NCBI RefSeq assembly: GCF_003265155.1
Contig: NZ_QKVO01000001.1
Location: forward strand, 1-64,000
Origin: Mycoplasma wenyonii
GTDB lineage: Bacteria; Bacillota_I; Bacilli_A; Mycoplasmatales; Mycoplasmoidaceae
Length of the DNA stretch: 64,000 nucleotides
Direction of reading: 5' to 3'
The notes under the pieces are model-generated. The model saw only the letters and a program-made list of their open reading frames with translations. It was not told the DNA's origin and did not search any database. The position numbers and the translations under genes were made by a program. Positions 1 through 64,000 of the stretch are shown here, one piece after another; within the stretch, counting starts at the first letter, position 1, and each line of letters starts with the position of its first letter.

Positions 1-526
1 AGTATCTATTCTTTCTTAATTGTTTTTCTTCAGTTATGCCTAGATAGTTAAATCATTTCTTAAGTAGATTGGTATATTTGGTGGTTTCTAGAGAGACCTT
101 CTCTAGGTTGGATTGACTCTTAAATTTGGCTTTTAATAAGAGTTTCTCCATCTTCTCTTTCTTGTGCTGAGGAGGATCCTCAAGTATCTTCTTTTGTTTC
201 TTAAGGCCAAAAGCAATATTTTCAAAGACATTCAGGTGAGGAAATAGGGCATAATCTTGAAAGACTGTAGCAGTAGGTCTCTGGTTAGGCGGAATGTCTT
301 TTATATCTATCCCTGAGAGAAGAATCTTTCCTTTATCAGGCTTAATGAAACCTGCAATTAAGTTAAGAATGGTGGTTTTTCCTGAACCAGAGGGGCCAAT
401 GATAGTAACAAAAGAACCTTTCTCTATGTCTAAGCTAAAGTTCTTGAGTATTAACTTACCTTTGGAGTCATATTTTTTTGAAACTGATGAAAGCTGAAGA
501 AGTGGAATTCCCCTCTCCCGTATCAA
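1..526 (-). CDS. potA: Spermidine/putrescine ABC importer ATPase PotA (3' end beyond window)
   Basis: This is the cytoplasmic ATP-hydrolysing subunit of a polyamine-type ABC importer. About 175 codons are visible before the edge. Walker A GPSGSGKT lies at residues 44-51 and the Q-loop VFQDYALFPH near 88-97. From about residue 110 a Lys-rich stretch follows, and the LSGGQ signature has not appeared by the window edge; mycoplasma PotA proteins are known to carry an insert here. TGA at 53-55 must be Trp, otherwise the protein would stop before its signature. The start is taken as TTG at 526, 21 bases after an in-frame TAA. The permease and binding-protein genes would be expected past the edge. 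Confidence 0.88.
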
Positions 527-589
527 TCCAGCTACAAGAACATAATATTATGGTTCTTGGTCCTCAAAACCCTCATTTAAGAGGATTTT

Positions 590-1573
590 TTAATGAACTA
601 CAAGGTCTTGGTTAGATTCTGGATTAAATTTCTGTTCTTGGACATTACTTTCTGGCTCTGAAGATTGTAATTCAGACTTTAAGCCTCTTAAGCTATCCTG
701 ATAACTTTGAAGATCTTTCTTAAATAGATTGGTTTCTTTTTCAGCTTGATTTATTCTAGATTGAGTTTTTCTGTCATATTCATTGAATCTAGAGATTTGA
801 GAATTCATCTTCTTAATATCTTCTTGTTTTATAGTTATGTCTGCGAGATATTTCTCTAGTCTCTTATTTATTTTTTCAAGATATCCAATTAATTTCTTAG
901 TTAAGGTCTTGTAGAGTAGGGTTTGATTATCTAGAAGATAGGCAATTCTGTCTTGTATTCTGAAAGCAGTGGCAAAATCATCTGGGGTATGAGTATTTTG
1001 TAGTTTAGATAGCAGTTGAAAGAATCTAGTATGAATCTCTGCTAATTGATTAATTAATTCTGGTTCCGCTAAAGGAAAGTCTTTTAAGTTATAGGTATGT
1101 ACATTTCTTTGATCTTGTTGAAAACTTTTTTCTTGTTCCTTGAGTAACTTTTGGTGTTCCTCTTCTTCTAGGTCTTTTTGCGCATTTCTAAAAAGAGGAC
1201 TGATATCTGGAAAAAGCTTATTGAGTTCTAAATTACGATCTAAAGCAATTTCTTTTAAGACAGACCCCTTATCTTCCTCTATTGTTTCTCCATAGGCTTT
1301 ACAGCTTTGGCTTACTTGAAGTCTCTCTCTAGAGAAAAAAGATTGTTGAACTCTTTGGGGAATAGAAGTTAATACAATGGGCTCTGGTGAGGGGGTCTCT
1401 TGGGGATTTACTGGCTTTGATATTAATTCTTTCTTATCTTTAGTAGAACTTAAAACTCCATCTTGATTCTGGTAATCTCCTTGGTCATAATCTACATCTC
1501 AAACAATTAAGTTCTCAAACTTATAGTCTCTTTCTATAAACCCATCATGTTTAGGAATATTTATATTTTTCAT
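590..1573 (-). CDS. Unrecognised 327-residue charged protein with C-terminal coiled coil
   Basis: I do not recognise this protein. Starting at ATG 1573 it reads for 327 residues when TGA is Trp, ending in TAA at 590-592. The N-terminal third is acidic and Pro/Ser-rich. The C-terminal half is dominated by Lys/Glu/Gln/Leu heptad-like helix (for example INKRLEKYLADITIKQEDIK), so a cytoplasmic coiled coil is likely. No signal peptide or membrane segment is visible. It is the last of three co-oriented unrecognised genes (590-3219) between deoD and potA, only 6 bases from its upstream neighbour, so co-transcription is likely. The function is unknown. Confidence 0.6.
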
Positions 1574-1579
1574 TAACCT

Positions 1580-1939
1580 TTATCTAAACTTTTTAGCCCT
1601 AATACTAGAGTTTAGAGGTCTAGTATCTCTAAAAACCCTTTCCCAGAAGAGTCTAGAGAAACTAAACGAATAACTCTTACACTTATCAAATAATTCTGCT
1701 CTCTCAAAGCGAGGGCAATAACCATCTCACTGAAATGCTCGATTATCTATTATGAAGAAAGTATCATAAAGCTTTCTAAAGAATTGTCACTTGAACCTAA
1801 AGTGACTATTTAGATCTTCTAATTCATCTGAAGATTCTCTACTTCAAGCTAACTTTGTTTTGGGTTCAGGTGTATCTCCATCAGATAAAGTAACTTCTTC
1901 TAGATATCTCTCGTAACTATCTCTTGAATCCTTTTCCAT
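1580..1939 (-). CDS. Unrecognised 119-residue protein
   Basis: ATG at 1939 opens a 119-residue frame ending in TAA at 1580-1582, with three internal TGA codons read as Trp. It begins acidic, then becomes rich in aromatic residues and Arg (a segment around KWQFFRKLYDTFFIID), and ends basic (SSIRAKKFR). There is no signal peptide or clear membrane helix. The frame is open only under the mollicute code and is tightly spaced between two similar unrecognised genes, which supports a real gene. I know of no matching family. Confidence 0.5.
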
Positions 1940-1968
1940 TAGTTAAGTTAAATAATAGATTCTAGGGG

Positions 1969-3219
1969 TTAGACAATATTATTTTCTTTTTCCATTTCAT
2001 TTAGTAATTCAGTAGAGCTCAAAGATTGACTTAATTCAACTGGAGCAAAACCCTCTTCAGCAAATTCCTTTTTTGCTTGTTCCTCATAGTGAGCGCTATA
2101 ACGATCAATAATTGACTGAATTAATTCTAGCTCTCTACCTATCTTTATAGAAGGAATTCCTTCATATACAAAGATGGGTCTATCTTTAGTTCTAGAAGGA
2201 TCTAAAGAATCAGAGAGATCTATTTCGGTTAATGGGAAGGTGTATTCTTGCTCTTCTCAAGTAGTTATTAGGGATTTCTTATATCTTTCTCTAAATTTGT
2301 CAAAGAAGAGAGTAATTAGAGGCAGATAGTAGTAATGTCACTTTTCTTCTGGATCTTGTCATTGAACATTTTGTTTAGTTAGAGTTTTTAGATCTGGAGG
2401 GCTAAAGAGTGCTTTAGTTCTTTCTTCAGGAATATATTTAGCAATTGATCATCTTTTTCCTAGAGAGCTTAATTTCTTAAGTCATTCAGGAGGAGCTTTT
2501 AAAGGTTCTGTGGTGGATCTAGCAAAATCTTTGGAATTTACATAAGACAAAAACATAGAAGGAAGGCAATTGGGTAAAGGTAATTTGATCTCGAGGGGAG
2601 TGATCTCTAAGGTGGGGGGCTTTCACTCAACAATTACTTGTGGGGCAGATTCTTGTGTGGTTACAGTTTTCTCTAAGTCGAGAGAAGAAGCTACCAGCTT
2701 TTCATCAAACGTCTCAAACTGTCTAATTAGATCTAACTTGGTTAGCTCAGAGAGAAGATTCTCTTCTTTGGCCTTTTGTCTTTCATCAATTAACTCCTTT
2801 CTAAGAGCTTCAAGGTCAACAAGATCTAGATATTGATTCGCTCAACTATAGTTAGTTTTCTTAGTTGATTTCTTGAATCTTAGGTAAAGATTTTTATCAG
2901 ATAGAGAAGGTGTTGAGTCTGTCTCTTCTTCTCCTAGTTTCTTAAGTGAATGAGAGAAAAAATAAGAGGTTGGATATAAAAAAGAATGATCTCACAGTTT
3001 TTCTCAGGTAAAGAGTCTACTGGTTTTTAAGTTTTTTAGTTCTGGAAGTAATGTTCAATTCTTATTTTTATCTAATTTGGAAGTTATGCTAGCTAATGTC
3101 TCTTTACTAACAGATCAGCTATCACCATCTTTAGGTTCAAGCAATAAAGAACTAGCTAATAAATCTTCTCTTTCCTTTAGAAATAAAGAGTTTTGGGGAA
3201 ATTCTTGGAGTTCTTTCAT
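1969..3219 (-). CDS. Unrecognised ~416-residue protein
   Basis: This is a long frame with about nine TGA-Trp codons, ending in TAA at 1969-1971. ATG at 3219 is the first standard start; the frame stays open upstream to a TAA at 3289-3291, so a start at ATA 3288 or TTG cannot be excluded. The protein is hydrophilic with mixed charge, contains a Trp- and aromatic-rich middle (HYYYLPLITLFFDKFRERY), and has an acidic C-terminus. No membrane segment or catalytic motif is seen. The same aromatic-plus-Arg style as the neighbouring 119-residue protein suggests, weakly, that the two are related or work together. Confidence 0.55.
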
Positions 3220-3277
3220 AGAATTAGTTAACTTAGACTTGGGCAATGGCCCAAACCTAGGTTTATCTAAAGTCTTC

Positions 3278-4033
3278 TTAGACTTTATTTAGCTTTGAAT
3301 ATTGAACTAGAACATCTAAACCAATTAAGAACATGTTGTTTAGATTTTGCTCTCTTTCCTTTCAATTTAGCTCTACAAATCCTACATCATCTTTAATTTC
3401 ATCCACAACAGTTAAGATGGTTAAGGCTTTCTTTTTATGGTATTTTGCATTAACTGATAGTGCATAGCTTTCCATTTCTACAGTGTCGCAACCTGAATAT
3501 TCTCCCAAGCCTCTAAGAGTTAAGGGAATATAGAAGTTATCTTGTGATCAGTTAATTGAATTAAACAAGGGAATATTTAGATTTGTAGCACACTTATGAG
3601 CTAATTCAATTAATTGTGGATCTACTTCTACAATATCTCCTGTTTTATATGGAAGTTTCAATAAGTCTCCATAGTTAGAGTTGGTTTTAATTCCTGCAAC
3701 AACAACTATATCGTTAATATGAGTCTTGCTATTTAATGCTCCACAAGAACCCAATCTAATAACAAAGTCTGCATCATAGATCTCGGGAGCAAACAATTCA
3801 TAACTATAGATTCCCATAGATCCTTGGCCCATTCCGTGACCCATAATCGTAATCTCAACCCCTTTATATGTTCCCGTGTAACAATAAACATTTCTTACTG
3901 AACTTAATAGCTTAAAGTTCTCCAGATACATTTCTGCAAACTTTTTGCATCTCAAAGGATCTCCAGTAACTATCACTCACTTGGATATTGATCCTTTTGG
4001 GGCTGCGTTGTGTGCTGTGGGAACTTTAATCAT
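3278..4033 (-). CDS. deoD: Purine nucleoside phosphorylase DeoD
   Basis: DeoD splits purine (deoxy)nucleosides with phosphate into the base and (deoxy)ribose 1-phosphate, the entry point of purine salvage in an organism that cannot make purines. The 251-residue frame runs from ATG 4033 to TAA at 3278. Family features seen are VTGDPLRCKKFAE (phosphate and Arg region), VIRLGSCGAL, VEMESYAL (ribose-binding Met/Glu) and TVVDEIKDD, carrying the catalytic Asp. Several Trp codons are TGA, which split the frame if the standard code is used. It sits downstream of gpmI and tpiA in the same direction; Upp, Prs and Tdk elsewhere in the window complete a salvage set. Confidence 0.93.
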
Positions 4034-4060
4034 TTATGCTATCTAAAACTTAAGGAAATT

Positions 4061-5590
4061 TTACTTTGTTAATAGCAAAGATTCTCCTGTCATTTCTTCA
4101 GGCTGTTTGATAGATAGTAATTCAAGAATAGTTGGAGAAACATCCCCTAACTTCCCTCCATTCTTAAGTACTACATCTTTATCACAAACAATTAACGGTA
4201 CTGGAGATAGAGTGTGAGCAGTGTGTGGTTCATCCTTTTCATCTCTCATTACATCTGCATTACCATGATCTGCCATAACTACTAAGGTATAGCCCTTTTC
4301 TTTAGTTAAGTTGTATATTTTCCCTAATACCTTATCTACAGCAGAACAAGCTTTAACAGTGGCTTCAAAATCACCTGAATGCCCCACCATATCTGGATTA
4401 GCTAAATTAACTACTACTAAGTCAAAGTCTTTAGATTTAACACTTGCTTCAATCTTTTCATATAGCTCAAAGATAGACATCTCGGGGGCTTTATCATAGG
4501 TACCTACTTTTGGCGAAGGAACAATAATTCTTTCTGTCTTCTCAAATTGTTTTTCTACTCCCCCATCAAAGAAGTAAGTAACATGAGGATATTTCTCGCT
4601 CTCTGCGGCTCTTAATTGAGCTTTGCCTAGTTGATTCATCACTTCTCCCATAGTGTTCTTTAATTGAATAGCTGGAAAGAATACTCCGGCAGTCAAAATC
4701 CCTTCATAATCTGTCATAGAATACAAAGATAAATCATCAGGAGTTAAAGGAGTTCTATGGGCATATAAATCAGCAGAATCAACTAATAAGTGAGATATTT
4801 GTTTAGCTCTATCAGGTCTAAAGTTCAAGAAGACTACAACATCTCCATCATTTAATCCTTCAGAAGACATATACTCTTCTGAGGCTGAAGGGTTAATAAA
4901 TTCATCTGTAATTCCTTTTTCATATTCTGAATTCACATATTCTTCTGCAGACTTAAAATGAGGGGTTCCTTTGTCTTTTACAAATACCTTTAAGACCTTC
5001 TCTGTTCTATCCCAGTTTTCATCTCTATCCATTGCATAGTATCTTCCTGAAATAGAGGCTAACATCGCTCCAGCCTCCTTTATCTTTGTTTCTATTTCTG
5101 CTAAATCAGTCAGGAATTGTTTAGGGGGCACATCTCTACCGTCGCTGAATAGATGTACAAAAGGCTTAACTCCATGTTCTTTTGTTACACCTAGAAAAGC
5201 ATACAAGTGATCTATATGGGAGTGAACTCCTCCTCTTGAGGCCAGAATCATAATGTGTAGTTTTGAGTCAGGATCAAACTTTAGGTCTTCAAATACTGCC
5301 TGAACAGCCTCTAGAGAGGCAAATTGTCCTAACTTAATTGCTTGATTTATTCTGTAAAGTCCAGTCTCAACTACCCTACCAGCCCCTATATTTAAGTGAC
5401 CTACTTCAGAGTTTCCCATTTGACCATCAGGCAATCCAACCGCTTCTCCTGAGGCGGTCAATGAAGTCATAGGATATTCCTTTGAAAGAAAGTCATAGTT
5501 CTTTGTGTCTGCATTGGCTATTGCATTTCATTCTTTCTCTTCTCTAAGTCCTCAACCATCTAATATTGTCAGGAATACTCTCTTTGCCAC
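4061..5590 (-). CDS. gpmI: 2,3-bisphosphoglycerate-independent phosphoglycerate mutase
   Basis: GpmI interconverts 3- and 2-phosphoglycerate in glycolysis, using two Mn2+ ions and a phosphoserine intermediate. The full frame of 509 residues, the usual length, begins at GTG 5590 (MAKRVFLTILDGWG, with W = TGA). Visible motifs are the metal Asp in ILDGWG, the phosphorylated Ser in MGNSEVGHLN, HSHIDH, RDVPP, MADHGNAD and HTAHT. The GTG start shares a base with the TAG stop of tpiA (TAGTG), so translation of the two glycolytic genes is probably coupled. Confidence 0.96.
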
Positions 5591-6300
5591 TATCTATTCA
5601 TAGCCATTTCTCACATATTGTCGATATTCAAAGAGGCTGAACCAACTAAGATCCCATCACATACAGGAAGACTTAAAAATGACTTGTAATTTTCTGGAGA
5701 AACTGATCCTCCATACAGTAATGGAACTTTTCTTCCAGCCTCTCCCCACATATCTATAGCTAAACTCCTTATTTCTTCTAGTTGTTTCGCTACTAGTTCA
5801 GGAGGCATTGCGGAACCAGAACCAATTGCACTTAATGGTTCAAAAGCAATAGCCACTCTTTCTAAGTTAGAGGAGTTAATAAAGAATAGCTCATTCTTAA
5901 TCTCTCTTAAAGGATCTTTTCCGCAACAATAGACTACATTGAATCCATTAAGTAAAGCAATTCTTACCTTTTTAGAGACTATATCTTCTGTTTGCCCTAA
6001 AGCTCTGCACTCTGAGTGACCAATTAAGGTTGATCGGACATTAATTGAATTCAATTGAGAGGCAGAAATAGAAGAAGTATAGGCTCCTTTTTCTAAATGG
6101 TGTACATCTTGTGCTAACAACTGTATTTCAGATTGAATTTCTTCAGCTACTTTTTCCAGATAGATATAAGGTACAGCAAAACCTAATTGATGTTCAGGAG
6201 TTTCATCTTGAAATCTCTTCTTTAGTTCTAAAAAGTAAAAGCTAAGTTCGTGTCTCAGGAGATTCATCTTCAGGTTACCAATTATTCTCTTTCTAGTCAT
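5590..6300 (-). CDS. tpiA: Triose-phosphate isomerase
   Basis: TpiA interconverts dihydroxyacetone phosphate and glyceraldehyde 3-phosphate. The protein is 236 residues from ATG 6300 to TAG at 5590-5592; the last codons after TGA-Trp read WEMAMNR. Recognisable sites are GNLKMN (catalytic Asn and Lys; the usual Trp is Leu), LIGHSECR (catalytic His), AFEPLSAIGSG (catalytic Glu) and LYGGSVSPEN (phosphate grip). It is slightly shorter than the common 245-255 residues. It precedes gpmI with a one-base stop/start overlap. Confidence 0.94.
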
Positions 6301-6338
6301 TAGTAACCCAACTAATTTAAAAGTTTATTTCCTTTGCA

Positions 6339-7298
6339 TTACCACTTAGATACATTAAAGCTTCTGTTAAATACTGCCACTATCAATCTCTTTAGAATAA
6401 TGAAGATTGCTAATCCCAATACACACAGTATTACAGTGCTGATAATCTTGTTTCTCTTATTTAGTCTGAATACTTTTTCTCTAATGTCAGGATGCATATT
6501 CATCTCATCAGAGTCAAAGATCTTCAAAGCATTCTTGATGGCGAACCGGCTAAAAACATTTGTAGTAAAGAGAACTAACAGACCAAACAATCCAACTAAC
6601 ACAGAAACTTTAATCGTCTTTCCTCCTGCTGTGTTTTGTCATTTAAAAATGCCGTCTTTAATCCTCTCTCATTCAACTTTTCACACAGAATCGTGGAATC
6701 CCCTTATAAAGTATCCATAAACACCTGCAACTACCCCAAGTCCAGCAATGGTAAAACCTACTCAAAAACCATTAATTCTTCAGGCGAAAAGAGTTAATAT
6801 CTTTTGACTTAATGCAGGAGTCAAAGAGGTAGGATATCTTCCTGACTGACATAAATCACACTCCCAACAAATTCTTTTCTTCTGGGCTGAAAGTCTGAAA
6901 AGATTCTTAATGGAACCCAGCAAGAAAGAGCCAAATCCCACTGAAATAGGAACTTGTGCTCACGGGCCACTACTTTTTACACTTTCTAAAGCCTTTGCGG
7001 AAAAAGTAATTGTAGCTGTCCAACCCCACATATTTCCGCTCTCAACAAAAATAAATCAAAGTGCTGCCATAAAAACAGACTGTGCAATGAACATGGAGAT
7101 AAATATATTTCTCTTAAGTTTCTTGTAATACTTCTTAAGTTCAGGGATATTAATTCCCTTAATAAATAACTGTCCTCCGTTGCTACTATGAGAACTATCT
7201 ACAGCAGTATCTGTTTGTTGAGCAACATCAGAACCACTAACAGGTAAAGCAATTCCTTGTGTCTCTAAGCCTAAAGCTGGAAGGGTTACACTCGGCAT
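6339..7298 (-). CDS. Unrecognised multi-pass membrane protein with CWECDLC motif
   Basis: Two apparent ORFs and the gap between them form one 319-residue frame (ATG 7298 to TAA 6339) once about ten TGA codons are read as Trp. After a Ser/Thr-rich, probably exposed or cytoplasmic N-terminus of about 55 residues there are five or so hydrophobic segments, near 68-90, 110-125, 180-205, 230-250 and 290-310. Between the second and third lies RICWECDLCQSG, a tight cysteine group that could bind metal or form disulfides. The C-terminus is basic. I know of no matching family. Confidence 0.65.
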
Positions 7299-7350
7299 AA
7301 CTAATGAGTTTTTTTAAATTTAAAAGCTAGCCCGAACTATAAAAGAATAG

Positions 7351-8130
7351 TTATCCTCTTGTTATTGTCAAACGCTCAAAAGAGTCAATGTCATTTAGGA
7401 TATTCTTCTTAAACCCATCATATATAAAGTTTTCTGGATTTAACTTCATAGTTAGTCTTAGCTTATTGAATTTCTCTTCTCTTTCAGTAATTCTGCTAAT
7501 TAACTCTTCTACTCTATCAAACTTCGAGTGATAGAGTGAGTCTACTTCTTCTCTACTTGCCTCACTTAAGTTAGATAGAATACGAGCCAAAGAGATTATC
7601 TGATAGTCTAGATGAGCCATATGAATAGCAAAGTTCTTATCTAATAGTCTCTGAGAATCTAATAGTAAAGAAACTGAACTCTTTAACTTAAGTATCTCTT
7701 GTTGGAAACTCATATTCTCACTGTATAGACTTAAGAATTGTCTATATTCCTTAGACTTAGGCAAGTGATCTTGAGTCAAGCTATTAGGGAAAACATTATT
7801 AGTTCTCACTAGATAAAGTAAATGATCCATCTTTCTTTCTCACTTAGAACTATTTAGTTTCAATTCAAATAACTCTTCTAAATGATCTAGTAATTTAGCT
7901 CTTATCTCTGCAGACAATACATCATAGAGAGAAAGAATATTACTCTTTTGTAACTTCAAACTATTCAATAGATTCTCTACACTAGGTATTCCATCTACCT
8001 TAGAAAGAAGTAAGATGGTTCTAGTTATCTTTTCTTCTAAAGATAGATTGTCTGAGTAACAACTCTCTACACTAAAATTAGGGTCTTCTAGTGGATTTAA
8101 GGTAGATAATTTGTTAGTTTCTGATTCCAT
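7351..8130 (-). CDS. Unrecognised 259-residue helical protein
   Basis: A TGA at 7840-7842 splits this frame into two apparent ORFs. Read as Trp it gives one protein of 259 residues, ATG 8130 to TAA 7351. The sequence is hydrophilic and almost wholly helix-forming, rich in Leu, Ser, Glu and Lys, with several heptad stretches (around EELISRITEREEKFNKLRL), so a coiled-coil or bundle protein in the cytoplasm is likely. No catalytic motif or membrane helix is seen. It lies between lepA and the membrane protein above, in the same direction. Confidence 0.6.
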
Positions 8131-8192
8131 AAAATGGCTCTAGAAGGCTATTTAAGAAACTCTAAGGTAAACAAAACTTAATCTTGATTTTA

Positions 8193-10037
8193 CTAATTAT
8201 GACTCGTGATTAGAGTCTTAAAGAAGGAGTGTGGAAGTTTCAGTTTAGATTCTTGTTTTAGTCTCTTTTTTCCCTGAGACTGTTTTTCTCATAATTTCTT
8301 CTTTCTAGTAATATCTCCTCCATAGCATTTGGCCGCTACAGCTTTACCAATAGCCTTAAGAGTCTCTCTAGCAATAATCTTTCCATCTATCTTGGCCTGT
8401 AATGCTAATTCATAAAGTTGCGCAGAAAGACTACTCTTTAGCTTTAGAAGTATATCTCTGGCTTTGGTACTTGCCTCTCCTCTCTCTGTTAAAAAACTTA
8501 ATTCTGGATACTCTAAGTTATTAATACATATAGAGACTTTTACTAGAGCTAAGGGAACATAATCAGCTAGAGAATAACTGTAATCTATATATCCTTTAGT
8601 GATAGCAAACAAAGCATGTATTAAAGAGGAATTCAATTCTGACAATGGAAGGAAATATTGAGTCTCTACTTCCTTTTCAGTTCTATTAATTGAGAGCAAA
8701 CTTGCTGATCTTTTGGTAGAGATAAAGCCCATAAACTCTTTCTCACACTGAGCAGGAAAAGACAAATCTAACTGAATATAAGGTTCTAGATATTGAGAAA
8801 CTGTAGTTCTTTCCGGTAAATCCTGCGCAGAAGAAAATCAAATCTCTCCTCCTTGCTTAAGTTCTGCTTTGTATTCAATAGTGGCTGGTCCACTAACCAA
8901 CTGTAGTCTATAATCTTTCTCTAATCTTGAGACCAAAACCTCTAGATGTAAAGGTCCCAAGGCTCCTATGTTGGCTCCAAAACCTAATGCTGAGGACTTA
9001 ACAAAGTTATAGGAAAAAGAAGTATCTGAGAGTTTCAAAGAAGACAGACTATTAATAAATAACTCTCTCTGAGACTCTTCATAGGGAGCTATAAAGCTAA
9101 ATATCATAGCCTTAAAAGAACTCATGCTACTAGTTTCGGGAAGTAACTCAAGTTGATCTTTGGGTGGTGCAGGATAGTTACAGATATGCTCTCCGGACTC
9201 TAACTGCAAATCCTTAGCGAGAAACAAATAGATTCTTCCCACTTCCCCAGCAGAGATACTCTCTGCTTTCTCTACTTTTGGCACCAAGAACTCAATTCCC
9301 TTAACCCTTGTCTTTACCTTTGCCTTAACTAGATAGATTTCTTCTCCAACAGAAAGCTTTCCTGAGAACACTCTAATAGTCAAGATAGTTCCTCTTTGGT
9401 TACTGTACTCTGCCTCAAATACGAGAGCGCAAAGCTTGTTCTCTTGAATAAAAGGAATATTTAACTTGGAGAGATACTTGTGAGCAGATGGATCTGGAAT
9501 GACCTCCACTAAGTAATCTAAAAGATCTTTAACTCCCTGACCCGTCTTGGCGGAGATGTACTTAAACTCTTCTTCTTTAAAGCCAAAAGGTTCCTTACCT
9601 AGTGTTTCAATTATCTGGGCGGTTTGTGCCTTAGTAACTAAAGGAGAGTCAATCTTATTAAGTACAGGAATAATCTTTAGATTCTCTTTCTTAGCTTTCT
9701 TGAATAGTGAGATAGTTTGGGCTTGAACTCCCTTAGTTAAATCAACTAACAGTACAGCCGATTCAGATACCTTGAGACTTCTAAATACCTCTGCAGAGAA
9801 GTCTATATGTCCAGGAGTGTCTATGAGATTAAGATGGCAATCTTTCCAACTTAATCTGATAGATGCCAGCTTTATAGTTATTCCCTTTTCTTTCTCTAGC
9901 TCCATACTGTCTAAGAAACAATTGGAAATGGAAGAGAGAGGTAGATTTAAACAATGCTCTATTATTCTGTCAGAAAGAGTAGACTTCCCGTGGTCTATAT
10001 GTGCAATAATGCAAAAATTCTTGTTTCTTTTAATAAT
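8193..10037 (-). CDS. lepA: Elongation factor 4 (LepA), non-canonical ATT start
   Basis: LepA is a translational GTPase that back-translocates or rescues stalled ribosomes. Motifs seen: FCIIAHIDHGKSTLSDRIIE (G1), the switch region KEKGITIK, LIDTPGHIDF (G3), PVLNKIDS (G4), SAKTGQG (G5), GFGANIGALGPLHLEV, and the LepA-specific C-terminus AAKCYGGDITRKKKLW. Length is about 614 residues, near the family's 600. The frame is open only from a TAG at 10044-10046; between this and the G1 motif there is no ATG, GTG or TTG, so initiation must be at ATT 10037 or ATT 10034 (or another rare codon). TGA codons at 8289 and 8838 are Trp. Confidence 0.93.
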
Positions 10038-10043
10038 TAAGTT

Positions 10044-10085
10044 CTACTTAAAAGCCCTCTTGTTCTCCTTAATCCTAAAAGGCAT
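10044..10085 (-). other. 13-codon mini-ORF in frame ahead of lepA, with internal AAGGAG
   Basis: ATG at 10085 opens MPFRIKENKRAFK and stops at TAG 10044-10046, six bases before the first ATT of lepA and in the same frame. Within it, AAGGAG (10065-10070) is a good Shine-Dalgarno sequence, but about 27 bases from the ATT, too far for direct use. It may be a leader peptide, the true lepA N-terminus interrupted by TAG, or chance. The rest of the 254-base gap to 10291 is AT-rich with no further feature I can support. Confidence 0.3.
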
Positions 10086-10291
10086 CTTAGTAGTTTTTCT
10101 TAATCTCTTAAATATTCATTTAGAGTAAGAACCTATAGCTAGATTTAGATAAGGTCAGTTTCACTGAACTACTCTAATTCCAAAATGCGGTATTTTTTCT
10201 CAATCAATTAAGAATGAATGTATTATCTTTAGGTGTCAACTTTTAGTTTTACATTTAAAAGCCACTATATTCTTTCAGCCCCCTAATACCT

Positions 10292-10621
10292 CTATAAATA
10301 ATCGATATCTTTCCTTTTCAGCTTCAGAGGTTGCGGAGGCAAACTTTTTTCACCTAAAGAAAGAAGTCTTTCTAAAAACCCATCTACTAAACCTAACGAC
10401 ATGTCTTCAAAATAACCTATTTCATCACTTGACAATAAACTTGCAGGGAATAACAACAAGTTTGTTTCATAGCCTAAGAAAGAATTGTTGAATAGCACGA
10501 ATAATTGCATTGATCTTTAGTTGAATAAGCTTGATTTTTCTATGTATATTCCTCTGAATGGAATTGATGGTGTATTGTCACTTCCTGATTCATCTTTTGA
10601 GAAACCTCATAAGTTAACTGA
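10292..10621 (-). pseudogene. Decayed ORF, two in-frame halves separated by TAA
   Basis: A 72-codon ORF (ATG 10510 to TAG 10292) is preceded in the same frame by 34 open codons (10520-10621) that end in TAA at 10517-10519. The upper half reads like protein (SVNLWGFSKDESGSDNTPSI, with a TGA-Trp), as does the lower half (Leu/Phe-rich, then SLPPQPLKLKRKDIDYL). Only nine bases separate TAA and ATG. The simplest reading is a gene interrupted by a stop and truncated at its 5' end; a real 72-residue protein with chance upstream openness is the alternative. No family is recognised. Confidence 0.35.
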
Positions 10622-10675
10622 TTAATTAAGAGAATTAATTTAACTAAAAACTATTAACTTAACTAACTAAAGTAT

Positions 10676-11326
10676 TTAGTTTGAATTCAATTTTTCATAT
10701 TTCTCAGTTAAGTGGGTTACTGGAATTTTTTCCGAGTAGTTAGTATGTTTTAAATAGCAATTTAAACACAAAGCAAGATATTGATCATTACCTATAAGGA
10801 TATTTCCTCTCTCAAAAGATTGAACTGAGTCTTTTAGTGCACTTAAACTAGCTGAACTAAAACAAGACTCACACACTGCATTTAGTTTTTTAATATTGGT
10901 TGCTATTGCCAATAGATCTCCCATTGGCCCAAAAGTATTGAAGTGAGCATCGCAATCTAATCCTGAAATGACCACATTAACTCCTCTAAAAAGCAATAAC
11001 TTAACTACTGAGATCAATTCATGTGAGAAGAAGTGCGCTTCATCAACTAATACAGTTAAGGGCTTAGATAATTCTTTGGGAATATGTTCTAGTATCTCTG
11101 AAGGAACACTTTCATCAATAATTATTGCAGAGTTAAATAAAGAAAAATACCTAGACGAGATAGTGTCTCTATTTCTAGTATCTAGCTTAGGTTTAAAGAT
11201 CTTGTAATCTATCTTTTGATAGTTGAGTCTGTCCATTATTAGAAATAATTCCTTGGACTTACCAGATTTCATGGGACCACAAATAACTGTTAAAGTAGCT
11301 GAATTATTTCTAAGACTAAAAGGCAC
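10676..11326 (-). CDS. tdk: Thymidine kinase
   Basis: Tdk phosphorylates thymidine with ATP in pyrimidine salvage. This 216-residue protein has Walker A GPMKSGKS (17-24), the Walker B-like LVDEAHFF, the lasso/thymidine-loop region ISGLDCDAHFNTFGPM, and two zinc-binding pairs, CESC and CLNC, as in type II (bacterial/eukaryotic) thymidine kinases. Start GTG 11326 overlaps the TAG stop of ychF by one base (TAGTG). It ends in TAA at 10676 in an AT-rich gap. Confidence 0.95.
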   Translation of the reverse strand: MPFSLRNNSATLTVICGPMKSGKSKELFLIMDRLNYQKIDYKIFKPKLDTRNRDTISSRYFSLFNSAIIIDESVPSEILEHIPKELSKPLTVLVDEAHFFSHELISVVKLLLFRGVNVVISGLDCDAHFNTFGPMGDLLAIATNIKKLNAVCESCFSSASLSALKDSVQSFERGNILIGNDQYLALCLNCYLKHTNYSEKIPVTHLTEKYEKLNSN

Positions 11327-12747
11327 TAAATTGAAGCAATAATCTGAACTATCTCTCCTCCTTGCAATTTATAGTTCTTGGAACCAGTAATTAACTCGCT
11401 GGAAAACTCTTGTACAGGAGAAAGTTTTAAGAACTTATCACTTTCTATTAACTTAGAAGAGACAAAGTAATCAGAGAGTTGATTGTGAATACTGGAAACA
11501 CACTTATAAAGATAGTTGTTTTCTTCTGATTGATCAAAGAGTCAGGCTCTGATCTCTCCTGAAACAGGTTCTAGCTTTCAATTCCAGTTAGTGAGGCTGT
11601 ATTTTCTACCAATTGAATCCTCTAATTTAAAGGTGTAGAAAGAACTTAGCTTCAAGACCTCTTTAATGGTACTGAATAGCTTATCTTTGGAAGAATACCT
11701 TAGATAGATAGAGCTTTTAGCCTCTATCTTTTCTTCTTCAGAATTCAATAAGGAATAGATCTCTTCTGCCTCTAAATTCAAAGAACAAAAGGGTAAAGAG
11801 TGCTTAGTAACTCACTTTTCTAGACCAAAAAGATTCTCTAGAGATTCAGAACTAGACCCATAGTTAGCCAATACTATTATGGGCTTAGAGCTTAATAGTG
11901 AGAGACTATTAACTATTTCTCGATCCTGCTTGGATAAATTGGTGTAGCTTTCAAGAGAACTAATGGGCACATGTCTTCTTTTTTCTAATTCAGTCTTAAT
12001 GGGATTTAATATTCCAAGCTCTTTTTCATTGTCCTTTAGATTCTTAGAGTACTTCTGAATAGTTTTAGTAAGAATCTCTAAATCAGACTTAATTAAAGTC
12101 ATTAAGACTAATTGAGTCTCTAATATGCTTTCCGAGAATCTATTTAAATTTGAAACTTCATTCTTGTTGGGTGGGGAATTTATATCTACAGAGTTCTTGA
12201 AATTGTAGTTACCTAAAAAGGAGAGATCTGAGACTCCTTGCTCTTTCAGAAACTCATTAGTTTTTGTTAACTCTTTGGGGGAATCTTCACTATCAGCCCA
12301 AGAGTCTAAGCCAGAGAGAATATCATAGAACTCAGGTCTTTCTTTAAGAAAATCCTTCAGATTAGAGGGGGCTGTTTGATCACTAAAGGCTCTGACTACT
12401 AGAAGAATCAAATCTGAAGCTCTTATGTGAGACAAAAAAGTTGGACCTAATTCTGAAGTCTTTTCCTCAGTTCCATCTAAGGGAACTATTCCTGCTATAT
12501 CTCATAATTCAAAAGAGCAATGTTTTTTAATTAATTTAGAAGAATTTAAGCTATCTCTAAATCATCACAGAAATAATTGATAAATTTTGTCTAGTTTTTC
12601 ATCAGGAAAGTCAACCACTGATTTAACTGTATGAATAGTTGAAAATGGATAAGGAGCAACTGTGGATTTCAATTGTGAGCTCAAGAGGTTAAAGATTGAA
12701 GATTTTCCTACATTTGGTAAGCCTACCAAAGCTATTTTGTAACTCAT
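11326..12747 (-). CDS. ychF: Ribosome-binding ATPase/GTPase YchF, enlarged and with altered G4
   Basis: YchF (OLA1) is a universal Obg-related ATPase that binds ribosomes. The N-terminus has G1 GLPNVGKSS (9-17), YPFSTIHT (switch I) and FELWDIAGIVPLDGTEEK (G3), followed by the IRASDLILLVVRAF segment typical of the family. The C-terminus (KNYKLQGGEIVQIIASI) fits a TGS domain. The protein is 473 residues against about 365 usually; the extra length is a Ser/Glu/Lys-rich stretch in the middle. The nucleotide-specificity motif, usually NxxE, reads NYGSS here. Three or more TGA-Trp codons interrupt it under the standard code. Start ATG 12747. Confidence 0.85.
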
Positions 12748-12818
12748 AAAACCTTAGAAAATCAAGTACTTTTTATATCTTAAAAAGGCAATTGACACTC
12801 CAAATTAACTAGCTAAAA

Positions 12819-13862
12819 ATGACTCTAAATAAAGAAAAACCTACATTAATTTGTGGGATCCAACCTACCTCAACTTTGACCCTAGGAAACTATATTGGCT
12901 CTTTACTTCCTTTAATTAAGAATCAAGACTCCTTCAACTCTATTCTTTTGATTGCAGATTTACATGCTTACACTATTCCCCTATCAATTCAAAAGATCTC
13001 ATTTAGAACTATTAATCAAAGAAGTTGAGAGTTGATTAAGTGGGTCATTGCCTGCGGAGTTGACCCTGAGAAAACAAGAATAGTGCTTCAATCGGATTTA
13101 AAAGCTGAACATCTAGAGCTGTTTTATTTCTTATTGACTCACTCTAAATTAGGTGAGCTCCAAATAATGACTCAATATAAATTCCTGATGAGTCAATTTA
13201 AGGAACCAAATGGGACTGAACCTAACTTATTTGGTGTTTTAGTCTATCCAGTACTTATGGCTGCAGACATACTACTCTATGATTCTCAATACCTAGCAGT
13301 TGGGGAAGATCAAACTCAACATCTAGAGTTATGTTCTGAATTAAGTACCAGAATAAATAGGCTTTACTCCTGTAATATTTTTCAAAATAAACTCTCTGCT
13401 ATCCACTTAGATGCAGGGGCCAAGATAATGGATCTAATTGACCCTTCAAAGAAAATGTCTAAGAGTACTACTAATAAAGATGGAGTCATCTTCTTCAGCG
13501 ATAATCCCTCAGAGATCACTCAAAAAATTATGAGAGCTAAAACAGACTCCCTAAACCAAATAACTTTAGATAAGACTCAAGCAGGTATTCACAATCTCCT
13601 TTCTATCTATTCCTCTCTATCTAACCAAGGTCTTGAAGAAATCTTTGAAAAAGTAAAGTCTCTTAACTACAAAGAATTTAAAGAGCAACTCTCTAAGGTA
13701 GTAATTGAAAGAATTATTTCTATACAAGAGAAATACTCTCAATTAAAGGATCAAGACATTAAAGAAATGCTTCAAAAAAATGCAAATTACTTAAGACTAA
13801 TTGCTAGAAAAAAATTAGACCTAATTTACTCTTCGGTAGGAAAAGCAGGTAATACTAGTTAA
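12819..13862 (+). CDS. trpS: Tryptophanyl-tRNA synthetase
   Basis: TrpS charges tRNA-Trp; in this organism it supports decoding of both TGG and TGA. The protein is 347 residues from ATG 12819, near the bacterial norm. Class I motifs are PTSTLTLGNYIG (HIGH-type, 17-28) and KMSKS at 212-216; AVGEDQTQHLEL is the family's conserved ATP/tRNA-site helix. One internal TGA (13026-13028) is itself a Trp codon. It is divergent from ychF across a 71-base gap and followed two bases after its stop by the phosphohexomutase gene. Confidence 0.95.
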
Positions 13863-13864
13863 AG

Positions 13865-15667
13865 TTGTCAGAGAAAGCCTTAACATCAAGAGATTTTTAC
13901 CTTAAATGGCTCAATAGTGAAAGACTAACTCTCGCCGAGAAACAAAAACTAAAGGTTCTAACTAGTTCAGAACAAGAAGAGTTATTTACACTTAATGGCT
14001 CTGAATTTCAATTTGGTACTTCTGGGATTAGAGCTTTAACAGGACTAGGGCCTAAAAGACTTAATGTACATACCTGTAGAGCTTTCGCAGAAGCTTATGC
14101 CAAATTCCTTCTTTCTTGTCCTGAAAGGGAGTCAATACTTATTGGTTATGACAATAGAGAGCATGGTAGGCTATTTGCAGAAACAATATATAAAGTATTA
14201 GAGTATCATGCAGTCCCAGCAATTATCTCTTTAACCTCTATTGCCACTCCTATATTAGCTTTCTATATTCAACAGAGAAAGTTAAAAGGAGGAGTAATGA
14301 TCACAGCAAGTCATAATCCTCAAGATTACAACGGTTTTAAGCTATATGGCCCCAATGGAGGTCAATTGAGTGCAGAGCAAGAATCTCTAATAAGAAGTTA
14401 TTTCCCTGAACCAGAAAATTATCTAAAAATTAAGCACAGTTCTGGTTCTAAATTTGAGTCACTAGATCAAGAAAGCTTTGAACAATATGCCATAGCTATT
14501 ACTAGAGAAATACAAAAGAGATTGGGAAAGTTCTATTTCTTGGGAAGTACTGTAATAAGAACAATTAAGTTCTTGTTTTCAGCCCATCATGGTACTTCCT
14601 GCGGGAGAATGGCCATCTTGGCTAGGAATATCGGGGCTCAAAAATTTAAAGAATACTACTGGGAGTGTACTCCTACTAGTAACTTCTCAAATAATGAGAT
14701 CACTAATCCGGAAGATCCTAAATCTTTTAGAGATATGGCTAAAGCTGCAAGATCACTAGATACAGACTATCTCATTGCTCATGATCCTGATTCTGATAGA
14801 AGTGCAATAGCAGAGTGAACTAAAGACAAATGATATTACTTTACTGGAAATGAAATGGCAGTATTGCTGGCTTATTTCTTACTAGAGTTAGCTCAATCTT
14901 CTAAATATGGAGCTCAAATCAAATACAAATATTTAATTACTACTTATGTAAGTGGAGACTTTATTGATAAGGTAGTTAAGTTATTTCAACCTAATATTCA
15001 GATAGAAATTATCAGAACCAACACAGGATTTAAAAGTATTGGAAAAGTAGCTAAAGAGTACTCGGAGAAAGGGGAAGTGTTAATGGGTTGTGAGGAAGCA
15101 ATTGGTGGATTATTCCTTCCTGAAATCTCTCTAGAGAAGGATGGATTTCAACAGACACTATTAACTATGTACATGATAGGTTTCTATAAATTAGGTTCAG
15201 GACAAGATCCTTTGAGGTCTGAAAATAGAAAACTAATCTCTCAACTTTATTGGTTAATGTGAAAAGTTGGATTGGTCTGACTAGGAAAAACTGTTCCATT
15301 TACAGTCACTCAAGAAAAAAAAGAAAGTATCCTTAAAAAATTAAATTGACTTGCAGATAATGAGAAACAATTCCAATTGGAAAGATTCCAGCTAAAAGCT
15401 TCAAGAGGAGAAAGTGAGGGAATATTTAAGTTCTCTTTATCTAGTTGTTCAAGCAGTTGAATTAAAGCTAGATTCTCTGGAACTGAGCCTAAATTTAAGC
15501 TCTACTTCAATCTCTACAACAATATCTCTGAATTAAAAGGGAAGGGAACAAGTAATTGAGAAAACATAGTTAGAGAAAAAAGAGCTAATTTAGACTATAC
15601 CATCCAACTATTAACTAAGTTGTTAGAAAAATATCTAATTAGCGATGAATTAACAGGAGTGAATTAG
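13865..15667 (+). CDS. manB: Phosphohexomutase (phosphomannomutase/phosphoglucomutase family)
   Basis: This enzyme moves phosphate between C1 and C6 of glucose or mannose (or between pentose positions). The frame is 600 residues, TTG 13865 to TAG 15665-15667, with TGA-Trp codons at 14816, 14831 and several more near the end. The four family sites are present: catalytic Ser149 in TASHNP, Mg loop DPDSDR (307-312), sugar loop GCEEAIGG and phosphate loop RFSGTEPK. The TTG start follows the trpS stop by two bases. The substrate cannot be told from sequence alone, so the symbol is provisional. Confidence 0.88.
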
Positions 15668-16248
15668 TCTCTTTTAGAGTTTTCTTCAAAGATTCTATTT
15701 GGCATTTCTGTAATATCTTTGGCTAATTGTTCTATTTTTGTTTTATTTGATGCTTGAATTTCTTGTAGGATTTTCTTTATTGCTTGACCTTGTTCTTCTC
15801 AAGTTTTCTTAAACTTTTCTGCTAATTCTTGAGCAGACTTTTGAAGTTGTTCGGAATTTTGTCTTGATTCTTCTTCGTAACTCTTTTGTATTTGTGTTTT
15901 CTTCTCTTCCAGTTGTTGAGTTTGTCTCTCTTGACTTTCCTTAGTTTCTTTTAGTTTTGCTTCAACTTCTTTTCTGCTAGCATCTGATTGCTCTCTTTTT
16001 TGATTCATTTTCTGGGAATTTTGCTCCAATTCATTGGCTTTTTTAATACTTTCTTCTTTCTCTTTAAGTAATCTAACTGTTTCTGCTTGAGATAATTCTT
16101 CCAAAAGCTTAGAGTTTTTATTTAAACTGTCATTAATTTTTTGAAGGAATGCCCCCCCCGAGTTAAAAAGCTTTGGGCCAAAAGCTATTCCGTTAGCCCC
16201 TCCAGAAAAAAGAAATATTAAAGAAATTAAATACTTGGTCTGGATCAA
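15664..16248 (-). CDS. Signal-anchored coiled-coil protein with a G8 tract
   Basis: The 194-residue frame (TTG 16248 to TAA 15664) begins with a hydrophobic segment of about 15 residues (YLISLIFLFSGGANGIAF) fit for a signal anchor or signal peptide. The remaining 150 residues are Lys/Glu/Gln/Ser-rich with almost unbroken heptads, so an extended extracellular coiled coil is likely. One TGA-Trp at 15799. A run of eight G on the coding strand falls at codons ~30-32. Its stop overlaps the stop of the convergent phosphohexomutase gene. I recognise no family; a surface or fibrous role is inference. Confidence 0.65.
16152..16159. repeat. Homopolymer (C)8/(G)8 tract near the 5' end of a coding region
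   Basis: Eight consecutive C on the plus strand lie inside the coding part of the coiled-coil gene, about 30 codons from its start, encoding part of Ser-Gly-Gly-Ala. In this AT-rich sequence such a G/C run is rare, and gain or loss of one base would shift the frame. Confidence 0.9.
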
Positions 16249-16268
16249 AGGGTTAGATATCTAACCCT

Positions 16269-16640
16269 CTATTTAGTATTTGGAGGTGTTAAGTTCTTTT
16301 GTACTTGAACATTTGCTCTTTCAATCAAATTGGTCTTAGACTTGGACAATTGATTATGAACTTCTTGTACTTGAGCAATTAAATTAGGTGAAGTTTTTTG
16401 ACAGTGTTCACAACAATGATGTTCACAAGTTGTTTTCAAAGCGGAACTAATTAAGTTAAATTCTTTTTCAACCTCTACCCCTAATTCTCTTCAGTCTTGT
16501 TCATTTAGATTCTTTCAACCTTTTTGCTTAACTTTCAAATAAAACTGACAAATATAAACAGCTAAACCAATTACTGAAGGAATAACAGAACCTAATACAC
16601 TACCTATAGTGGTAGCATCTAAAAATCCAATTCAAGACAT
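16269..16640 (-). CDS. Small membrane protein with Cys/His cluster
   Basis: A 123-residue frame runs from ATG 16640 to TAG 16269, opening with TGA-Trp at codon 3. One membrane helix lies near residues 8-35 (GSVLGSVIPSVIGLAVYIC). A Lys/Glu-rich region follows, and at about residue 80 the compact motif CEHHCCEHC, which could bind a metal such as zinc. The rest is a polar helical tail. It sits between the coiled-coil gene and the GyrA-CTD gene in the same direction. No family is recognised; the topology (C-terminus out or in) is not decided by the sequence. Confidence 0.6.
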
Positions 16641-16658
16641 ATCGCCTAATTTCAAATC

Positions 16659-17666
16659 TTAATAATCAATATATTTAATAACTCCAACTAAACTATCATA
16701 CACTTTTGATTTTTCTTTAAGTACTAACTCTCCTCTAGCATATCTTTTATCTGTCAAAAAGATATCTTTTATGTCAATCTTGTGAAGATAATTCCTGCGA
16801 GTGTAACCAATTAGATAGTCATATTGATTTACACAAGAAGCATAAATAATCCAGCCTGCAGAATTAAAGTTATGACAAATTACTCCCTTTCCTCCTCTTC
16901 GCACTAAAGGAAATTGATTCAACTTAATTCTTTTCCCAAATCCCTTATCTCCAATTATTAACAGATGATCTCCTTCTAAGCTATTTGTAGCAAATGCCAC
17001 TTCATGATTTTTTCCACCTAAATAAGGTGTCTTAAGATTTATTGTCTTAACTCCAACAGCGACTCTTCCCAGTCCTCTTAAGCTGGAAGAACTAAATTTA
17101 ACTGCTCTACCTCCTGTAGAAACCAAAACCAATTCAGTATTTTCATTCACTCTCTTTACTTCCTTTAATTGATCTCCTTTTTGTAAATTAATAATCTTTC
17201 TTCCAAAGTCATTGGCGCCCTTTACATGATCTATTTCTAACTTTTTACCGATTCCATTCTTTGTAACTAAAAACAAACTTGATTTTTTTGAAAGGTTTAG
17301 GTCATATTCAGAAATCACAGTAACTATCTGAATTTCATTAATTTCTTCAGCCTCTCCTTCTGGTTTCTTTTCATTCTTTTTGATAATTTCCTTAAAACTC
17401 AGAAAATCTATAAAGCAATGGTCATCTTTGACAAAAATGTTTAATGGAGTTCCAATTAATTCTTCACTGTTTACGCCATAGACTTTTCCCAAATTAGTAA
17501 AGAAAAATAATTGAGAATTCTTGTGAGTTATAAAGATTTGAAAATTTTTCTTGCTACCTAAATTAACCAGTTTTTTATCTTTTCACTGCTCTTCAATAGT
17601 TTTAAGCGGTATAGAAGCCACATGATTAGATTCATTAATAAATAAAATCAATAGCTCTTTTGTCAT
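16659..17666 (-). CDS. Free-standing GyrA C-terminal beta-pinwheel domain protein
   Basis: This 335-residue protein (ATG 17666) resembles only the DNA-wrapping C-terminal domain of GyrA/ParC; it has no winged helix, tower or catalytic Tyr. Blade repeats are visible: LFFFTNLGKVYGV, LFLVTKNGIGKKLEI, LVLVSTGGRAVKFSSSSLRG, LLIIGDKGFGKRIKLNQF. Around residue 256 it has VRRGGKG, very close to the GyrA box (QRRGGKG) needed for positive wrapping. It lies downstream of gyrA, 211 AT-rich bases away, same strand. It could act as a detached wrapping module for gyrase or topoisomerase IV, or be the remnant of a second GyrA/ParC gene; no such N-terminal part is in the window. Confidence 0.78.
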
Positions 17667-17877
17667 ATTTATTTGATTGAAATTTTAAATTTAATGCAAT
17701 ATTTCGTTAATTTAACAATTATTTAGGTTTGCATTTAATTCTTTTAGAGATTTTCGAATATTTAATAAATATTTCAAAAAACCATAACAAATAACTCTTT
17801 AAGAAAAAACTCAAACAATACTTAATAAAAGTTATTTAAAAGTTCTATCTCCCCATTTCAGAGGAAAATAGACTAAA

Positions 17878-20523
17878 TTATTCCTCTACAGTAACTTCTT
17901 CAGTAGGCTTTTCTAATTTATCTTCTAAGGAGACATATTTTGCGAAATGAATTACTTTATCTTTTTTGTCTTTCGCCAAGTCAATTAACCTAACTCCTTT
18001 TGCATCTCTTCCTTTTAGGACTGATATGTTCTTCGCAATACTAAATCTGTTTAAGTGATTTTGTTTGGTCATTAACGCAATTTCCTCATCCCCTCTAATC
18101 GCGACACAAGCAACTAATTTCTTATCAGTCTTGTATGCGACTCATCCTCTCTGCCCTCTTTTGTGAACCTTAAAAGCACTTAATTCATTAATCTTTCCAT
18201 TTCCCTCTTCACTAATTGCTAACAATTTATCTCCCTCGTAACTGGAAGAAACAGAAACCAAATCACCTACATAAATCTTTTTGCCCTTCTTTGTCTTAAA
18301 GAGACTAATTCCCTTAATTCCTCCGGCCCCTCTACTTCTTTCTTTTAATTCTTTGGCATTAAATCTAAGCATTCTTGCGTCAGGAGAAGTCAATAATATA
18401 TCAGAGTCATCCTTAATCTTGATTACTCCTTTCAGCTCATCTCCTTTAAATAATTTCATTGCTCTTTTTCCTTTTCTAGTAATGGTTTTGAAGTTATTGT
18501 GTATTCTTACATTTCCTTCTTTGGTTAATCTTTGCTCGCTACTCAATCGAGTTTTCTTTACTAAACCTTTTTTGGTAGCAAACAATAGATAAAGATCCTT
18601 TTCATAATCTTCTGGCGTGATAGCAATTAACTGAATTACTTTTTCATCTTCTTGAAACAAAGAATCTTTCTGTCCAAGTAAATTCTTGATAGCAAGAGGC
18701 TTATTTGTTCACTTGTTTGAGTTGCTGACTTTGATATCATAGCCCTTAACCTTATAAACCTTTCCCAAATTAGTAAACAAAAATAAATCGTCATGAGAGG
18801 ATGCGAACAATAAATCTGTCACAAAATCCCTAGATGAATAATTCCCAACATCCGCACCCTTAGTTCCGCGTCCACTCAACTTAATTACTTCTAAAGGCAA
18901 AGCTGAAATAAAGTTTTTGTGAGTAACTCCTATTGCCAATGTTTCTTTTGGAATTAGGTCTAATTGGCTTAATGAATATCCTTTGGTGAAATCAATTTGA
19001 GTCCTTCTTTGGTCATCTATATACTCTTGCATAATTTCCATAAGTTGTCTTTTGATTTCTTGATTTTGTAACTCTTTACTAGCCAATCTTTCCTCGTGAG
19101 CTATTCTGAATCGAGTCTTCTCTTCTAGTTCATCAATTAACTTTTGAAACTCAATTCTTTTAAGTTGTCTAATTGGAAGATCAAATATGTCTTTAACTTG
19201 AACATCTGATAAAGAATACTTTTCTTTAATTAATTTCTCAGGCTCATCTTCTTGAGTAATAATGTCTATAGCTTCTTTGAGATCTGTCACTATTATCCTT
19301 CTTCCTTCCAATAAATGAATTCGAGCTCTTAGTTTTTCAAGATTGAACTGAGTTCTTCTAATTAATACCTCTAATTGATAAGCAAGATATTCCTTTAATA
19401 TTGGGATAATTCCGAGGGTTTTAGGTTCTCTTTGTCCTGTTGTACCTACACTTAATACTGTTAAGTTAGCTGAATAAGGCTGTTGAAGGGAAGTATATTT
19501 ATAAAGGTTGTTAAGTATCGTTTCAAGCGGAGCTTCCTGTCTACATTCAATAACTAATCTAACTCCTTCCTTTAAGTTAGATTCATCTCTAATATGCTTA
19601 ATAAATCTTTGAAATAAAGGAAGAACTGTAAACTCAGGATTTTTTTCATCACTGGCTAATTGAGCGATTTTTTTAATTAATCTATTCTTTTTAACTCCAT
19701 ATGGAATTTCAGTGAAAATAATTTGGTTTTTTTCTCAATCTAGTTCTGCTCTAGCTCTTATTCTGAATGATCCTTTACCAGTTAATAAATATTTCTGAAC
19801 TCCTTTGTAACCTAAAATTAGTCCGCCAGTAGGGAAGTCAGGCCCTTTAATTATCTCCAACATCTGTGATTCATGTAATGAAGGTTCGTCCAACAGTGCT
19901 ATTGCTAATTGACACAACTCTTTTAAGTTATGAGAAGGAATTTTTGAAGCCATTCCAACTGCAATTCCATCTCCCCCATTCAAGAGAATTGAAGGAACAA
20001 CAATAGGTAAGATAACTGGTTCTTCTTTTGAACCATCATAGTTAGGAACAAAATCTACTGAATTTTCCTTAATCCCATCTAAGAATTTTTCTCCAAGTTT
20101 GCTCATTTTCACTTCGGTATAACGCATGGCTGCTGGAGCATCTCCATCAATAGAACCAAAGTTTCCTTGCCCTTCTAATAATGGATATCTCATGCTGAAA
20201 TCTTGAGCTAATCTCACTAACGCGCCATAAATAGAACTGTCTCCGTGGGGGTGATAGGCCCCCATTACAGCACCAACTAGAGTAGCAGACTTTCTAAATC
20301 TAGCATCACTAAACATCTTTTCTTCATAAGCAGCATAAAGAATTCTTCTATGAACTGGCTTAAGTCCGTCTCTTAGATCTGGAAGTGCTCTAGAAGTAAT
20401 AACAGAAAGGGAATAGTCAAGAAAAGATTGTTCAGCCTCTGAAACTAAGTTCTGCTCTTTTACCTGTGAATCTGCTAAAGCCCCTAAGAGCTTTTCTAAA
20501 GTACTAGAAAGTTTTGAGCTCAA
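17878..20523 (-). CDS. gyrA: DNA gyrase subunit A
   Basis: GyrA cuts and rejoins DNA and wraps it during negative supercoiling. The 881-residue frame (TTG 20523 to TAA 17878) is split by TGA-Trp codons. N-terminal motifs are LPDLRDGLKPVHRRILYA, AYHPHGDSSIYGALVRLAQD, LLEGQGNFGSIDGD and the catalytic Tyr135 in AAMRYTEVKM; QGNFGS favours GyrA over ParC. The C-terminal pinwheel runs from about 500; its box reads HKRGQRG (about 788-793), a degenerate GyrA box. It begins on the base after the gyrB stop (TAGTTG), so the two subunits are probably translated in a coupled way. Confidence 0.94.
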
Positions 20524-22479
<1,956 letters not shown>

Positions 22480-22573
22480 TACTTAATTATTGAATTAATT
22501 TCCCTTAACCCTATTGATGCTAAGTTTTAAAAAACACTTAATAACTCCTTATATATATTATTTATGTCTTCAA

Positions 22574-22753
22574 CTAATAACATCTATAAGCAAGTAAATT
22601 TAAGTTCTCATTCACAACTTCTAATTGTCGATCAATATTTTCTAATATCCTGTTGTGTTTCTCTAATATTTTGTTATGTTCTTCGAAAGATATAGATAAA
22701 TCAATCAAACATTTAACAATGCTTTTAATATCTTCTGACACTGAAAATTGCAA
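22574..22753 (-). CDS. Possible 59-residue coiled-coil protein
   Basis: TTG 22753 to TAG 22574 encodes 59 residues with heptad character (EEHNKILEKHNRILENIDRQ), Asn/Glu/Leu-rich and without TGA. It lies 29 bases downstream of gapN, same strand, in the otherwise gene-free stretch before gyrB. The regular heptads are unlikely to arise by chance, but the frame is short and starts at TTG, so the call is tentative. Confidence 0.42.
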   Translation of the reverse strand: MQFSVSEDIKSIVKCLIDLSISFEEHNKILEKHNRILENIDRQLEVVNENLNLLAYRCY

Positions 22754-22782
22754 TAGTCTTTAATTTTTAATTTTAAAGTAAA

Positions 22783-24237
22783 TTATTCTTCAGTTTCAAG
22801 TTGTTTTTTGTAAACTATTCCCTTGTATTTGGAGAAGAAATATAAAGAATTAACTATTCCTTGCTCGCTATTCCCAGACTTTCTTGAAGAGGGGAAAGGT
22901 AACATATCTGGACTTCTAGACGGAGCTAAATTCAGATGAATTCTACTAACCTCTAACTGGTGTGCTAGTCCTGAAGCTTTATCTAAATTCTCACTAAATA
23001 TAGAGGCTTGTAATCCATATCCCAAGTCATTTATTTTCTGAATTGTTTCTTCTACATCTTCAAAGCTAATAACTCCTAATATCGGTCCAAATGCTTCTTC
23101 ATTAGCTAATAAATGCTTAAAAGTGACACCCTTAAATACTATGTTTGGTACCATATTGTTTTGGATTTGATCTCAATCAATCTTCGGAGTTAAAAGTTGT
23201 GAGTCTTTATTTAAGCAATCTTCATAAATCTCTTTAAGTTTTTTAATAGCTCTTTGACTATTTAAGGGCATTCGAGAAGGTTGAACATCCTTCATCTGCT
23301 CAATTAACTCTTCACAAAACCTATCAACTACTGAAGATTCAACACAAGCTAACTGAATAGAAGTGCATCTCTGCCCACTCAAAGAAAAAGAACCTTTAAT
23401 GATTTCTTTAATTGAGTTAGGTCCATAATCCTCTAGAACTAAAGCTACATTTAAAGCACTTAACTCAAGTGACTGAGGGATTGTCGGCAAAGCTCTGGAT
23501 AATTCAATTCCTGCCTCTCTTCCCCCTGTCAATGACAAAGCTGAGATATTAGGCTTTTCTTTTACTAAATACTTAGATAGATCTGAACCCCTGCCTGTAT
23601 AGAAATTCAATACCCCTGGAGTTATCAAATAATTATCTAAAGACAGTTCATTAAATATCTTGGAAAGTAACCAACCACACAAAGAGCCCGACATAGAACA
23701 CTTCAACACTACTGAATTACCCATTAAGATTGCTGGAACAATCTTAATAATGACAGTATTTACTGGATAGTTATATGGAGTAACTACTAGCGAAACTCCT
23801 AAAGGTACTCTGTAGAATATTCCCTCTATTTCATCAGAGATTAAAGGATATTTCTCGGAATTAAAGCACTTAGGATTTTGCATCAATCTATCAAAAGCAT
23901 GTGTTGTCTCCGTTATGTATTCAATACTCCTATCCACTTCTTCTTGTGCGTCTTTTTCAGTTTTTCCAGTCTCTAACCTAATTAATTGAACTAAGAGTCT
24001 AGAGTTCTCTTTTAGCTTGGAACCAAACTGAAACATAAACTTCTCTCTGGTCTTGTAGTCAACTTGCTTTCACTTCTCAAAGCCTTGTTGTGCAGACTCA
24101 AAGATTAACTTCTTATGTTTCTCATCTAATAATGGAACTGTTCCAACACACTCTCCAGTTAAAGGAGAATAGAGCTTCTCTTCAGGTAAATCTGCATCCA
24201 CAATCTCTCCATTTATATAACTATTGGCTTTATGCAT
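22783..24237 (-). CDS. gapN: NADP-dependent non-phosphorylating glyceraldehyde-3-phosphate dehydrogenase (GapN-like)
   Basis: This is an aldehyde dehydrogenase of 484 residues (ATG 24237 to TAA 22783) that most resembles GapN, which oxidises glyceraldehyde 3-phosphate straight to 3-phosphoglycerate with NADP+, yielding NADPH but no ATP. Motifs: VVTPYNYPVN (catalytic-site Asn), SLTGGREAGIELSRAL (nucleotide loop), SLELSALNVALVLED (general-base Glu region) and the catalytic Cys in SGQRCTSIQ. Two TGA-Trp codons. Its ATG overlaps the TAA of the YitT gene by one base (TAATG). TpiA and GpmI in the window would feed and drain this step. Another aldehyde substrate is possible. Confidence 0.82.
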
Positions 24238-25415
24238 TACATCTCAATTCTTGCATTCAAAGATCTAATAGGAATTGAACAAATAAAACAGTTTTGATCT
24301 ATCTTTCTCACAACCTTAGTTAACTCCTGTAGTTCTATTAATAAGCAAATGAACTCAAGCTGGGCTTGAGATCTTAGACTATAACTACCAAAAGAGGGGA
24401 CTATTGTAAAGCTGTGAGGGAATTTTCTATCTATCAACTCATTTCTAATTTCTAAGAACTTATTAGTAAAGATCTTTACATTGATAAATCTAAATCTAGG
24501 GTAAAAGACATTAAATATAAATCTTCTAACAAATAAGGCAATTAATAAAGCAAAAAACAGTGGAGAAAAGAAGTTAGAAAGTAATTCTTTAGCTGGCTTA
24601 CTTCCCCCTCCATTTGTAGCCCAAGGAATATAACTCCCTGTTATATAAGAAAAGGTGCAAAAACAAAAGCTAGTGTAAAAAATTAACTTGTTTGCAAAGT
24701 AAGACTTAGCCCTAAATAGATAGAAAATAACTCAATCAACTCCCCCGCCACAACCTCCAAGTGCATATAGCAAAGAAGTTATTAATGCATTAAGAAATGA
24801 AAAGACTATTGCATAAATAAACAAAATAATGATTCCACTTTTTACTGGAGATTGACTAGGTCCCGCAGATTGTGTTGCATTATCCCAAACTAAAAAGAGA
24901 TTTTTCCCATTCTGTTCTGTTGAACCATTTTTTCCAAATGGATTAGAAAACAAAAAGAATTCTTTGAAACCCCATTCCTGAGGTAAATTAGACAAAATCA
25001 ACCCAGTAACAGAAGATCCCACTATAAACAAAACACTCAATCTAGTCATTTCTTTTCCAATTACCCTATAAGTGCACAAAGCCATAACCAAATTAATTAC
25101 AGAGTTGAAAACTCAGAAAAGTATTAAATAAGCTACATCTGCCTTTTCCCCCGCAATTCCCTTTACACACCTACCTATAGACTGCCAAATAGAAAGTAAT
25201 CCAGGGTTATATAAAGCTACTCTTTCAACAAAAAAGAAATTAAGACATCCTGAACAAAAAGATAAAAGAAGTACTAGAGCCATTTTGGCTCTTGGATTCT
25301 TTAAAGACCAAACCCTCTGAAAAGAAAGTCCTCCTGTAGTTTTAAAAGAGAGTTTTCTTGTGTCTCCAAGTATTGTAGAATCAGAGTTTTGATAGTTCAA
25401 TTGAAAGGCTGACAC
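24237..25415 (-). CDS. YitT-family membrane protein
   Basis: Three apparent ORFs join through TGA-Trp codons into 392 residues, GTG 25415 to TAA 24237. About six hydrophobic helices occupy residues 45-325, including ALYALGGCGGGVDWVIFYLF, which matches the glycine-rich YitT signature (GGxGGGxD). The C-terminal 85 or so residues look like the soluble DUF2179-type domain that ends YitT proteins. A polar loop near residue 170 (GSTEQNGKNLF) is probably exposed. YitT proteins are widespread in Firmicutes and mollicutes; their transport function is unproven. Translation is probably coupled to gapN. Confidence 0.75.
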
Positions 25416-25516
25416 AGAAATTAGTCAGAAATTATATTCAAATAGAATTTACAATCAATTCGAGACTCATATGGTCTCCTAGAGGCCAAATGGTATTTCA
25501 TTTTGAACTCTGAAAA

Positions 25517-25591
25517 GGCCATATAGCTCAGTGGTAGAGCAAACGGCTGTTAACCGTTTGGTCGCAGGTTCGATCCCTGCTGTGGCCGCCA
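25517..25591 (+). tRNA. tRNA-Asn (GTT)
   Basis: The seven-pair acceptor stem GGCCATA/TGTGGCC, anticodon GTT in CTGTTAA, T-loop TTCGATC and encoded CCA define this tRNA. It is first of five tandem tRNAs. It has normal G18G19 and C56. Confidence 0.96.
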
Positions 25592-25600
25592 AATTATTAA

Positions 25601-25676
25601 GGTCTGTTGGTGAAGTGATTAACACACATGCCTTTCACGCATGCATGCATGGGTTTGAATCCCATACAGATCGCCA
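25601..25676 (+). tRNA. tRNA-Glu (TTC), with A19/T56
   Basis: Acceptor GGTCTGT/ACAGATC, anticodon stem CATGC/GCATG with loop CTTTCAC (anticodon TTC), CCA encoded. The D-loop reads GTGATTAA where G18G19 is expected, and the T-loop TTTGAAT instead of TTCGAAT, so the 19-56 pair is A-U. Confidence 0.95.
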
Positions 25677-25678
25677 AA

Positions 25679-25753
25679 GGGTTGTTAGCTCAGTGGGAGA
25701 GCAACTGCCTTACAAGCAGTAGGCCAGGGGTTCGAATCCCTTACAACCCACCA
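25679..25753 (+). tRNA. tRNA-Val (TAC)
   Basis: Acceptor GGGTTGT/ACAACCC, anticodon TAC in CTTACAA, T-loop TTCGAAT, CCA encoded. Starts three bases after tRNA-Glu, so it is probably cut from a common precursor. Confidence 0.96.
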
Positions 25754-25755
25754 AA

Positions 25756-25830
25756 GCCGGATTAGCTTAGTGGTAAAAGCGGTCGACTTGTAATCGATTG
25801 AGATGGGTTAGAATCCTGTATTCGGCACCA
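25756..25830 (+). tRNA. tRNA-Thr (TGT), unusual T-loop
   Basis: Acceptor GCCGGAT/ATTCGGC (with one wobble), anticodon TGT in CTTGTAA, CCA encoded. The T-loop is TTAGAAT, with A at position 56 opposite a normal G19, so the usual G19-C56 contact is lost. Confidence 0.94.
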
Positions 25831-25844
25831 ATTTACGTTGATAT

Positions 25845-25932
25845 GCGTTTATGGCGGAATTGGCAGACGCGCTAGCCTTAGGAGCTAGTATCTTAGAAAG
25901 ATGTGTGGGTTCGATCCCCTCTAAACGCACCA
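25845..25932 (+). tRNA. tRNA-Leu (TAG)
   Basis: An 88-base type II tRNA: acceptor GCGTTTA/TAAACGC, anticodon TAG in CTTAGGA, a long variable arm (ATCTTAGAAAGAT hairpin) and T-loop TTCGATC, CCA encoded. Last of the tandem cluster. Confidence 0.96.
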
Positions 25933-25944
25933 ATTTAAGGCTAT

Positions 25945-27384
25945 CTATTTTGTTACACTAAACTTCCCTATCTCTTTATCTAATAAGAATCTAATAATTC
26001 CTGTAGGACCATATCTGTTTTTTCCTATCTTTAAAGAGATTTCTGTAGAGTAATTAAGTTCTTCATCTCCAACCATTTCTATTTCATCTTCTAGTTCAAC
26101 AACTTCCTTCATTTTTTTACCTAAGCTAGGAAATAAGAAGATAACTATGTCTGCGTCTTGTTCAATAGAACCAGAATCTCTTAAGTCAGAGAGAACAGGA
26201 ATTCTATCTGACCCTCTTCTTTCCTCTAGCTTTCTATTTAGTTGAGAAAGAGAGAGAATGCAAATATTCAATTCCATTGCAAGAATCTTGAGTTGTCTTG
26301 AAATTAAGCTGATTTTTTGAGTAGGATTTAGGTTATTTAGTTCCTTGTCTAAAGGTAGATTAATTAGCTGTAAATAGTCAATAATTACTAGCTTTAGTGA
26401 ATATTTACGGGCTCATAACTTAATGGTTGCAATTATCTTTCCTAAAGTTATGTTGGCATCATCGCAAAATAACAAGTTAGCTTCAGAAAGTCTTTTCTTA
26501 GAGTTCTCTATTATCCCTAGATAGAGGTCTTGAACCTTTTTTCCTTCAGTTAATCTTTGGAGGGTATACAACTCTGTTTTGGAATCAATTGCAATCAATT
26601 TCTCAATAATGATTTCGTTAATCATTTCTAGAGAGAAAATTCCTATGGCATTCTCTTTCTCAGCCTTAAAAGGAGGAGAGATCTTGTGAAGATTATTGTT
26701 AATTAGATTAAGAGCAAAAGTGGTTTTTCCAACTCCAGGTCTAGAAGCGATAACAACAAATTGTCCAGGCTTAAATCCTTTAATCTTGAAATCTAAAAGG
26801 GAATATCCGGAGGTTAAATAACGATCAGATTCTTGTGTTTGACTACTTTCTACTAGATAGTCATAAGACTTTACTACCTCCTTAGAACTTAAATAGTTAA
26901 GCTTTCTGTCTTTTAAGGTAATCTCTAAGAAAGACTTTTCTCATCTAGCAATTAAGTCATTAATAATGTCTGAATTACATCTAGTTTGTAGAATCTCTTG
27001 AGACAAATTATTTAACTCTTTCTTAACTCAATTATTTCTCAATATTTCTAGGTATTTTCTGAAATTAAAGAAATTAGCCCTTCTAGGTAAATTAGTTAGA
27101 TAATCTGAACAACTTTCTAAAAAACTCTGATTGAATTGATTATTGCTCTTTAAGGATTCATAGATCAGAATAGGATCAAAAGAACCATTCTTAACCTCTA
27201 GAGTTAATAACGTTTGAAATATCTGTCTAGGTATTGCATTTTGAAAAAATTCTGGTGCAACAGCTTCTATCTCTGAGAGATTAATAACATCTGCATAGTT
27301 GTATATATAGGAAGATAGGACAGCCCTTTCAACTCAGGCAATATCTAACTCTGTGAGTGACTTCTTGCTTTCTCCCTCCTGCAC
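25945..27384 (-). CDS. dnaB: Replicative DNA helicase DnaB
   Basis: This is the hexameric helicase that unwinds the fork. It is 479 residues, GTG 27384 to TAG 25945, with TGA-Trp codons. The RecA-like core has Walker A ASRPGVGKTT, FSLEM, Walker B LVIIDYLQL, SLSQLNRKLEERRGSDRIPVLSDLRDSGSIEQDADIV in pieces, and KNRYGPTG near the end. The N-terminal helical domain is short and weakly conserved. A GGAGGGAG run lies just inside the chosen GTG start, so the true start may be a downstream rare codon. It follows rpsR by 26 bases. Confidence 0.93.
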
Positions 27385-27410
27385 GGGGGAAGAATTTTAA
27401 CTACAAGAAA

Positions 27411-27731
27411 TTAATCCGCTACAAAAGGTAACAAACCAATATATCTTGCTCTCTTGATAGCTTGAGTAAGTTGATGTTGATGTTTTAAGCAATTTCCAGA
27501 AATCTTGTGAATCAAAATCTTGTTGTATCTTTTCAGGTAGTTTTGAAGAAATTCAACTTCTTTGTAATCTATTAATAACTTTCCTTGTCTACAAATCCAA
27601 CAAGGCTTTCTGTATCTATGTGGTTTTTTAGGTTTAGGAACAAATTGTGCTGGGGCAGGTTGTTGTGAGGTGGGACTTACTGGTTGTTCGGTAGTTGTGG
27701 TTTGGGTTTGGTTTTCTGTTTGAGTATCCAC
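27411..27731 (-). CDS. rpsR: Ribosomal protein bS18 with N-terminal extension
   Basis: The protein is 106 residues, ATG 27731 to TAA 27411. The conserved S18 core starts near residue 40: KPCWIC (Cys pair of the zinc-type form), LIDYKEVEFLQNYLKRYNKI, GNCLKHQHQLTQAIKRARYIGLLPF. Ahead of it is a low-complexity tail of Thr, Gln and Pro (TQTENQTQTTTTEQPVSP) that typical S18 proteins lack. It is in the classic rpsF-ssb-rpsR order. Confidence 0.96.
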   Translation of the reverse strand: MDTQTENQTQTTTTEQPVSPTSQQPAPAQFVPKPKKPHRYRKPCWICRQGKLLIDYKEVEFLQNYLKRYNKILIHKISGNCLKHQHQLTQAIKRARYIGLLPFVAD

Positions 27732-27739
27732 TCTCTAAT

Positions 27740-28276
27740 TTAATCCTCGATTTCTTTGTTCATATTGTAAATGTCTTCTAGTTCTGGAGATGATTCAGGA
27801 GTTTCATAATTTTCTTCTCTTGTTTCAGTAGTCATTATCTCAGGTAAATTAGAGATATTGTTATCTACTAAAGTTTCTTCTTGATTCTTCAGTAAGTATC
27901 TATCTTCTGAATTATTTTCAGTATTACTTAAGTTACTTGACTCAAATGCCTTATTCAGTCTTTGATAAAGCATTTCTATCTTATCTACTTGCAAATCTAC
28001 TCTTTTAATAACTCTGCCTTCTATATTGGTGTAATTGTTAGTTAAAAGTGTGTACTCTATAAATACACTATCTCCTTTTTTTAGATAAGTAGAAATATAT
28101 TGTGCTCTTTTCCCCCAAGCAATGCAATTGTAGTAATGTGTCTTAGCTGATTGATTAGCTCTAGTGTAATTTTCACTACAGGCCACTGAAAATCTTGAAT
28201 AATCTAAAGAGCTACTGGTAATTCCTGGGACTGGATCAGCTGTGAAGTTCCCTATGAGATACCCTTTTGGAAGCAT
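27740..28276 (-). CDS. ssb: Single-stranded DNA-binding protein, without a PF tip
   Basis: SSB coats single-stranded DNA during replication. The 178-residue frame (ATG 28276 to TAA 27740) has an OB-fold of about 110 residues with GYLIGNFTADP, YSRFSVACSENYTR, HYYNCIAWGKRAQYI and YLKKGDSVFIEYTL. The acidic, disordered tail is present, but the last residues are NMNKEIED, not the usual acidic-Pro-Phe tip that binds partner proteins. It lies between rpsF and rpsR, as in most bacteria. Confidence 0.92.
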   Translation of the reverse strand: MLPKGYLIGNFTADPVPGITSSSLDYSRFSVACSENYTRANQSAKTHYYNCIAWGKRAQYISTYLKKGDSVFIEYTLLTNNYTNIEGRVIKRVDLQVDKIEMLYQRLNKAFESSNLSNTENNSEDRYLLKNQEETLVDNNISNLPEIMTTETREENYETPESSPELEDIYNMNKEIED

Positions 28277-28290
28277 TGGGTTAGCAAGAA

Positions 28291-28704
28291 TTAAATAGGT
28301 TTTGTGGTGCCAACTCTAAAACCAGTTTTTTGTTTCTTAGCTCTAAACTCTTGATATTTCTTTGCTCTACGCTCTGCAGCTTGTATTTTTTTAGGATTAA
28401 CACTGCCACGATACCCGTAATTTTTCTCTATATTAATAATTAGGTGTCGAAGGATTTTTGGATTAAGATTCGACAAAGTTTTGAAGTTTTCTAGCTTTTC
28501 TGAATTAGAAGTTGTGAAGTTTAAAAGATATCTGTGAGCCTCTGTTTTATGCTTTATCGGATAAGCTAATTTATCAGACCAAGAAACACTTAAACTGTAA
28601 CCCTCTTCTTCTTTAAATAAATCTACTAAAGGAGCTACTTCTTTTTCTGACTCTTCTTCCGAGCAGCCAGAATCAACCAAAAACATAATCTCATACTTAG
28701 GCAA
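28291..28704 (-). CDS. rpsF: Ribosomal protein bS6
   Basis: The 137-residue protein (TTG 28704 to TAA 28291) begins PKYEIMFLVDSGCSEEESE and contains KLAYPIKHKTEAHRYLLNF and LRHLIINIEK, the S6 fold. A basic tail follows from about residue 105 (AAERRAKKYQEFRAKKQK), longer than in many bacteria. First gene of rpsF-ssb-rpsR; bS6 and bS18 bind each other on the 30S platform. Confidence 0.95.
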   Translation of the reverse strand: MPKYEIMFLVDSGCSEEESEKEVAPLVDLFKEEEGYSLSVSWSDKLAYPIKHKTEAHRYLLNFTTSNSEKLENFKTLSNLNPKILRHLIINIEKNYGYRGSVNPKKIQAAERRAKKYQEFRAKKQKTGFRVGTTKPI

Positions 28705-28717
28705 AACTAATTAAATA

Positions 28718-28795
28718 TGGCGTAGCAAGAAGGACTCGAACCTACAACCGCAAACTTAGAAGGTTTGTGCTCTATCCCAATTGAGCTATTGCTAC
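28718..28795 (-). tRNA. tRNA-Arg (TCT)
   Basis: On the minus strand: acceptor GTAGCAA/TTGCTAC, anticodon TCT in CTTCTAA, T-loop TTCGAGT, CCA encoded at 28718-28720. It lies just upstream of rpsF and just downstream of ffh, so it may be part of that transcript. Confidence 0.95.
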
Positions 28796-28833
28796 AGCTC
28801 TACCTTCTTGAATTATTATATTTTCTCGGGTCA

Positions 28834-30210
28834 TTACTTGAGATATTCAAATATATTAGTTCAATCTCCTTGTTTATTTAACATCTTTTGACCAATTTCT
28901 TCGGCTTTCTTTTTTGTTTGTTCTCACTTATTGATTAATCTATTTAACTCTTCTACCTTTCTACCTGAACCTCTAACAATTCTTGCTCTTCTACTACTTT
29001 CAGCCTTAATAATCTTTGGGTTTTTCTTTTCATAGGGAGTCATTGACTGTATTAGAACTTCTCATTTTGCAAATTCTTCTTCAACTACTGAAGATTGACT
29101 CATAAGTTTTTCTGACAAGCCACTTAGGTGTGGAAAAAATTTCAATAAACCTCCAAAAGATCCAAGTTTCTTAACCTCTTTGAGTTGAATAATTAAGTCT
29201 CCTAAATCAAACTTACCTTTAAGGAATTTATAAATTGATTGTTCAGCTACATTGGTATCAATCTCTTTCTCCTCAATTTTCTCTGCAAGACTTTGAACAT
29301 CCCCTTCTCCCAATAGCTTAGAGACAATTCTGTCAGGATAAAAAACTACTAAATCTTCAATACTTTCTCCCTCTCCCAAGAACTTAATAGGTAACTTATA
29401 GAAATAATGAGCTGATAAAGCTGCCCCCAATGGAGACATTGAGTCAGATTTAGTAACTATCAAACTATCTACAGTGATACTTTCACAAAATAACTTAACT
29501 ATTTCTAAAGACTCTTGACCGGCCAAAGCGTCTAAAACTAAGATGGTTTCAGTTGGATTAACTATAGAGCTAAGTTTTTTTAGATAACTTAATCCCTCTA
29601 AGTCCTTAGGTAAAACTCCTCCACTGTCATAAAGAATAGAGTTAACCTCTCTGTTTTTTAATTGTTCCTCAAATTCTTGAAGTCCCCCCTCACCATCTAA
29701 TTCTTTAATAAAGTGACTCTTTATTCCTAGCGGAGTAACTAATTGTTGAAGTTGCTCAAAAGCTGCAACTCTATTGACATCTAAGCTTACTGTCTCAATA
29801 GTCTCAATCCCTTTTTTGTTTTTAAGATAATAGGCTAGTTTAGCTACAGTGGTAGTTTTTCCGGAACCATTAGTACCTATTAAAAGAAACTTGTCTCTCC
29901 CTTTTTTTCTAAGCTTTAAAGGTTCTGCCTCAATCCCGAGAGAATTAATTAATTTATCTTTAATCTTTTGGTAAAGCTCTAATTGAACCTCTTCTTTTCC
30001 CATAAAAAGTCTTTTTTCCTCTTTCAAAGATTCTTTTATTTCCTGAAAAAATTGCTCAACCACTTCATAATTGACATCGGCTTTAATAAATTCATTTTTC
30101 AATTCCTCGAAGATTAGTTCCATTTCTTTTTCTCCGATAACTCTGGCCAGAAAATTATGCTTAATTTTTCTTGCTAAAACTTTTTGCAAAATCTTGGAAA
30201 GCAAAAGCAT
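28834..30210 (-). CDS. ffh: Signal recognition particle protein Ffh
   Basis: Ffh binds SRP RNA and signal sequences and, as a GTPase, delivers ribosomes to the membrane. The protein is 458 residues, ATG 30210 to TAA 28834. The N domain is helical; the G domain has LIGTNGSGKTTTVAKLAYYL (G1), SLDVNRVAA, LYDSGG (DTAGR-type), LDALAGQESL and VTKSD (usually TKxD). The M domain from about 320 has the RNA-binding stretch SSRRARIVRGSGRKVEE and three TGA-Trp codons. The G3 sequence YDSGG in place of DTAGR is a deviation. Confidence 0.92.
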
Positions 30211-30212
30211 AT

Positions 30213-31496
30213 TTAATGAATAATTAACCTAAAGATTCCAAATTCTTTTTCTCCCTTCCTAATTAAAAAATAAAAGTATCTAGAAAGAGAGTTATCTAAT
30301 TTCTCTTTGTGATTAGTTAATTTCTTTCCAAAACAAAAGATACACTTCTCTTGTTCAACTAATCTTTTAGATTCACTATGAGATTTAGACAAACCCAATT
30401 GAATCAAAATACCAGAAAGATTCATTGACTCTGCAGAACTATAAGAAGGAATCTCTTCCATTAAAAGCTTTAGTTCTTCTTTGGTTCACTGACTTGACTC
30501 AATAAATCTCTTAGAGTCAAACAATCAATCAGAGATTTTGCTCACTCTCTCAAATTTCTCTAATGAATAAACCTGAGAAAATAGTTCCTTAATAACTCTT
30601 GGTTTTAATTCTTGAGGAGGTAACTCTAATTCCTCTTGAGAAATAGAAAACACAAAATTAGCTAAATTTCTAAGTTGTAAATCTGACAGATTTCAGAAGT
30701 ATTGAAAGACTTTATATTCAGGGCTTAAAAAGTTATCTAAAAACAAAGCTCCTTTAGTGCTCTTCCCGAACTTAACTCCAGAAGAATCAGTCAATAATGG
30801 AATGGTAAAGCCCCCAACTTGTAAATTCTCTTGTTTTCTTCTTATGAACTCAATTCCAGTTGTGATATTGCCTCATTGATCTTGACCCCCGACTTGAATG
30901 CCTATGCCTTTGTTCTTAGCTAAACAGTAGAAATCATAAGACTGTAATGCAGGGTAAAACACATCTTTCATATTTAAGGTCTCTTGTTGGAGTCTCAACT
31001 TCAAAAAATCTTTAGCAAGCAAAGTAGAAACATTAAAAAGTGGGAGCAACTCAGCCAAAAAAGAAATGGAAAAAGAAGAATAAAACTGAGAATTCAATAC
31101 TATCTCCGCATCTGGAACTAATCTTTTTAGTTGAGATTGAATGTATTTCAAGTTATTTTCTCTTTCCTTTGGAGTTAAAAATCTTCTTTCATCAGCCTTT
31201 CAAGAGGCATCTCCGATTGGGGTAGTAAAGTCTCCCAAAATAATTACTGTAGGTATTTGATATTGAGTAGCTCTATTTAAAACAGAAAGAAGTAAATAGT
31301 GTCCTCAATGCAGAGAATTGGCGGTTAAGTCAAATCCAACATAAATCCCTAAACCAAAATCCAATAACTTCTCTAATCCTTCTAGAGAAGTTGAGTTATA
31401 GATTACCCCTCTACTCTTAAGTTCTTTTAAAAAGTTACTTCTCTTGGAGAAAGGCGTAAAGGCTGTGTAAATTAAAAAATCACTAAACTTTTGAAT
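30213..31496 (-). CDS. tyrS: Tyrosyl-tRNA synthetase, non-canonical start
   Basis: TyrS charges tRNA-Tyr. Class I motifs are HWGHYL (HIGH) and KFGKS (KMSKS equivalent), with LKELKSRGVIY and GFDLTANSLHWGH at the start and QVGGQDQWGNI as the tyrosine-site segment; the end (SGILIQLGLSKSHSESKRLV) is the S4-like RNA domain. The frame opens after TAA at 31497-31499, and no ATG/GTG/TTG occurs before the conserved ELKSRG region; ATT 31496 or ATT 31472 is the likely start. It overlaps the end of prs by up to 14 bases. Length is about 427 residues, as expected. Confidence 0.92.
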
Positions 31497-32484
31497 TTAA
31501 CTGTAATACTTCAGATTTAAAAGATTCATAGATATTAGATAAAGAACCTATTCCTTGAGAGTAAATATCTATTACTTTTGACAACAACTTAGCTAAGCTG
31601 ATTACCTTTACATAATCTTTTTTTTCTTGTAAAGGAACGCTATCGGAAACCAGAATTTCAGAAAACAAATCTTCTTGATAAGCTGAGTCAAAAAGACTTC
31701 AAGCCTGTCCACTAAATAAACCATGAGTGGCACAAATAATAGTTGATTTAGCTCCTAATTTCTTCAAAGTTTTAATTGCTAATATAACAGTTCCTCCTGT
31801 ACCAATAATGTCATCAAATATCAAACATTTTTTATCTACAACATCTCCATAAACAGTGTGTTCATTAATCTCCCCTTTCTTACCTCTAATCTTTTCCATA
31901 ATGACAATAGGAATTGAAAGTAAATTAGAAAGTACTCTGGTTCTCTTTGTGGCTCCAAAATCTGGAGAGACTATCACAAACTCCCTTAATTTAGAGCCGT
32001 AAGTTCTTATTAAGTACTCAGCGAATAATGGCACAGCATATAAATGGTCAATGGTGATATCAAAAAAACCTTCAATTTGATCAGAATGTAAATCTAAAGT
32101 AGTTATCTTATTAGCTCCTGAAACACTAATTAGATTAGAGATAAGTTTTGAAGTTATTGGGGCTCTTTTTTCTGTCTTTCTATCTTGTCTTGAGTAAGCA
32201 AGATAGGTAATAATGAGATTTATTTCTTTGGCGGCAGCTCTCTTAATGGCATCAATAGTCACCAATAACTTCATAAAGTTTTCATTCACAGGAGCAGAAA
32301 GACTGTGTAAGAGAAAGACCTTCTTTCCCCTAACAGAAACTTTTGGTTGAACAAAATATTCTCCATCTGGAAATGAAAAGATATTAAGTTCTGAAAAAGG
32401 GAGCTTAAACTCTTTTTCTAAGTTGTCTTTAAGAGTCTCAGAAATATTTATATGGAAATAAAGGCTGTCTGAAGAATCTACCAC
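31483..32484 (-). CDS. prs: Ribose-phosphate pyrophosphokinase
   Basis: Prs makes PRPP from ribose 5-phosphate and ATP; PRPP feeds Upp and the purine phosphoribosyltransferases. The 333-residue frame (GTG 32484 to TAG 31483) has FPDGEYFVQ, YLAYSRQDRK, DLHSDQIEGFF, VSPDFGATKR and the PRPP loop CLIFDDIIGTGGT. One TGA-Trp at 31699. Its 3' end overlaps the tyrS start region. Confidence 0.95.
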
Positions 32485-32529
32485 CTAAAAATAAATATTT
32501 AAAAGTTTCTATATTATCTATTTAAGTTT

Positions 32530-32682
32530 TTAGGTTCAATCCCAAAAATCTAACTCAACTTCAGAAGGAGTTAATGACTGTAATAAAGCTGGAACTCTAA
32601 GTAAATGAATTTCAAAACACAACTGAAATAAGACCCTAGCTCTTTTCTTTTTGGTTAGCTCTTTACTCTTAATGGTTCCCAA
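32530..32682 (-). CDS. Possible 50-residue protein
   Basis: TTG 32682 to TAA 32530, in the 202-base gap between cls and prs and on the same strand. The product is basic at the start (SKELTKKKRARVLFQLC) and ends LDFWDWT with one TGA-Trp. Placement in an otherwise empty gap and a Trp-coding TGA are mild support; no family is recognised and it could be a chance frame. Confidence 0.33.
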
Positions 32683-32686
32683 ATAA

Positions 32687-34189
32687 CTAAGCTAGTAATT
32701 GACACCATTTAGACACACTAGTGAATATATTAGGTAATACTTTATTTTTATAACTACAGTCAGTTAATTCAATCAAGTGACTATTTTTTAATCTCTTTAA
32801 GAATAATACTCTCATTTGTCTTCCCATCTCCTTATCTCTTATTAATAAAGAACTTTCAAAGTTGAGATACAGTGACCTATAGTCTCAATTGTATGTACCA
32901 AAATATACTATTTCATCATCTATTATTGTTAATTTTTCATGATTAAAACCTAGATACTCATAAATCTCTATATTATTGGAGGCAAAGCTAGATAATAGTT
33001 TTCTATGAACTCTTAATACCTTATCTTTAAGATCCGCTTCCTTAGGCAAGATAATTTGTACTCTTACTCCAATCTGACTAACGAACTTAAGAGCATTCAA
33101 GATATCTTTTGGGGGATAAAAGTAAGGAGTTGAAATTCTTATTACCTGCTCTGCTGAAAGAATTAAGTTCAATAGATTAGTCTTAATAGGCCTATCCTCT
33201 AGTAAAGGAGAAGAAGGAACTAATTGTAACTCTAACTTTCCTTTATTTTGATGATTAAATCCAAAATAATGTTGAGAATCAAGTAACATATCCAACTCTT
33301 TCTCCTCCTTTTTAGGTTGAATTAAGCCTCAGTGGAATGCAAACAATACATTTAAAGAATTAACTATCTCTCCTTCTAACGAGATAGATAGTTCAGAGGT
33401 TGGAAAGAACTTGTCAGTTATATTGAAGTACTCATCTGAGACATTACAACTTCCAAACAATGCATACTGATTGTCTACCACTAACAATTTATTGTGGTTT
33501 CGAAAGTTCCATCACAGCTCATTTCCTTTAGTAAATAGAGGATTAAATATCCTGTATTTAATTCCTGAAGACTTAATTCTTTTCTGAGCCTTCTTTGAAA
33601 TCTTGAAAAAGTTACCTCAACCATCAACTATTAACCTAACCTCAACTCCTTCTTTAATCTTTTGTTCCAGTAATTGAATCAAGTAGTTAAATACATATCC
33701 TTCAGAAAATATGTAGTACTCAATATGTATGAACTTTTTTGCTTTCTTAATAAGCTGAACTAAGCAAAATAAACAATCTTTTGCATTATCTATTATTTGA
33801 GCTGAATTACCTTGAGTTAAATATCTGTAACAAGCTAATTGGTTGTATTTAACTAACTTATTGAAGTTCTTTTTCTTACTTCTGAGAAAAACAGGCACTC
33901 AACTCTTATCTCTATTAAAGTTAAGAAATCTACCTTCATAATCTTGATGTCTTTGTAATGATTCAAGATATTTTCCAATTAAATCGCTATTTAACTTGTC
34001 CATTCAAAGTAAGAAATATCCAATGGGAAAGACAAAAGGCACAAAGACAAAGGAAGCCACATAAAAGATTAGATGTACATTACTTTTTTTGAAATTCCCA
34101 AATAACCTAAAAACCGTATAAGAACTTAAAAGATAATTACCTATTAAAGAACTAAATAATAGACTTACTCCTATTGCTGGGCTTCCCAA
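32687..34189 (-). CDS. cls: Cardiolipin synthase (phospholipase D family)
   Basis: Cls joins phosphatidylglycerol molecules into cardiolipin at the membrane. Two HKD motifs are seen: NHNKLLVVDNQYALFGSCN and NHEKLTIIDDEIVYFGTYN, each in its PLD repeat. N-terminal hydrophobic helices (LLFSSLIGNYLLSSY and YVASFVFVPFVFPIGYFLL) anchor it. TTG 34189 gives 500 residues, but the open frame continues upstream to about 34300 and encodes another hydrophobic helix (ICGLALSVLFLSLFL), so the true start may be a rare codon such as ATA 34249. TGA-Trp codons occur throughout. It follows pgi. Confidence 0.9.
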
Positions 34190-34299
34190 GAATGGGAGGC
34201 TAGTTAAAAAAAGACTAAGAAATAAAACTGAAAGAGCTAATCCACATATTCTGAAAGACTTAAGTGACCTATATGTTTCTAACTGTTCCGTCGTATAGC

Positions 34300-35610
34300 T
34301 TAGTTTTGTTTATTTTTATTTCTTAAGTTCTCAACCATTCTAGATTTATAGGCTTCAACTCCAGGTTGATCAAAAGGATTTTGTCCAAATAAATAAGCAG
34401 AAAACATAGCTGAAAGACAAAGAAAGAAATATAAGTAACCAAATGTAAACGCTGATCAATCATTTACATTCAGAACCAAAACACTTATATTTTTTAAGTC
34501 TCTGTGTGCATTAACGGTACCAAGAAAGGCTGCTTGATTTATCTCTCTTAAGCTAGTGTCTTTAAGTCAATCTAACTTATCTTCATTTCCAAAGACAGTT
34601 CCTTGAACCTTTAATTCATCTTTTCTATTATCATCTTTAACTCAAACTATGGTCTGAAAGAAAGAAGTATTTCCTTCTTGTAGTAACTGGCCAACTGAAT
34701 GGAGATCAGGAGTAAAGTCCAATATTACAGGCATTAATCCCTTATCGCCTTTTCCTTCTGATTCAGCAAACAATTGTTTCATTTTGTGAAGTATTCCATT
34801 AACTTGAGGATCGTAAGCAATTAAACATTCAGAGCTTAATTTCTTATTCTCAAAGAAATAATTTCTGTAAGCTGCATATTGAAAGGGAACATTAGAAGAA
34901 TAATCTAAGTGATAACAATCTTCATAACAGGCCTTGGCTCCAGCCATTAATTCTTCTCCAGAAATATTACTTAGTATTGCTGGCACTAACCCTACAGGAG
35001 TTAAGGTGGAATATCTTCCCCCAATACTCTTCTCTATTCCAAAAATATGGTAGTTATGTTTCTTGGCTAGTTCATACAAACATCCTTCTCCATCAGTTGT
35101 TATGGCAACAATGAACTCATTGTGTTTTTCTCTTTCTCTCTCAAAAAGCAAATCTCTTAAGAATCTAAATGTAACTGCACTTTCTAAAGTCCCGCCAGAT
35201 TTAGAGATAACTACTACAGCAAATTTTTTGTTCTTTAAATAATTAATAGTTTCCTCAAGAAATCTAGAAGAAAAATAAGGAACAAATAAGAATTCAAAGA
35301 ACTTTTTAGTAGTGCTAGGTTGCTCTACAAACTCTAAGCAAGCTTTGCTCCCGAGATAAGAACCTCCTGTTCCTATTATTACTACAACCTCTACTCCTTT
35401 ATCAACTCAATCTTGTCTAATTCCCTTAGCTTTATCAAATATTTCCTTGTGATCTTCAAAAACTCAGGGAATTCACCCTGTCATCTCAACCCCTTTAGCC
35501 TGCTTCAACTGCAAGCTATTAAAGATTTCTTTAAGTTTGCTTGCATACAATGCCCTTATCTCATCTTGACTAATTGCCTTCAAGAAACTTATATTCAGAC
35601 TTACAGACAT
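34300..35610 (-). CDS. pgi: Glucose-6-phosphate isomerase
   Basis: Pgi interconverts glucose 6-phosphate and fructose 6-phosphate. The frame is 436 residues, ATG 35610 to TAA 34300, typical of the short bacterial form. Motifs: [28 protein letters not shown] (phosphate site), [13 protein letters not shown] (catalytic region), [13 protein letters not shown] and the C-terminal [12 protein letters not shown]. Several TGA-Trp codons. The ATG follows the proS stop by one base (TAGTATG). Confidence 0.95.
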
Positions 35611-35611
35611 A

Positions 35612-37021
35612 CTAGTAACTTCTCCCGAAATAAGCTAAACAATTTGCTTTTTGTCCGCTAAATACACAGCAAAAATTAGTATTTGGAGGTAGTTTCTTCT
35701 TTATACATCTAATAGAGAAATTATACTTTTGAGCTTTAAAGTGTGTTTCATTTTCTAGCTCATCTTTTCAAGGAGCTAACACAACCTTTCCCTCAGAAAT
35801 CAGCTTAACTAACTCTTTTCATTCTCTAGTCTTAACTACAAAACTAGAAAAGTGTTGACTACTTCTATCTAATAACTCTTTGGTGTAATTCTTCTTTATC
35901 TGACTAACTTCTTGTTTTAATTCAAAGAGATTACATCTTATTTTTTCTTCAAAGATTCTGACTTTCAGAGTAACTCTAGCATTTTCTACTTCCTGTTGAC
36001 CAACTATTATTACTAGGGGGATTCCCAGCCTCTCTAATCTATACATTGTTTGTCCTAAAGATCCAGAAAGAGTTTCTATAGTGAATCTATAGTTATTTAA
36101 TTTCTCACATAAAGTAAAAAGATATTTTTCTGAATTCTCTTTATTTAAATCGCCAAAAATCACCACAACTATTTGTTCTTGAGCCAACTCTCAAGGAAGA
36201 ACCAAACCTAATCTATCACTATGCATCTGAACTACTGAACCAATAAGTCTAGTGGAACATCCGGCGGACAATTGCACTGGAGTCAAAGCAACTGAATTAT
36301 TCACTCAATACTTAATATTCAGTAATTCTGCGAAAAAAGAAGAGAGATAATGAGAAGTTGTTAGTTGAAGCACTTGACCATCAGGCAAAATACATTCATT
36401 AGTTAGAGTTTGTTCTGCACCAGGAAATCTTTCTAGCTTTGTCTTCTCTCCCCCCAGATAACTAATGCATAGTAGATTCTTAATGAGTTTCTTGTAAATT
36501 GCATCTATTAGTAATAAGTATTCTTTGGCTTCATCTTCAGAAACATGAATTGAATGTAATTCCTGTCAATAGAATTCTTTACTTCTAAAGAATAACTTAG
36601 TATTTTTTTCTGATCTATAAACAGAAGATCATTGATTTAAAAGAATAGGTAATTTAATCTTTCTTTCTTGAATTCTTTCTTTAAAAAAATGAGTAAATAG
36701 TAATTCACTAGTAGGTCTTAAAGCAACAATACTATTGAGATCATCTTTTTCAGAATGTAATCTAATAATCTCACTTAGGTCTAAGGTGTTTTGACTTTTT
36801 TGTTCAGCTACAAATCCTGAATAAGGAATTAGACTGGGAAATAAAACATTCTGAACTTTGAGTTTTGCAAATTCTTTGTTAATAAAAGACTGTATTTGTT
36901 CTCAAATAAAACAACCTCTGGGATGAAGGAAGAAAGTGCCGGAGATTAGCCCCGGACTAGCTAATCCTCCCTCTAGTAAAAGAGTTTCGTATTTAAGTTG
37001 CTCACTATTCAGCTGATTTAT
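35612..37021 (-). CDS. proS: Prolyl-tRNA synthetase, non-canonical start
   Basis: ProS charges tRNA-Pro. This is the short, archaeal/eukaryote-like class II form with no editing insert and the C-terminal FGRSY ending (ANCLAYFGRSY). Motifs: GTFFLHPRGCFIWEQIQ, LRPTSELLF, YRSEKNTKLFFRSKEFYWQELH (motif 2 region) and the anticodon domain from about 290. The frame opens after a TAA, and no ATG/GTG/TTG occurs before the conserved FLHPRG block; ATA 37021 or CTG 37012 is the likely start. It overlaps the end of crr by 17 bases if ATA is used. Confidence 0.92.
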
Positions 37022-37565
37022 AGAACACGCTCATTACCAATTCCCCTTTGGTAACTGACTCACCATCTTTCTTATGTATCTTTACTTCTTTTCCTTCCAT
37101 GTTTTCATTTTGAACTAACAAGGCTGAGATATCACTAGTTGCATTCTTTCTAATAACTTCTAGTGACATTTGACATAATTGATCTTTTTCTAAAACTGGC
37201 AAACCTTGAGTTAAAGAAGTAGTAAAGGCTTTCATTTCTAGAGGAATGTTCACTGTATTAATTCCAAGATGAAGCATAACTGCAATTTGAGTTTTTAACT
37301 CTCTAACTATATAAGCGTGTTGAGTCTTAAATAAAACTTCTAGATTACCAGTTAAAGGACATAAAACTTCTTCATCATCGGTAGGTTGAATACCAACTCC
37401 AACTCCCATATAACCTTCTGAAAAACCTTCATCTGGAATCTTCTTTTGATCAACAATGACTCCAGTTAGAGGAGAATAGATCTTTATCTCTTGATTTAAC
37501 TCTTCCCGTTTCTTCTTAGTAAAGCCAGAAAGAAATTTTTTAACAAATTCAATTAATGCCTTCAT
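37005..37565 (-). CDS. crr: PTS glucose-type enzyme IIA
   Basis: EIIA-Glc carries phosphate from HPr to the sugar-specific IIBC permease. The 186-residue protein (ATG 37565 to TAG 37005) has IYSPLTGVIVDQKKIPDEGFSEG in pieces, GVGIQPTD, TQHAYIV with the accessory His, and VMLHLGINTVNI with the phosphorylated His. A basic N-terminal helix of 25 residues may bind the membrane. No other PTS gene is in the window. Confidence 0.92.
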   Translation of the reverse strand: MKALIEFVKKFLSGFTKKKREELNQEIKIYSPLTGVIVDQKKIPDEGFSEGYMGVGVGIQPTDDEEVLCPLTGNLEVLFKTQHAYIVRELKTQIAVMLHLGINTVNIPLEMKAFTTSLTQGLPVLEKDQLCQMSLEVIRKNATSDISALLVQNENMEGKEVKIHKKDGESVTKGELVMSVFYKSAE

Positions 37566-37591
37566 ATTTACAAAAATCCCAAAATAGTATT

Positions 37592-38485
37592 TTAAAACTC
37601 TTTTAATTGTTGTGGCTTACATCTAAGTGTTTGACTTCTTCCAAATAGGTTTATATTGATAGTCACTACTTGATTCTTAAGGTCTATGTCCTTAACAACT
37701 CCCTTTGCTCCCATTTCAGATAAATAAACAAAATCATTAACTCTTAAATTCTCAATAACTATCTCTCTTCTATCGTGAATAACCGTAGGTGTAGAAACAT
37801 ATGTTTCTTCAACTTCCTCAGTCATTGTTGGTTCCGCCCTTCCTTCTTCAGGATCGTAACCCAGACCTTCTTCCTCAACTGGTTTTGGAACGGGCATACC
37901 ACTTTTCACAAAGTTAGATACAGGACCACTAATAATTTGATATTCTTTTTTAGCAATATAGTCTTCTAGTGATGGAATTTTTTCTGAAACCATGCCTTTC
38001 ATTCTCAAAATTTCCGCTTCTGTTACTACATTTGGAGAAGGATATCCTAAGAAATTAAGTCCTAAAGCTCATCTAGTTATTTGGTCAAACAAGTCAAGCT
38101 CTCCAACCATTTTGATGAAAATAAAACACTTAAATGGTCTAGTAACTTTTAATCGAATCTTTCTAAAATAACCATTTTTAGTCTTCACTCAGATAGAAGT
38201 CTTACTATTCCTAAATTCTGTTTTGGGTAACTCTAATGAATCGGGGGGATAGTCCTTAGACTCATCAACTATTGTTTCCTTAACAGAAAGAATTTCTTGA
38301 ACTTGATCAGTTAATTTATACTGTCGTACTTTATCTCAAAGCTGTTCTATTAACTTATCTTCATTTGATACAAAAGTTCTAGCTGTAAATCATTCACATT
38401 CTTTACTTTCACTGTCTTTATCTAAATCAAGACCAATAATTTCATCTTCAAACTCATCAAAGTCACTTGTAATTATCCACTCCAT
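37592..38485 (-). CDS. nusG: Transcription elongation/antitermination factor NusG
   Basis: NusG binds RNA polymerase and the ribosome. The frame is 297 residues, ATG 38485 to TAA 37592; five TGA-Trp codons hide all but the last part under the standard code. The N-terminal domain has EWFTARTFVSNEDKLIEQLW and CFIFIKMVGELDLFDQITR. The C-terminal KOW domain shows VNDFVYLSEMGAKGVVKDID and VTININLFGRSQTLRC. An acidic linker of about 60 residues separates the two, making it longer than the usual 180-200 residues, as in other mycoplasmas. It follows secE. Confidence 0.92.
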
Positions 38486-38496
38486 TGTCTTCTAAC

Positions 38497-38748
38497 TTAA
38501 GTAATAAGTCACATAAATAGGAAAATCACATAGAAGAATAGAGTCAATATTCCAGTAATTAAAAGAACAAAACAAGTCTCTTTAAATACTTTCTGACTAC
38601 TACTTCACTGTATTCTGTGAAAGTTTTTAAAGAACTCTTCAACAAAAGAAACTGTCTTACTTTTAAAGTTTCTATAGTGCATCTTGAATCAAGAATATTC
38701 ATCTTGATTAATAACTGACTCTGCATTAATATCCCTTGATTCCAACAT
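38497..38748 (-). CDS. secE: Preprotein translocase subunit SecE
   Basis: An 83-residue frame (ATG 38748 to TAA 38497) that is too interrupted by TGA to show under the standard code. It has the SecE layout: a cytoplasmic amphipathic segment (FVEEFFKNFHRIQWSSSQKV, the usual EVxWP region) followed by one membrane helix (FVLLITGILTLFFYVIFLFMW). Its position directly ahead of nusG is the universal bacterial arrangement and makes the call firm. Confidence 0.9.
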
Positions 38749-38770
38749 CTTTAACTTATTTAATTAAATA

Positions 38771-38776
38771 TATAAT
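38771..38776 (+). promoter_or_regulatory. Possible -10 element for tRNA-Gly
   Basis: A perfect TATAAT lies 35 bases before the tRNA-Gly 5' end, in the divergent gap between secE and the tRNA. No convincing -35 box is present, as is common in mycoplasmas. In an AT-rich gap the match could be chance. Confidence 0.4.
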
Positions 38777-38811
38777 CAGACGAGCTTAAAAGGCTTGTTT
38801 TTAACTTTAAT

Positions 38812-38885
38812 GCAGAATTAGTTTAGTGATAAAATACAACCTTGCCAAGGTTGAGTCGTGAGTTTGATTCTCATATTCTGCTCCA
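38812..38885 (+). tRNA. tRNA-Gly (GCC), with A19/T56
   Basis: Acceptor GCAGAAT/ATTCTGC, anticodon GCC in CTTGCCA, CCA encoded. The D-loop has GTGAT instead of GTGGT and the T-loop TTTGATT instead of TTCGATT, giving A19-U56, the same switch as in tRNA-Glu of this window. Confidence 0.95.
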
Positions 38886-38921
38886 CTAATTATTACTTTT
38901 ATCTAAATCTACCTATCAAAT

Positions 38922-39460
38922 ATGAATAAGTTCATTAAGAAATATCTAGAAAACTATCTAGGAATCTGTAAGAGTTTATTAATGGGAAAAGCTATTGTTA
39001 TTGAAACAGATACCTTGATAGCTTTAGCGGCCCTCGACAGCAAAGTTCTCTATGAAATTAAGAATAGACCTTTAAAAAAAAACTGATTACTTTTATTGGA
39101 AAGCTTGATCAATTTCCCCAAAAGATTCCTGCTGACCTAAAACCTCTTTTACAAAGATTCTGACCTGGTCCTTTAACAGTTATATATAAAGGAGATGCTT
39201 ATAGAATGCCAGCCAATCCAGTCTTACTAAAACTCTCAGAACATCTAGGTCCTCTCTATTCAACTAGTGCAAACATCTCTGGAGAAGAACCAATTAAAGA
39301 CCTACAAGAAGCCAAAATTGTCTTCAAGGAACATAAAGACAAATTCATGATTGTTAAGTCTGGTTGTGTTAGCTCAGGAATATTCTCAACTATCTATGAC
39401 TATGACAACAAAGAGATAATCAGAGAAGGAGAGATCCCCCGCTGAAAAATCTTTAATTAA
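38922..39460 (+). CDS. tsaC: Threonylcarbamoyl-AMP synthase TsaC/Sua5, frameshifted at an A9 run
   Basis: TsaC makes threonylcarbamoyl-AMP for the t6A37 modification of ANN-decoding tRNAs. The first frame (ATG 38922) gives GKAIVIETDTLIALAA and YEIKNRPLKK, then loses homology at the A run 39074-39082. The frame reading CTG at 39083-39085 continues the protein: KKLITFIGKLDQFPQ, FWPGPLTVIYKG, YSTSANISGEEP, ending WKIFN at 39460. One extra base, or a -1 slip on A AAA AAC, would restore a protein of about 179 residues. It may be a pseudogene, a slippage-dependent gene or a sequencing error. The family usually has 180-200 residues. The stop overlaps the stop of the convergent ABC gene. Confidence 0.8.
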
Positions 39461-40668
39461 GTAGAAAAGAAGTTCTTTTTATTTAGTTCCACTCTAGCAG
39501 TTTTACTTCCTAACTTAGATACCGAGTTATAGATATCTTCTAGTTCCAGACTAACTTTCTTAATTTCTAAAAAAATTATGTTTTTGGAAGAGCATTCTCT
39601 TTGGAATAGAAGGAAATTCATCTTTCCATCAAAGGTACAAAAGATCACATTTTTCACTAAATTAACTGAATGAGAAGTTGAGTACTTAGGAAGAAATTTC
39701 AAGCAAGCTTCATTGTCTGAACTTGAAATAGCATACTTATTCTTGCTTTCTAATAACAGATTTTCCATAGAACCAGAATAATAAGTCTTTCCTTCAACTA
39801 ACAAGGTACAGGAGTTAAAGTAATTAGGCAAATCTGAAAGATCGTGAGAGAACAAAACTACCGATCTCTCTGAAGTCTTAAATTGAACTAGTAGATCCAA
39901 TAATTCAATCTTTTCAGTATGTTGAAGTCCTAATAAAGATTGATCCAAAACTAATATGTTAGGGTCAAATATCAGAGAAATTAATAATTGAAGCTTTCTA
40001 ATTTCTAACAAATTTAAGTCAATAATATGAGTTCTTCTTTTATTCTCAAGACCAAAACTTTTTAACTTAATAGATAAGTAACTTCTTATAGTTCCTTCTT
40101 CAACTCCCATTAATTGCAACTTAGTATTAACTACTTCTTCTAAAGTACTAAAAGAATCAAATTCATGCTCATAACTTATAAAACCACAAACCTTACTAAT
40201 TTTTAAGATGTCTCCTTTATAGTTTTGAGAGTTAAAAAGAATCTCTCCATCATACTCCTCTCTACCAGACAAACAATTAAATAGAGTTGTTTTTCCTGAA
40301 GAGTAAGCTCCAATAATTATGTGAAAATCTCCATGATAAACCTTCAGAGACACATTAACTAAAGAAGCTATGTTTTTATTTCCATAGTATTTAGTTAAGT
40401 TATTTACCTCTAAAGTTGGAAAACTATATTCAAATATTCCACTCTTAGATAATTTCTTAAAGAAGTTAAAAGAATTATCACTTACATCTAGTAACTCAGT
40501 TAATTGTGGTTCTGTTTCTTGTGTCTTATCAAAAACACTAAAGATATTTTGATTCAGGTAATTATTTAATTTCTTGGTTTGATCCTCTATTTCTTTATGT
40601 TCTTTCTTTAAATTAAGTAACTCATCTAGCTTTAAAGTCTTTTTCTTTTTTTCTTCTATAACACTCAT
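39457..40668 (-). CDS. Divergent ABC-transporter ATPase-like protein
   Basis: The 403-residue protein (ATG 40668) has a Lys/Glu-rich N-terminal extension of about 85 residues, then an ABC domain: LEVNNLTKYYG, Walker A GAYSSGKT (120-127), Walker B-like ILVLDQSLL and H-loop LFSHD. The signature LSGGQ is replaced by NLLEIRKLQ, and the catalytic Glu after Walker B is Gln, so hydrolysis is doubtful. The C-terminal 100 residues match nothing known to me. No permease gene is adjacent; hrcA lies upstream with a TAATG overlap. Confidence 0.75.
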   Translation of the reverse strand: MSVIEEKKKKTLKLDELLNLKKEHKEIEDQTKKLNNYLNQNIFSVFDKTQETEPQLTELLDVSDNSFNFFKKLSKSGIFEYSFPTLEVNNLTKYYGNKNIASLVNVSLKVYHGDFHIIIGAYSSGKTTLFNCLSGREEYDGEILFNSQNYKGDILKISKVCGFISYEHEFDSFSTLEEVVNTKLQLMGVEEGTIRSYLSIKLKSFGLENKRRTHIIDLNLLEIRKLQLLISLIFDPNILVLDQSLLGLQHTEKIELLDLLVQFKTSERSVVLFSHDLSDLPNYFNSCTLLVEGKTYYSGSMENLLLESKNKYAISSSDNEACLKFLPKYSTSHSVNLVKNVIFCTFDGKMNFLLFQRECSSKNIIFLEIKKVSLELEDIYNSVSKLGSKTARVELNKKNFFST

Positions 40669-41756
40669 TATTTGGAGAACTCTACTATTTTTTCATTAAT
40701 AAATTCAAACAAACTTCTAATTAATGCATAGTTCATTCTAGTAGGTCCTACTACAGACAAACTTCTTGTTTTTTCTCTAGTATCTAAAACTGTAGTAGTG
40801 GTTACAGAAACACCATCTATCTCACTATCTAAATTAATTAAAGTCTTTCCTGTTTTAAAGTAATTGGAATTTAATTGAGAGAATGTAGAGTAATTCTCTA
40901 ATATATTAAAGATTTTTTCTAGACTAATTTGGTTGTTTCTAACCTCAGGTTGAGATATTATAGAGTTTTTGTTGTAAATCTTGTACAAAGACTGTTTCTT
41001 ATTAACTACTCCTGAACAAATCTTTGCAATGATTTTTTCATATACAAACTCATATTTATGAACACTACTTCTTATCTTAGGTATTAACTTTAGAGTTTCT
41101 TTATCTATATTAGAAAGAGTACAACCCACTAGATTCTCATTTAATAGTTTGACACATATGCTTAAATCCTCTCTTTCTTTAAATTCATCTACAAATATTT
41201 TGTCTTTATAAATCTCTCCTGAAGAAGTTATTGCATATATAACAAACTCTCTCTCAGATAATTCAACAAGGTCTAATCTCTTAAGTATTTCCTTTCCTAA
41301 ATCATTATTTCCTGAAAGAATAATAGGCAAATTAATGAAGTTAGAGATTATTTCCGCACTCTTATTTAGGGTTACATCAATAGATTCATTTCTATTTGCA
41401 AATAACTCAACTAACTTATATTTGATTTCTTCATTTACATTCTTTAAGTTATCCATTAAGTGACAAATGTACATCTTATAGCCTTCTTTAGTAGGTATTC
41501 TTCCAGAAGATTGATGCTCTTTCTTTAAGAATCCTTTTTGTTCTAGAATCAACATTTCATTTCTTATAGTTGCTGAAGATCATCTATATAGTTTTTTAGA
41601 TTTGATATTTAAGCTACTAATAGACTCTTTTTCACTTATATAAGCTTCAACAATTATCTTTAGAATCTCTTTCTGTCTTTCATTAAGTATCTCTTTACTA
41701 CTTTCATCTATAAGTAACTCAATTGATTCACTTGACTCAACTACAGGATTAGACAT
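40668..41756 (-). CDS. hrcA: Heat-inducible transcription repressor HrcA
   Basis: HrcA represses chaperone genes by binding CIRCE. The N-terminal winged helix spans LNERQKEILKIIVEAYISEK and, after a TGA-Trp at 41580, SSATIRNEMLILEQKGFLKKEH with SGRIPTKEGYKMYI, the family hallmark. The rest is the GAF-like dimer domain, ending VVGPTRMNYALIRSLFEFI. ATG 41756 follows the stop of the upstream gene by one base (TAGTATG), matching pgi; an upstream in-frame TTG (41765) is the alternative. I see no CIRCE inverted repeat in the window. Confidence 0.92.
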
Positions 41757-41757
41757 A

Positions 41758-42669
41758 CTAAACAATACTTAATAGAGTTTTTCTAGATGTACTATAGATT
41801 AACTCCTCTTTATTAGTTACAAATAACCTTTTTGTTTTTAAAGCTATATTGTTTCAAGGAAGGAATTTCAAACCCATAAGAATAATGAACAAATCTATAG
41901 GAATATTTAGAGCTATCATTGCTAATCCAAATAGATTCAGTAAGTAATGTCATACCAAACTCTTAATAACAACAAAAGCATCTTTCTTTTGATCTATCTT
42001 GTTTTTCTTTAGATAGTTTCTATAGTAGTTATGTGTTCTTTGATAAATATTTAGACAATAAAAGACAACAAAAGCTATTCAAAAGAAGAAAGAGAATATA
42101 ACTCCCTCAAATATAAAGTTGTTTTCAAAATTAAAGTCTTTGACTAGATCTTTGTAAATTGCAAATAATATAGCTGAACAAAATACAAAAAGAGTTATTC
42201 CAAAAGCTAGTACATTACCTAAAGTTCTAAGTAATTCTCTCTTAACCTTTAAGAACTCTTTGTGTTCATAAATACCATAAGATAGTGAGAATTTACCTCA
42301 CTTCTTAATTGCTCTTCTGTACTTTAGAAATAATCTAACTTTCTCTATAGTAAATATCAATATTGCACCATAAATATATCTTCTGTAGTTAGTAAATGGG
42401 TTTTGAAAATTATCAAAGTATTCTTCTTTTCCTGTTATAAGAAAACCTTTTCATCAGTCTGTAATGTAGTCATAAATCTTAAAAGGTACAAAGAATCTAA
42501 ATACATACTCAAACAATAGTTTTTGAACTTTTGAAGATACAGCAATAGCTATTACTAAAGAAGAAACTAGTAAGAATATTTGGATACATAACTTAAAGTT
42601 CTTTTCAGCCTTAAAAAAACTATTGAAGTCTGTTTGGTAGTTAAATACTTGATTGTTTATTAGTTTCAT
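41758..42669 (-). CDS. Unrecognised multi-pass membrane protein
   Basis: A 303-residue frame, ATG 42669 to TAG 41758, with six TGA-Trp codons. Hydrophobic segments occur near residues 25-45, 100-115, 150-170, 185-205 and 255-280; the loops are Lys/Arg/Tyr-rich (KKNKIDQKKDA). A W-W pair (both TGA) follows the first cytoplasmic loop. It lies between dnaN and hrcA in the same direction. It recalls the membrane protein at 57436 in layout, but I see no convincing sequence match. No family is recognised. Confidence 0.6.
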
Positions 42670-42679
42670 AGCTAATAAC

Positions 42680-43840
42680 TTAACTGTATTTAAGAGGTAA
42701 TATTATCTGTTTAAAGTTAACTTCTTCATTCTTACCAAATAAAATTATTGGCTTATAGACTTCAGAGATATTAAAGATTATCTCTTCATCAGAAATATTC
42801 TTTAGTAGTTGTTTTAGATAAAGACTATTAAGTGAGAAGTGAATATTCTCTCCCTTATGTTTAACTATCTTTATTTCTTCTTTGGTATAACCCTTAGAAG
42901 AATCTCTATATTCCAATACTAGATTATCTTCTAGTACTTTATAAGAGGTTATATGTAAGTTTTGTTCGGCTAGTAATAGATTTCTATCAATAGCTGCAAT
43001 TAATAAGTTTCTATCTATAGTGAAACTAAGTTGTTCTTCTTGATTAAAGAGACTAGAAAGATTAGGATAGTTTGAGGAATTTAACTTGGTTCTAAAGACT
43101 AATCCCTCTGAGTTAACTAATAAACTGTCATCTTTTATATAGAAATTAAGCTTCTTAGATTCAAACTTATCTTTGAATAACAGGATTATGCAACTAAGTA
43201 TCTCTGTGTGTAAGTTAAATTGAAATTCTTCTTCTGAGATATCTAAAAACTTAAAAGAAGCAAATAGTATTCTATAAGAGTCAGTTACTAAAACACTAAC
43301 TTCATTAGAGTTATGATTTTTTTTTAAGTTAATAGTATTGTAGATTGTGTTTTTTTGTAAATTTCCTCCACCTCCTAAGTTCTTATAAAAGTCTTTAAAT
43401 CTGTTATTTATAAGATTTAGGAACTCAAACTCTAGAGTTATTTTCTTTGAATCATCAGGAATAACTAAGTTATCTTCGAATAAGAACTTTTTAGATAAAG
43501 GTATTAGATTACATTCAAACTTTTCTGAACTTACTTTTATTAATGAGTTATTTACTTTTTGAAACTCTATTTCTGGTTGTTGTTTAAGACTTTCTAATAA
43601 AGATAAAAATGTTTTAGAACTAAGAACAATCTCTCCTTGTTTTTTGTATTTGAATTCATCTTCATTGAAGATTAATTTAGATTCAGTGTAGTTGTTATTA
43701 GAGTAAAAAATTAACTGTTTGTCTTTATTACATTTAATGAGTATTTCTTCTTCTTTTTTAGTTAATAAGTTGGTACTAATACTTGAGTGAATAAATTCTC
43801 TTATTTTTAGATTTAGTTTGTTATTAATAGAAAAATACAT
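42680..43840 (-). CDS. dnaN: DNA polymerase III sliding clamp DnaN
   Basis: DnaN encircles DNA and tethers the polymerase. The 386-residue protein (ATG 43840 to TAA 42680) has the length and three-domain repeat pattern of the beta clamp, with GEIVLSSKTFLSLLESLKQ, VLVTDSYRILFASF, TKLNSSNYPNLSSLF and the C-terminal IVKHKGENIHFSLNSLYLKQLLKNI. It is strongly diverged and Lys/Asn/Ser-rich. Position next to dnaA supports the call. Confidence 0.9.
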   Translation of the reverse strand: MYFSINNKLNLKIREFIHSSISTNLLTKKEEEILIKCNKDKQLIFYSNNNYTESKLIFNEDEFKYKKQGEIVLSSKTFLSLLESLKQQPEIEFQKVNNSLIKVSSEKFECNLIPLSKKFLFEDNLVIPDDSKKITLEFEFLNLINNRFKDFYKNLGGGGNLQKNTIYNTINLKKNHNSNEVSVLVTDSYRILFASFKFLDISEEEFQFNLHTEILSCIILLFKDKFESKKLNFYIKDDSLLVNSEGLVFRTKLNSSNYPNLSSLFNQEEQLSFTIDRNLLIAAIDRNLLLAEQNLHITSYKVLEDNLVLEYRDSSKGYTKEEIKIVKHKGENIHFSLNSLYLKQLLKNISDEEIIFNISEVYKPIILFGKNEEVNFKQIILPLKYS

Positions 43841-43914
43841 AAATTAATTATTTATTAATTAATTACTTATTGTTTTTTATTTATTAATTAATTCATTAAT
43901 TAATTATTTAAGGG
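43841..43914. other. A/T-only intergenic region between dnaA and dnaN, candidate oriC
   Basis: The 74 bases between the dnaA stop and the dnaN start are nearly all A and T and carry TTATTAATTAATT twice (43852-43864 and 43881-43893) plus further ATTAATTA units. This suits a DNA-unwinding element beside dnaA, where mollicute origins normally lie. No consensus DnaA box (TTATCCACA) is present here or in the second AT-rich gap at 45175-45232; a partial one (TTATCAACC) lies in rpmH. Confidence 0.5.
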
Positions 43915-45174
43915 TTAGATTTTTGTTAGATAGTCAAAGTAATTTTTAAAGGTCTCACTTTCTTTTTTCTTTTTTACCTTTTTTAAGGAGTAGTGGATAG
44001 AGGATTTACTTTTAGAAAGTATCTGAGAAATATCTTTAATAGAGAAATTGAAGCTTTCTTTGAGAATGTGAATTATTTGATCTCTTTCAAAGACTGATTT
44101 TTTAGTTTTAGACTTACTTTTAACTGTTCCTAAATTGAAGCTTTTTTTTTCACAAAGAGCTTTAAGTTGTGAGTTTTGTTCATAGTTAATTAGTCTTTTT
44201 TTCTCAGACTTATTGAATAGTTCATTGAATATATTGTTTAGCTCTTCTTTGTCCAATATGTTGGTCTGGAAAGAGTAACTTTCTAGAAAGATAAAGAACT
44301 TAAATAATTTGTTTATTAATTCTTTGAGGTTGTTACCTAGAAGATAGGAGAGAAATTCAATAGCTGATTCAGTGATTTTTAGTTCTGGATAGTGTTTTCT
44401 TAATAATTCTTTAGTTAGTTGCAAAACTAATTTTTGAGTTGGTGGAGGGAGTTCTACAAGATTTTCAGTAATTAATTGTTCTTTATTTGAGCAAATAAAT
44501 AAGTTTTTATTTCCTAATTCTTCTCTAATCTTTTTTATTTGTTTAAGTAACTTGTAAGAGTCAGAGATACTGGAAATTGACTCTAGATGATCAAAGACAA
44601 TTAATGGATAGTCTTTAAAACAATTAATGAAAGATTTTTTATTGTTTTTGAAACTAAAAAGTTTCTCTTGAAAGGTATTTAGGTCTAGGTAAATGTACTC
44701 AGTTTCTTTTAGTAACTCTCTAATTAAATAACTCTTTCCTGAACCTTTAGTTCCTATTAGTAGTATAGAAGAGTCAGAATTGTTTAGAAATTCTTTTAAC
44801 TTATTAACTATTAGGTAGTTATCTTGGTGCTCTATAAAAAAGTCAAGTTTTGATTTAGTCTTAAATTCCTTTAGTTCTGTTTCTAATTGGTTTTTAAGTT
44901 CTAGTTCAGCTTCATCTTTTAAGACTTCAAAGAATATATTGAAACTTTTGTTTAGTTCTAAAGCGAGAAACTCTTTTATCTCTTCTTCTAAATCCTTGAC
45001 TTTTTTATAAAGACTATTGTTAAGGCTTAGGATACAGTAGTTTTTCTTAAGAGTTAATTTGTTTTTCTTATCTAGTAGTTTTTCGTAATCAGTAAGCTTC
45101 TTTTTCTTTGCTAAATAAGAAATTAAGTTGGATAAAAGAACTGAGTTACTACTGATTTTTTGTAGATAAATAAT
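43915..45174 (-). CDS. dnaA: Replication initiator DnaA, diverged, with non-canonical ATT start
   Basis: DnaA opens the origin. The call rests on position (dnaN-dnaA-rpmH-rnpA-yidC), an AAA+ core with Walker A GTKGSGKS (141-148) and Walker B LIVFDHLE, and a C-terminal helix-turn-helix (HILKESFNFSIKDISQILSK). The motif that contacts DnaA boxes, normally GGRDHTTV, reads SKSKSSIH here. The N-terminal 100 residues are Lys/Glu-rich coiled coil, without a recognisable domain I. The frame opens after TAA at 45178-45180 and has no ATG/GTG/TTG until TTG 44424, beyond both Walker motifs, so ATT 45174 or 45171 must start it. Length is about 419 residues. Confidence 0.8.
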   Translation of the reverse strand: MIYLQKISSNSVLLSNLISYLAKKKKLTDYEKLLDKKNKLTLKKNYCILSLNNSLYKKVKDLEEEIKEFLALELNKSFNIFFEVLKDEAELELKNQLETELKEFKTKSKLDFFIEHQDNYLIVNKLKEFLNNSDSSILLIGTKGSGKSYLIRELLKETEYIYLDLNTFQEKLFSFKNNKKSFINCFKDYPLIVFDHLESISSISDSYKLLKQIKKIREELGNKNLFICSNKEQLITENLVELPPPTQKLVLQLTKELLRKHYPELKITESAIEFLSYLLGNNLKELINKLFKFFIFLESYSFQTNILDKEELNNIFNELFNKSEKKRLINYEQNSQLKALCEKKSFNLGTVKSKSKTKKSVFERDQIIHILKESFNFSIKDISQILSKSKSSIHYSLKKVKKKKESETFKNYFDYLTKI

Positions 45175-45196
45175 TCTTTAATTATTTAAATTTGAA

Positions 45197-45202
45197 TAGA
45201 AT
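45197..45202 (+). promoter_or_regulatory. Possible -10 element for rpmH
   Basis: TAGAAT lies 31 bases before the rpmH ATG in the dnaA-rpmH divergent gap (58 bases). No -35 box is clear. The match is weak support in so AT-rich a gap. Confidence 0.3.
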
Positions 45203-45232
45203 ATTTAGGAAATTTAATTAATAAGTTATTAA

Positions 45233-45376
45233 ATGAAACGAACTTATCAACCTAAAAAGAGAAAAAGATTAAGGGTTCATGGTTTTCTACAAAGAATGTC
45301 TTCAAGAACAGGTAGAAATATTGTGAAAGATAGAAGAGCTAAAGGTAGAAAGAGACTAACTGTTTCAGATATATAA
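45233..45376 (+). CDS. rpmH: Ribosomal protein bL34
   Basis: ATG 45233 to TAA 45376 encodes 47 residues, [20 protein letters not shown] onwards, with [22 protein letters not shown]: an almost textbook bL34. It is too short to stand out as an ORF but unmistakable. Divergent from dnaA and followed by rnpA, the conserved origin-region order. Confidence 0.98.
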
Positions 45377-45405
45377 ACCTTGTTTCTTTTAAGTAATCTA
45401 TTAAT

Positions 45406-45780
45406 TTGAAAAAGAAATATAGGTTATTAAAGAAAAAGGAGTTTGAAAAAGTCTTTAATGATAGATCAAGAATTAAGACTCAGAATCTAATATTCCTATA
45501 TGTTTCTAATCTAGCTTCTTTAAACCAATTAAAGAATATAAAGATAGGAATAATAGTTCCTAAGAAAAAATGAAAAAAAGCTGTAGATAGAAATTATTTA
45601 AAAAGAGTTATTTGAGCACTTAATTCCAGTTATCAGTTAGATAAATTTCCTAAAACCTTATCTATCTTTTTATTTACTAATTTATTTCACTCTAATTACA
45701 AGGGCAGAAAGGTTAACTTTCAAGAATTAAAAAAAGAAATAGAAAAAATCTACTCTATTTTCTTATCTAAATGTTCTTAG
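45406..45780 (+). CDS. rnpA: Ribonuclease P protein component
   Basis: RnpA helps RNase P RNA mature tRNA 5' ends. A TTG start at 45406 gives 124 residues with two TGA-Trp codons. The family's hallmark is clear in KKAVDRNYLKRVIWALN, with KYRLLKKKEFEKVFN at the start and IGIIVPKK before it. Its last ten bases overlap the yidC start. Confidence 0.92.
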
Positions 45781-46976
45781 AGTTCAAACTAAATTTCAGT
45801 AAATTAGTCAAGTCTAAAGAAAACAATAAAAAAAGAAGCTTATTTTCTTTTGGTTCTATTGGAGATGACTATACCAAAGAGACATATAAATATTACTTTA
45901 GGAAGTTTTTTAAGTGATTTAAGGTTTGTGTTTATTCCTTTAGTTTCTTGATGATTTGTTGGTCATTCTTTCAATCAATATTTACTTCTTATGTATCTTA
46001 TTCTAGGGAGGTTGGAGTTGGACTAGAAGTAGGATATTCTCCTTTAACTGAAAAAGGAAGAACTGGAGATCCAAGATATGATGCTTTTCCTTGGACTCCA
46101 AATCCTTGAGCCTATTGACCTTTAGTTAATTCTTCAGGTGGGTTTGGTCCTTTCATTATGTGGTTTGTATATCCAATTTCTAGGGCTTTTCTCGCACTAA
46201 TTTGAGCTTTTAGGGGAACAAAAGATGGTATTCTTGACAAAATGGGTTTCAATGTTATCTTTGCCATTCTCATTGTTTTGCTAATCATGAAATCTATTGT
46301 TTTTTTAACTACTTTAAGAGCCCAGTATTATTCGGACAAACAACAAAGACACAAGAGAAATATAGCCTTGATTAATGCTAAATATGAAAGCACTAATAAA
46401 GCTGAAGATTGAAGACAACTCACAGTCCTACGACAACAAGAGCTAAATAAATACAACAAAAAGAATAAGTTAAAACCTTTAGCTCCTTTAGAAAACTTCT
46501 TTATTAATACCCCAATATTCTTAATTGTCTTTAGATTAATGACAATTACTAGACCAGTTAAATCAGCAAAATTGTTTGGAGTTATGCCATTATCTAATAC
46601 ACCTGCTCAAATAATCTTTTCAGATTTCTTGGGAATTGGTTGAATGTATTTAATAATGTGTCTAATTATTATTCCAGTTAACTACTTTAACCAAAGATTT
46701 CCGACTATGTTGATGAAAAAAAGATTCCCAGACTATACAGCAGACAGTAATTTAAGTTTCAGGAATGTTAATTTAGGTAGTAGTAAGAGAATTCAAAACA
46801 TAATGACAATTATGTTTATGTTGTTCTCATTTTTTTGGTCTACTAGTTTGGCTATTTATTACTTCTTTAACTCTTTACTAAATATCTTTTCTAACTACTG
46901 TATTCACTTAATACTTAAGAAGTTAAAACCTAGAGATACTTCTTTAACTAAAAAGCTAAAAGTATTAGGACTTTAG
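45771..46976 (+). CDS. yidC: Membrane protein insertase YidC/OxaA
   Basis: YidC inserts membrane proteins with or without Sec. The frame is 401 residues, ATG 45771 to TAG 46976, interrupted by TGA-Trp codons. An N-terminal helix (VYSFSFLMICWSFFQSIF) precedes the core of four to five helices, including FIMWFVYPISRAFLALIWAF, FINTPIFLIVFRLMTITRP, FLGIGWMYLIMCLIIIPVNY and IMFMLFSFFWSTSLAIYYF. Position between rnpA and rsmA is the conserved one. Confidence 0.9.
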
Positions 46977-46979
46977 AAG

Positions 46980-47762
46980 ATCAGAAATAAAAAGAACTTA
47001 GCTCAGTACTTCTTAAAGAATAGAAATATTCAGAAAAGAATAGCTGAGACTATTAATAAATCTAGTTACAAAACTATAGTAGAAATAGGTCCAGGTTGTG
47101 GTCAAATAACTCAATATTTAGACAGAACTAATAAAGAATATATAGGAGTAGAGCTAGATTCAAAGCTTTCATCTTATTTACTTACCAAGTTCCCTGATGT
47201 CAAGATAGTTAATAAAGACTTTTTAAAACTTTCAGTTGAAGAAGTTGAATCAAATAACAAAGAAATATTGTTATTTGGAAATATTCCTTATTACATAAGT
47301 ACTCAAATATTCTTTAAGTTTTTAGAGTTAGAGATATTTAAAGAAGCTTACTTTACAGTTCAAAAAGAGTTTTTTGAGACCGTCAATGCTTCCTTTAACT
47401 CTAAACAGTATTCTTCTTTGTCAGTATTGTTCCAAACCTTTTGTGAAGTTAAAAGATTATTTGTTATTGGTAGACTTAATTTCTTTCCTAAACCAAATGT
47501 GGATTCTATCTTTCTATCTCTTAAGAAGAAATATCAACCCGATGAACAATTACTAAAAGACTATTCAGTATTTGTTAAGAGTTGTTTTTCTAGACCTAGA
47601 AAGGTATTACTAAATAATCCTATATTTGAAGAGCTAGATGAGTCAATTAAAGAGTCTCTTTTAGAGAAAAGGCTACTCTCTAAGAATACTAGGATTAGTG
47701 AATTAAGTCCTGAACAAATATTAGAGCTCTTTAAGACTTTGAAAGAATTATCTATCTTGTAA
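46980..47762 (+). CDS. rsmA: 16S rRNA dimethyladenosine transferase RsmA (KsgA), non-canonical start
   Basis: RsmA dimethylates two adenosines of helix 45 in 16S rRNA. Motifs: KKNLAQYFLKN (usually LGQNFL), IVEIGPGCGQITQYL (SAM site), GVELDSKL, and FGNIPYYISTQI (catalytic NIPY). The frame opens directly after the yidC TAG; the codons before KKNLAQYF are AAG ATC AGA AAT, so ATC 46980 is the likely start and no ATG/GTG/TTG exists before the SAM motif. Length 260 residues, as expected. Confidence 0.92.
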   Translation: MRNKKNLAQYFLKNRNIQKRIAETINKSSYKTIVEIGPGCGQITQYLDRTNKEYIGVELDSKLSSYLLTKFPDVKIVNKDFLKLSVEEVESNNKEILLFGNIPYYISTQIFFKFLELEIFKEAYFTVQKEFFETVNASFNSKQYSSLSVLFQTFCEVKRLFVIGRLNFFPKPNVDSIFLSLKKKYQPDEQLLKDYSVFVKSCFSRPRKVLLNNPIFEELDESIKESLLEKRLLSKNTRISELSPEQILELFKTLKELSIL

Positions 47763-48891
47763 GTTCTTCACTGCTTAGCACTTTAAATCTATTTTTGTTC
47801 TTGATTTCATGTTTTGCAAAACCTTTCAGATGATTCAAAAATTGGTCTATTGTGTTGATTCCATCATCAACTAAACTATCACTCATTTTTATTAGATAGT
47901 TAATAGGAATTTTTTTAAGTAGGGAAAAGACAAAAGACATCATTCCATTGATAATGGATTTTTCAAAGTGTTTTTTAATGCAATCTTGAATTCATTGTTC
48001 TAGTTTGGCTGGAGCTTGTTTCTTCTTAGTTAATTTGAGATAAAAGATTATTTCAGAATAGTCTGAGAACAGTGACTTAAATTGTTTCTTTAGAGCTTTT
48101 TTGTCTTTGTGAGAATGTAGGTTTTGTCAGAAAGAGTGGTATTCATCTAAATTGAATTCCTTTTTAGAGAGATTTAGCTCTTCATTAATTAAGTTGGAGA
48201 GTTCTGAGATAGAAAGATAATAGTTATTGGACTCATCAATTCTTAGGGAAAGAGAAGCTAATTCAATTAATCTAGAAGAGCTAAGTTGTTCATTATTCCA
48301 ATGACTTTCTATTAATTCGACAATGGCTGGTGAAAGAGTGAATTCCTTTTCAACTGTCTTGTAGAGATTGTCATAGAAAGACCAATAAAGCTTAATTTGA
48401 TCTGAATTTAGATTTGATAGTTGGTTTTCTGAGGAGTCTGTGTTTTTAGAGAAAGTTAGCTCAGTTGAGTTTTGATATTTCTCAAAGATGTATTTGAATT
48501 CAGCTAATTTGAAACTAGGTAGTTTGTGAATAAGTTTCTCAGATTTAATTAACTCTTTAAGGGGTCTTGGAGAGCTTAGTTTAAGAGTTAATAGTTCTTC
48601 TTTGGAAAAAATAGATACAAGTTTATAGTCTTCTAGTTCAGAGATTAGTTCTCTAAATTCTGAGTAACTAATTTCTTGAGCATTAAGTAAATTACTAAGA
48701 CTATATTTTTTAGAGGAATTTAACTCATTTATTCTTGCTTGCGCATATAAATAGGGAAAGAGTATTAGACTTTTTTTAGAAAGGATAAAGGAATAGAACT
48801 GGTGAAAGGAAATCCAGTCAAATTCAGTTGGTTCTAATTCAATCTGAATAAATTTTTCAGCTGAATTTAAATAGTCAGTAATAGTTGAAAT
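47752..48891 (-). CDS. Putative DnaB/DnaD-type replication initiation protein
   Basis: The 379-residue frame reads through TGA-Trp codons and ends in TAG at 47752, overlapping the convergent rsmA end by 11 bases. Its N-terminal half follows the winged-helix pattern of the Bacillus DnaB/DnaD initiators: FHQFYSFILSKKSLILFPYL, YSLSNLLNAQEISYSEFREL, LEDYKLVSIFSKEELLTLKL, SSPRPLKELIKSEKL. The C-terminal half (LSPAIVELIESHW) could be the helical DnaD/DnaB domain. It lies in the origin region, which fits helicase loading. No ATG/GTG/TTG start precedes the conserved part; ATT 48891 or 48882 is assumed. The family assignment is by eye. Confidence 0.55.
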
Positions 48892-48971
48892 TAAATTATT
48901 TTCATTAGATTTTTACAGTTTTTGAAAAGTTTTCTAAAGGAGATTCTAAACAAATAAAAAAATTAGGTAAC

Positions 48972-48992
48972 TCCCATAAAACCCTTATGGGA
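48972..48992. other. Perfect 8-bp hairpin upstream of ftsH
   Basis: TCCCATAA and TTATGGGA flank a five-base loop (AACCC). On the minus strand a run of seven T follows about ten bases after the stem. It lies in the 155-base gap between the DnaB-like gene and ftsH. It might be a terminator read from the minus strand, an operator or an RNA element; which one is not decided by sequence. Confidence 0.55.
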
Positions 48993-49046
48993 AGGGGCTC
49001 TAGAGATCTAAAGTTGAGTCTACAAAACAACTTTTATCTTTAAAAA

Positions 49047-51368
49047 ATGTTTTGAAAATTACTTATCTGATTCAATTTCTTACCTAAATTACTTTCTGAG
49101 TTAGATGGAGAGACTCCAGTTGAGCCTACAGATTCTGAAGATTCTAAGCCTAATAGGTTTGATAAGTGGAAGATTCCCCTTTCTTCTGGGGGAATGAATC
49201 CAAAGAAAAAAAGCAGAATGATCAAGATTCTTTTTCTTGCCCTCTTTTTCTTATTAATTTACTTTGTATTCATATATGGAAGAGCCACACCACTAAAAAA
49301 ATTCAGTATATGCGGTGGGGATTGTAAGAGCGGAAATGGAACATTAAAGCTACAAGAAAACGGAAAAAATAATGGATATGAAATTGAAGATGACTATTCT
49401 ACAGCTTATTCAGAAAAGCTAGAGAACAATAACGGCGAGAGCGTATTCACTATCTTTGCTAAGACCAAATCCAATAATAAGTGAATTTCTTTTAATGTAG
49501 CTAGGACTGTTCATACCTGTTTGAAGGAAAATGGTGGGGATTGCACAGGGGGTCTTAGATACAGCTATAAGTGAAATGGCAAATCTGGCAAACCTTGTTG
49601 ACTAAAGAATTGTGGAAAAGATGGAACCCATTGTAAAGGAGATAAAGGTTGTTGTTGCGAGGAAAAGGATAGTGAGTGTTGTTGTAAAAGCGCAGATGGA
49701 AATTGTTGTCAAGGACACAATGGCAAAGCTTGTTGTTGCTGTAAGTTCATTCAATTAGTAGAAGTGGCTACTTTAAATCCTCAAGATCCAAATCGAATAA
49801 CCCCAGCAAGAATATTCTTCTCTCTTCTTCCAACCCTACTCTACTTAATGGTTTTCATCTTTATTGCAAGAGCCACAATGAAAGGCCAATTAGGTATTTA
49901 TGGAGGAAAAGGTTCTATCTTTGGAATTGGAAAGTCTGTAAGTCAAACTCACAAGTCCAAGATAACTTTTAAAGATGTTGCCGGAATTAAAGAAGAAAAA
50001 CATGAGTTAGAGGAAATTGTTGACTTTCTTAAGAGACCTAAGAAGTATTCTGCTATGGGAGCAAGAATTCCTAAAGGAGTAATTCTTTATGGTCCTCCCG
50101 GAACTGGTAAGACTTTGTTAGCTAAAGCAGTTTCTGGTGAATCTAATGTTCCATTTCTTGAGGCTTCTGGAGCTAGCTTTGATGATATGTTTGTTGGGGT
50201 TGGTGCCAAAAGAGTTAGAGAGCTCTTTGAGAAAGCGAAGAAGTTAGCTCCTTGCATTATCTTTATTGATGAAATTGATGCTTTGGCTGGAAAAAGAGGG
50301 GGCAAATTCAATATTCAAGGCAATGAACAAACTATCAATCAACTATTAAGTGAGATGGATGGATTCAATACACATGCTGGAATAATAATTATTGCAGCCA
50401 CAAACAGACTAGATAGTATTGATCCAGCTGTATTAAGACCTGGTAGATTTGACAGACATATTCAGATAAACCTACCAGATATAGCTGAAAGAAGGGAGAT
50501 TCTGTTACTTCATGCCAAAAACAAAAACCTATCTAATAAGGTCAATCTTGAGGAGATTGCAAGAAAAACACCAGGATTTTCTGGAGCTCAACTAGAGAAT
50601 GTATTAAATGAAGCGGCCTTATTGGCTGTTAGAGAGAATAAAAAGATGATCTCCACAAGAGAAATAGATGAAGCTATTGATAGAGTTATGGCAGGTCCTG
50701 CCAAGAGAGGAAGAAAGATCTCTTTCTCTGAAAAGAAACAAATTGCCTACCATGAAGCTGGACATGCAATTGCTGGTCTATATACAGAAGATGGAGAGAT
50801 AGTTGAAAAGATAACTATTATTCCTAGAGGTCAAGCTGCTGGATATGTTCTTTCTGTTCCAAAAGTTCAAGAGAGAACAATTAGTACTAAAGCACAACTT
50901 CTTTCTTCTATCTTGACTATGTTGGCTGGTAGAGCCGCAGAAGAAATCTTCTTTGGTCCTGTAAACATCAGTACTGGGGCCTCCAATGATCTCTATAAGG
51001 CTACTCAAATAGCTAGAAATATAGTACTGAGATTTGGTATGACTGATTCTGCAGGAATGGTTCAATATATTCCTTCAGAAGAAACAGAAAATCCTTACAA
51101 GAACAATTACTCTGAGAGTTATGCAGAGATAATTGACAGAGAAATGCAAGAAATTATCAATACTCAATACTTAAATGCCAAGAAGATAATAGAAGCCAAT
51201 AAGGTAGAGTTCTTACTAATAGTTGAGACTTTGCTTCTATTAGAAACAATTGATAGAGCTCAAATTGAATTCATTCACAAATACAAGAGAATTCCTAAAG
51301 AAGCTGAGTTAGAAAAAGAAAGAGTTAAAAAAGAGGAAAAGAGTTCCTCAAATACTTTCTTTCTTTAA
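49047..51368 (+). CDS. ftsH: ATP-dependent zinc metalloprotease FtsH with Cys-rich extracytoplasmic segment
   Basis: FtsH degrades membrane and cytoplasmic proteins as a hexamer. With TGA as Trp one frame of 773 residues runs from ATG 49047; ATG 49194 is the alternative start. Order: a 50-residue polar N-terminus; membrane helix [18 protein letters not shown] (about 60-80); an outside domain; a segment (184-232) with 15 cysteines including CCC, CCC, CC and CCCC; helix [18 protein letters not shown] (258-275); the AAA+ domain with Walker A GPPGTGKT (349-356), FIDEIDA and RPGRFDRHI; and the zinc site HEAGH (569-573). The Cys-rich part is unlike any FtsH known to me. Stop overlaps serS (TAATG). 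Confidence 0.93.
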
Positions 51369-52612
51369 TGATCTCTCTTAAGTGATTCAGAGAAGACTTC
51401 CAAGAACTACTTAAGAGATACAGAGGAAGAGAAGGTGACACAGAAAAGCTTCAATTAATCAAGGAACTAGACAGTAAATTAGTTGACACTAAACAAAAAA
51501 TTGATCAACTTAGAAATCAAAAGAATGTTTTGTCTCAAGAGGGAGCTAAAAACAAAGATTTAATTGTTAAGTTAAAGACAGAATTAAGTAATTTGGAGCA
51601 AGAATACAAGACCAGTAAAGAGAAATTTGACTTTCTTTATTTGACTTTGCCTGCCATTCCCGATGAGTCTGTTCCGATTGATTCCGATCAGGTTGTAAGT
51701 ACATGAGGTGAAATTGACCAGAATAAGAGTTTTGTTTCTTATTTGGAGTTGGCTCAAGAGTTAAACCTCATAGGGTTTAAGCCTGCAGCTAGTTGTTCAG
51801 GAAGTGGTTTTGTTATTTACTCTGATAGAGGGGAAAAACTACTTAGGTCTCTAGTTTCTTTTACTCTTGATTGAGCTGAAAGCTATGGGTTTAAGAGAAA
51901 ATATCTTCCTGTGATTGTTAATCAAGAATCATTAGTTTGTACCTCTCAATTACCTAAGTTCTCAGATACTTTATTTAACTTAGGCTCTACGGAGAAATAC
52001 CTTTCTCCAACCGCAGAAGTTCAATTAGTTAACTTATTTAGAGATCAAATATTGTCAGAATCTTCACTTCCCATTAAGGTTTGTGCGAATACTAATTGTT
52101 TTAGGGCAGAGAAAGTTGGCGCGGGAGTTGAGTCTAAAGGACTAATAAGGCTTTATCAGTTCTGTAAAACTGAGATAGTGATGTTTTCTAAACCCGAAGA
52201 ATCTGAAAAAGCACAGGAATATCTCTCTTCTGTAATAGAAGATTTACTAAAAGCTTTGAATCTTCCCTATAGAAAGCTATTACTCTCTAGATCAGAGATG
52301 TCTTTTTCTTCTTCAAAAACTTATGATTTTGAAGTTTGAATGCCCTCAGAAGGAATATACAGAGAGATTTCTTCTTTATCTAACACTAGAGATTTTCAAG
52401 CTATTAGAGGAAAAATAAGATACAAACAAGATATATTAAGTACTAAAGAGAAAGCAAAACATGTACATATTCTCAATGGCTCTTGTTTGGCTATAGATAG
52501 ATTATTTGCCACTTTAATAGAAAACTATCAAACTTCTGATAGAGAGATAGTAATTCCTAAAGCCTTAGTCAAGTATTATGGAAGTGAAAAGATAGAAAGA
52601 CTTTCTAGCTAA
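51368..52612 (+). CDS. serS: Seryl-tRNA synthetase
   Basis: SerS charges tRNA-Ser. The frame is 414 residues, ATG 51368 to TAA 52612, with several TGA-Trp codons. The N-terminal coiled-coil arm (KLVDTKQKIDQLRNQKNVLS) binds the tRNA's long arm. Class II motifs: YLSPTAEVQLVNLFRD, CFRAEKVGAGVESKGLIRLYQF (motif 2; usually FRxEAGSAG), and SCLAIDRLFATLIENYQ with a motif 3-type Arg. It overlaps ftsH and the next gene by one base each, so the three are probably one operon. Confidence 0.93.
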
Positions 52613-54276
52613 TGATTAAGTACTACTCTTTAGGGGGTCAAGATGAGAGATTTAGATATTGTGGAGTTTTGGAATGTGGAGGGGAAATGCTTTTATTAAA
52701 TGCAGGAGGCAGTTGTGTTAATACCAATCTTTATGACATTGAAGAAATAATTCCAGACTATCAATTTCTTACTACAAATGCCAGAAAACTTAAAGGATTA
52801 TTCATCTCCTCTCCAAGACCTTTAAATATCTCTTCTATTCCTTATTTACTGGAAAAGTTTCCAGAGTTACCAATTTACACTAACTCTTTTGGTAAGTCAA
52901 TTATTGAAGCCTTTTTAAAAGAGTTTGAAGAGAAAAGTAATAAGACAGTAAGGGCAAATATAATCCCACTAGATTTAGTTAGTGAACATACAATAACTGC
53001 TGATTGTAAAGCAATTCCAATTAAAGTAGCTTCTTCACTCCCTCACTCTTTAGCTTGAGCCTTTAAATTCTCTCAATCGGATTATGTAGTGTTTATTGAT
53101 GAGTTTCTAATTGCCTCAGAGAATCTTCCTTGTAGAGAGAATCAATTAGATTGACTTTACAAGAACTTAAAAGGAAAAATCTCTTTACTTATAGTTGGAA
53201 TGCAATCTTGTGCAAGTGTTTCTTCTTTTGCATTAAAACAAGCAGATAACTTTCCATTTCTTAAGAAACTAGTATCTAGGATCTCAACCAGATTAATAAT
53301 TGCTAACTATTCAGATAGTTGAGATACTCTCTTTAACATGAGCAAAATAGCCAATATCTATAAATATCAATTAGCTATTTATCCTAATGAGTTGGCCTCA
53401 CTATTCAATAACTTTGTAACTCAAAATAAGTTAACAGACTATTCACTAGCTATTAAGGTTACTGAACTCTCTTCTGATCATGACAAACCCCAATTAGTAG
53501 TTATTACAGGAGACCACAATACTTTGTACTCTAATTTAAGGGAGATTTATAAAGGTCAAATAAAGAATTTCTCTTTAAAACAAGATGATGTCATTATGTT
53601 TATGACACACACATATATTGAAAGAGAACTAGAAGAGATTGCAATAATCAATGAATTAGCAGATAATGGAGGAGAGGTATTGAAACAACCAAATACCCTT
53701 CAACCTTATTTGGCTGGGGCCGAAGACATTATGTTGTTAATTAACTGTCTTTCTCCCTTCCATGTTGTGCCAGTTAATGGTTTTTACAAAGACTATGTGG
53801 CTTTCTTAAAGTCTCTTGAGAATGTAATAAATACTCAAAAGATTTACTTTTTAGAAAATGGCCAACTCCTAACCATTAACAGAAAGAATATAGAAATTGT
53901 TGATCAGGTGGTTTCAGAGGTTTATATTGGAAAACAGTCAGATCTGGAACTCAATAAGATGACTATCTTTGAGAAAAAGTTACTCTCTCAAAGTGGAGTG
54001 ATCTTAGTATCCTTGAGAAACAATTCCAAGAAAAGCGGGATTAAAGTCCCTCATTTAGAGTTACTAAATGTGTTTGCTAATGACTTTCAAAAAACAGAAG
54101 AAGTTATTGGAAAAATCAAAGCTCAATTAAAGATAGATATTTCTAAATATCTTCAACATAATGTAGAGATAGACAACAAGACTCTAAAACAAACTGTTAG
54201 AAAATCTATCTATAACTCTCTAGATGCTTATTTACATAAGAAGCCTGCAGTTCTATCAGTTATTTCCCATATTTAA
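52612..54276 (+). CDS. RNase J-like protein lacking the catalytic metal motif
   Basis: The 554-residue protein follows the RNase J layout: metallo-beta-lactamase domain, beta-CASP domain and a C-terminal domain. Family landmarks survive (SLGGQDERFRYCGVLECGGE, IPYLLEKFPELPIYTN, SSLPHSLA, MTHTYIERELEE). Where RNase J has THxHxDHIGGI, residues 66-76 read SSPRPLNISSI, and the PVHGEY region is PVNGFY, so the metal ligands are gone. It may be a non-catalytic partner like Bacillus RNase J2, or a structural protein. Start ATG 52612 overlaps the serS stop. Confidence 0.78.
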
Positions 54277-54300
54277 CTTATGTAGTTAAATAAAAAAACT

Positions 54301-56493
54301 ATGGCAGACTTAATGTTTATTGAGTCTCCGGCAAAGATGAAGAGCATAAGTAGATATTTATCTGGAAAAGAAATTGAATTATTTGCTACTTATGGTCATA
54401 TTAGAGAGATAAATAAAAGATGAACAGGTTATGGAGACAAAATGTTTGAACCCAAATGAGAAGACAGCAAGAGAGAAGTTACTTTTGAAGACAAGAAGAT
54501 TCCTATTATTGAGGCAATTAAGAGAAAAGCGAGTAAGGCTTCTAGAATATATCTAGCGACTGACCCAGATAGAGAGGGAGAAGCTATTTCTTGACACATT
54601 TACTCTATCCTAGGAGAAGATAATCAAAAAAAGTGTTTGAGAGCAGTTTTTAATGAAATCACTGAGAAAGCAATTAAGAATTCTTTAAACAACACTAGAA
54701 ACATAGATCAAGACATTATTAATTCCTATTTAGCAAGAGTACTACTTGATAGATTTGTAGGATACAAACTTTCTGACTATACCAGAAAAAAGATTGGTGG
54801 AGCCTCTGCCGGTAGAGTTCAATCTATTGCTCTTAAGTTCTTGGTTGACAGAGATGATGAGATCAAGTCCTTTAAGAAAGAAAGTTGATTTGTCTTAAGA
54901 ATTGAACTAGAAAATGGTTTGATGCTCTCAACAGTTCAGTTAAATCCTGACTTACTTCCTGAAATTAAACTCTTCAAAGAACAAAAGAAGGGAATAGTCT
55001 GATTCCAATCCAAAGAGGGAGTTGAAAAGCTAATTCAATCTCTACATAAGGACTATCAGTTAATGAAAGTTGGTGAAACAAAAACAGAAAACATAAATCC
55101 TCCTGAACCCCTAAAGACCTCTACTTTATATGAATCAGCCATTAATAAATTAGGAATGAGAGCCAATGTAGTTGAAAAAACAGCTCAAAAACTTTATGAA
55201 GGAATCATTATTGAAAAAGAATCAATAGCTTTAATTACCTATCCTAGAACTGACAAAACAGACTTATCGGAAGATTTTGTTCAAGAACTTAAACAACATA
55301 TAACAGACACATATTCTGAGAAATACTTGAGTTCTGATCAAGAAAGAAATCAAAAGATAGTTAAGAAAGATAAGTTAGTTCAAGGAGCTCATGAAGGGAT
55401 TAGACCAGTTGATTTGACTATGTCTCCAGAGAAACTTGCAAAGTTTATTTCCAATACTTCCCCTGAATATAAGCTCTATAAATTAATTTGAGCTATCACT
55501 CTTTCTTCCTTCTGTCGTCCAGCTCAAAACGAAAAGAAAACTTATTTTTTCACTAACAACAAGAATTGATTTACTACTACGGAGAATAGAGAGGCTTTTG
55601 ATGGTTTCAAAAAGATTATGAGAAAATATGGGCTTTCCCAAGAACAACAAACAGAAAAAGACCTTAGTGCTGTTTTTGAAAGCTTAAAAACAGGAAATAA
55701 TTACCCAAAGAAACAAGAACACATAGTAGAAGAAAGCACTTCTCCCCCTTCAAAATACAGTGAAGCTACTCTAATTAAAGCTCTAGAAAATAAGGGAATA
55801 GGGAGACCCTCTACCTATCCAACTATCTCAAAGATCATTCAATCAAGAAATTACGCAACCTTTATTAATCGCAAATTTGAAATTACAGAACTAGGTTACA
55901 AAGTTTCTAAAGACTTAGATAGGAATTTCTCTAACTTTATTTCCTATGATTACACAAGAACAATGGAAGAAGAGTTGGACAATATCTCCCAATCTAAGAC
56001 AGATTGAAAGTCATTCTTACAAGGAGTATTTGTTGATTGAGATAAATCCTTTAAGAAAGCTGAGAAATTTGAGATAGTTCAAGATAGAGTATGTCCTGAT
56101 TGCGAAGGAGAGCTAATATTTAGATACTCTAGGTGAGGGAAGAGATTTATAGGTTGTAGGGCTTATCCAGTATGTAAGTATTCTGAGCTTGCCGAAAGCA
56201 AACAACCCGAAGAGAAACTAGATACATTATGTCCAGAATGTAATTCCAACTTAGTTAAGAAGAAGAGTAAGAAAGGAAATTACTTTAATGCTTGTCCTAA
56301 TTTTCCCAAATGCAAGTATATAGAGGGAAGAAAAACTCAAGAAGGAGTTAAAAATAAAGAAGTTCCTGATAGAGTATGTCCTAAATGTTCTGGAAAACTA
56401 GTTCACAAATATTCTTTTAAGAGCAAAAGTGAGTTTATTGCTTGCTCTAATTTCCCTAAATGTAAATACTTAGAGAGTGTAAAGAAAAGTTAG
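54301..56493 (+). CDS. topA: DNA topoisomerase I
   Basis: TopA relaxes negative supercoils by single-strand passage. ATG 54301 to TAG 56493 gives 730 residues with many TGA-Trp codons. Motifs: TOPRIM start LMFIESPAKMKSI, TDPDREGEAISWH, GGASAGRVQSIAL, the catalytic Tyr in ALITYPRTDKTDLS (usually YMRTDS), and KALENKGIGRPSTYPTI. The C-terminus carries three zinc-finger repeats of CPxC...CxxxPxCKY type, the normal complement for small genomes. Confidence 0.95.
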
Positions 56494-56774
56494 TAGGTAC
56501 TTAGGATAATTAGTCTTAAGTTGTTATAGAGAAGTTTTAGGTCAAAGATAGTTGAAAGACTCTCCTTTAACCTAATTAACTTATTAATTCCCTTAATATC
56601 TTCTATTTCTTCTATTAAACCTTGTATTAGTCTTTGTAAATCTTCTTTAGAAAGAGAAACAAATCTTTTGTAGTAACTTTCATCCTCTGGTTGCTTAGAT
56701 CTTCAAACGGAGATGAGTTCTTCCACAAAGGAAGATAACTCACTTTCTGTTAAAGATTGAACTGCTGAGCTTAT
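56490..56774 (-). CDS. Small helical protein, unrecognised, possible ATA start
   Basis: An open frame of about 94 codons ends at TAA 56490-56492, sharing bases with the topA stop on the other strand. It has one TGA-Trp and is acidic, helical and rich in Leu, Ile, Lys, Glu (SKEDLQRLIQGLIEEIEDIK). No ATG/GTG/TTG start exists near its beginning; ATA 56774 is next to an in-frame TAA (56778-56780). It lies seven bases downstream of the upp stop. The protein-like composition supports a gene, but the start is unclear and no family is recognised. Confidence 0.42.
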
Positions 56775-56781
56775 AAGTTAA

Positions 56782-57402
56782 CTACTTAGTTCTGAATAAT
56801 CTATCTCCTGCATCTCCAGCCCCTGGAATAATGTAACCTTTAGAGTTAAGTTCATTGTCCATTGCCGCAACATAAACATTTATATTTGGGTATTTTTGGT
56901 TTAGTAATTCCACAGCATGTTTAGAGATAATTACACCCAAGATAGTGATATCCTTACAACCATATTTAGAAAGAATATCTAGTGCTTTGGTAAGAGTAAC
57001 AGCTGTAGCTATCAAAGGGTCACAGATAACAATCTTGCACTCAGAAAGATTTTCTGGAAACTTTTCATAGTAACTAATTGCATTCAAATTAGCATCTCTA
57101 TAGATTCCTAAATGAACTACCTTGCAATCTTCAAAGAAGAATTGAAGAGTATCAGACATAGCTAAACCAGCTCTTAGCACAGGAATAACTGCCACAGGCT
57201 TAGAAATCTTTTGAGCATCACATTGAATGAAGGGAGATTCAACTTTAGTATCTATCATTTGAAATTCTTTGTGAGCTTCAGCAATTAGAGCACTTGTAAT
57301 TCTCTTTAGATTGTTTCCAAAAGTTATGTTGTTACTATTTTTGTCTCTTACACCAATTAAGAAATGTTTAATTAAGTTATTTTGAGAGATTATTACAGAC
57401 AT
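56782..57402 (-). CDS. upp: Uracil phosphoribosyltransferase
   Basis: Upp makes UMP from uracil and PRPP. The protein is about 206 residues; ATG 57402 is preferred, with TTG 57408 two codons earlier as alternative. Motifs: AVIPVLRAGLAMSD, VHLGIYRDANL, the PRPP loop IVICDPLIATAVTLTKAL (usually DPMLATGGS) and the uracil-site GYIIPGAGDAGDRLFRTK. The loop differs from the common MLATGGS, with A-V-T for G-G-S. It is fed by Prs elsewhere in the window. Confidence 0.94.
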   Translation of the reverse strand: MSVIISQNNLIKHFLIGVRDKNSNNITFGNNLKRITSALIAEAHKEFQMIDTKVESPFIQCDAQKISKPVAVIPVLRAGLAMSDTLQFFFEDCKVVHLGIYRDANLNAISYYEKFPENLSECKIVICDPLIATAVTLTKALDILSKYGCKDITILGVIISKHAVELLNQKYPNINVYVAAMDNELNSKGYIIPGAGDAGDRLFRTK

Positions 57403-57435
57403 AAACAAGATAAATTAACTAGATTTTAGTAACTA

Positions 57436-58338
57436 CTATTGTTGGTTTATATAGAGCTTGTATTCATCACCCATATGCAATGAGATTATCTTTGCATCAG
57501 AGAAAGATAAGTTTTTCTTTATTTGATTCTTAGCTTCTATTATCTTTCTATAGTTATTGAGTTCATCTAGAACTATTGAACCTACAGTCATTGGATATTT
57601 ATTGTAGGCTGACACAGGTTTAGTATTTCTAAATCCAAAGGTAAAGAAATTGTCTTCATATCAGTGAGCCCCCCATATTAAGTTATCAAAGGATTTTTGC
57701 TTACATTGCTTACAAATGGTAGCTAAGGCAATAACAACACTTATCTGAAAGAAAGTTAGTTCTGAGAAAGAGTTATGTGTAATTCTTAGGACTACTCTAA
57801 GAATTTCTCTAGTTACTTCTTCATTGATTTTCTTTAGGTAAGCTAAAGAGTAATTAAATCTAGCTTCTAGTTTTTTGTTTTTAAAAGTTCTTGAGGATTC
57901 TTTTTTATCTTTCTCAATTTCTGCTTGCAATAATTCTTTGTTTTCACTTATTTCATCTAGTATTCAATACTTAGAGTTGAAGACATAATAGAGAAGGAAA
58001 AAACCTAAAGGAGAGATAAAGATTAGGTTTAGTCAAGCTCATTTGGTAAAAGCCAATCTACCAAATCTTTGCATATTCTTAATAAATCTAGCTCCAATTA
58101 AAAAGTGAATAATGATAGAAAGTATTAATAAAGAACTAGCTGTTCTAGGAATTAAAACCTCTAAGTGTCAAAAGTAAAAGAATGTTGCACTACATATATT
58201 GGAAAAGGCAAAGATTCCTGCTCACTTTCTTAACTCTCTCGGATCATTAATTGTTGGGAATCACTTATCACCTAAGTGAGAAAATAACTCTTTTAGATTG
58301 AAGAGATAAGAAGATAGCTTAGTAATTAGTATTCCCAT
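57436..58338 (-). CDS. Unrecognised membrane protein with cytoplasmic helical tail
   Basis: A 300-residue frame, ATG 58338 to TAG 57436, with about seven TGA-Trp codons. Four hydrophobic segments lie near residues 38-58, 65-85, 105-130 and 195-212. Between the third and fourth is a charged helix (ENKELLQAEIEKDKKESSR), and the last 70 residues are soluble. It starts 13 bases after the stop of the 1166-residue protein, same strand, so the two may be one operon. I know of no family. Confidence 0.6.
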
Positions 58339-58350
58339 AAAGAGGGAGTT

Positions 58351-61300
58351 CTAAAGAATAATAGAAGAAAACTGATCTTTTAGGTAGTAGTCATTGGACT
58401 TCAGATTAAAGACTTTATCTCCTGTAGCTCAACTACCTCTCATTAAGTAGTGATTAATGGCCTTGGATTGCAGGCCTTTATCATGAGCTTTCTTAACTAT
58501 ATCTCTAATTAACATATCTGGAGTTAAGTTTTCTTGTAGGAATTTGGCAAAAGTTTTTTCATCTTTTAGATCTTCGTGGGTGTATTGAATTAGATAGATT
58601 AGAGCAGAACCTTCATTCTCTTCTTTAGTGCTAAAGATATATTTCCTACCATCTTCTCCTTCTTGTCTTGAATCTGTAGAGTCTCTATCTCACATTAGAC
58701 CTCTAAAGCTTTGTTTGTCATTCTTTTTGGTTTGGGTTGTAGTTGAATCTGATGTAGAACTAGCTTGTGTGAGTTGCAAGTAAGAGTCAGTGTTTTCTGA
58801 GAATAAATGTTTTTTAATGAAATCTTTGAGCAATTCTCTTTTCTTTGTTAGCCCCAGCCATTCAAGGGCTTCAGCTCTCTTGGATTGATCTAAGTCCTCT
58901 TTAAGTTTTCTATAGTCTGGTAATTCAAAAGCTTGACCTATAGAGCTCTTCATTTTAGTTAGTTGCGTGATGAAGTTAGAGAATTGACTATTGGACTTAA
59001 TTAGGTCTACTTGATTTTCAATTTGTTGTCAAGTTATATGACCTTCTTTTAGTAAGAAATTAAGTATTTTTTCATAGAGATTACCCGGGAGAAGTACTTG
59101 AGAACCTCTGGAAATAGAACCTTTGTAACCCATTAGTTTCATTTTTGAATTGTCAGCGACTGAAGAGCCTGCACTATTGTTTTCTTGTTTCTTTTTGAAC
59201 TCCGCAATAGAGAATCTGTCATTATTCTTAATGCAAGCTCTTGGGTCAAGGTTGGAAGTGCTTCATTCTTCTTGATTTGTACCTCCTGCCTGTTGACCAG
59301 TTGCCTTTTGATCTATCGGGAATCAGAAATTGTTTTTGCCATTTCCACTAGTGCCTTGACTTACACTATCTCCTCTTGCAGGTTCAGATTTATCTGGATC
59401 CAAAGGATTCTTGTCTTTATCAGGAGTACAGAATTTATTTCAACTTAAAGAAAAGACATAACTACCAAAAAAGTCATTTTTAATAATGCTTTTTAGTATC
59501 TCTCTATATTCCTTTAGAGAATTTTCTAGTAAGTAAAGAGCAGTAATTAATAGTCTTAATTGAGTATTCTCTAGAGTATTAATTCTTCTTAAAGGTTGAC
59601 CCAGTAGAGCATTTACAGTTAATCAGTCTTTAATAGTGTCAAAATGTGTTGAAGAATTCGTTTGTCCTTGTTGTGGTCCATTGCCGTTTTCCTTGGATAA
59701 CTTATATAGGAGGGTATCGGAAATAGAGCCTAAATTAGAAACTATTAGTTCATCTGTAATTGCTTGTTGGAGTAAAGAAAGTAAATTTTTATTAGTTGTA
59801 GGGGGGCTTGTGGGGGCTTGTCTTCTTGTTCTTCCCCCGCCCCCAGAAGTTCCAGTGTTACTAGCGAAATTGAAAAAACCGTTGTAGTTTTTAGATAGTT
59901 CACCTTCTAGTTTTTGTAAAGAGGATTTATCTGAAGGTTGACTTTTTCCATTTTCTTGAAGCAGGTCTGTGATTTTGTCAAAAGAGATAGAAAGAAGTAT
60001 GTGATTCTTTAATAAATCAAGAGTTGAACTTTTTTCTAGTAGGAATTCTGCAACACTTTTTTTCATGCATTTTTGATCCTGTGTCTTTTTTGTAGAGGAG
60101 TCTTCACCATTAAAGGTTCAGTATTTGTGTTCTTTATTGTCTCCTTCTCCATTTTTATTCTGTGCTTTTAGTTCTTCTACGTTTCCTTGTTTAGAGCTTT
60201 CTTTGAAATAATTTCCTACTTTTTGTAAGTGATCCTTGATAGAAGAATTGAGCTTTTGGATTTCTTCTTCATGAGAGACTTTGGATAGGTAAGTTGGAGG
60301 ATTTGCTGAAACTGTACCTAGTTTAGAAAGATAACTAGAAGATTGTTGAGAGTAATCTACAGTACTTAAAGAAGTATTGTTTTTGGTTCTATGGTCCCAA
60401 ACTCTTAAGCTATCATTCAGCTCTTTAAGTCTAGTGCTAAGTTCTCAAAGTTTGATCAAACTTTCAATGATGTCTTTGCAACAAAATGTAGAAGAAGTTT
60501 TAGGGGCCTTTTCTTTACCATCACATCCCTTAATGTGTAAGTAGTATTTCAGTAAGAGGTATGGGAAATTTTCTTTTACGTAGTTTTTAAATTCTTCTAC
60601 TAATTTTTCCTTACTTTGGTTGTATTTTTCATTTGATTCTTCTTTTTCATCCTTTTTATTTTTGCCATTTTCCATATTAGTTTTTGCTACTGGGAAGAGA
60701 AGATTAAATCCTTTGCTATCTCGTCAAAAAATTATTTTTTTTGAAGATCCATTCTTGTGAATTAAGAACTCAAAAGGTTTATTTGAATTACTTCTTTTAT
60801 TTCTGTCGTCCTCTTGTCCATTTTGTTTAATTCTGAAGAGTTGAAGAAGATTATTGTTTCGTTCATGCCATAAGCCAGTTAAGAAGGATATAGGTCCCGA
60901 AAAAACAATTTCATAATTTGTGCTTCGGCTATCACTTATAAGTTTTAAAGCTAGATTTTTTTGTTCTGTGTTGTCTTTAGTGATTCAATGAAGAGAACTT
61001 CTCTTTTTTAAATTTTTTTGGCCCCCGTGACCATTTAGTAAGAAGTCTTTTCAACTTTGCTTATATTCTTCTATATCTGAAGGATTAAAGTCGGGGAAGT
61101 GAAAGTTAGGCTTGTTAGGAAGGTTTACATTTTTGTATTTTTTTTTGTAAAGTTCAGTAGTTGAATCTTGAAAGCTATTGGCATAAGGAAGTATTTCGTG
61201 AATAAAACGACCAACTTGTGATTTGCCTATTCATTTAGCTAGTAGAAATCCAATGAAAGTAAAAATTTTTTTTTTTCCGTCATTCTGAAATGACTTGTTA

Positions 61301-61851
61301 GTAGTTCATTTATGGCTCTCCTGATGGTAATAGTTATCAATATCTCCACTATTTATTTGTCCTAGAACAAATTCTTTTAGTCCAGTAAGATATCTTTCAT
61401 CATCTGAAGATCAATCTCTTTTAACTCTTTTTTCTGACCTTCTTTTAGAACTAATTGCTTGCTCAGCTTGTTTCTTTGGACCTTTTAAAAAAGCTGAAAA
61501 GTTTTTACCAATTGTTTTTTCATGCTTAGTTCCTTTAAATAAATCTCCTTCAAATATTGATTTAGCTATTTGAGTAGCAAAACCAACCATCAATAGAGGG
61601 ACAGAGTTAGGATTCTGTGCTAGCTTAGAAATTAAGTCATTTGCTGTAATGTCGCTAGAAGAAGTTTTCCCTCCCTGTTTACTACTAGCTTGAATAAATT
61701 GATCTAGTTGTTGTTTGAGAGTTTTGGCATATTTAAAACCTAGTTTTCCAATTCTTCCATGTCACTCTGTAGCTACGACAGAACTAATAACGGAACCAAG
61801 AAGTATAGGAAAAATTAAACACAGTCCTCTCTTCTTCCACTTGGGAGTCAT
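58351..61851 (-). CDS. Large secreted or membrane-anchored protein, 1166 residues, unrecognised
   Basis: Four apparent ORFs and the gaps between them form one frame of 1166 residues; I checked every codon from ATG 61851 to TAG 58351 and found only TGA (Trp) interruptions. The N-terminus (TPKWKKRGLCLIFPILLGSV) is a signal peptide or anchor: basic, then hydrophobic to about residue 30. The rest is hydrophilic, Lys/Ser/Asn/Glu-rich, with Gly/Pro/Thr low-complexity patches such as TSGGGGRTRRQAPTSPPTTN. No repeat or catalytic motif is seen. The start has AAGGAG eight bases ahead. An exported surface or adhesin-like role is inference. Confidence 0.7.
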
Positions 61852-61859
61852 GTTGATGA

Positions 61860-61865
61860 CTCCTT
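61860..61865 (-). promoter_or_regulatory. Strong Shine-Dalgarno AAGGAG before the 1166-residue protein
   Basis: On the minus strand AAGGAG is followed by eight bases (TCATCAAC) and the ATG at 61851, an ideal spacing. Most genes in this window have no such sequence, so it fixes the start and suggests strong initiation. Confidence 0.8.
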
Positions 61866-61870
61866 AGGAA

Positions 61871-63703
61871 CTAAGCTAAAAATCTAGATTCTTCTTGAGT
61901 TAAAAATGTTTCTTGTATTTTTCTTAACAATTGAACATCTTGTTCAGGTATTGTTTTAGGGAGATTTTCCTTATCTCTATAGTTTTTGTTTTTTTGAATA
62001 GCTGTTTGTAGGTCAGATAAGGTTATTCCTTTTCACCTAATAGAGTTTTCAAAGATCTTGTATAGTCTTTGAGTAATCTCTAAATTCTTTACTTTTAATT
62101 TGAAGTAATTAGCTTTAGATTCATTCGGAAAGACAACTATACAAGTGGAATCACTAGAACAAATGAGCTCATATTTAGAAACCATATGCTCAAATAACTT
62201 AGAGATAAATAATTCATCAGCTCCACTATTTTCATCATTTTTCAAGTAATTCTTTAATAGAGAGTAGTATTCCTTACTAGTTTCTCTATCTGCTCTTCTA
62301 AGTAACAAAATAACCTCTTGTTCCTTAGTTAGTGTTTGTTCGAGCTTAAACTGAGGAAGGTCAACACTCTCAGTTCTAAATAGAGTATGTTTGAATAACT
62401 CAACAACTGATGGTAGGCCCTCAATCTTAGACTTCTGAACTATTGCATCACTTAATAGAGTTCCTGTTTCTATGCTTGAATGTTTTTGTTCAGCTTTATC
62501 AGGTTCCGAAGAAGAGTCTAAAACAGTCTCAGTGGTTTCTTCTTTTTTAACTTCTTCTTTCGTTTCTTTAATTACTTTCTTCTTTTTGGAAGTCTCTATC
62601 TTTGATTTAGGAATAACTTCAACTTTCTTGATTTCTTTAGTAGATCTTTGAAGTGAGGAAGGATAGCAATTCTCAAACAAGTTAACTAATAAATACTTAG
62701 AGTAAGCAAAAGAGAATTGAGTCACTCCAGAAGATAAAGCTGTAGCAAGAAAGTTAATCATTGAATTTAAGTTAGGATTGTTTTGCATAAAAATCTTTGC
62801 TTGCTCTTCTGAAATAGTTCCCAATACTTCTTTAGAAGAACTTAATTGATAAAAAGAAAGTTCTAGTAACTTATCTAGCATTAATTCAAATAACTTATTA
62901 GAGTTAGTTAAGTTCTTCTTGAGCCTCCCTATAGCTTTTAAATAATCAGAACTAAGTATTAATGCTAATAACTCTAAAGACTCTTCTTCAAGATTAGGAA
63001 GATTATTTAATACTTCTTCACTTGACTCATTATTAATAAGTATTTTCTCTAGAGAAACAATAGCTTCTCTTGCAGAACCTTTTGAATTCTCAGAGAGCTT
63101 AGTGATAACCTCTGAGGTTATTTTCTTATTTTCGGCTTGAGAGATATTTGAGAGCAATTGGTTTAAGTCTTCTGTTTGGATAGGTGAAAAGAATAGCTTT
63201 TGACATCTACTTAAGATAGTGGGAATTATCTTATTTATAGCTGTAGTAAGAAAGATAAGTATTAAGTGTTGCGGGGGCTCTTCTATTAACTTAAGTAGTG
63301 CATTTCAAGCTTGATAACTAAGACAGTGAGCTTCATCAACTATGTATACCTTTTTAGAGAGTAAAAGAGGGGGATATACAGAGTTCTTGATTATCTCTCT
63401 GATATATTCCACTCCATTGTGTGTAGCCCCATCTATCTCTATAAGGTCTGGACATTCTCCTTTTTCGATAGATTTGCAAGAGTTACAGGAACCACATAAC
63501 TCTTTATTCTTAGAGAATTTAGAGCAATTAACTGCTTGTGAGAACAATCTAGCAGCTGTAGTTTTACCAGTACCATTTGGTCCATAGAATATGAAGGAAT
63601 GTATATTCTCTTTACTGGTTAAGAAGTTAATTAATAATTCTTTAGTTAGTTCTTGACCAATCAGATCCTTAAAATATTTGGGTCTATGTTTGTTGTATAA
63701 CAC
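61871..63703 (-). CDS. dnaX: DNA polymerase III subunit gamma/tau
   Basis: DnaX is the clamp-loader ATPase. With TGA as Trp the frame is 610 residues, GTG 63703 to TAG 61871. Motifs: YNKHRPKYFKDLIGQE, Walker A GPNGTGKT (41-48), the zinc-binding CGSCNSC with flanking Cys, VYIVDEAHCLS, NALLKLIEEPP and the sensor region after it. A Lys/Glu-rich linker (about 380-430) precedes the C-terminal domain. I did not find a clear tau/gamma frameshift site. The 1166-residue gene starts 19 bases downstream. Confidence 0.93.
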
Positions 63704-63758
63704 AGAAACCCCAAATAATTATTTTGAGTTTATAGGAGTTCTAAGATTATAGGAGAGT

Positions 63759-63989
63759 ATGTCTTCCAGCAAGAAAGACCTTGCTAACAAATTAGTAACT
63801 TACAGCTGTAATTCTTGTGGTTCTACCTATAAATTATTTAGTGGAGATCTCTCCCAAAAAACAGTACCTTTGGATATCTGTGCCGCTTGTCATCCCTTCT
63901 ATCTAGGTAAATTAGCCTCTGAGTCCACTTTAGGTCTTGCAGAAAAACTTAAAGATAAGTTCTCTTCAGGAAGAAAGAATATCAAGTAA
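63759..63989 (+). CDS. rpmE: Ribosomal protein bL31
   Basis: A 76-residue protein from ATG 63759 to TAA 63989. Two Cys pairs (SCNSCG and ICAACHPFYLGK) and YKLFSG identify the zinc-binding form of bL31. AGGAG at 63751-63755 sits just ahead of the start. Divergent from dnaX across 55 bases; followed by the window end. Confidence 0.93.
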   Translation: MSSSKKDLANKLVTYSCNSCGSTYKLFSGDLSQKTVPLDICAACHPFYLGKLASESTLGLAEKLKDKFSSGRKNIK

Positions 63990-64000
63990 TTAATTAGGAG

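Follow-up and report, generated by a model that had tools for sequence, protein, structure and literature searches.

The gyrase locus of Mycoplasma wenyonii INIFAP02, a blood-borne mycoplasma of cattle, raises the question of what a second GyrA C-terminal domain (CTD), encoded as a protein of its own beside a complete gyrA, might do in the cell. An earlier note on this DNA had described the open reading frame (ORF) as a stand-alone GyrA CTD downstream of gyrA and had proposed either that DNA wrapping was handed over to it or that it was the remaining half of a second topoisomerase subunit. We analyzed the locus in a window of 64,000 nucleotides (the whole stretch examined, positions 1 to 64,000 of contig NZ_QKVO01000001.1) and compared it with related genomes.

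The free CTD gene and its surroundings

The INIFAP02 assembly comprises 596,665 bases in 37 contigs at ~7x coverage (PMC6256526), and the draft is 94% complete. The window was read with genetic code 4 (TGA as tryptophan), which keeps the gyrB, gyrA, and free-CTD frames open, whereas code 11 breaks them. On the minus strand, gyrB (20524 to 22479), the sole GyrB/ParE gene found in the genome by profile searches, is followed by gyrA (17878 to 20523), whose 881-amino-acid product carries a catalytic domain and its own CTD (Pfam and NCBIfam), and then directly by a 335-amino-acid ORF (16659 to 17666) with an ATG start and one TGA codon. Between gyrA and the free CTD lies a 211-bp spacer (17667 to 17877) with one terminator-like hairpin (17872 to 17844) and two promoter-like sites; in promoter and terminator scans, such sites were not above chance for the region.

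Farther downstream on the same strand lies a small protein (16269 to 16655) with a motif like GSVIPSVIG followed by K.KGW, for which no confident Pfam or NCBIfam match was found. Each of the seven genus members has this protein or an equivalent downstream of gyrA or of the free CTD (outside INIFAP02, at loci L072, L075, L073, L074, L071, and L069).

Domain content and modeled fold

The only Pfam domain of the free protein is DNA_gyraseA_C (PF03989), matched in three stretches (3.9e-25) with a score of 87.5 bits against a curated cutoff of 27, while the catalytic domain PF00521, which marks a DNA gyrase A subunit, is absent. Its best NCBIfam matches were gyrA models, at scores well under their full-length cutoffs, and solved GyrA CTDs also matched it by sequence. 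When 29 CTDs were supplied as input, the AlphaFold model reached a pLDDT of 86.6 and a pTM of 0.87, whereas the six free CTDs alone gave a poor model (pLDDT 55.1). Six blades can be read from the strands of the model, in which a C-terminal strand could close the ring and complete blade 1; the best PDB fold matches of the model were GyrA CTDs, including that of Borrelia (1suu, TMt 0.82). These results bear out the description of the ORF as a stand-alone GyrA CTD, and the structure prediction that the earlier note had suggested as a check returned a pinwheel, one with six blades. The free protein resembles the GyrA CTDs of the Mycoplasmoidaceae in fold, profile score, and blade count, but it lacks the catalytic domain and the blade-1 box and is encoded by a separate gene. 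A modeled helix (residues 21 to 29) runs into the blade-1 stretch where the GyrA box belongs. The protein is basic (pI 9.4), a property that is suggestive of DNA binding.

Topoisomerase complement and distribution of the free CTD

The comparison within the genus covered INIFAP02 (G000), Ca. M. haemolamae (G004), Ca. M. haemominutum (G005), M. suis Illinois (G008), M. wenyonii Massachusetts (G009), and two genomes that we take to be M. ovis (G006) and M. parvum (G007); five of the members are single-contig genomes with an estimated completeness of 93 to 95%. Profile searches of the INIFAP02 genome, including the search for a parC/parE pair proposed earlier, recovered topA, just one PF00521 and one PF00204 protein, and no second type IIA topoisomerase. 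Every genus member likewise has one protein of each kind, and no parC or parE was found in the INIFAP02 draft or its sister species. The three genomes of the haemofelis group (g3), among them M. haemocanis (G011) and M. haemofelis Langford 1 (G012), each encode a single PF00521 protein and no free CTD, and two PF00521 proteins occur in most other genera of the family. Since the haemofelis-group genomes also have a single PF00521 protein, whereas most other genera have two, the loss of topoisomerase IV (topo IV) probably preceded the origin of the free CTD.

The free CTD is present in six of the seven genus members (G000 and G004 to G008). In five of them, its position is downstream of gyrA, with two other ORFs in between in M. 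parvum, and in Ca. M. haemolamae it has been relocated. The exception is M. wenyonii Massachusetts, in whose one-contig genome no second CTD match was found. There, the small gene found behind the free CTD of INIFAP02 and M. ovis lies almost immediately downstream of gyrA. The Massachusetts gyrA product is 77% identical to that of INIFAP02 and carries the blade-1 box RDRGTKG. Given that this strain does without the free CTD, at least one lineage can dispense with the protein. The proposal that wrapping was handed to a separate polypeptide is likewise not supported for M. wenyonii by these comparisons, in that Massachusetts combines a similar gyrA and box with the absence of a free CTD.

Across the phylum, no more than two CTD matches, the number expected for gyrA plus parC, were obtained in nearly all of 195 sampled genomes; at the sensitivity used, additional free CTDs are therefore not common. 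One genome of the 195 (G166) has three CTD matches.

The histone-like protein HU was found in every genus member, as two neighboring genes in six of the seven (in INIFAP02 at G000:C32:27965-28516) and as one copy in Ca. M. haemominutum. We therefore rejected HU replacement as a gap-filling role for the free CTD. Given that HU is present, in two copies in INIFAP02, a nucleoid role would fill no gap.

Position and conservation of the GyrA box

The GyrA box, Q(R/K)RGG(R/K)G, is a loop of blade 1 (PMC3510516). The earlier note had singled out VRRGGKG in the free protein as a better GyrA box than the HKRGQRG of gyrA; both strings exist, but HMMER alignments placed them in blade-5 loops, away from the canonical box. 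The HKRGQRG of gyrA (residues 787 to 793; 18145 to 18165, minus strand) pairs with E. coli KSRATKG. VRRGGKG (residues 255 to 261; 16884 to 16904, minus strand) pairs with QGRGGKG of Mycobacterium tuberculosis GyrA (3uc1), a second, box-like motif. E. coli QRRGGKG instead pairs with SGRGTKG in blade 1 of gyrA (residues 550 to 556; 18856 to 18876, minus strand), which is the actual, degenerate GyrA box of this protein.

We scored both positions out of seven against Q[RK]RGG[RK]G in 29 aligned CTDs. At blade 1, where a functional wrapping CTD carries its box, outgroup GyrAs scored 5 to 6, the haemofelis group 5, and the fused copies of the genus 2 to 4 where scored, the fused boxes of Ca. M. haemominutum and M. 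parvum having been read directly from the alignment. The INIFAP02 gyrA scored 4 of 7 at this position, versus 2 of 7 for the QWKDKKL of the free protein (17568 to 17588, minus strand). The box has been lost from four of the six free copies, and two relatives' free copies keep one. At the true blade-1 position, the comparison drawn in the earlier note is thus inverted in these alignments, with gyrA retaining part of the box that the free protein lacks.

At blade 5, outgroup GyrAs scored 3 to 5 of 7, the INIFAP02 free protein 6, and the other free copies 2 to 4. A blade-5 box of the M. tuberculosis type is therefore found in the INIFAP02 free protein only and is not conserved in the group. As aligned here, VRRGGKG is somewhat better than the ordinary blade-5 loop of the family, in one species and at the wrong position for a GyrA box.

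Origin of the free CTD

We next compared the six free CTDs with profiles built from the GyrA CTDs and the ParC CTDs of the Mycoplasmoidaceae, the test ParCs being left out. All six scored higher with the GyrA-CTD profile (108 to 202 bits) than with the ParC-CTD profile (58 to 91 bits), a lead of 41 to 126 bits; for INIFAP02, the values were 107.6 and 59.1 bits. The left-out ParCs, in comparison, reached 182 to 365 bits with the ParC profile. In the CTD tree, the ParC CTDs formed a separate clade (support 100/100), and a single origin of the free copies was not rejected (p-AU 0.51). One branch of this unrooted tree unites the free and ParC rows, with poor bootstrap support (39/96); since the profile scores favor GyrA, we take it to reflect long-branch pull.

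By these scores, the free protein is a GyrA-CTD paralogue and not a ParC remnant. That it is the remaining half of a lost ParC, the A subunit of topo IV, would accord with the failure to find ParC and ParE in the genome and with the weak branch just described. Besides the profile scores, however, two free copies keep the blade-1 GyrA box that ParC lacks, and the gene adjoins gyrBA. We consider this origin hardly credible, and the earlier suggestion of a second topoisomerase subunit is not supported.

Coding status and constraint

The free CTD is 27% identical to the GyrA CTD of its own genome. The INIFAP02 and M. ovis versions of the free protein share 45% identity, versus 72% for the fused CTD and 85% for the catalytic part. 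Such rapid divergence, together with the loss of the box and the clean absence from Massachusetts, where the next conserved gene comes almost at once after gyrA, would be expected if the gene were a relic, i.e., a duplicated gyrA tail under relaxed selection and on its way out. We regard this as doubtful. The 335 codons have stayed open at a dS of ~1.2 from M. ovis, whereas none did among 300 simulated neutral descendants of the M. ovis gene (mean of 12 to 21 stops gained), and none of 2,000 composition shuffles kept the frame open. Furthermore, dN (0.46) is below dS (1.20, a value near saturation), 25 columns, many of them glycine, are invariant across the six free copies, and five other small genomes have retained the gene. 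Given that neutral copies gain stops and given the dN/dS and identity values, the free CTD is, as judged from its sequence, a protein-coding gene under weak constraint rather than a decayed frame, and one that was lost in one lineage.

Fused and free CTDs across the genus

The two CTDs differ in how much of GyrA each has kept from one species to the next. With the GyrA-CTD profile, the INIFAP02 free protein scored 108 bits and its fused CTD 181 bits, whereas M. parvum (L073:4466-7000) has a strongly diverged fused CTD (117 bits) and a more GyrA-like free copy (202 bits). In Ca. M. haemolamae, the free CTD (L070:4918-5967, minus strand), which lies away from gyrA, has the blade-1 sequence AKRGGKG (6 of 7), versus RNRGTTG (3 of 7) in gyrA; its start codon is uncertain, because the AKRGGKG stretch precedes the first ATG, GTG, or TTG of the frame. 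In Ca. M. haemominutum (L071:4330-9200), the fused propeller stops at about blade 4 in a long coiled-coil-like stretch. The region is spread over four overlapping frames (4330 to 7332, 7304 to 7732, 7702 to 8202, and 8169 to 9200), the last of which ends with the missing blades, and the only unbroken propeller is the free CTD that follows the split gyrA. An inserted segment with frame changes, gene breakage, or a sequencing error could account for this split.

These cases bear on whether the free CTD serves gyrase in trans as an accessory protein, binding DNA beside the heterotetramer and either restoring wrapping or biasing the enzyme toward decatenation through the blade-5 VRRGGKG. Such a role would suit a genome in which no topo IV was found, the eroded blade-1 boxes of the fused copies (compared with those elsewhere), the alignment of VRRGGKG with the M. 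tuberculosis motif, and the better-preserved free copies of Ca. M. haemolamae, Ca. M. haemominutum, and M. parvum. On the other hand, the high-scoring VRRGGKG is peculiar to INIFAP02, the blade-1 box is gone from most free copies, and Massachusetts, whose gyrA is equivalent, does without a free CTD. We also know of no contact that would hold the free CTD to GyrA, which counts against a role in trans; overall, we find it unlikely. A more specific form of this idea, in which suis-group hemoplasmas have a split gyrase whose fused box eroded in favor of decatenation after the loss of topo IV and which relies on the separately encoded CTD to provide or tune wrapping and supercoiling in trans, strikes us as a long shot. 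Its clearest cases would be Ca. M. haemolamae and Ca. M. haemominutum, and these two species may keep the idea of wrapping in trans alive. The varying retention of GyrA features is compatible with a duty shared between the copies and also with plain drift.

Discussion

The explanation that we favor, with about even confidence, is that the free protein is a GyrA-CTD paralogue, born of a tandem duplication, that binds and bends DNA on its own in the manner of Borrelia Gac, makes no chiral wrap, and is accessory to gyrase. As judged from the distribution, synteny, and profile scores of the gene, the 3' end of gyrA was most likely duplicated in tandem, giving rise to it, in the ancestor of the suis-group hemoplasmas, after topo IV was lost. 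With its modeled fold of a six-bladed, basic pinwheel, the protein could carry DNA along its basic rim, and by analogy to Gac it would then be a free DNA-binding and DNA-bending protein. Gyrase that lacks the GyrA box relaxes and decatenates DNA but does not supercoil it (PMC3510516; PMC12903076); judging from these published box mutants, a protein without a blade-1 box would not form the chiral wrap that drives negative supercoiling. The free CTD might thus have an accessory part in nucleoid organization or DNA topology alongside gyrase, apparently the cell's sole type IIA topoisomerase. Against this explanation stand the much faster evolution of the free CTD relative to the fused one, its absence from Massachusetts, and the presence of HU.

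In Borrelia burgdorferi, the GyrA CTD also exists as a free protein, Gac, with DNA-binding and transcription-repressing activity (PMC10127594). Like the INIFAP02 protein, Gac is a basic, six-bladed, CTD-only polypeptide made beside full-length GyrA. Gac is, however, reported to arise from an internal promoter and start within gyrA and hence to match that part of GyrA exactly (PMC10127594, citing Knight and Samuels 1999), whereas the INIFAP02 protein is the product of a separate, diverged gene behind a spacer and lacks the blade-1 box, in a genome where no topo IV genes were found. The authors of the Gac study stated that the occurrence of such a protein elsewhere was not known (PMC10127594), and our search of the literature on stand-alone GyrA CTDs found nothing beyond the Borrelia work.

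M. tuberculosis offers a second comparison, in that gyrase is the only type IIA topoisomerase there as well and VRRGGKG aligns with its second box. This second box reportedly has a role in decatenation. It lies on the same chain as the canonical box and the catalytic core, unlike VRRGGKG, which sits in a free CTD without a canonical box and is not conserved in sister species. The M. tuberculosis motif is named GyrA-box-l (Bouige 2013, as cited in PMC12903076).

A free GyrA CTD was known from Borrelia; here it has its own gene, retained by six of the seven genomes in a genus that relies on gyrase alone for supercoiling, relaxation, and decatenation. Since the fused and free CTDs degenerate differently from species to species, these hemoplasmas form a natural test set for which duties of the wrapping domain must be carried out in cis.
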